From the IMG/VR virus record IMGVR_UViG_3300046749_000003, positions 1-22,011 of that record: a stretch of 22,011 nucleotides of DNA. One strand, written 5' to 3'. The notes beneath the pieces were generated by a model, which saw only the letters and a list, made by a program, of their open reading frames with translations, did not search any database and was not told the origin of the DNA. The position numbers were made by a program, and so were the translations under genes. Of the stretch, positions 1 to 22,011 are shown in pieces. Within the stretch, counting starts at the first letter, position 1. Each line of letters begins with the position of its first letter. Source of the DNA: a virus.

Positions 1-309
1 CACAATTGTGTTCCCTGGAACGCCAGACCAATTATCTGTTTTGCGAAACAGATAACCTTCGCCGTTTGCGTTCTTATTACCTATGTGAACTTTAAAATCA
101 GCATCAGTTTCTTTATTAGTAGTATATCTGTAAACCATGCCATTTATATCAACACCAGGAATAGATGGCAAAATAGAGCCCATGCCCCAATTTAATGTGC
201 TAGACGCCGCATTTTTAGTTACACCATACGAGTATGGGTCACATAGCGAGTAGGAAGGCCAGAGTGCTAATGATAACACCAAACCCCATTTTAGTTTCAA
301 CATTTTCAT
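1..309 (-). CDS. Secreted marine-phage protein, partial (C-terminus beyond window)
   Basis: This frame is open from the start codon to the left edge, giving 103 visible codons; the 3' end lies outside the window. It begins MKMLKLKWGLVLSLALW, a short basic stretch followed by a hydrophobic core, which is a classic export signal; cleavage probably falls around the PSYSLC stretch. The Cys there is not in a canonical lipobox, so a lipoprotein is possible but not shown. The mature part starts near DPYSYG and is rich in Gly, Asn and Tyr, suggesting a beta-rich extracytoplasmic protein. I prefer the ATG at 309 over the in-frame ATG at 303 because GGAAAA lies about nine bases upstream of it. The gene overlaps the end of the 239-790 gene by 71 bases in another frame. 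Its general look matches hypothetical proteins of marine phages, but I know no function. Confidence 0.7.
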   Translation of the reverse strand, partial: MKMLKLKWGLVLSLALWPSYSLCDPYSYGVTKNAASSTLNWGMGSILPSIPGVDINGMVYRYTTNKETDADFKVHIGNKNANGEGYLFRKTDNWSGVPGNTIV

Positions 310-790
310 TAAAAATTTTCCGCATAGGATTGTTTTGCTCACGTTCAATTTGATCTTCAACAGCTTGCATTTCCCAAGCTAACCTAGCCTTATCCCCCAC
401 CAATCCATCCTTGGGACAGGGCGTCCCTGCGTTGAGCATGGCTTCAAACACGCGAGAATCCTGGCACATTACAGACACAGCAGCTACTTTCATGCCCATA
501 TCATACATAGTTTTAGCGTTTTTTAGCTTTTCGCAGTTCATATCACGCACAGTTCTCCCAGCAGATATACCTAGTATTTGGGTTTGCACTGCGCCTGCTA
601 CGCCTACAGTACATAGGTCAGAGTTGCTTGCACTTATTTGTGGTGATATTGCAGAAGGCGGTGGGCTGTTGATAGTGGTATCCATTGACCCATCAGATGT
701 GACTGTGCTTTCTGATCTAATTACATCATCTTCAGCATAGGCGTTTCCGCCAAGAATGAAGAAAAATATAATTATAAGTAAGCGTATCAT
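239..790 (-). CDS. Secreted four-cysteine protein, function unknown
   Basis: The 183-residue product has a strong signal peptide (residues 1-19, MIRLLIIIFFFILGGNAYA), a Ser/Pro-rich linker (about 25-55), and a compact domain with four cysteines at 60, 86, 109 and 125 that could form two disulfides in the periplasm. A charged helix around 140-165 leads to a C-terminal hydrophobic segment (169-183, GFGVIISTLAFLLAM) that could insert into a membrane. Motifs such as YDMGMKVAAVSVMCQD and AGTPCP recall uncharacterised proteins of marine phages; this is from memory, not a search. Its start codon overlaps the stop of the upstream gene as ATGA, suggesting coupled translation. It sits downstream of the capsid cassette beside a membrane coiled-coil gene, so an envelope or lysis-related role is conceivable but unproven. 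Confidence 0.85.
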   Translation of the reverse strand: MIRLLIIIFFFILGGNAYAEDDVIRSESTVTSDGSMDTTINSPPPSAISPQISASNSDLCTVGVAGAVQTQILGISAGRTVRDMNCEKLKNAKTMYDMGMKVAAVSVMCQDSRVFEAMLNAGTPCPKDGLVGDKARLAWEMQAVEDQIEREQNNPMRKIFNENVETKMGFGVIISTLAFLLAM

Positions 791-1011
791 TTGCGCTCCA
801 GTATTCGATCCATTTTAGCATCTAGTGCGTCTAATCTACTGAACAATCTATTCATTGAGGTACTATTGTCAACTTTAGTGATATATTCTTCCCTGGTGCG
901 ATTTAATAATATTTGCAATCTATTTAATTCAATAACGTATCCACGCAAAGTAAAGCCGATAAAGCCCAACGCAAACGTCAATATTCCTGTCCAAAGATCA
1001 GCCATTTCCAT
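787..1011 (-). CDS. Small membrane-anchored coiled-coil protein (holin- or spanin-like candidate)
   Basis: This 74-residue protein has one predicted transmembrane helix near the N-terminus (about residues 6-26, LWTGILTFALGFIGFTL) followed by a long charged helix (about 30-74) with regularly spaced Leu and Ile, for example SRLDALDAKMDRILERK. One membrane helix plus a coiled coil is shared by some small phage holins, inner-membrane spanins and membrane-bound virion proteins; the sequence alone does not choose between them. No endolysin is visible nearby to support a lysis cassette. The start at 1011 overlaps the stop of the upstream gene; a second in-frame ATG lies two codons later. The downstream gene is joined by an ATGA overlap. 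Confidence 0.75.
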   Translation of the reverse strand: MEMADLWTGILTFALGFIGFTLRGYVIELNRLQILLNRTREEYITKVDNSTSMNRLFSRLDALDAKMDRILERK

Positions 1012-1313
1012 TAGTATTTACCATCCCATACACGTAGAGCGCTAAATTCATTGCTCATAAGTTTGCTTTTTATAACATTTTTTACAGCTTCAGTATCAGT
1101 CCACTTTACACCAGCTTCTTTCAGCCAAATTTCTAACATACCCATATCAACATTGCCTACATGCTTATAATCTGAACCAAAGCTATTATCAGTAACTTCT
1201 CTGGCATAAGCTGCATCACGTTTCGCCTGGTCAGCGTCAAATGTTTTCTTAATAACAATTTGATCGCCTTCACGATATATTTTTTCGGATACTTTATTAG
1301 ATAAATTACTCAT
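1011..1313 (-). CDS. Conserved marine-phage protein of unknown function (100 aa)
   Basis: The protein starts MSNLSNKVSEKIYREGDQ, which looks beta-rich, followed by a helical middle (KKTFDADQAKRDAAYAREV) and a C-terminal half with HVGNVDMGMLEIWLKEAGVK and FSALRVWDGKY. The pattern of a 'KTFDA' stretch, a HVG turn, an IEMWLKEAG-like helix and a terminal 'FSALRVW' is familiar from small proteins near the capsid genes of marine phages, but I know no experimentally assigned role. No signal peptide or membrane helix is visible. The gene lies three bases after the 1316-1570 gene and overlaps the next one by one base. Its position in the late operon suggests a virion or assembly-related product. Confidence 0.85.
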   Translation of the reverse strand: MSNLSNKVSEKIYREGDQIVIKKTFDADQAKRDAAYAREVTDNSFGSDYKHVGNVDMGMLEIWLKEAGVKWTDTEAVKNVIKSKLMSNEFSALRVWDGKY

Positions 1314-1315
1314 AT

Positions 1316-1570
1316 TTATGCTTTCTTAGATTTCTTACCACTACATTTCCATCTTTTTCGAGATAATCTTAGTGGACTATTAGGGTCTTTAGCTGCTTTT
1401 GGCGATTTTTTCATTTGCCCTGCTGATCTAGCGCAATAAGCATCACCTTTTGATGTACCTGGCCTAACTCTTGGGCCACCATCTTTTGCTTTGCCTGCTT
1501 GACCATAACTAATACGGCGGCCAGATTTAGTGACTTTAACTTTAGCCTTACCTTTAGCTGGCCTAGCCAT
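1316..1570 (-). CDS. Very basic small protein, DUF6321-like
   Basis: The 84-residue protein is extremely rich in Lys, Arg, Gly and Ser. The N-terminal half (MARPAKGKAKVKVTKSGRR) looks disordered. The C-terminal half carries YCARSAGQMKK, then PNSPLRLSRKRWKCSGKK, with two cysteines about 30 residues apart. A CARSAG motif followed by a basic RKRWKC stretch resembles the DUF6321 family of short phage proteins; I base this on the motif only. Its charge suggests nucleic-acid binding or packing against DNA inside the capsid, which is inference. The start codon overlaps the stop of the upstream gene (TAATG), and a purine-rich GGGAAGG lies just upstream as a ribosome binding site. Confidence 0.8.
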   Translation of the reverse strand: MARPAKGKAKVKVTKSGRRISYGQAGKAKDGGPRVRPGTSKGDAYCARSAGQMKKSPKAAKDPNSPLRLSRKRWKCSGKKSKKA

Positions 1571-1827
1571 TATTTGCCTTCCCAGGCTTCATTAATATTA
1601 GGTGTAGAAGGATCATCAGATTTTAATGTTCCATTTGCGTTTCTTGCACGCTTACGCTTTGTAACGGCTTTCTTAACTGGAGTTAATACTGTTTTAACTT
1701 CAAGTGTGCCTTTTCTTATAGCGTTAATTTCTTTAATTTCTTTGTCAGAAAGTTCAACAACATCGCCTTCAAAAAACTTGCCCGAAGATGTAAACACATT
1801 AGGGGTCATTACTGTTGCTTTTGCCAT
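1570..1827 (-). CDS. Small hypothetical protein directly downstream of the capsid gene
   Basis: The 85-residue product begins MAKATVMTPNVFTSSGKFF and has an acidic stretch VVELSDKEIKEINAIRKG, a basic linker VKKAVTKRKRARNANG, and an acidic tail DDPSTPNINEAWEGK. The tail pattern (RxRxxxGTxKxDDPSTPxxNEAW) recalls short proteins downstream of capsid genes in other marine phages, from memory. No enzymatic motif, signal peptide or membrane helix is present. A strong ribosome binding site (AAAGGAGATAATA before the ATG) lies just after the hairpin at 1847-1870. Its position beside the major capsid protein allows a head decoration or completion role, but nothing in the sequence proves it. Confidence 0.85.
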   Translation of the reverse strand: MAKATVMTPNVFTSSGKFFEGDVVELSDKEIKEINAIRKGTLEVKTVLTPVKKAVTKRKRARNANGTLKSDDPSTPNINEAWEGK

Positions 1828-1846
1828 TATTATCTCCTTTAGAGTT

Positions 1847-1870
1847 GTGGGGGCGGTTGCCCACCCCCAC
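1847..1870 (-). terminator. Strong G/C hairpin behind the capsid gene (read-through terminator or mRNA stabiliser)
   Basis: The arms 1847-1856 (GTGGGGGCGG) and 1861-1870 (CCACCCCCAC) pair over ten positions around a four-base loop. In minus-strand RNA the single non-Watson-Crick position is a U-G wobble, whereas in plus-strand RNA it is a C-A mismatch, so the fold favours the transcribed strand. On the minus strand no U-run follows; the T-run (1877-1883) lies on the side that would act for plus-strand transcription. I infer partial termination, RNA processing or protection of capsid mRNA, as capsid genes often sit just upstream of such structures. Confidence 0.6.
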
Positions 1871-1881
1871 TATATCTTTTT

Positions 1882-2829
1882 TTATGAAGTAGTACAGTCA
1901 GCAATCATGCCGTTTGCAGCTTCATTTTTAGCACAAAGTGTAAGCTCTGTTACAACTTGACGTGTTGAGTTGTCGCCTGTTTTTGCTAGTGCAACATTTT
2001 TTGTTCCACGTAGTGTAGCAACTTCCCACATATCATCCTGCATGATGAATACGTCACGCGATCTGTTTTCGCGGCTTGGCATAAACTCAACAGAACCCCA
2101 AGGTGTTACATATACAGCAAGCGACTTGATAACTTTTTCATCGCCAGCTTGTACTGCTGAACGCTGATTGTTGTTACCAGTGAAGCCTAATGCAATGTTC
2201 ATTTGGAACGCAGATAAGTACACTGTGTCTGGTTTACCACCAGCTACCCAGATTGACTGCATTACAGTGTCAAAGTTAGCTTGTGAGAAAGCAGCTTGTG
2301 TACCATCTGTACGTGCGTTTGAGCCTGTACCATTTGCATCTGCACCGCCAGAACCAGCAACAGTGTTTGTTGTTAGCCATACTGGAGCACCAGCAAGTTC
2401 GCGTGCAGCTGTTGAGCTACCTGCTGCTCTTGCATTGTTGTCGAATAGAGCTTTTTCTATATCGAGCTTTTGCTCCTTTGCAATGCGTAATGTGTGATAA
2501 CCAATTTCACGACTTCGGCCTGCTTTATTAAGACCTTCATCAGTATCGGGTACAACTACGGCATTTTTAAAGATTTGAGTATAATTCCCCAATCTTGATG
2601 TTGCTGTACGTGCTTCAGCAGTTGTTGCGTCGCCTTCAATGTGAGCGTTTGCAGCAGATGCACGAAGTGAATCTGTTTGCCACTCTGTAAAAGTGTTTGA
2701 CGCTTTTTTCTTACCACATTTACTAAAAAATGGGGTTTCTGAGGGTGAAATATCATAAATTACGTCAGATAAATCCTCACGTATACCGACTGCATCATAG
2801 CTGTCGAATGTGTTGCTTGGCTGTGCCAT
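1882..2829 (-). CDS. Major capsid protein, SU10/DUF5309 type
   Basis: The 315-residue product forms the icosahedral shell. Its N-terminus (DSYDAVGIREDLSDVIYDIS, then PSETPFFSKCGKK and FTEWQTDSL) matches the SU10-type major head protein family (DUF5309), in which 'dlsdvIydisPseTPff' is the typical opening before a 'WqtDsL' strand. The following NAHIEGDATTAEARTATSRLGNYTQIF stretch and the C-terminal beta-rich part fit an HK97-fold capsid. The length agrees with this family, and there is no sign of an N-terminal prohead domain, consistent with the separate scaffold gene just upstream. AAAGGA lies seven bases before the ATG. It is the last large gene of the operon and is followed by a strong hairpin. 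Confidence 0.9.
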   Translation of the reverse strand: MAQPSNTFDSYDAVGIREDLSDVIYDISPSETPFFSKCGKKKASNTFTEWQTDSLRASAANAHIEGDATTAEARTATSRLGNYTQIFKNAVVVPDTDEGLNKAGRSREIGYHTLRIAKEQKLDIEKALFDNNARAAGSSTAARELAGAPVWLTTNTVAGSGGADANGTGSNARTDGTQAAFSQANFDTVMQSIWVAGGKPDTVYLSAFQMNIALGFTGNNNQRSAVQAGDEKVIKSLAVYVTPWGSVEFMPSRENRSRDVFIMQDDMWEVATLRGTKNVALAKTGDNSTRQVVTELTLCAKNEAANGMIADCTTS

Positions 2830-2861
2830 TGGATCGTCCTTTCAAGACTATTAGCTAAAGA

Positions 2862-3845
2862 TTAGCTATCGTTAATAATCAAGCTCAATGCATCATCAAT
2901 TGAGCCTGTCTTCTGCAAGCGCTGTTGCGCTTTTTTACGAGTTGCATCGTTCCCAACTTGTCTTTTCTTTGCACCAGGTTTCACTACAGGACGTGCCTTT
3001 TGGCCTTTAGTCTTTGCAGATTCCTTCTTAGCCACCAAATCATTCCATTTACGAGCATCGTTTAAAACACGTACATATCTAGAGTCTGATACATCTTGCA
3101 TTTCCTTTTCAGTCCAACCATAGTGAACGCCAGTTTTCACTAACGCATCTTTAAGTGGTTGTCCCTTTTCGGGATGCACAATGTCAGGTATGTATTTAGT
3201 TAGAAGCTCTGCCTGTTCAGCCAAATAAACATTATGTTGGTTTAATTGGAATTCCTGGTTTTGCCTCTCTAAAGCCTGAACTTGTATCATTTGATTGTCA
3301 TACGCGCTCTTAGCATCATCATATTCAAGTTTTTGCTCCATGTATGATATAGGATCATCTTGGAACAACTCCTTGGTTGGTGGTACTGGAGCTTGTAAAT
3401 TACCTTGCTGGTAAGATTGATGCAATTTAACAACTTGTTCACGTTGCTGTTGCAATACGGCATGTTGCTGTTCGAGTTGCTTTCGCACTTCGGCAGCCTC
3501 TTGAAACCGCTTATTAATTGCCGCTTGTCCCGCAGCAGATTGCTTGAGCTGATCCAGTGTCCAATGCTCCTCTTTTCCATCAACCTTGATGGGGATTAGC
3601 TTGGTGTCTTCAGTAGCCTCTACAGGGTCTTCGTCGTCAATTTCTACATCATCTAGGTCAATTTCTTCACCTTCATCGGACGTATCTTCGATGTCATCAT
3701 CGTACTCGCCTGTTTCTTCATCATCGGGACCGTCGTCCTCAATAATTTCTTCTACAGGTTCACTTTGATTATTGCCTTCAGTTTCATCTGCTGCAGGCTC
3801 AATTATGCTATCTAAAGCATTTTCTAGGCTAGTCGATTCATCCAT
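2862..3845 (-). CDS. Head scaffolding protein
   Basis: This 327-residue protein is strongly acidic at the N-terminus (about residues 16-75 are mostly Asp and Glu, e.g. EEIIEDDGPDDEETGEYDDD). A short domain follows (IPIKVDGKEEHWTLDQLKQS, about 86-105), then a long Gln/Glu-rich coiled coil (about 115-215) and a basic C-terminal region (KARPVVKPGAKKRQ, about 280-300). Acidic N-terminus, coiled-coil middle and basic C-terminus is the usual architecture of phage scaffolds, in which the basic end binds the inner capsid surface. The place between portal and capsid genes agrees. No Ser or Cys protease motif is visible, so self-cleavage is not indicated. Confidence 0.85.
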   Translation of the reverse strand: MDESTSLENALDSIIEPAADETEGNNQSEPVEEIIEDDGPDDEETGEYDDDIEDTSDEGEEIDLDDVEIDDEDPVEATEDTKLIPIKVDGKEEHWTLDQLKQSAAGQAAINKRFQEAAEVRKQLEQQHAVLQQQREQVVKLHQSYQQGNLQAPVPPTKELFQDDPISYMEQKLEYDDAKSAYDNQMIQVQALERQNQEFQLNQHNVYLAEQAELLTKYIPDIVHPEKGQPLKDALVKTGVHYGWTEKEMQDVSDSRYVRVLNDARKWNDLVAKKESAKTKGQKARPVVKPGAKKRQVGNDATRKKAQQRLQKTGSIDDALSLIINDS

Positions 3846-3850
3846 CGGTG

Positions 3851-4093
3851 CTAGTTCCTCTGTTTGCGATCTAATATTACCTCTGCCGTAATTGCGGCGT
3901 CGAGTGTAATTTCGATCTGGTTCACTGCACGCAATATTGCGTGAGCATCTTCACGCGCCTCAACTTCTGAAGCGCCACTGTTTGCAAAAATCAACATTTG
4001 ATTTTCGCGCACATTTTCCACAAACTGCTTAAAAGCGGTATCGTTTTTCAAACGCTTCGCTTCATCTGCTGTTATGCGTATATTAGTTGTCAT
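3851..4093 (-). CDS. Small helical protein between portal and scaffold
   Basis: The 80-residue product (MTTNIRITADEAKRLKNDTA...) appears almost entirely helical and charged, with no membrane segment. It is joined to the portal gene by an ATGA overlap and lies five bases before the scaffold gene. A small helical gene in this slot is common in short-tailed phages of this kind, and residues such as FKQFVENVREN and EAREDAHAILRAV look like amphipathic helices. I cannot assign a function; a portal-associated or assembly cofactor role is inference from position. Confidence 0.8.
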   Translation of the reverse strand: MTTNIRITADEAKRLKNDTAFKQFVENVRENQMLIFANSGASEVEAREDAHAILRAVNQIEITLDAAITAEVILDRKQRN

Positions 4094-6174
4094 TGTTGTC
4101 CATTACCTTGTGCAATTCCGCCAACCATTCTAACTTTATCTTGTTCAGCTTTTATTTTAGCAATATCAACTGCTGTACCATATTTACCATACACTTTAGC
4201 TGCGTCAACGAGCAAGTCTTGCGCCATTTGATCACGCTTCAGATCGTCTTCAGCCGCCGCCTTTTGTTGCTCTAACTGTAACTTAGCCATATCTGATTGC
4301 ATCTTAGCTTGAGCCTTCATTTGTTCCGCCTGCAAGAACGCTGCGTTAGGATCGGGCGCTTGGCCTTGTGCGGCTTGTGCTTGCTGTTGTTGCTGTAGCA
4401 TTTGCATTTCAATTTCTTCAGTAATTGGTGCAAAGTATCTGTCTGCATTGCGTATACCAGATACCGCTAACTGATCTGCAAGTGTATTTCTTATATTTGT
4501 CATTGATACCAAACCATTCATAGGCCCATATGTTTGATATACCATTGTTTGCATCTGTAACGCCTGGTTTAACGCAATTGACTTTTCTTCCTCGCGTCCA
4601 GTACCTAAACCAACATTTATAGAAACGTCCATTGACCCATCCCATATTCTAGGGTCAACTGGCACAAATGATCCATTCATCCGCATCATTTTTTCTTCGT
4701 CTATATTTTTGTGAGAAAGTCTTAGCATAATGCCAAATAAATCGCGCATACCATCAGCAAGGTTTCTAACCATAACTTCAACTTGGCCTGCCGCCGCTTG
4801 AACAGTAGCTTGCACAGCGGCTTTAGTTGTAGATTGCATAGCATCAGGGTCTAAGCCCATAGACGCCCTAGAGACGCCTGTTTTGCTCTCCACAAGCCCA
4901 TCTAGGTAAGATAAAGCTCCTAAAGTTTGGCCTGCGGTAAATGGAACTGCTAAATCTTGCACTGAACCTGCTTGACGCATCCTTACAATAGCGCCAATTT
5001 CGTTGTTTAGTACATCGTCAATGTTTACAGCGCCTTCAACAATGCCAATTCTAGGATTATTTGTCATTGCTACATTATCTAGGATACCACGTAATATTGA
5101 CGTTGCCGCGTCCTGATCATCCATTACTATTTCAGCTAATGATCTGCCGTAAAAAGTATGTGGCTCTGGGTCTATTTCAAACTTAGCAAACGGAAGCTCA
5201 TCACATGGCTCGTAATCTAACAATTTGTAGTTAGTACCGCCACAAGTTAATTTGTGCAACACAGGTATTCCAGTGCCATCCACATCAATTCTCATGTAAG
5301 CTTCTGTGACACTTATATTTTTCATTGCAGGGTCTGCTCGATCTTCGTCAGATGAGCTTTCATCATATCCACGACGCTCGTAAACTTCTGTTTCAGTCAT
5401 TTCTGAGCCGTTGTCTAAGCTATCTAAATCAAGAACAATATCAGGGTCATAACCCATTGCGATTAAATCGCCTGCACGCATTTCAGTTCTATGCGCCACC
5501 AGATAAGCTTCCTCTAAATTTCTTGCTTCACGATTTACAAAAAATTCTTCTGGCGGAACGCTTTTTATACAAAGCTCACCTTTTTCGTCTCTATGACTTA
5601 CCTTTACATCATGTACTGGACTTTCAATTTCCATTCCCATTTCATCAATGGTAATTTCCATTTCTGTAGTTTGCTCAATAACTTGTGCGTCTTCGTCGTC
5701 AGTAACGTATGTAAGCTCTTCGTCATTTAAACCGCTAAATGTGTAAGTTTTGGCTTCGGGATATGTCATCCAGTATGCTTTTACTATGCCTTGCTTTTTT
5801 ACTAACGCATCCTGGAAAGCGTCATTTATAACTCTATATCCATTTAACCTAGTAAATTCATGGTGCATAAACTCTGTCGCCTGGTCAGCCATAGCAACAT
5901 CTTCTGCTCCCTTTGGGACAAACTCAACTGGCTTTGCTGTACTTAGAAATATACGCATTAAACTTGGTTTTACCGCACGTACAGTATCACGTACTTTTGT
6001 AGCTACAACCTTGCTTCGACCATCTTCATATCCAAGATCGACCTCGCCATCATAATACCTTTGGGCTTTTATTCTATCTTCGCTGATCTCGCTTTCAACA
6101 AAGTCTACAGCATCAGATATTGCGTCCTGTACTATATTTGCAATTTCTGTTTCAGATTTAGGCTTTAATTCCAT
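4090..6174 (-). CDS. Portal protein
   Basis: The 694-residue protein forms the dodecameric ring through which DNA enters and leaves the head. The N-terminal region (RIKAQRYYDGEVDLGYEDGRSKVV followed by VRDTVRAVKPSLMRIFLS) is typical of the large P22-like/marine podovirus portals: a stretch tying 'YdGev' to 'grSkvV...v...kpsLmriF'. Length near 700 residues also fits. The middle contains the long EIVMDDQDAATSILRGILDN and AMTNNPRIGI stretches seen in such portals, and the last ~100 residues are a Gln/Ala-rich helix (LQQQQQAQAAQGQAP, then KAQAKMQSDMAKLQLEQQ) resembling a portal barrel. It is preceded by an AGAGGA ribosome binding site and coupled to the next gene by ATGA. Confidence 0.93.
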   Translation of the reverse strand: MELKPKSETEIANIVQDAISDAVDFVESEISEDRIKAQRYYDGEVDLGYEDGRSKVVATKVRDTVRAVKPSLMRIFLSTAKPVEFVPKGAEDVAMADQATEFMHHEFTRLNGYRVINDAFQDALVKKQGIVKAYWMTYPEAKTYTFSGLNDEELTYVTDDEDAQVIEQTTEMEITIDEMGMEIESPVHDVKVSHRDEKGELCIKSVPPEEFFVNREARNLEEAYLVAHRTEMRAGDLIAMGYDPDIVLDLDSLDNGSEMTETEVYERRGYDESSSDEDRADPAMKNISVTEAYMRIDVDGTGIPVLHKLTCGGTNYKLLDYEPCDELPFAKFEIDPEPHTFYGRSLAEIVMDDQDAATSILRGILDNVAMTNNPRIGIVEGAVNIDDVLNNEIGAIVRMRQAGSVQDLAVPFTAGQTLGALSYLDGLVESKTGVSRASMGLDPDAMQSTTKAAVQATVQAAAGQVEVMVRNLADGMRDLFGIMLRLSHKNIDEEKMMRMNGSFVPVDPRIWDGSMDVSINVGLGTGREEEKSIALNQALQMQTMVYQTYGPMNGLVSMTNIRNTLADQLAVSGIRNADRYFAPITEEIEMQMLQQQQQAQAAQGQAPDPNAAFLQAEQMKAQAKMQSDMAKLQLEQQKAAAEDDLKRDQMAQDLLVDAAKVYGKYGTAVDIAKIKAEQDKVRMVGGIAQGNGQQ

Positions 6175-6176
6175 AA

Positions 6177-8228
6177 TTATTCCTCTTTTGCAAATAATGA
6201 GCTACTTTGCGACCCAAGTAAACCAGAATACACTTCTGGTCTATTTATAAGTCTTTGAGATTTACGCTGATCTAGTATTTTTCTTTGATTTAAAGCATCA
6301 AGCATTAATCTTTGTCTAGCAGGGTTCTTTTCAGTCAATATTTTTAGCATATTACTTGAAGTTTCTTCATTTAACCCTTGGCCTCTTCTGCCTAAAGATT
6401 TTAAGATACTTGTGCCTGCTGTTTGTGGGTTGTTTAAATATTGAGAAAGTATGCTTAAACCTTCTTGTGGGTCAAATTCTGTTCCAGCCATTTCTATAGC
6501 TTTATCAGCAGTTTGCGACCCACCATAAATTTCGTTGTATGTTTTTATCTTATCAGACTCTAATTTTATAAACTTTTCAAAGTTTTTAAAATCAGCTTTA
6601 TTATCAAAAGCTAATCTCATTGCCGCACGTTTCTTTGGGCTTCCAAATATAGTCTTAGTAAAATCACTAACATCGCCAGTTTTCATTGCTAATTCTTGTA
6701 TTTGACTTACTAAACCTACGCGAAATGCTTCTTTTTCGGCAGGTAACATTTTGCTTACTTTTTTATATAAAACGTCATTTCTTAACTTTATAACATCAAT
6801 ACCTGTTTTGTAGGCAGTGTTTAATTTTTGATTATCTGCATAATTTGCGTTGGCTTTTTTGTACGCATCATTTTGCTTTGTAATTTGATTATTCCAACTA
6901 TTTTTAAGTTTTATTAAAGCTCTGCCTTTTTTACTAACTTTATCACTGCCCCCAACAACTGGTGTAATTTCTTTGTCAATTAGGCTATCTAAACCAATTT
7001 TAATTTGGTGTGCTATCTCAGTAGGCATTGTAACCTTTTCGCCTCTAGTTATTGTATCCCCAAAGAAAGCGTCTAGGTTCTTAGGCATATTTCCGACTAA
7101 GTTAACCTCTGGGTCAATTTCAGCTAAAGCAACAGCTTCCCTATAAGCTTTCTGTATTTCTTTACTTGAGGTAAGCGCGGCAAAAGGTTTTGCGTCTAGG
7201 TCAACTTTATAAGCCGCCTCGTAAAGTGGGGCAGCTTGCTTTCTAGTTTTATCAGCCAATTCATCTAAATAATCTATACCTATCTCACCTTGTATATTCA
7301 TTTTGTCAGATGTTTTGTCTGCAATATTTTCAGCCTGGCCAAGTCTTCTAGCTGAAAGGCTATCTTTTACTTGGTTTCTCATATTATTAGGTGAAGTTGC
7401 CGCTAACCAGGTTTGCTTTTGCGAAGATTGACCTAAATCAGCAATAGTCATATCATCAACACCTAATTTAGCCGCATCATCAAGTCGTTGCTTCGCTACA
7501 TCAGGCGTTATCTCATCTCTTTCAAAAGCCGCTAAAATTTTACGCTCTGCGTCGGCTAAACCGCCGCCACCGAACCTACTAGGTATTGCGCCTTTATATA
7601 TTGTTCTTAATGCTTTTGACGCTTGCTTCACGCCTACAGGAACAGCTGCGCCAAATGTACCACCTAACGCTGTACCTACCGCAGCAGACGTAGCTCTATC
7701 CTTAAAACCACCTTCACCTGTACCAAAGCCTGCAATACCACCTTCAATAGCACCAATCTTTGCGGCCCTTGCTAAAGTTGGAGCAACTCTCGCCGCCGTT
7801 GCTGAACCTACGGCAGCACCGCCAGTGCCAAATGAAAACAAGCCTGCACCCAACGCAGGCACAACAGCGCCACCAAGTTCATACCCTATAGCCTCAATAG
7901 GATTATTTGCCCTGTAAGCATCAAGTTTACCTCTAATTTCATCTAAGGACTGATCGTAACTTTTACCTTCACCACCAAACAATTGTCCGATTTTAGATAA
8001 TGCGCTTGTCCCTGCCGCTTCAATTTCATCAGAAAAACCTAAAGTCAAACCTTGTGCAATTGACCTAAGTTTCTGGCTTTCTTCTGTGCCGTCACTTTGA
8101 CTTTTAACAATACCTGCATCCATTGACCCCATAATTTCTTGCAAGGTTTGCTGTTGATCATCTTCTGACATATCTGCAAAAGAATCATCAATTTCAATTT
8201 TTCCGTATCCATCAATTTCAATTATCAT
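6177..8228 (-). CDS. Large internal virion / DNA-ejection protein
   Basis: The 683-residue protein opens with a small beta motif (IEIDGYGKIEIDDSFADMSEDDQQQTLQEI, residues 3-32) seen at the N-terminus of many phage DNA-injection proteins. A motif QGLTLGFSDEIEAA follows near 59-72. Residues about 111-200 are dominated by Gly and Ala (GGAVVPALGAGLFSFG, GGIAGFGTGEGG) and look membrane-seeking, as in proteins that leave the virion and enter the host envelope. The rest (about 220-680) is mostly charged helix, with Lys-rich stretches. It overlaps the preceding gene by 11 bases and lies two bases before the portal start. No lytic transglycosylase motif could be found, so the role is DNA transfer rather than proven wall degradation. 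Confidence 0.8.
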   Translation of the reverse strand: MIIEIDGYGKIEIDDSFADMSEDDQQQTLQEIMGSMDAGIVKSQSDGTEESQKLRSIAQGLTLGFSDEIEAAGTSALSKIGQLFGGEGKSYDQSLDEIRGKLDAYRANNPIEAIGYELGGAVVPALGAGLFSFGTGGAAVGSATAARVAPTLARAAKIGAIEGGIAGFGTGEGGFKDRATSAAVGTALGGTFGAAVPVGVKQASKALRTIYKGAIPSRFGGGGLADAERKILAAFERDEITPDVAKQRLDDAAKLGVDDMTIADLGQSSQKQTWLAATSPNNMRNQVKDSLSARRLGQAENIADKTSDKMNIQGEIGIDYLDELADKTRKQAAPLYEAAYKVDLDAKPFAALTSSKEIQKAYREAVALAEIDPEVNLVGNMPKNLDAFFGDTITRGEKVTMPTEIAHQIKIGLDSLIDKEITPVVGGSDKVSKKGRALIKLKNSWNNQITKQNDAYKKANANYADNQKLNTAYKTGIDVIKLRNDVLYKKVSKMLPAEKEAFRVGLVSQIQELAMKTGDVSDFTKTIFGSPKKRAAMRLAFDNKADFKNFEKFIKLESDKIKTYNEIYGGSQTADKAIEMAGTEFDPQEGLSILSQYLNNPQTAGTSILKSLGRRGQGLNEETSSNMLKILTEKNPARQRLMLDALNQRKILDQRKSQRLINRPEVYSGLLGSQSSSLFAKEE

Positions 8229-9324
8229 TTACACGGCTCCAGCCAATTTTTTTAGGTTTAGCATTTTCACCAGTTAGCGCTGGGTCTTCACCACTCAGAT
8301 ACACAGGCACTTCTTTGCCTTCTGATAATAATTTATTTCTTTCTAGCGCACCTGTTAAGATGTCTCTAAAATCTTTAACTGCTTGCCTGTAAGCTTGTGA
8401 CCCCATCTTAACATTTCCAAGCCTACTCAATGCAGCTTCGGCTCTATTGCCTTCGTAATCAGTAATTTGGCCACCGCTTCTTAATTGTTGTCTCGCGGCT
8501 AAGAACGCCGTTCCTGATAGCTGGTCTAACATTGCCTGTACTCTATTTGCAGGCCCAGATATATTTTTCATTAGACCTTTTCTGGGGCCTAACATCTTAT
8601 CTAAAAATGGGTCAGCCAGTAATCTATCAATGTTTTCTAATTGAGGCATTATTCCAGCAGCTGCATCATTGTATTGTTTTTTATAATCAGATAAATTTTT
8701 AGCATCAGCTTTAAGCATTGTCTCTTCAGATTTACCATTACTTAAAATAAAGTTTTCGTATCTTTGGGTGCCAGGCTCTATACCGCCAACTTTAGCTCGC
8801 TCTCTTAAACTATTGTAAGCTGCTGAAAACTCTTTATCGCCTTCAATTTTTTGCAACAACTCTGGCTCACTTAAATTTGGATACGCGGCTTTATATGCCG
8901 CGTATTTGACTGCAAAAGCACTTTTTGTAGAATTATTAGCCATACCTTTAAGTATTTTTTGACGCTCAAACGCCAATGTTGCATCAGCTTCAGCAAAGCC
9001 TCTTTCTTTCGCCTGGTTCTGCCTTTGGAACATTAAGTTTACGGCAGATGCCATTGGTACTGCGCCAGACGCAACTGCATCGGCTAAATCTTGTTGCCCA
9101 CTGTCAATAAGCATTTGAATAGTTTTATTTTTATTACCTGCGGCTACACGCCTTTCACCTGCGGCTCGTATGGAATCGCCTGCACGCATATCCTTCATAA
9201 TAAGTGGGTCAAGCGCTGCGGCAAAACTTTCTGCTCTGCTTAATCCAGTATTTTCATTAACTTGTTTAGCATAATCAAGTAAACCTCGTATGCCGCTTTT
9301 AGGTTTATTTGGATCATCAATCAT
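8218..9324 (-). CDS. Internal virion / DNA-ejection protein
   Basis: The 368-residue protein is almost all helix. It has an N-terminal GIRGLLDYAKQVNENTG stretch, a central FAVKYAAYKAAYPNLSEPEL region and a conserved-looking C-terminal motif, GQITDYEGNRAEAALSRL (residues 285-302), which resembles a recurrent motif in phage ejection proteins, usually followed by a helix such as YRQAVKDFRDIL as seen here. There is no signal peptide or membrane segment. It starts directly after the stop of the upstream gene and overlaps the downstream one. Being third in a run of four internal-virion-type genes before the portal supports the assignment. Confidence 0.78.
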   Translation of the reverse strand: MIDDPNKPKSGIRGLLDYAKQVNENTGLSRAESFAAALDPLIMKDMRAGDSIRAAGERRVAAGNKNKTIQMLIDSGQQDLADAVASGAVPMASAVNLMFQRQNQAKERGFAEADATLAFERQKILKGMANNSTKSAFAVKYAAYKAAYPNLSEPELLQKIEGDKEFSAAYNSLRERAKVGGIEPGTQRYENFILSNGKSEETMLKADAKNLSDYKKQYNDAAAGIMPQLENIDRLLADPFLDKMLGPRKGLMKNISGPANRVQAMLDQLSGTAFLAARQQLRSGGQITDYEGNRAEAALSRLGNVKMGSQAYRQAVKDFRDILTGALERNKLLSEGKEVPVYLSGEDPALTGENAKPKKIGWSRVNDN

Positions 9325-10467
9325 TTATCTGTTCCCATACATATTAGCGCCAACTTGCAAGTAATTAAACAATCCAGGCTTCATTGAGTCTGTTTGCGTG
9401 TTTTGATTAGGAGTGCTTTGCAATGCCGCAATTGGTGCAGATAGCGCGGCTAAAGGCGCTCCCTGGTAACCAGCATATTGAGCTTTAGCCGCATCAATTA
9501 ATGCTTGTTGCATACTTTGTTGCAGTAACCCGGCTTGACCTTGCTGTTGTTGTATTGCTTGGCCAGTACCAAACGCCTGATTAGCCAAATTTCCCATTTG
9601 CGCGGCGGATGCAAGGTTTTGCTGATTAGCACCTGCAAGTGCCGCTTGGTTTGCTAATTGTGCAGACATAGCTTGCGTTGCGCCAAATTGATTTGCTTGG
9701 TTTTGCGCTGCTTGGTTTGTAAGTGCCATTTGATTAGACGCGCCCGACCCAAATTGAGCCGCTTGGTTTTGCGCCGCCATATTTGCCGCCGCAGCTTGAT
9801 TTGCCGCAGACGCACCAAATTGCCCAGCCTGATTTAATGCGGCTTGGTTTGCTAGATTTGACTGTTGGCCAAATCCAGCAGTAGTTGTCCCAGCAGCTAA
9901 GTTTGCTTGTTGATTAGCCAATGCCGCCTGTTGCGCTGTGCCAATATCTTGCATAGCCATTTGTTGTGCTTGTGTATAACCTGCTTGGCGCAAACCAGAA
10001 GCAGTTCTAGCCGCCTGGTCAGCAAATGCACGATTTGTTTCAGCTTCAGCAATGCCTTGCCTAGAGCCGCCAAAAGCATTAGCGGCAGTGGCTTGTGCGC
10101 CTAATTGATTTTGAGCCATTAACCTTGAGCGCTCTAAATCTCCGAGTGCTTGATCTACAACCTGAGTTTCAAATGGATTAGTATATGCGCCTAAGTTGGT
10201 ATTCGCTAATTGACCAGCTTGCACGTTCTGGGCTGTGACTGTTGGAGATTGGCCAATGGTGGAAGCACCATAATTTGCGCTAGTCATTGCGCTTGGATTA
10301 TATCCAGTGGCCGATGCGTTTGCCGCATTATATGCAGTCGGCCTAATAGCCATCGGAGCGTAATTCATCGCCTGCTGAGTGCCTTGCATCGCCTGTTGCA
10401 ATCCACCAGCTGCCGCTTGATTTACGTTAAAACCGCCTTGCGGCTGTATTTGTCCACCACCAGCCAT
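9325..10467 (-). CDS. Gln/Ala/Asn-rich repeat ejection protein
   Basis: The 380-residue protein is very rich in Gln, Ala and Asn. A central motif YTNPFETQVVDQALGDLER (residues 95-113) followed by NQLGAQATAANAFGGSRQG (120-138) and IAEAETNRAF is characteristic of a family found with ejection proteins in marine phages. Residues 216-281 contain three 22-residue units, each starting QFG, and further loose NQAA repeats lie around 200-215 and 282-310. The composition predicts long helices, perhaps a filamentous or coiled assembly. AGAGG lies before the ATG. It is the second of four proteins of this type; I assign an internal-virion role mainly on context and on the motif. Confidence 0.72.
   Translation of the reverse strand: MAGGGQIQPQGGFNVNQAAAGGLQQAMQGTQQAMNYAPMAIRPTAYNAANASATGYNPSAMTSANYGASTIGQSPTVTAQNVQAGQLANTNLGAYTNPFETQVVDQALGDLERSRLMAQNQLGAQATAANAFGGSRQGIAEAETNRAFADQAARTASGLRQAGYTQAQQMAMQDIGTAQQAALANQQANLAAGTTTAGFGQQSNLANQAALNQAGQFGASAANQAAAANMAAQNQAAQFGSGASNQMALTNQAAQNQANQFGATQAMSAQLANQAALAGANQQNLASAAQMGNLANQAFGTGQAIQQQQGQAGLLQQSMQQALIDAAKAQYAGYQGAPLAALSAPIAALQSTPNQNTQTDSMKPGLFNYLQVGANMYGNR
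9625..9822 (-). repeat. Three tandem 22-residue units (66 bp period)
   Basis: Within the Gln/Ala-rich protein, residues 216-237, 238-259 and 260-281 each begin QFG and keep the same length of 22 residues. The first two are closest (QFGASAANQAAAANMAAQNQ versus QFGSGASNQMALTNQAAQNQ); the third has drifted. The in-frame 66-bp period indicates growth by unequal duplication rather than an independent mobile repeat. Confidence 0.8.
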
Positions 10468-10499
10468 ATTAAGCCTCTTTTCTTTTATAATTTGTCATA

Positions 10500-11783
10500 T
10501 TATTCATCAAAACCTATCATTGCCGCTTTTTTGCCAGCCGCTTTAGTAAACTGCGCCCTATTTGCATCAATTTGCCTTTGCTGGTCTCTATCATTTTTTC
10601 GCTTTTGATCTTCTTGCGCCTGTTTAAGACGTTTCGCCATTTGCGCTGTCTGCATATCAACTCCGCCTTCTGGATCAATACCGCTATACAAAGCCGCCAT
10701 TGGGTTAGATAACAATCCTGGTACACCTGTAAGATTGGACATTTGGCCACTCATCAATGACCCACCATATGACCCACCGACATTATCTGGGCGCGGCGTT
10801 CCGTCGGGCATAAGCCCACCAAAAAATCTTCCACTAGAAGGATTTGAAAAACTTGTTGGCACAATGTTTGTAATGTTCTTAACACCATCCATAAAGCCCA
10901 TGTTTGCCACACCCCTCATGTTCATAGCTAAATCTTCTTGTGCCATCCTTTGTTCTGCCGTTAAATCATTTCTTTGATCTGGCGTCATTTTATCGCCTAT
11001 TGTGTCAGTCTGAATATTATAATTTGGCTTTATTTTGTTTGATAAAGAATTAATTTCATCTGCACTTAAATTAGAGCCGTAAGTAATCATGTTTGCTCTT
11101 TGTGCATCAATTTGGCGCTGCTGATCTCTTTCTTTTCTATTATTTAATGCAAACAATTCTGCCTCACTAAGTTCTCCCTGTGAGTCTTCGGGCGATAAGT
11201 TTGGGGCAATAGGCATTGGGTATATAGGCTGTTGTAATTGTGTATCGTATCCATCTTTAAGGGGAACTGGTGTACCATAATAATCGCTATCTGCACCATA
11301 ATTAGTGGTATTTGCCATAAAACTAGGGTTTCTTCCCATCATGCTTTGAGAAACGCCACTACCAGGACTAGCAAAATATGTGTTTGATTTATCAAAACCT
11401 ATATTTGGATTAACGAAAAAACTATCCATAAGTGCTTTTTGATTTGGCCTAAAGTATCCTAATGTGTCAACCGCATCTTGGAACATTGGCGCTGATGAAT
11501 AACCAGTTACACCATTTGCATATGTTTGCGGCCTACCCATATTGCCCATTATATCTTGTGGGTCTGTCGGAGTAGCCATGCCAAATGCGTTAGCAACATC
11601 TGATGTATTTTGAAACATTGCCTGTTGCATTGGATTAAACGCTGCAACATCTGGCCCATAATATGGGGTGTAGCCAACTTCCGATATTCCAGCTGCTTTT
11701 GCTAAATTAGCTCTAGCTGCATCTTCAATATACTTTGGTACTGTTACTTCTGATGTGGTTGAACCACCTTTGCCGCCTGACAT
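10500..11783 (-). CDS. Probable virion/ejection-associated protein with repeated QRQIDA motif
   Basis: The 427-residue product starts MSGGKGGSTTSEVTVPKYIE and continues with ARANLAKAAGISEVGYTPYYGPDVAAFNPMQQAMF, a conserved-looking opening found, as far as I recall, in proteins that accompany ejection proteins in marine phages. The middle is Pro/Gly/Asn/Tyr-rich and looks disordered. A motif DQQRQIDAxRA occurs twice, at residues 220-230 and 400-410. No membrane helix is present, and a basic tail (QFTKAAGKKAAMIGFDE) ends the protein. AAGGAG precedes the start codon. It is the first of four consecutive internal-virion-like genes. The function is inferred from context; no catalytic motif is visible. 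Confidence 0.7.
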   Translation of the reverse strand: MSGGKGGSTTSEVTVPKYIEDAARANLAKAAGISEVGYTPYYGPDVAAFNPMQQAMFQNTSDVANAFGMATPTDPQDIMGNMGRPQTYANGVTGYSSAPMFQDAVDTLGYFRPNQKALMDSFFVNPNIGFDKSNTYFASPGSGVSQSMMGRNPSFMANTTNYGADSDYYGTPVPLKDGYDTQLQQPIYPMPIAPNLSPEDSQGELSEAELFALNNRKERDQQRQIDAQRANMITYGSNLSADEINSLSNKIKPNYNIQTDTIGDKMTPDQRNDLTAEQRMAQEDLAMNMRGVANMGFMDGVKNITNIVPTSFSNPSSGRFFGGLMPDGTPRPDNVGGSYGGSLMSGQMSNLTGVPGLLSNPMAALYSGIDPEGGVDMQTAQMAKRLKQAQEDQKRKNDRDQQRQIDANRAQFTKAAGKKAAMIGFDE

Positions 11784-12145
11784 TATGCAAACTCCTTAAT
11801 GTATGAGGAATGTAGTTGATCCCAACCATGTTCCGAAAGTGGTTTTTTCCATCCAGCACGACCTGTCATTGTTAATGCCGAACACCCTTGAGCCTTTGCC
11901 CAGGTAATTACGTCAGTGTGCATATCCATTATTTGATCCAATTCGCCGCCGCCGAGAAATATATTTAACTGCTTTACCTTTGGGTATACCACAATTTCAG
12001 ACACGATGCACCCCCTTGACGTAGGCCAAAGTTGCATTGTGCCTGCCTTAATGCCTTCTACTACATGAATAAAATCGTGAGTGCCGCCAGAATACTCCAA
12101 AGCGGCCTCGATCCATTCCCTGCAATTTTCAATTATTTCATCCAT
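11783..12145 (-). CDS. Small GNAT-like phage protein
   Basis: The 120-residue protein (MDEIIENCREWIEAALEYSG...) has a helix, a set of strands (VSEIVVYPKVKQLNIFLGGGEL), a helix (DQIMDMHTDVITWAKAQGC), then a strand SALTMTGRAGWKKPL and a final EHGWDQLHSSYIKEF. This order matches a reduced GNAT acetyltransferase fold, and small GNAT-like proteins occur in the late operons of podoviruses (T7 gp13 is one). The usual acetyl-CoA-binding Q/R-x-x-G-x-G/A loop is only approximated (TGRAGWKK), so activity is doubtful and it may be a structural or assembly protein. It overlaps the preceding gene by eight bases; GAGGA lies upstream. The call is a fold-level guess. Confidence 0.5.
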   Translation of the reverse strand: MDEIIENCREWIEAALEYSGGTHDFIHVVEGIKAGTMQLWPTSRGCIVSEIVVYPKVKQLNIFLGGGELDQIMDMHTDVITWAKAQGCSALTMTGRAGWKKPLSEHGWDQLHSSYIKEFA

Positions 12146-12803
12146 GTGTCCTCGTTATAGATAGTGTAGAGGCTGGTAAAGCTGGCACTGATCCAGACGC
12201 CGCAGTGTAATTTAAGAAGCCATTTATGTTATCCATCATATAATTTACTTCAAGATAATCTCCAGCCGCCAATGTAAATATTTGTGTTCGACTTGTCACC
12301 ATTGTGGCATTATTTTGGTGCATCGCAGTAGTCATAGCGCTATTTGCTACGGCGGTGCCGTTGACGCTAGGCCAAAAATAGAAGTGTACTGTGCTTGAGC
12401 TTGTCGATGATATTTGTGCAGAAAACGATATGACATATTCTCCAGCTTCCTCAAACACAATTCTGCTTGTCGGCGTGCCTTGCGTAATTCTTGAATTGCC
12501 AGATGGCGCGTCATAGGTCAGCTTGTACGCCGTATCTGCCGCAACTGGTGTAACATCTGATGTTTTAATAAAATTAGCGTGTCCACCCTCAACAACAATT
12601 TGCCGGAATTCTCCACCTTTTGACACGACAGGATATTTGTAAATCCTATTCCACATGAGGGTTGCATCATCAGATGCGTTTTCTTCGCCGTTCTGTTGAA
12701 CCAACGTAGATCGAGTTTGTGATAAATGCTGAACAAGTCTGCGACCCCACGTCCGCCAATCGTTACCGATGACGTCTGGGGCTTTCTGTGGCTGTTCGCT
12801 CAT
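12138..12803 (-). CDS. Jelly-roll (C1q-like) tail or receptor-binding protein
   Basis: The 221-residue product has a short helical N-terminal part (DWRTWGRRLVQHLSQTRSTLV, about 15-35), a linker, and a beta-rich C-terminal domain (about 95-221). There, GEYVISFSAQISSTSS, then VHFYFWPSVNGTAVANSA, and TLAAGDYLEVNYM follow the strand pattern of C1q/TNF-like jelly rolls ('G.Y.isfs.q', 'NG..vanS', 'l.aGDyle'). Such domains occur in phage tail and fibre proteins and often make surface contacts. It is linked to the P22 gp10-like gene by an ATGA overlap, so it may attach to the tail. Receptor binding is inference. Confidence 0.65.
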   Translation of the reverse strand: MSEQPQKAPDVIGNDWRTWGRRLVQHLSQTRSTLVQQNGEENASDDATLMWNRIYKYPVVSKGGEFRQIVVEGGHANFIKTSDVTPVAADTAYKLTYDAPSGNSRITQGTPTSRIVFEEAGEYVISFSAQISSTSSSTVHFYFWPSVNGTAVANSAMTTAMHQNNATMVTSRTQIFTLAAGDYLEVNYMMDNINGFLNYTAASGSVPALPASTLSITRTHG

Positions 12804-14281
12804 CTCGCTCCACCAGCCGTAACATTAAGTCTATTTATTCCGACACGCCAATCAGCTAAGTTAGCCGCGTCAATCCTGAGTTTAACTTGCCTGCCTGTAA
12901 ATCTTAATGACGTTGGGTTTGACATAGAGAACGCTCCATATGAGCGCTCTTCGCCATTCGGGTAAAACCTTGTCTTAAATGTAACTGTGACGTCGCCCTG
13001 CGTCTTTTCATCTGGGATCATTTCTGTGACTGACATTACACTCTCGCCAGTGCCTAACGCAATTGATCCACTTTCAGCAAATGGCGTAAGTGAGCCGTAA
13101 TCAAAGCCAATCTCATGCTCGTATAACTTGTTGTTTTCTGCACTTGCCCAAATTGGTTGGCGGTATGTACCCATATCAAATCCAGCAGTTCTGCCTAGTT
13201 CACCAATGTACCAAGTGTTCTCGACATAATTATAAACGCAATATCTGTCATTTTCTGTGCTTGATCCAGATGGGTAGAACCAGAATATCTCGCCGTATGT
13301 GCTGTTTGTCACTGCAAAAGTTTTTGATATTTGTGCGCGGTTTATATCAGAAAATACATAGTCTGATATTTCGCTTTCAATTTGTTGCACTGCGCCGCCT
13401 GCATAAGCATAGAATGAGTGATTACCCATCCAGAACGCGCCCTTATCAACTGATGCTATGGCCTTATTTGCTATTAATCCGCAACTCGCTCCGACACGCT
13501 CAATGCCGTAAACATATGGCGCACCAATATAATTTGCTACGTGTGCGTCCATGCTTGTTAATATTAGAGTTTGACCCTGCACACGTATGCCAGCCATAAT
13601 TCTGCCACTTGTGTTAAGCTCTAAGTCACCAGCTTCATTTGTTGCGGCTGGCGTCCATGTGGAGCTATCTTCCCTATCACACCACTGCACCTTGCGTTGG
13701 TTTCCGCCTGCACCTAGCGCAAACAAAAATCTTTCCTCGGTTACAACAATGCTTTCATTGTTTGTAGGTGCATTTGGTAATACTGCGGCTGGTGTGGAAT
13801 TGTTTATTTGCCACTCATAAATTTTGCCATCATCTTCATTACAGGCGACAAGGTATTCACCCCACGTATCTAGCGACCAAGTTGTTGCAGGCTGTATTCG
13901 CGCTGTATCTGGGCGAGCTACGCCGTAGGCATATTGACCAAAATAACTACCGCCATATCCTGTAAATGCCTCGGCGTCTTCACGGCCACTAACTAACCCT
14001 GTTGGCGTTATGTCGTGACGCACACCTTGTGAAGTCCAAGTATAAAGTTTGTTATATGTGCCGCCAGCTATAAACCTGTCTTGATTATTCCCAATCCAAG
14101 TAATTAATCCACGAATTTTAGCATTAGCCGCCGTGTCTGATCGAGTACGCCAGCCACCCATTGGACGCATCGTGCCATCGACCCATCGAATTAAGTTGGC
14201 GTCACGCCATCGACCAGATGATTGTAATTCAGTGCCGTTGCGGTAAATGCCAGCAGGGATGTCTAATGGTATTAGTGGCAT
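12800..14281 (-). CDS. P22 gp10-like tail/head-completion protein
   Basis: The 493-residue protein starts MPLIPLDIPAGIYRNGTELQ and continues with GRWRDANLIRWVDGTMRPMGGW, an opening found in structural proteins of short-tailed phages that resemble the P22 tail accessory factor gp10 ('packaged DNA stabilisation' family). Its length is close to gp10 (about 470). The remainder is rich in aromatic residues and Gly, with repeated beta motifs such as RFIAGGTYNKLYTW, and looks propeller-like. In such phages this protein joins the portal/adaptor to the tail and seals DNA in the head. An AGAGG ribosome binding site lies upstream, and a sigma-70-like promoter candidate lies about 30-60 bases before it. 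Confidence 0.75.
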   Translation of the reverse strand: MPLIPLDIPAGIYRNGTELQSSGRWRDANLIRWVDGTMRPMGGWRTRSDTAANAKIRGLITWIGNNQDRFIAGGTYNKLYTWTSQGVRHDITPTGLVSGREDAEAFTGYGGSYFGQYAYGVARPDTARIQPATTWSLDTWGEYLVACNEDDGKIYEWQINNSTPAAVLPNAPTNNESIVVTEERFLFALGAGGNQRKVQWCDREDSSTWTPAATNEAGDLELNTSGRIMAGIRVQGQTLILTSMDAHVANYIGAPYVYGIERVGASCGLIANKAIASVDKGAFWMGNHSFYAYAGGAVQQIESEISDYVFSDINRAQISKTFAVTNSTYGEIFWFYPSGSSTENDRYCVYNYVENTWYIGELGRTAGFDMGTYRQPIWASAENNKLYEHEIGFDYGSLTPFAESGSIALGTGESVMSVTEMIPDEKTQGDVTVTFKTRFYPNGEERSYGAFSMSNPTSLRFTGRQVKLRIDAANLADWRVGINRLNVTAGGAR

Positions 14282-14308
14282 ATGAACCTCTTAGCCTAAG
14301 TTATTGCG

Positions 14309-14338
14309 ACTATAGCACATTTTTACCTATATTAACAA
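14309..14338 (-). promoter_or_regulatory. Mid-operon sigma-70-like promoter with extended -10
   Basis: In the 129-bp gap 14282-14410, reading the minus strand, TTGTTA (14333-14338) is followed after 18 bases by TATAGT (14309-14314), preceded by TGC (an extended -10). The start would fall about 20-25 bases before the ATG of the gp10-like gene at 14281. Matching hexamers and spacing in an AT-rich gap are suggestive but not proof. I see nothing else clear in the gap; no convincing terminator follows the upstream gene. Confidence 0.5.
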
Positions 14339-14410
14339 TATGTGTTGCATTACATTAAGTTTCTTCATTTTCTTCAAATTTAGAAATAATTGGGGCGTGT
14401 GCATTTTTTC

Positions 14411-15262
14411 CTATTTTTTTCTTTTATGCCAGTAAAAATTTTTATAGCGATCAAAATGTTTCTTAGACATCTTATTGTAAAGTTTTGTTTTTTTGTTTTC
14501 ATCTAATACTCCTACAGAGTAGTTGTGTGGCTCTCTTTTAAAGGGTATAACGTGTATTAACGGCGTACCTTGTGGTATTATAAACTCTCCAACTTCTTTG
14601 CCTGTCCAAACATAAGGAAAATTAATATTGTTATAATACTCATCGGTATCTACCACACCTTCGATTATACATATATCATTTTCCCAATTATTAGATGGAT
14701 TTTTAAATTGCACTGAATAACCACGAGGTGTTTCTATAATCCAAGGATTTGCAAATTTAAATAATACTTTGCCAAATTTAAACTTACTTAGAGTGCAGGC
14801 CTCACCCACTTGATCCCAACCATGCCTTTCTAATATTTCATCTGCTGAATGCATATGCTCTGGGAACTGCATCATTACTGCAAGTTCATCAGTTATATTA
14901 TAAGATTGCCTTATTACCTCTAAGTTTTCTCCCTTTGTACCTATAAGGCTATCAGGGTTCATTGTAGGCTCAATTCCTGCATCTTCTCCATCTTTGCCAA
15001 AGAAAATATATACTGGATAAACTTTAACTTGTAAGTCAGCCCACAAAGGAATTATGTAACCCTGAGATACCGCATCAAGAACTGGAACGCACCTTTTGAC
15101 TGTACCAGCTTGTGTTTTTTCTTTACCATCTATTACGGGTTTTAACTTTTTAAACCATGCTGGCATAGCTTTATATGCTGGGATAGGATGAGGTATGCTG
15201 TCTAAATCTTCTTGAGATGCATGAAATTTTACTATTGTCTGTTTTTTTCTAAAAAAATTCAT
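14411..15262 (-). CDS. DUF6065-like accessory protein, function unknown
   Basis: The 283-residue protein begins MNFFRKKQTIVKFHASQED and contains IPAYKAMPAWFKKLKP, CVPVLDAVSQGYIIPLWADL (71-90 region), FKFANPWIIETPRGYSVQF and GTPLIHVIPFKREPHNY. The sequence of a 'MPaWfk.L' stretch, a Cys-led 'C.PvlDa.s.GYiiPL' strand and a terminal 'iPFkR' is what I associate with DUF6065-type proteins in cyanophages and other marine phages; this is recalled, not searched. The biochemical role is unknown. It is Lys-rich, and its codons end more often in A/T than those of the flanking tail genes, suggesting a later arrival. AGGTAAAAGC precedes the start. It lies 13 bases after a tail-assembly-type gene and is followed by a 129-bp non-coding gap. 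Confidence 0.7.
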   Translation of the reverse strand: MNFFRKKQTIVKFHASQEDLDSIPHPIPAYKAMPAWFKKLKPVIDGKEKTQAGTVKRCVPVLDAVSQGYIIPLWADLQVKVYPVYIFFGKDGEDAGIEPTMNPDSLIGTKGENLEVIRQSYNITDELAVMMQFPEHMHSADEILERHGWDQVGEACTLSKFKFGKVLFKFANPWIIETPRGYSVQFKNPSNNWENDICIIEGVVDTDEYYNNINFPYVWTGKEVGEFIIPQGTPLIHVIPFKREPHNYSVGVLDENKKTKLYNKMSKKHFDRYKNFYWHKRKK

Positions 15263-15275
15263 GCTTTTACCTAAA

Positions 15276-15692
15276 CTAACTTAGGTCTCTTGGGAACATA
15301 CTTAATCTAACAGGTCTTGAAGCATTAAGGTCATCAGGGTAATTTAACCATGCAGTTCTCCAAGCGCTTAAAGCATCCTTGTCTGACTGAGATAAACTGT
15401 CATACCATAAATTATTCATAGCGTTTAAAGTCTCTGCAAACTCTTCACGTCTGTCAACTCTACGTAAATCACTTTCTGATATTTCGTGTTGGTCGTTTGC
15501 TGGAGGAGCATATGCCGAAACAACATTACCAGCATCGAGCCATGCTTGTAGGATAGCATCATTCGCCGCATCCCTTGCTCCAGAATTAAATATCTTAGTA
15601 TCAGTAGCAATATTGCCGCAGTCTACTTGGAATATAGCTACGCCATCTGAATCGTATTGTGCGCTTTTTACATTTGTTATTTGTAGAGTCAT
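15276..15692 (-). CDS. Small tail-fibre-associated / tail assembly chaperone-like protein
   Basis: The 138-residue product has a beta-like N-terminus (MTLQITNVKSAQYDSDGVAIF) and a helical C-terminal half (REEFAETLNAMNNLWYDSLSQ, then DALSAWRTAWLNYPDDLNAS). The pattern of 'W...L...d...l..WR..w..yP' at the C-terminus resembles small tail-assembly or fibre-chaperone proteins (Phage_tail_APC-like), which usually follow the fibre gene, as here. The identity is weak because motif matches are short. It lies one base after the fibre gene stop; AGGGA, just upstream, sits inside the end of the fibre gene. Confidence 0.55.
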   Translation of the reverse strand: MTLQITNVKSAQYDSDGVAIFQVDCGNIATDTKIFNSGARDAANDAILQAWLDAGNVVSAYAPPANDQHEISESDLRRVDRREEFAETLNAMNNLWYDSLSQSDKDALSAWRTAWLNYPDDLNASRPVRLSMFPRDLS

Positions 15693-15693
15693 A

Positions 15694-17058
15694 TTATATA
15701 TCCCTATATTTAATTGACATATTGTGTCCCATCCAAAAGTTATTACCTTGAGAGGTTGTTTTAATAGTTATGTTTCCATCTGAAGGAACCCAAGCAGTAA
15801 CACCTATATTTCCACCTATACTTGCGCCTTGGCCAACAGTTTCACCTGATTTAATTGATTTTGCGTTAATACCTGTATTAGAACCAACTGCATGAACGAA
15901 AGCCCAACCGCCTGAACCATTTACTCCCACCTCACCAGAGCCGCCAAGGTTGTTACCATTACCTGATGTAACAGATGTTGCTAAAATCCATCGCCCATTT
16001 GTACCGCCACTAAAGGATTGTAAGTTACCAGAGTTTGATGAGAGGTTAGCATTAGACCAGTTGTTACTGTCGAATAAAACACTTGAGCCGCCAGCAGGGT
16101 CTGTCCAAACAGCAGTACCAGAAGATGAATACCCAAGAATTTGACCAGATGCACCACCTGATGGGATGTGCTTATTCCCTGCTGATGTAGGGTGAGATAT
16201 TGTAACTGTACCAGAAGTACCGCCACCTGATAAGCCAGTGCCAGCAGTAACACCTTGAATATCACCAGTTGCACCAGTTGTAATTGCAGTAACGTGGCCC
16301 CGCCCATCTACTGTTATTTGATCAATCTTTGTGCCATCAGATGTACTACCATATGTGCCACTAAGTGCGGATGTATCGCTATGGTTAAATGTTGTACCAG
16401 ACAAACTAAGATCAGTGCCAGCACTGTAGGTTGTGTTAGTGTCTGTGTTTACAACTGTTTCTGTAGCTGTAGCTAAACCAGTGACATGTCCATAGGTATC
16501 AAGAGTAATATCTTGAATATATGTTCTGCCAGAGTTATTTGATGAGCCTTGAGATGACGTATCGCTGTGGCTTAAAGTTACATTACCAGTACCGCCACCA
16601 GATAACCCAGAACCAGCAGTAATAGTCTGGTCAGCAGTCGCTGATGCTTCAATGCCATTTAACTTAGAATGATCTGCATCTGTAAATACATTACTATTAC
16701 TAGCCGCTTCAACTGCCGCACGTATTTCTGCATTTGTTTGATCTGCTGTTGCGCCACTTTCTATTCCATCTAACTTAGTGCCATCCGCCGCAACATCACG
16801 TCCATCAACTGTACCGCCAACTGTAATATTACCAGTTGCGCTTACTGTAGTAGCCGCAACAGTTGACGCAGAGTTTGCACCAATTGGAGTTCCATCGATT
16901 GATCCAGAATTAATATCAATACCAGTGACAGGCGTCGTACCATCTAACAAATTATCGACGTTATCCAAATTGGTATTTATCTTTGTACCCCAAGTGTCCT
17001 CAGATGCACCGACTTCTGGCTTCACCAGACCATATGTGGTTGTTGTAGTATCTGCCAT
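15694..17058 (-). CDS. Tail fibre protein
   Basis: The 454-residue protein starts with the widespread fibre attachment motif [20 protein letters not shown] (9-28), followed by a helix [13 protein letters not shown]. The shaft shows repeats such as [16 protein letters not shown] (93-108) and [15 protein letters not shown] (131-145), and motifs [11 protein letters not shown] and [11 protein letters not shown] (186-195 and 249-259), typical of phage fibre collagen-like or triple-beta shafts. The C-terminal 120 residues are Gly/Asn/Ser-rich and beta-predicted, a likely receptor-binding head. AGGAGTTAATT precedes the ATG. The following gene is a possible fibre chaperone. Host recognition is the expected role but the target cannot be read from the sequence. 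Confidence 0.85.
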
Positions 17059-17086
17059 AATTAACTCCTATGTTTGGCCTTGCGGC

Positions 17087-17170
17087 CTAATATCGTTCAT
17101 CAATGTAAGAGAAAGACGCAGTAGGCGCTAATCGCATACTGCCACAAAAATGCTTAAATTGCAACATCAT
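17087..17170 (-). CDS. Possible 27-residue small protein (ATGA-coupled)
   Basis: Between the repeat protein and the tail fibre there is a 27-codon open frame, MMLQFKHFCGSMRLAPTASF... ending SYIDERY. Its ATG overlaps the TGA of the upstream gene (ATGA), the same coupling found at several joints of this operon. No good Shine-Dalgarno lies upstream, so re-initiation would be needed. The rest of the 108-bp gap otherwise has no gene. It could be chance, since it is short. Confidence 0.4.
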   Translation of the reverse strand: MMLQFKHFCGSMRLAPTASFSYIDERY

Positions 17171-18033
17171 GCGGCTGTCCATATCTCTGTTACTTTTGGC
17201 ACTGTTTGCCATGTTTCTGTTGCGGCTGGTAAGTCTTCCCATTTCTCAATTGCGCTTGCCGTAAATGCAGATGTATTAATTATTGTAGTGTTTAATAAAA
17301 ATACCCTATTGCAAGATGCGGTTACATTACTTGTAGTACCTATATTTGCTGATTTAGAGAAAACCCCAATTCCATTTGCTGTAGCAGTGGATGCAGTGGC
17401 AATCTGTGAATTAAATAATCTAACCCTATCTACTGAACCTGTAGCAGTTGATGAAGTTGAAACACTTGCACTGCCTTGAAATATTTTTTCTGATGCACAA
17501 GTCGCTGAAGATGTAGTGGATATTGCAACACTATCACTAACAACAAATACTCCAGAGGCCGTTGCAGATAGTGTAGATGAAATTGTGGCAGATGTTTGCC
17601 TATCTCTTTCGCCAGATGTCACTACACCAGACGCTGTTGCTACAATGGAACTAGCAATTCTTACACGCTTACCAGCAGACGCAGTAGAAGAAACAGTTGC
17701 AACTGCGGTTGATGAGGCTCTAACCCTATCTATACCAACGCCTGTTACACTAGTTGTAGATATAGTTGCACTTCTTACGAATGTAACATTGGGAACAACT
17801 GTAGTTGCACTCGTTTGCGGTATAGCCGCAGATGTATTTCTTGTTAAATTATAGGCTGAAGAAATGGTTAAGTCATTAGATGACGTTGCAGAGCCAACTG
17901 CTGTTTTAGCGCCAGCCGCAGAAACACTTGCGGCTGGAGATATTGTTACTGAGGCGTCCTTGACTGATCCATCAAAGCCGAATGTATGTTCGCCATATAG
18001 ACTGTAGCCGTAGCCACCTCGGTAAACCGTCAT
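17167..18033 (-). CDS. Virion protein made of twelve perfect-length 20-residue repeats
   Basis: The 288-residue protein has a Tyr/Gly-rich head (MTVYRGGYGYSLYGEHTFGF), then residues 29-268 that divide into twelve units of exactly 20 residues with no gaps, rich in Ala, Ser, Thr and Val. Examples are ATISTTSVTGVGIDRVRASS (89-108) and ASVSTSSTATGSVDRVRLFN (189-208). The tail has Trp at 265, 275 and 285, spaced 10 apart. Such strict periodicity with small and beta-branched residues suggests a beta-solenoid or stacked beta repeat, plausible for a tail or fibre accessory. The gene sits between the Gp80-like protein and the fibre. I do not recognise a specific family name. Confidence 0.8.
   Translation of the reverse strand: MTVYRGGYGYSLYGEHTFGFDGSVKDASVTISPAASVSAAGAKTAVGSATSSNDLTISSAYNLTRNTSAAIPQTSATTVVPNVTFVRSATISTTSVTGVGIDRVRASSTAVATVSSTASAGKRVRIASSIVATASGVVTSGERDRQTSATISSTLSATASGVFVVSDSVAISTTSSATCASEKIFQGSASVSTSSTATGSVDRVRLFNSQIATASTATANGIGVFSKSANIGTTSNVTASCNRVFLLNTTIINTSAFTASAIEKWEDLPAATETWQTVPKVTEIWTAA
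17230..17949 (-). repeat. Twelve tandem 60-bp units encoding 20-residue repeats
   Basis: The repeat covers residues 29-268 of the gene at 17167-18033. Unit boundaries fall every 60 bases with no insertions or deletions; the DNA copies have diverged, but positions 3 (I/V), 4-8 (S/T-rich) and 14-16 (DRVR-type in several units) recur. The last three units blend into a Trp-rich tail. Confidence 0.75.
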
Positions 18034-18038
18034 TTAAT

Positions 18039-18419
18039 TTACTCTAAAGTAATGTCTAAATCACCAGCAGGAATGCGGAATACGTCTCCAGTATCAATTG
18101 CTTTAGATGCAGATAATGCCGCGTATGCAATTAAGTTACCACCAGATGCCGCATCAAACACGCCTACATGTGAAACTGTTCCATATGATGCTGTTGCTGT
18201 AGGGTATTCAACAGCGCCAGAATTTGTAGCTGTGTTACCAGATACAGTAAATGCAACCGACTGACGCGCATATGCTCCGCCTGATACTTCAGTACCACCG
18301 CCGCTATCGTTCGGTGCGGCTGTGTATAATGCAACGTGCCACGCAGTAGGACGTGTCACTGAACCTGTTGTGAATATGTATTGCAATACTCTTGTTTCGA
18401 AATCGTTTGAAAAACTCAT
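18039..18419 (-). CDS. Gp80-like tail protein
   Basis: The 126-residue product carries WHVALYTAAPNDSGGGTEVSGG (about 27-48) then AYARQSVAFTVSGNTATN, and later YGTVSHVGVFDAASGGNLIAY and IPAGDLDITLE. The pattern 'ALyTaaP.d.G.gtEvsGG.YaRq.v.f' with a later 'h.gvfDAasGGnLia' is widespread in tailed phages and is usually annotated as tail fibre or Gp80-like. I see it as a small beta-rich tail component; the precise position in the virion is not known from the sequence. It lies one base after the adaptor gene; AAGGG lies upstream of the ATG. Confidence 0.8.
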   Translation of the reverse strand: MSFSNDFETRVLQYIFTTGSVTRPTAWHVALYTAAPNDSGGGTEVSGGAYARQSVAFTVSGNTATNSGAVEYPTATASYGTVSHVGVFDAASGGNLIAYAALSASKAIDTGDVFRIPAGDLDITLE

Positions 18420-18420
18420 T

Positions 18421-19041
18421 TTAATATGCCCTTATTTTCATGCGGCGACCAGAGCCGCCATATTTAGTTTGATCGCTGACTGCATTAATTGCGTCAACAG
18501 CGCTTTGATACAAAGCCGCCCAAGTAGTAATTCGAGCGTCTTCTTTTAAATATGGGGCTGAGTGTACCAAAGCTCCATACAAATAAGCATCTGGATATTC
18601 GCCCAGAAGCCAATTGGTTGTATTACTGTCAGATAATGCTGGGATTTTCTGGTAGTAATATAATTCTGCATTGTATACGCCATCTGGCGCTGGGTGTACT
18701 TGTAGTTCGCCAGCAGTCAAAGCATAATATCTTGGTTTTCCTGATGTATTAAGGTTTCTAGCCTGCCTAGACAGTAGCTGCGACTGAGAAATTAATTCAA
18801 GTGGGTTTGTATCGCCGCTTGTTACGTGAAATCTAATTGGCTCAAGCATATCGGCAGGTATTGCGCTGTATTTAGTGTCAATTTCAGCCGTTGATCGAGC
18901 TTCCATCTTCCAATGGCGTATATTTCTATTCATATCAGCCTCAACAAGCGATATAAATGTAGGGGATATTGTATTTAAATCATCCCTATTTAAAAAATCA
19001 GTTATATTTGATTTTAATTCTGCATAAGTCGTAATTGACAT
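18421..19041 (-). CDS. Head-tail adaptor (SU10-type)
   Basis: The 206-residue protein begins TTYAELKSNITDFLNRDDLNTISPTFISLVEADMNRNIR, a typical opening of SU10-type phage adaptor proteins ('tya.Lk..i..fl.RdDl....p.fi.laea.mnr.lr'). It continues with LQVHPAPDGVYNAELYYYQKI, a 'hPaP...' strand motif also shared by this family, and a C-terminal alpha-helical part (ARITTWAALYQSAVDAINAV). Adaptors attach to the portal after packaging and receive the tail. The co-occurrence with an SU10-type capsid supports it. It joins the upstream gene by a TAATG overlap. Confidence 0.85.
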   Translation of the reverse strand: MSITTYAELKSNITDFLNRDDLNTISPTFISLVEADMNRNIRHWKMEARSTAEIDTKYSAIPADMLEPIRFHVTSGDTNPLELISQSQLLSRQARNLNTSGKPRYYALTAGELQVHPAPDGVYNAELYYYQKIPALSDSNTTNWLLGEYPDAYLYGALVHSAPYLKEDARITTWAALYQSAVDAINAVSDQTKYGGSGRRMKIRAY

Positions 19042-19799
19042 TACATTAAACCTAACTCTGCTAATACTTGTGGGTCAGTGTTATCATAGAAAAATTTTAA
19101 AGCTTCTCTTTCTGAGCCTTCTCTGCCTTCTGTCATTGCTTTTACAATTGGCAAATAATATACATCGCTTTTTATTTTTTCATAAAATCTATTAAAACCA
19201 ATATCAGATTCCATAGCAGGCGCTTCAGTGCCGTATCCTGGCGGATTTGCATCTATAGTTAGTGGTGTAGTTCCAAATCCAGGCATTGGATTATTCGGCA
19301 TTGCGCCGTATCCTGGCGGATTTGCATCTATAGTTAATGGTGTAGTTCCATATCCTGGCATTGGATTATTCGGCATAACACTTTGCGTCGCTAAAACTCC
19401 ACTAGGCGGATATTCTGGGTAATCATATATAATTTCATCAGGTCTACTTGTAGATGGCATATCTAACGCATCTGGGCGCATATTTACCCTTCGGCTGCCA
19501 TAACCAGGTGGTGTTGCGTTAATATTATTCATATCTGACATACCAGAAGTCATTTTTGACAGTAATCCACGTTTAATTCTGTCATTTCCTTCAAAATTAG
19601 CCTGACCTAACGTGCCGTAACTCGTTCTTTCGCCAAAATTCTCTGGTCTTTTGCCATCCGCGCCTAATAATTGGCCACCAACATATTCCATGTTGTCGCC
19701 TGGGGTCAAAATGTTAGCTAAAAATTCAGTTATACTGTTTCTATCGCCTGCGCCCCTGTCGAGCGAGTTAAGAAAACTTAAAAATTTATTTTGAGCCAT
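19041..19799 (-). CDS. Pro/Gly-repeat protein of unknown function
   Basis: The 252-residue product has an N-terminal helix (NKFLSFLNSLDRGAG), a low-complexity Pro/Gly/Asn/Tyr middle and a charged C-terminal domain (SDIGFNRFYEKIKSDVYYL, then YDNTDPQVLAELGLM). Two nearly identical 25-residue units occupy 142-191 (MPNNPMPGYGTTPLTIDANP, then PGYGA). The PPGYG motif also occurs once more near residue 97. The middle is probably disordered. I do not recognise a family; a virion or assembly role follows from its place between terminase and adaptor. AAGGTCAAAAC precedes the ATG. Confidence 0.75.
   Translation of the reverse strand: MAQNKFLSFLNSLDRGAGDRNSITEFLANILTPGDNMEYVGGQLLGADGKRPENFGERTSYGTLGQANFEGNDRIKRGLLSKMTSGMSDMNNINATPPGYGSRRVNMRPDALDMPSTSRPDEIIYDYPEYPPSGVLATQSVMPNNPMPGYGTTPLTIDANPPGYGAMPNNPMPGFGTTPLTIDANPPGYGTEAPAMESDIGFNRFYEKIKSDVYYLPIVKAMTEGREGSEREALKFFYDNTDPQVLAELGLM
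19230..19379 (-). repeat. Direct tandem duplication, two 75-bp units
   Basis: Units 19230-19304 and 19305-19379 are 75 bases each and nearly identical, with only a few substitutions (for example AGTGGT versus AATGGT, and AAATCCAGG versus ATATCCTGG on the plus strand). The period is a multiple of three, so it adds 25 codons without a frameshift. The high identity suggests a recent duplication. Confidence 0.9.
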
Positions 19800-19835
19800 G
19801 TTTTGACCTTTTTTGCTATATTTTTTTACACGTTA

Positions 19836-20024
19836 TCACAATTCGTGCGCTTTATCCAGAACCATACGCATTCTATCCGACAATTTCCATTTGCCAGAGC
19901 GCCATTTGGCGGCATATTGTGCATCTTCTAGCGATAAACCTTTAGTAACGTAGTATTTTATCCATTTTGCCATTACTAAATTTTTCATTTTTGGCGATAA
20001 ATGATTAAATTCAGACTTTTTCAT
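19836..20024 (-). CDS. Small basic protein after large terminase
   Basis: I take the start at 20024 (MKKSEFNHLSPKMKNLVMAK), giving 62 residues; an upstream ATG at 20117 would extend the protein through the terminase gene and looks like read-through. At 20024 the ATG overlaps the terminase TGA (ATGA), and AAGGA lies upstream. The protein is Lys/Arg-rich, helical and amphipathic, with KYYVTKGLSLEDAQYAAKW and a terminal RMRMVLDKAHEL. It may bind DNA or assist packaging, but no known domain is visible. Confidence 0.7.
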   Translation of the reverse strand: MKKSEFNHLSPKMKNLVMAKWIKYYVTKGLSLEDAQYAAKWRSGKWKLSDRMRMVLDKAHEL

Positions 20025-21418
20025 GCAATTCCTTTTAAATTTCGTCTTATTGGCCTTTTCCAAGTAGAAATTGATCCCGATAATGCCGTAGCAGCGTCTG
20101 AAGCCATAGTTAAACATAAAGCGTCGGCTAAATCGGGCGATTTTAAGCCTCTTTTTCGCATTTCATCCTTACTTTCTGCCTTCATTTTACCAGATGATGT
20201 AAAAGAATACCGAATTGCAGTTAATTCCGCCAATAATTGATCGTCTTTGGGCAGTTTGCATGACCTATCTTCTAGCCAACCCTTTGCCTTAAACCATAAT
20301 TCGCTTCGTAAATTCATATATGTATGCCCCATAGCAGGCGCTTCACTTACATTAACGCCGCGCACTGGAGCGCCTAATTCACGTAATCTATCAACAACAC
20401 CACCGCCAACACCAATGCTATCGACAAGTATCTCACTAGGGCGCACACTTGGCGATAAACTTTCGTATTCTGCCATAACACGGCCAACAGTTTGCATAAG
20501 ATCAAGCCCTTGCCAGGCGCGTATTTCCGTAACAACATTGCCGTATCTTTTGCATAATGCAGTCTTATCCGTACCAAACCGCGCAACATCTAAGCCCCAA
20601 ATAGGCTTTATATCAGGCGTAATCTCAATATCTCTATGTATTGCGCTCTCTGCTATATGAAATGGTATTATCGTATCATCATCAGCTAACGGAAACTCAC
20701 CTAATACACGAATACGGAAGGCATTGCTGTCTTCGCCGTATCTTTCACGCATTTCGTCAACAAACTCATCTGAAACAAGTGGACTATCCACGCATGACCA
20801 TCGCCGCGTCCACCAGGACTTTGACATACGTGTTTGGCTTTCGTAAAATGTACCTGATGATCGTGTAGGGTTGGATAGCAAAATAGTCGTTGCACTGTGA
20901 CCAGACATTGACCCTGCCGCAGCTTCAAACACTTTCTCTGGCACACCCGACGCTTCATCTACAACTAACAAAACATTTTCTGAGTGCACACCAGCTAGGG
21001 CTTCTGGCGTTTCAGCGCGAGAAGTTCTAGCGGAGATAAACGCTTCAGACGCTGCCGACGATAATTCAACGCGATCTGACTTTACAATCAACAATTGATG
21101 TAAATGTGGCGGTAATTCATTTACCCAACGCTTGAGCTCGGCAAACAAAGCATCAAATAACTGGCTAGAAGTTGGCGCAGTTACAACAACTTTATTTGGA
21201 AATCTTAATAAAACGTACCATAGCATTGCCCAGGATGCGGATGTTGACTTGCCTGTACCATGTCCAGAACGCACAGACATTTTACGCTCACCATTAGCAA
21301 TCGCATCAAGAAACTCTGCCTGGTAATCGTATGGCGTAGCTCCAAGCACCTCTTTAACAAACAATACAGGGTTATCCCGGTACCGCATTACAAACTCTGT
21401 CAAGGGATTATCACTCAT
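20021..21418 (-). CDS. Terminase large subunit
   Basis: The 465-residue motor protein pumps DNA into the prohead and cuts it. The ATPase half shows a Walker A motif RSGHGTGKS (50-58), an adenine-binding-like opening TPYDYQAEFL (28-37), VVTAPTSSQ (78-86), a Walker B motif LLVVDEAS (150-157) and a coupling-type ILLSNPTRSSGTF (179-191). The nuclease half shows GLDVARFGTDKTAL (275-288, with catalytic D277), LVDSIGVGGGVVDRL (331-345, D333) and SPDLADALCL (427-436, D429/D432), the RNase H-like acidic set. Length is typical. The start overlaps the small-terminase stop by eight bases. Confidence 0.95.
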   Translation of the reverse strand: MSDNPLTEFVMRYRDNPVLFVKEVLGATPYDYQAEFLDAIANGERKMSVRSGHGTGKSTSASWAMLWYVLLRFPNKVVVTAPTSSQLFDALFAELKRWVNELPPHLHQLLIVKSDRVELSSAASEAFISARTSRAETPEALAGVHSENVLLVVDEASGVPEKVFEAAAGSMSGHSATTILLSNPTRSSGTFYESQTRMSKSWWTRRWSCVDSPLVSDEFVDEMRERYGEDSNAFRIRVLGEFPLADDDTIIPFHIAESAIHRDIEITPDIKPIWGLDVARFGTDKTALCKRYGNVVTEIRAWQGLDLMQTVGRVMAEYESLSPSVRPSEILVDSIGVGGGVVDRLRELGAPVRGVNVSEAPAMGHTYMNLRSELWFKAKGWLEDRSCKLPKDDQLLAELTAIRYSFTSSGKMKAESKDEMRKRGLKSPDLADALCLTMASDAATALSGSISTWKRPIRRNLKGIA

Positions 21419-21890
21419 CAGTCACATCCTCATAATCAGCGTCAATCGTCTTTACTTTATTTGCCGCCATATCGGAATTTACTTTGCGTAAAGCGTCAAG
21501 GTGCATATCGCCAATAGAAATATTAACATTAGTCTGGGGTCTATTGCCGTATCTCTCCTGGTTATATGATCCTGCCATAAATTTACGCCACTGCACCTTT
21601 TCTCGCGTTGCAGCTATTTCACTATTGGTACTACCGCCATCTAAATCATCAACCATATCCAAACCTTGCTCGACTAAAGCATCTGCCGCTTCCTGTCGGG
21701 CTTTTGCTAATGCATTGGCGTATTCTGGTATAGTATTGATTGACGTGCTGAAATACTGCCTATTGCAGCCATAATCTTTAGCCAACTGCGTCATAGTTTT
21801 GCCAGACGCTATTTCTTCAAAAAGATAATCTGCACCACCTTTGTCTTTGATTTCAGCTAAGATGCGCTTTCTTAACGGCCTACCTGCCAT
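21411..21890 (-). CDS. Terminase small subunit
   Basis: The start at 21890 (MAGRPLRKRILAEIKDKG) is preferred over the upstream ATG at 21983, because GGAG lies seven bases before it and the extra 31 residues look random. The 159-residue product has a basic N-terminus (GRPLRKR), a helix-turn-helix around 32-52 (KTMTQLAKDYGCNRQYFSTS), a long helix (EYANALAKARQEAADALVEQ) and a C-terminal part with NVNISIGDMHLDALRKV. This is the layout of phage small terminase subunits, which recognise the packaging site on phage DNA. The adjacent large subunit gene confirms it. Confidence 0.85.
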   Translation of the reverse strand: MAGRPLRKRILAEIKDKGGADYLFEEIASGKTMTQLAKDYGCNRQYFSTSINTIPEYANALAKARQEAADALVEQGLDMVDDLDGGSTNSEIAATREKVQWRKFMAGSYNQERYGNRPQTNVNISIGDMHLDALRKVNSDMAANKVKTIDADYEDVTDE

Positions 21891-21913
21891 TGATCTACTC
21901 CAGTTTTTTTTAA

Positions 21914-21943
21914 ATTTTACGCTAATATAGGGTTGTAATGCAA
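21914..21943 (-). promoter_or_regulatory. Candidate promoter for the packaging/structure operon
   Basis: On the minus strand TTGCAT (21938-21943) and TAAAAT (21914-21919) are separated by 18 bases, ahead of the small-terminase ribosome binding site. The -35 match is partial, and AT-rich sequence yields such pairs by chance. Upstream lie two C-runs (minus strand). The 121 bases 21891-22011 have no other recognisable gene. Confidence 0.3.
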
Positions 21944-22011
21944 GGGGGGACAGGGGGGGCATTCGGTATGTGAAAGGGTGCAAAATAAGGCCACCCCCTA
22001 TATTTTATTGG

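What the first reader, a model, noticed from the sequence alone, without database searches (positions are those of the whole stretch)
14411..15262. AT-rich DUF6065-like insert in the tail module
A protein resembling the uncharacterised DUF6065 family sits between a fibre-assembly-type gene and the gp10-like tail gene. Its Lys-rich, AT-ending codon use differs from neighbours, and it is followed by the longest non-coding gap between genes in the window. This looks like an acquired accessory gene rather than a core virion gene; its effect on host or virion is unknown.
Basis: partly seen in the sequence, partly recalled or inferred. Interest (0 to 1): 0.5.

Follow-up and report, generated by a model that had tools for sequence, protein, structure and literature searches.

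The report
Swappable helper gene beside phage fibre
A marine virus of bacteria carries an exchangeable gene next to its host-recognition fibre; the encoded protein is predicted to fold like the enzyme dUTPase, and its relatives in other phages often sit near collagen-like fibres and hydroxylating enzymes, which suggests, but does not prove, that it helps to process the fibre.

Summary
The gene is real (14411-15262, minus strand, 283 aa). It passes the Pfam cut-off for DUF6065 and matches phrog_7084 over nearly its full length. "Acquired accessory gene" is supported: of 57 related loci with the complete slot (next gene 73-99% identical), only 3 hold a homologue, 34-51% identical although their next gene is 97% identical. 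The stated reasons mostly fail. Synonymous codon use is ordinary (z +1.6); the low GC (0.339) follows amino-acid content. The downstream gap holds the scar of a small gene intact in two relatives, plus a promoter-like block conserved before the next gene.

New: the AlphaFold model (pLDDT 85) has a dUTPase-like fold with motif III aspartates but no motif V, so it is probably not an ordinary dUTPase. Phage homologues often lie in tail-fibre cassettes: two genes after collagen-like fibres, beside 2OG-Fe(II) oxygenases (21 of 50 contigs; 17 of these within 1.2 kb, 4.9 expected), sometimes beside PLOD-type or GT61 glycosyltransferases, after halogenases in three cyanophages. In near-identical phages the slot instead held a tryptophan halogenase (one) or a 2OG oxygenase-like gene (one).

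Best reading: an exchangeable fibre-processing factor. Its chemistry is unknown; nothing is shown by experiment.

The parts
14411..15262 (-). DUF6065/phrog_7084 protein P0001, 283 aa, predicted dUTPase-like fold
15276..15692 (-). small protein P0002 (138 aa), probably a fibre assembly helper (inferred from position; no Pfam or PHROG hit at E 0.1); similar stretches in 9 of 80 DUF6065 loci, upstream of the gene in 8 and downstream in 1 (L011)
   Evidence: fold prediction unusable
15694..17058 (-). tail fibre protein P0003 (454 aa); in 56 fibres chosen for sharing its first 9 residues, identity averages 95% over residues 1-50, 67% over 51-100 and 20-28% in the blocks from residue 251 on
12800..14281 (-). 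P0004, tail/neck virion structural protein (phrog_3287), right border of the variable slot
14355..14402 (-). scar: last ~15 codons of a small gene (78 aa, intact in L112 at 7691-7927 and in L114)
14286..14341 (-). conserved block before P0004 with an extended -10 promoter-like site (14338-14309, TTGTTA-18-TATAGT preceded by TG); TGNTATAGT is within 85 nt before P0004 in 50 of 50 relatives with P0004 over 93% identical
17059..17166 (-). conserved non-coding leader before the fibre gene, left border of the slot
   Evidence: 34 sequences, window included

Best explanation
An exchangeable helper gene of the tail-fibre cassette. Shown: the fibre's anchor end and the tail gene beyond are kept, while the fibre tip and the helper genes between them differ among near-identical phages; DUF6065 is one rare cargo, and a halogenase or an oxygenase-like gene are others. 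Shown by prediction: the protein has a dUTPase-like beta fold with motif III/IV-like residues, a set invariant in the 67 aligned proteins (K56, C58, H147, Q151, S183 among them) and no motif V. Inferred: it acts in the infected cell on the newly made fibre, probably as a trimer as dUTPases are, binding or chemically processing the trimeric fibre together with, or in place of, hydroxylases, glycosyltransferases or halogenases, and so tunes fibre stability or receptor binding.
For: Slot turnover. Trp_halogenase (E 4.2e-28) in the slot of L130 and 2OG-FeII_Oxy_3 (E 2.7e-4, below the family cut-off) in that of L128, among 10 slot proteins scanned. Fold. DUF6065-bearing viral contigs with PF13640: 21 of 50, against 0 of 50 contigs of P0004 relatives (3 of these carry DUF6065 themselves). 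Nearest 2OG gene within 1.2 kb in 17 of 21, 4.9 expected, 0 of 5000 simulations as high; the 17 fall in 10 of 26 clusters at 60% identity. Collagen-like gene (8 or more GXY repeats) at gene -2 in 16 of 79 loci. Neighbour Pfam tallies: upstream 2OG-FeII_Oxy_3 11 and Collagen 9 of 94 proteins; downstream 2OG-FeII_Oxy_3 8, GT61 4, GT_PLOD 2, GT25 2 of 88. Cyanophages: the gene directly follows tryptophan halogenase genes in Syn9, P-TIM40 and S-CREM1, with annotated 2OG oxygenases downstream in Syn9 and S-CREM1 and a collagen-like gene upstream in S-CREM1. Haloviruses: the gene lies at the tail-fibre end of the structural module, genes labelled adhesin or tail fibre being a few genes away in 5 of 8 regions inspected; that adhesin is reported as the host-range determinant (PMC8651126, passages).
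Against: The window holds no 2OG oxygenase hit, nor do the contigs of the three slot relatives with DUF6065 (L110, L112, L114). The window's fibre is not collagen-like by the 8-repeat measure (longest GXY run 5). 29 of 50 DUF6065 contigs show no 2OG hit (many are short fragments) and 0 of 50 a halogenase. In the 8 haloviral regions the gene is on the opposite strand to the fibre genes and borders DNA-metabolism genes. In cyanophages S-RIM4 and Sf-CH8 it lies among metabolic and unknown genes. The cyanophage matches are weak (E 1e-10 to 6e-4). Bacterial DUF6065 genes showed no fibre-like or oxygenase-rich surroundings, though that survey is flawed. I know of no enzyme activity, trimer or virion data.
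Confidence: 0.45

Rival explanations
1. Fibre chaperone or trimeric structural part (cap, adaptor) rather than a modifying factor: it binds the fibre trimer during folding or stays in the virion.
For: Position after fibre and small helper gene, where fibre chaperones lie; dUTPases are trimers (recalled); a second copy of the family nearby in 11 of 52 clusters at 90% identity.
Against: A set of polar residues invariant in 67 of 67 (K56, C58, H147, Q151, S183) suits an active or ligand site; company of oxygenases and glycosyltransferases; homologues also in bacterial chromosomes.
Confidence: 0.25
2. A nucleotide-metabolism gene: a divergent dUTPase-like hydrolase that helps phage DNA synthesis.
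For: dUTPase-like fold; D205 (60 of 67, E in 7) and D207 (66 of 67) of the motif III-like stretch kept; S-CREM1 homologue annotated triphosphate nucleotidohydrolase; near ribonucleotide reductase or thymidylate synthase genes in haloviruses and S-RIM4.
Against: Motif V in 0 of 67; bacterial members mostly have E at the motif III aspartate (20 of 28 hits, D in 2, pattern not found in 6) and show no profile link to dUTPases (P 0.14); HF2 has a separate gene of the PF00692 (dUTPase/dCTP deaminase) type, one of 3 such records among the 32 searched; location in fibre cassettes.
Confidence: 0.12
3. Part of a pathway that makes a halogenated or hydroxylated small molecule, or decorates host surface sugars, as proposed for jumbo-cyanophage clusters.
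For: Iyer et al. 2021 (PMC7824862, passages read) read clusters with halogenase and 2OG enzymes that way.
Against: In this phage family the slot holds one to a few small genes, not pathways; linkage to fibres and collagen repeats in other phages.
Confidence: 0.13
4. Neutral passenger (moron) carried along when fibre cassettes recombine, with no function in fibre biology.
For: Rare in the slot (3 of 57) and divergent.
Against: Intact ORF with residues invariant across 67 proteins; repeated association with fibre-type neighbours in several lineages.
Confidence: 0.05

Closest known systems
Pfam DUF6065 (PF19541)
   Same: Score over the curated cut-off; profile-profile match to 13 motif-checked bacterial members over residues 52-264, probability 98.1, P 6.4e-14
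   Different: Bacterial hits mostly have GxxETD where the phage family mostly has GVVDTD
phrog_7084 / Hafunaviridae gene (HSTV-2 gp40, HF2 HrrHF2_475)
   Same: Homologous over 69-98% of P0001, 24-34% identical, in 49 records, all of haloarchaeal viruses; near tail-fibre genes in the 8 regions viewed
   Different: Opposite strand to the fibre genes; there the gene looks widespread in the family (relatives without it were not counted), here it is rare
dUTPase (PF00692)
   Same: Predicted fold: Foldseek E 3.9e-4 (TM 0.36 by query, 0.67 by target); VIA Z 9.3, 3.5 A over 121 residues (3h6x_B), and Z 9.2, 2.4 A over 106 (2xx6_B); the 50 rows listed are dUTPase entries; motif III/IV-like positions align
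   Different: No motif V; a long insertion; sequence-profile link weak (P 0.0027, probability 11)
Cyanophage halogenase/2OG clusters (Syn9, P-TIM40, S-CREM1)
   Same: A weakly similar DUF6065-like gene directly follows tryptophan halogenase genes, with 2OG oxygenases downstream in Syn9 and S-CREM1
   Different: T4-like myoviruses (recalled); no 2OG oxygenase hit in the window and no halogenase among the window proteins scanned

Membership tests
DUF6065 (PF19541) | score above the Pfam gathering threshold | tested here: met
   31.6 against 26.6 bits
DUF6065 (PF19541) | similarity over the family's core, not one short stretch | tested here: met
   hhalign of A2 with 13 bacterial members, residues 52-264, P 6.4e-14 (an earlier run with 16 rows, 3 of them wrong-frame ORFs, gave 7.9e-13)
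phrog_7084 | full-length profile match | tested here: met
   2.2e-47, residues 9-279, profile 3-238 of 240
dUTPase | dUTPase fold | tested here: met
   predicted model only
dUTPase | Pfam dUTPase sequence match | tested here: not met
   P0001 has only DUF6065 at E up to 0.1
dUTPase | motif III aspartate (recalled motif) | tested here: met
   D205 60 D and 7 E of 67; D207 66 of 67
dUTPase | C-terminal motif V (glycine-rich arm, recalled motif) | tested here: not met
   0 of 67 by pattern
dUTPase | homotrimer and dUTP hydrolysis | not testable with these tools
   needs protein
tail-fibre modification cassette (working name) | gene swapped with the fibre tip between kept borders | tested here: met
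tail-fibre modification cassette (working name) | a modifying enzyme beside it in this phage | tested here: not met
   no 2OG oxygenase hit in the window, a 22-kb record that may be a fragment; such enzymes only in relatives and alternative cargo
tail-fibre modification cassette (working name) | chemical modification of the fibre | not testable with these tools
   mass spectrometry needed

The most novel reading that the evidence does not exclude
Marine tailed phages carry an exchangeable toolkit for post-translational processing of their own tail fibres (hydroxylation, hydroxylysine-type glycosylation, halogenation), parallel to collagen maturation in animals and giant viruses, and a repurposed dUTPase-fold family (phage DUF6065) is one of its parts.
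Probability: 0.3. Interest if true: 0.8.

Novelty: new variant of a known kind. Interest (0 to 1): 0.5.

Why it matters
It gives an uncharacterised family found in bacteria, archaeal viruses and phages a predicted fold and a testable context. Cyanophage 2OG oxygenases and halogenases have been read as metabolic, regulatory or antibiotic-related genes (PMC3037559, PMC2984593, PMC7824862; passages seen); the link to fibre genes offers another possible substrate: the virion's own fibre. If true, host range would depend on fibre chemistry as well as fibre sequence.

Tried and rejected
Codon-usage evidence for recent transfer: tested and rejected. P0001 alone as a query in viral contigs: no relatives; alignment A1 worked. 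PDB by sequence: the single-protein search gave three weak hits, best a Cmr5 chain at E 0.001, taken as chance; profile A2 gave one ABC-transporter chain at E 0.96; no dUTPase by sequence. Halogenase co-occurrence in DUF6065 contigs: 0 of 50. NCBIfam: no hit for P0001 and nothing informative for the other 9 proteins. Fold of P0002 from the single sequence: pLDDT 39, unusable; it should have been run with an alignment. A second control set by a fibre chaperone gave only 6 loci and was not used.

Bacterial neighbours gave no signal, but the survey is flawed: my ORF caller took a wrong frame for, or missed, the DUF6065 gene in about 10 of the 24 loci used (seen) and may have done so for neighbours. 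It counts as inconclusive. 87 of 96 listed proteins were scanned.

Literature: DUF6065 in 0 papers; 'dUTPase fold' with phage and tail, 0. Searches on phage fibre hydroxylation, collagen or halogenase show no title or abstract start on such a fibre cassette among the rows listed (1 of 1, 7 of 7, 20 of 64, 15 of 36, 12 of 215 and 2 of 2 papers). Passages only were seen of PMC3037559, PMC7824862, PMC7029224, PMC8651126, PMC10452541, PMC12774648 and PMC2984593; no paper was read whole, and most subscription journals are not held. So novelty is not established.

Weak points: the 2OG control contigs are close relatives of one another, 3 of the 50 carry DUF6065, and the fast search missed the weak L128 hit. 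I gave 50 of 80 DUF6065 loci to the family searches (duplicates, haloviral and some short ones dropped). For the neighbour tallies I used 57 of 64 distinct loci (7 haloviral or halovirus-like dropped), same-strand genes of 60-700 aa only. The 80 loci are the best of 162 and 227 relatives. The 56 fibres were chosen for sharing the first 9 residues. Of the slot proteins only 10 representatives were scanned with Pfam.

Full report
What is there. The minus-strand ORF 14411-15262 encodes 283 aa. It passes the Pfam cut-off for DUF6065 (31.6 against 26.6 bits) and matches phrog_7084 over residues 9-279. The window is a 22,011-base IMG/VR virus record with portal, scaffold, major head, terminase and tail-type genes. 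The nearest named relative by P0004 is Octadecabacter Antarctic DB virus 2, 57% identical, so a marine bacterial host of that kind is likely (inference). That virus has spike and fibre genes before P0004, and P0001 matched only haloarchaeal viruses among named phages.

GC is the lowest of 25 genes (0.339), but synonymous codon use is not unusual (z +1.6; range -4.2 to +3.5) and GC3 equals the fibre gene's. Homologues in the same slot of two relatives are also AT-rich (0.301 in L112, 0.353 in L110), so this looks like an amino-acid trait of the family. The 129-nt gap holds two things: the last ~15 codons of a small gene that is intact between DUF6065 and P0004 in L112 and L114, and a block with an extended -10-like site. 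The pattern TGNTATAGT lies within 85 nt before P0004 in 50 of 50 relatives with P0004 over 93% identical; a slightly looser pattern is found in 13 of 28 more distant ones. The promoter scan as a whole is not above chance (11 found, 10.1 expected), so the conservation is the evidence.

The slot. Relatives were taken by P0004 (227 found, the best 80 kept, 73-99% identical). Of these, 57 show the whole interval from fibre start to P0004, 37 of them with P0004 at least 93.5% identical. A profile finds a DUF6065-like gene in 3 of 80 (L110, L112, L114), all within the 57; they are 34%, 51% and 51% identical to P0001 although P0004 is 97% identical. In 56 fibres that share the first 9 residues, identity to the window's fibre averages 95% over residues 1-50 and 20-28% in the blocks from residue 251 on. 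Other cargo includes further fibre-like proteins, a tail assembly chaperone family (PF16778), a tryptophan halogenase (L130; E 4.2e-28) and a 2OG-Fe(II) oxygenase-like gene (L128; E 2.7e-4, under the family cut-off) (10 representatives scanned). So this is a recombining fibre cassette, and DUF6065 is optional cargo.

The family elsewhere. Among named phages P0001 finds only haloarchaeal viruses (49 records). In the 8 regions inspected the gene lies between DNA-metabolism genes and the fibre end of the structural module, on the other strand, with genes labelled adhesin or tail fibre a few genes away in 5 of 8; the adhesin lies in a hypervariable region that sets host range (PMC8651126, passages). 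A more central query adds 9 cyanophage records with weak matches (E 1e-10 to 6e-4). In Syn9, P-TIM40 and S-CREM1 the gene directly follows one or two tryptophan halogenase genes, with 2OG oxygenases beyond in Syn9 and S-CREM1 and a collagen-like gene before them in S-CREM1. In S-RIM4 and Sf-CH8 it lies among metabolic and unknown genes.

Viral contigs gave 162 relatives, 80 kept. Around 57 distinct loci, 2OG-FeII_Oxy_3 (11 of 94 proteins) and Collagen (9) are the commonest upstream families, and 2OG-FeII_Oxy_3 (8 of 88), 2OG-FeII_Oxy_5 (7), tail chaperone (4) and GT61 (4) the commonest downstream; L037 carries a PLOD glycosyltransferase plus 2OG domain protein, and L034 a near-equivalent (2 GT_PLOD members; 2OG hit in a frame of the same size). 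PF13640 occurs in 21 of 50 such contigs against 0 of 50 contigs of P0004 relatives, 3 of which carry DUF6065. In 17 of the 21 it is within 1.2 kb of the DUF6065 gene, where random placement gives 4.9; the 17 fall in 10 of 26 clusters at 60% identity. Collagen-like genes with 8 or more GXY repeats lie within three genes in 20 of 79 loci, at gene -2 in 16; with one at -3 (L047) these make 8 of the 26 clusters. An order of larger gene, small gene, DUF6065 is seen in 29 of 75 (by length and strand only). Stretches similar to P0002 occur in 9 of 80 loci, upstream of the gene in 8. A halogenase was found in 0 of 50.

Second copies. 19 further ORFs in the 80 loci match the family profile next to or near the first copy, in 11 of 52 clusters at 90% identity, so some phages have two paralogues.

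Fold and mechanism. With 67 aligned sequences AlphaFold gives pLDDT 84.6 and pTM 0.80. Foldseek's best PDB matches are dUTPases (E 3.9e-4; 3 chains at E 0.001 or better), and the 50 VIA rows listed are dUTPase entries (Z up to 9.3; 2.4-7.1 A over 106-146 residues). This is above, but not far above, the best Z of 7-8 that the tool calls typical without a clear match. In the viral library uncharacterised phage proteins come first, then dUTP diphosphatases. Profile comparison places GVVDTD on motif III and GTPLIHV on motif IV, weakly (P 0.0027, probability 11); for bacterial DUF6065 against dUTPases there is no signal (P 0.14). Motif V is missing in 67 of 67; since that arm is needed for dUTP hydrolysis (recalled), an ordinary dUTPase is unlikely. 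Invariant in 67 of 67: F13, P26, K56, C58, P60, G68, H147, Q151, S183, P234, P240. Bacterial DUF6065 is homologous over the core (13 members, P 6.4e-14). The Pfam family has a match in 37 of 289 genomes of the class of an Oceanicaulis MAG (Alphaproteobacteria by inference; 34 over the cut-off). My look at its bacterial neighbours is inconclusive.

Verdict. Shown: identity, accessory status, cassette structure. Predicted: fold. Inferred: action on the fibre. I put 0.45 on a fibre-processing factor and 0.25 on a chaperone or structural trimer. The fibre-modification toolkit as a whole is the bold reading (0.3). The recount changed details but not these odds.

Noticed in passing
L130:1424-2674: Tryptophan halogenase (PF04820, E 4.2e-28) directly before P0004 in a phage whose P0004 is 96% identical to the window's.
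   Followed up: partly
L128:2226-2999: A small protein with clustered cysteines (weak DUF6171 hit) and a 2OG-Fe(II) oxygenase-like protein in the same slot.
   Followed up: partly
L037:7274-9028 (and L034:5243-6997): PLOD-type glycosyltransferase joined to a 2OG-Fe(II) oxygenase domain, after a collagen-like fibre and a DUF6065-like gene: resembles an animal collagen-lysine modification set.
   Followed up: partly
L043:936-2419, also L044, L045, L048, L049, L062, L068, L076: Two divergent DUF6065-like genes in tandem directly after a 2OG oxygenase gene.
   Followed up: partly
window 14355-14402: Scar of a small gene left between DUF6065 and P0004.
   Followed up: yes
window 17059-17166: Strongly conserved non-coding leader before the fibre gene (34 sequences, window included); role unknown.
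   Followed up: no
L175 (S-CREM1) 7852-13342: Eight genes annotated 2OG oxygenase and one annotated JmjC in a row, after a collagen-like protein, a halogenase and the DUF6065-like gene.
   Followed up: no
window 19800-20020: A 221-nt stretch with a possible 93-aa ORF (19836-20117) that overlaps the terminase gene; unclear whether it is a gene.
   Followed up: no

What the first reader, a model, noticed from the sequence alone, without database searches (positions are those of the whole stretch)
17230..17949. A protein built of twelve gap-free 20-residue repeats
Residues 29-268 of the 288-residue product partition exactly into 12 x 20 residues, with I/V and S/T recurring at fixed places and DRVR-type basic clusters in several units. 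Trp at 265, 275 and 285 continues a 10-residue rhythm. Absence of any indel in a diverged repeat implies structural constraint, for example one turn per unit in a beta-solenoid or stacked trimer. It is placed beside the fibre, so it may be a tail spike, whisker or decoration element not yet described.
Basis: partly seen in the sequence, partly recalled or inferred. Interest (0 to 1): 0.6.

Follow-up and report, generated by a model that had tools for sequence, protein, structure and literature searches.

The report
Repeat "rope" threading phage fibre beads
This phage gene encodes a chain of twelve 20-amino-acid repeats that most likely serves as the central thread on which beads of the neighbouring fibre protein are strung, so that the number of repeats would set the length of the virus's side fibre.

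Summary
In detail: residues 29-268 of the ORF at 17167-18033 (-) form 12 gap-free 20-residue units (period-20 Z 8.6-8.7; unit-column Z 18.6 against 2000 shuffles), followed by Trp 265, 275 and 285. Homologues change unit number in exact 20-residue steps, while unit length stays fixed. From an N-terminal Asp to the first tail Trp, the distance is 4 modulo 20 in 21 of 24 non-redundant ropes; all 84 Trp-Trp steps are 10. The key is the gene just upstream (18039-18419), a full-length member of Pfam Gp80, the bead protein of podophage GP4 "fiber I" (PDB 8jou, 10 chains; profile E=7e-44). A 20-residue-repeat protein follows gp80 directly in 60 of 75 loci, lies further downstream in 7 more, and occurs in 49 loci of a second gp80 clade. 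A GP4-identical locus has a 325-aa protein there with 10-11 units, against 10 gp80 subunits in 8jou. Best explanation: this is the "rope" that threads gp80 dimers, about one unit per subunit. Threading and stoichiometry are inferred. A free-standing beta-solenoid spike is less likely: the protein alone gives no confident fold (pLDDT 35). The rope has no Pfam, PHROG or PDB entry.

The parts
17167..18033 (-). CDS of the 20-residue-repeat 'rope' protein, 288 aa
   Evidence: ORF; 29 relatives in viral contigs; no Pfam, PHROG or PDB match
17950..18033 (-). N-terminal 28-residue cap, MTVYRGGYGYSLYGEHTFGFDGSVKDAS (Y-G rich)
   Evidence: nearly identical in all relatives that cover it; YGxGxYG and G-x-D-G conserved in distant ropes
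17230..17949 (-). twelve 20-residue units
   Evidence: homologues differ by 60- and 120-nt steps
17170..17241 (-). C-terminal tail with Trp at 265, 275 and 285 (10-residue step; overlaps the last unit)
   Evidence: 84 of 84 Trp-Trp spacings are 10 in 24 non-redundant ropes; the tail changes by 30 nt
18039..18419 (-). GP4 gp80-family (fiber I bead) protein, 126 aa, directly upstream
   Evidence: Pfam PF23140 E=6e-39; PDB 8jou_a E=6e-8; the family profile matches 8jou_a at E=7e-44 over full length
18421..19041 (-). tail adaptor protein, same Pfam family (PF24175) as the GP4 adaptor, next gene upstream
15694..17058 (-). separate tail fibre gene next to the rope gene
   Evidence: PHROG tail fibre matches

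Best explanation
The ORF encodes the axial thread ('rope') of a bead-on-a-string side fibre of the GP4 fiber I kind. Shown: the fixed 20-residue register; steps of whole units between relatives; near-constant genetic pairing with a gp80-family bead gene; 10-11 units in the protein encoded next to a GP4-identical gp80, against 10 gp80 chains in structure 8jou. Inferred: each 20-residue unit (two short beta strands) binds one gp80 subunit, so two successive units hold one gp80 dimer; the extended chain holds the beads in a row; the number of units sets the number of beads and hence fibre length. The 12 units here predict about 12 gp80 subunits (six dimers). The Y-G-rich N-terminus and the Trp decapeptide tail are the ends of the thread, one for anchoring to the neck or adaptor ring and the other for the tip; which is which is unknown.
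For: Direct downstream neighbour of gp80 has period 20 (Z>3.5) in 60 of 75 loci, against 8 of 403 control ORFs. Seven of those 8 control hits lie downstream of gp80 in loci where the next gene is not a rope, i.e. displaced ropes. In a second gp80 clade 49 loci have one and 5 with at least 3 kb do not. All 25 checked loci of the window's own rope family have gp80 directly upstream. Cultured phages show the same order: MEP401, BcepIL02, BcepMigl, POI1126, vB_OspP_OH, C72C1, PBC5 and, with weaker periodicity, phiM5. In a locus with GP4-identical gp80 and adaptor (L125) the next gene has 10-11 units; 8jou holds 10 gp80 chains. Register is 4 modulo 20 in 21 of 24 ropes. gp80-fold whisker proteins of Sf14 and Bas63 are Foldseek neighbours, and the Sf14 paper describes whisker chains threading through one another (PMC11821841). 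The lone rope is predicted unfolded.
Against: The GP4 rope is not in the PDB by sequence, so its identity with the 325-aa product rests on synteny and repeat count. The GP4 paper was not readable here. Virion proteomics is mixed: BcepIL02 gp56 and BcepMigl gp57 are labelled virion-associated, but JC1 gp54 is absent from the MS list (PMC9144972) and phiM5_18 lacks the 'detected' note that its neighbours carry. No 40-residue alternation, which a two-units-per-dimer rule might leave, was found. No natural gp80-rope fusion was confirmed. Coordinates of the fused model were not available, so docking was not seen.
Confidence: 0.72

Rival explanations
1. A self-standing beta-solenoid (one coil per 20-residue unit) forming a spike or whisker beside the tail; gp80 merely shares the operon.
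For: The model of the L047 gp80+rope reading has two strands per 20 residues at pLDDT about 60-70, and VIA-align matches that part to antifreeze proteins, SufD and CsgA (Z 8.8-11.3). Solenoids often have fixed coil length.
Against: Foldseek itself gives the solenoid hits very low probability. The window protein alone has pLDDT 35. Unit faces are Ser/Thr/Ala rich with little hydrophobic core. It does not explain near-constant pairing with gp80.
Confidence: 0.15
2. A non-virion assembly factor: a template or chaperone that collects gp80 dimers and is removed, or stays in traces only.
For: JC1 gp54 and phiM5_18 not reported in virion proteomes although the gp80 homologues are.
Against: BcepIL02 gp56 and BcepMigl gp57 are labelled virion-associated. 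The rope described for GP4 is in the virion (recalled abstract). Some long ropes carry an inserted Laminin-G-like region (below cut-off), more fitting for a displayed fibre.
Confidence: 0.08
3. Fast-evolving low-complexity Ser/Thr-rich surface decoration with no defined partner.
For: Rope sequence diverges faster than gp80 (about 80% against 93% identity between the same relatives); low-complexity composition.
Against: Strict register over hundreds of residues and across diverged phages is not expected without a structural partner or fold.
Confidence: 0.05

Closest known systems
Fiber I of Ralstonia podophage GP4 (PDB 8jou; gp80 beads on a rope)
   Same: gp80-family bead gene, adaptor gene of the same Pfam family, and a 20-22-residue-repeat protein directly after gp80
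   Different: The window rope has strict 20-residue units and a Trp decapeptide tail; the GP4-side protein has 19-22-residue units, no such tail and a different C-terminus; no sequence similarity beyond the period was measured
Whiskers of Shigella phage Sf14 and E. coli phage Bas63 (9c39, 9mt4)
   Same: gp80-like fold in small neck appendage proteins; chains reported to thread through whiskers (Sf14)
   Different: Two dimers per whisker; no long repeat protein known to me; contractile-tailed phages
Bead-chain neck fibres of Anabaena phage A-1(L)
   Same: Five bead-like neck fibres on a 15-fold ring, as recalled for GP4
   Different: Built by head-to-tail stacking of gp81 trimers, without a repeat thread; length is not set by a repeat protein
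PHROG 19041 (Lessievirus virion structural protein, e.g. BcepMigl gp57)
   Same: Same gene position after gp80 and a 20-22-residue repeat
   Different: Window protein does not match the profile

Membership tests
GP4 fiber I module | gp80-family bead protein present | tested here: met
   18039-18419: Pfam Gp80 E=6e-39; 8jou_a matched by the family profile at E=7e-44
GP4 fiber I module | elongated rope protein encoded with gp80 | tested here: inconclusive
   A repeat protein is directly downstream, as at the GP4-identical locus L125; that the latter is the GP4 rope is inferred, not shown
GP4 fiber I module | rope physically threads gp80 dimers | not testable with these tools
   No coordinates, no complex prediction, rope absent from the PDB by sequence
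GP4 fiber I module | attachment to a 15-fold fibre-tail adaptor | not tested
   The adaptor family is present (PF24175), but the 15-fold ring protein was not identified in the window
Beta-solenoid tail spike | confident solenoid fold as monomer or trimer | tested here: inconclusive
   Window protein pLDDT 35, pTM 0.23; relative pLDDT 60-70; trimer not testable
Beta-solenoid tail spike | sequence match to a known solenoid or tailspike family | tested here: not met
   No Pfam match up to E=1 and no PHROG match up to E=0.1; only PDB hit is E=0.48 to an unrelated enzyme
PHROG 19041 | profile match | tested here: not met
   No PHROG match for the window protein

The most novel reading that the evidence does not exclude
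The protein is a molecular ruler in which each 20-residue unit recruits one gp80 subunit, so fibre length in a very widespread group of phages is written directly as repeat number (about 6 to 21 units in the non-redundant ropes measured, more in the longest such as the 1088-aa example) and evolves by whole-unit gain and loss. It would also identify the sequence of the GP4 rope.
Probability: 0.5. Interest if true: 0.7.

Novelty: new variant of a known kind. Interest (0 to 1): 0.55.

Why it matters
Fibre length in phages is usually set by one long protein or by head-to-tail stacking. Here repeat number in a separate thread could count the beads, which can be tested by comparing natural variants. 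The work also gives a rule (gp80-type gene plus a 20-residue-repeat protein nearby) that would annotate a large, now nameless set of phage proteins listed as 'hypothetical', 'serine-rich adhesin' or 'ribonuclease E', and it proposes the gene for the GP4 rope.

Tried and rejected
1) Sequence search of the PDB for the rope (window protein, BcepMigl, MW202879, Lessievirus profile, GP4-like 325 aa): no credible hit. Chains of unknown residues are left out of that library, so an unassigned rope chain in 8jou would not show. 2) A 40-residue (dimer) super-period: lag 40 exceeds lag 20 in only 10 of 36 ropes; rejected. 3) Structure of the window rope alone: no usable model. 5) Natural gp80-rope fusions: none seen by ORF length in the two sets of 80 gp80 loci, though 14 loci of the second set were not parsed by my script. 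BFVD hits of 220-274 aa that align over much of the query are unverified candidates. One phage has two gp80 domains in one chain (MW202476). 6) The GP4 paper (J Mol Biol 2023) is not in the library; 'five dimers linked by a rope' is my recollection of its abstract.

Full report
OBSERVATION. The window carries a podovirus-like structural cassette on the minus strand: terminase, adaptor (SU10_adaptor family), gp80-family protein, the repeat ORF, tail fibre, nozzle-like protein, portal and capsid protein. The ORF at 17167-18033 does contain twelve ungapped 20-residue units at exactly the stated coordinates. A segmentation that allowed spacings of 18-24 returned twelve units all spaced 20. Lag-20 similarity is Z=8.7, and the stacked columns score Z=18.6 against 2000 shuffles. 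Units are diverged (25% protein identity, 41% DNA identity on average), so this is not a recent tandem duplication. Trp is at 265, 275 and 285, and no other tested ORF of the window has this period.

HOMOLOGUES. Twenty-nine viral contigs encode relatives. Complete ones are 278, 288, 408, 428, 448, 558 and 568 residues: a 28-residue N-terminus, whole 20-residue units, and a tail of 10-residue steps. Between close relatives the repeat-region indels are 60 or 120 nt, or sum to a multiple of 60, and tail indels are 30 nt; one pair shows only a compensating 3-nt shift. Across 24 non-redundant ropes with a recognisable N-terminal Asp and Trp tail, the distance between the two is 4 modulo 20 in 21, and all 84 Trp-Trp steps are 10. 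Ropes at 24-35% identity align with almost no gaps within units.

PARTNER. The gene directly upstream is a gp80 of podophage GP4: Pfam PF23140 E=6e-39, PDB 8jou_a E=6e-8, family profile E=7e-44 over full length. PDB 8jou is titled 'Fiber I and fiber-tail-adaptor of phage GP4' and holds ten copies of the chain. From memory of the abstract of that work (J Mol Biol 2023, 168258; not readable here), each fiber I has five gp80 dimers linked by an elongated rope protein.

ASSOCIATION. I fetched 80 gp80 loci. The gene right after gp80 has period 20 (Z>3.5) in 60 of 75 testable loci, median Z 6.8. Of 403 other ORFs in the same loci 8 pass, and 7 of these 8 lie downstream of gp80 in loci where its direct neighbour is not a rope, so they look like displaced ropes. 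In a second gp80 clade 49 loci have such a protein, 5 with at least 3 kb of downstream sequence do not, 12 had less than 3 kb and 14 were not parsed. All 25 loci of the window's own rope family checked have gp80 directly upstream. Cultured phages show the same order, including Lessieviruses whose gp80 is 57-68% identical to that of GP4. These loci are related to each other, so the counts are not independent trials.

GP4 ITSELF. L125 encodes a gp80 identical over the 127 residues compared with the 8jou chain and an adaptor matching 8jov over its full length (E=2e-144). Its next gene (325 aa) has 10 units by segmentation and an eleventh by eye, spaced 19-22. It is absent from the PDB by sequence. 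Ten gp80 chains and 10-11 units suggest about one unit per subunit. This is a correlation in one phage only.

FOLD. The window protein alone gives no confident model (pLDDT 35), as expected of a chain that folds on a partner but also of a shallow alignment. A relative read through into its gp80 gives a good gp80 domain and, for the rope, two short strands per unit at pLDDT 60-70. VIA-align finds solenoids for that part with Z 8.8-11.3, but Foldseek gives them very low probability. So a solenoid is not excluded. The gp80 part matches GP4 gp80 and whisker proteins of Sf14 and Bas63. In Sf14 one whisker chain is reported to thread through both whiskers (PMC11821841), a precedent for threading in gp80-fold appendages.

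AGAINST. In JC1 the gp80 homologue was found in virions but the putative rope was not (PMC9144972). The phiM5 rope also lacks the proteome note. Low copy number could explain this, but that was not tested. No even-odd alternation of units was found.

VERDICT. Most likely a rope or ruler for a gp80 bead fibre. The rope as a structural part is (by recollection) known from GP4; its sequence family, fixed register, Trp tail and near-constant pairing with gp80 appear undescribed in the databases and papers searched here.

Noticed in passing
L078:2657-5047, L109:922-2511, L113:4385-5974: Some ropes carry a large non-repeat insert resembling a Laminin-G / concanavalin-like domain (L109 Pfam E=0.004, below cut-off): ropes may also carry sugar-binding domains.
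   Followed up: partly
L139:3495-4277 (MW202476): Two gp80-like domains in one polypeptide, a natural covalent dimer annotated as 'b-glycanase'.
   Followed up: partly
L030:7065-8591 (Octadecabacter virus DB2, 'ribonuclease E'): Chimeric protein: N-terminal domain, a different 22-residue repeat, then about two rope units and the Trp decapeptide tail; a second gp80 paralogue (gp9) sits where the rope usually is.
   Followed up: partly
L138:5750-7376 (Venkman): Adhesin-like protein with a very strong 17-residue period (Z 24) in a gp80-containing phage.
   Followed up: no
L136, L137 (Psychrobacillus and Sporosarcina phages): gp80-family gene lies between baseplate J and a DUF2313-type gene, a different setting without a clear 20-residue rope.
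   Followed up: no
window 14411-15262 (-): 283-aa DUF6065 protein inserted among the tail genes; function unknown.
   Followed up: no
window 19041-19799 (-): Protein with two near-identical PNNPMPGxGTTPLTIDANPPGYG segments (period 25).
   Followed up: no
window 9325-10467 (-): Ala/Gln/Asn-rich protein with a weak 22-residue period (Z 4.0).
   Followed up: no
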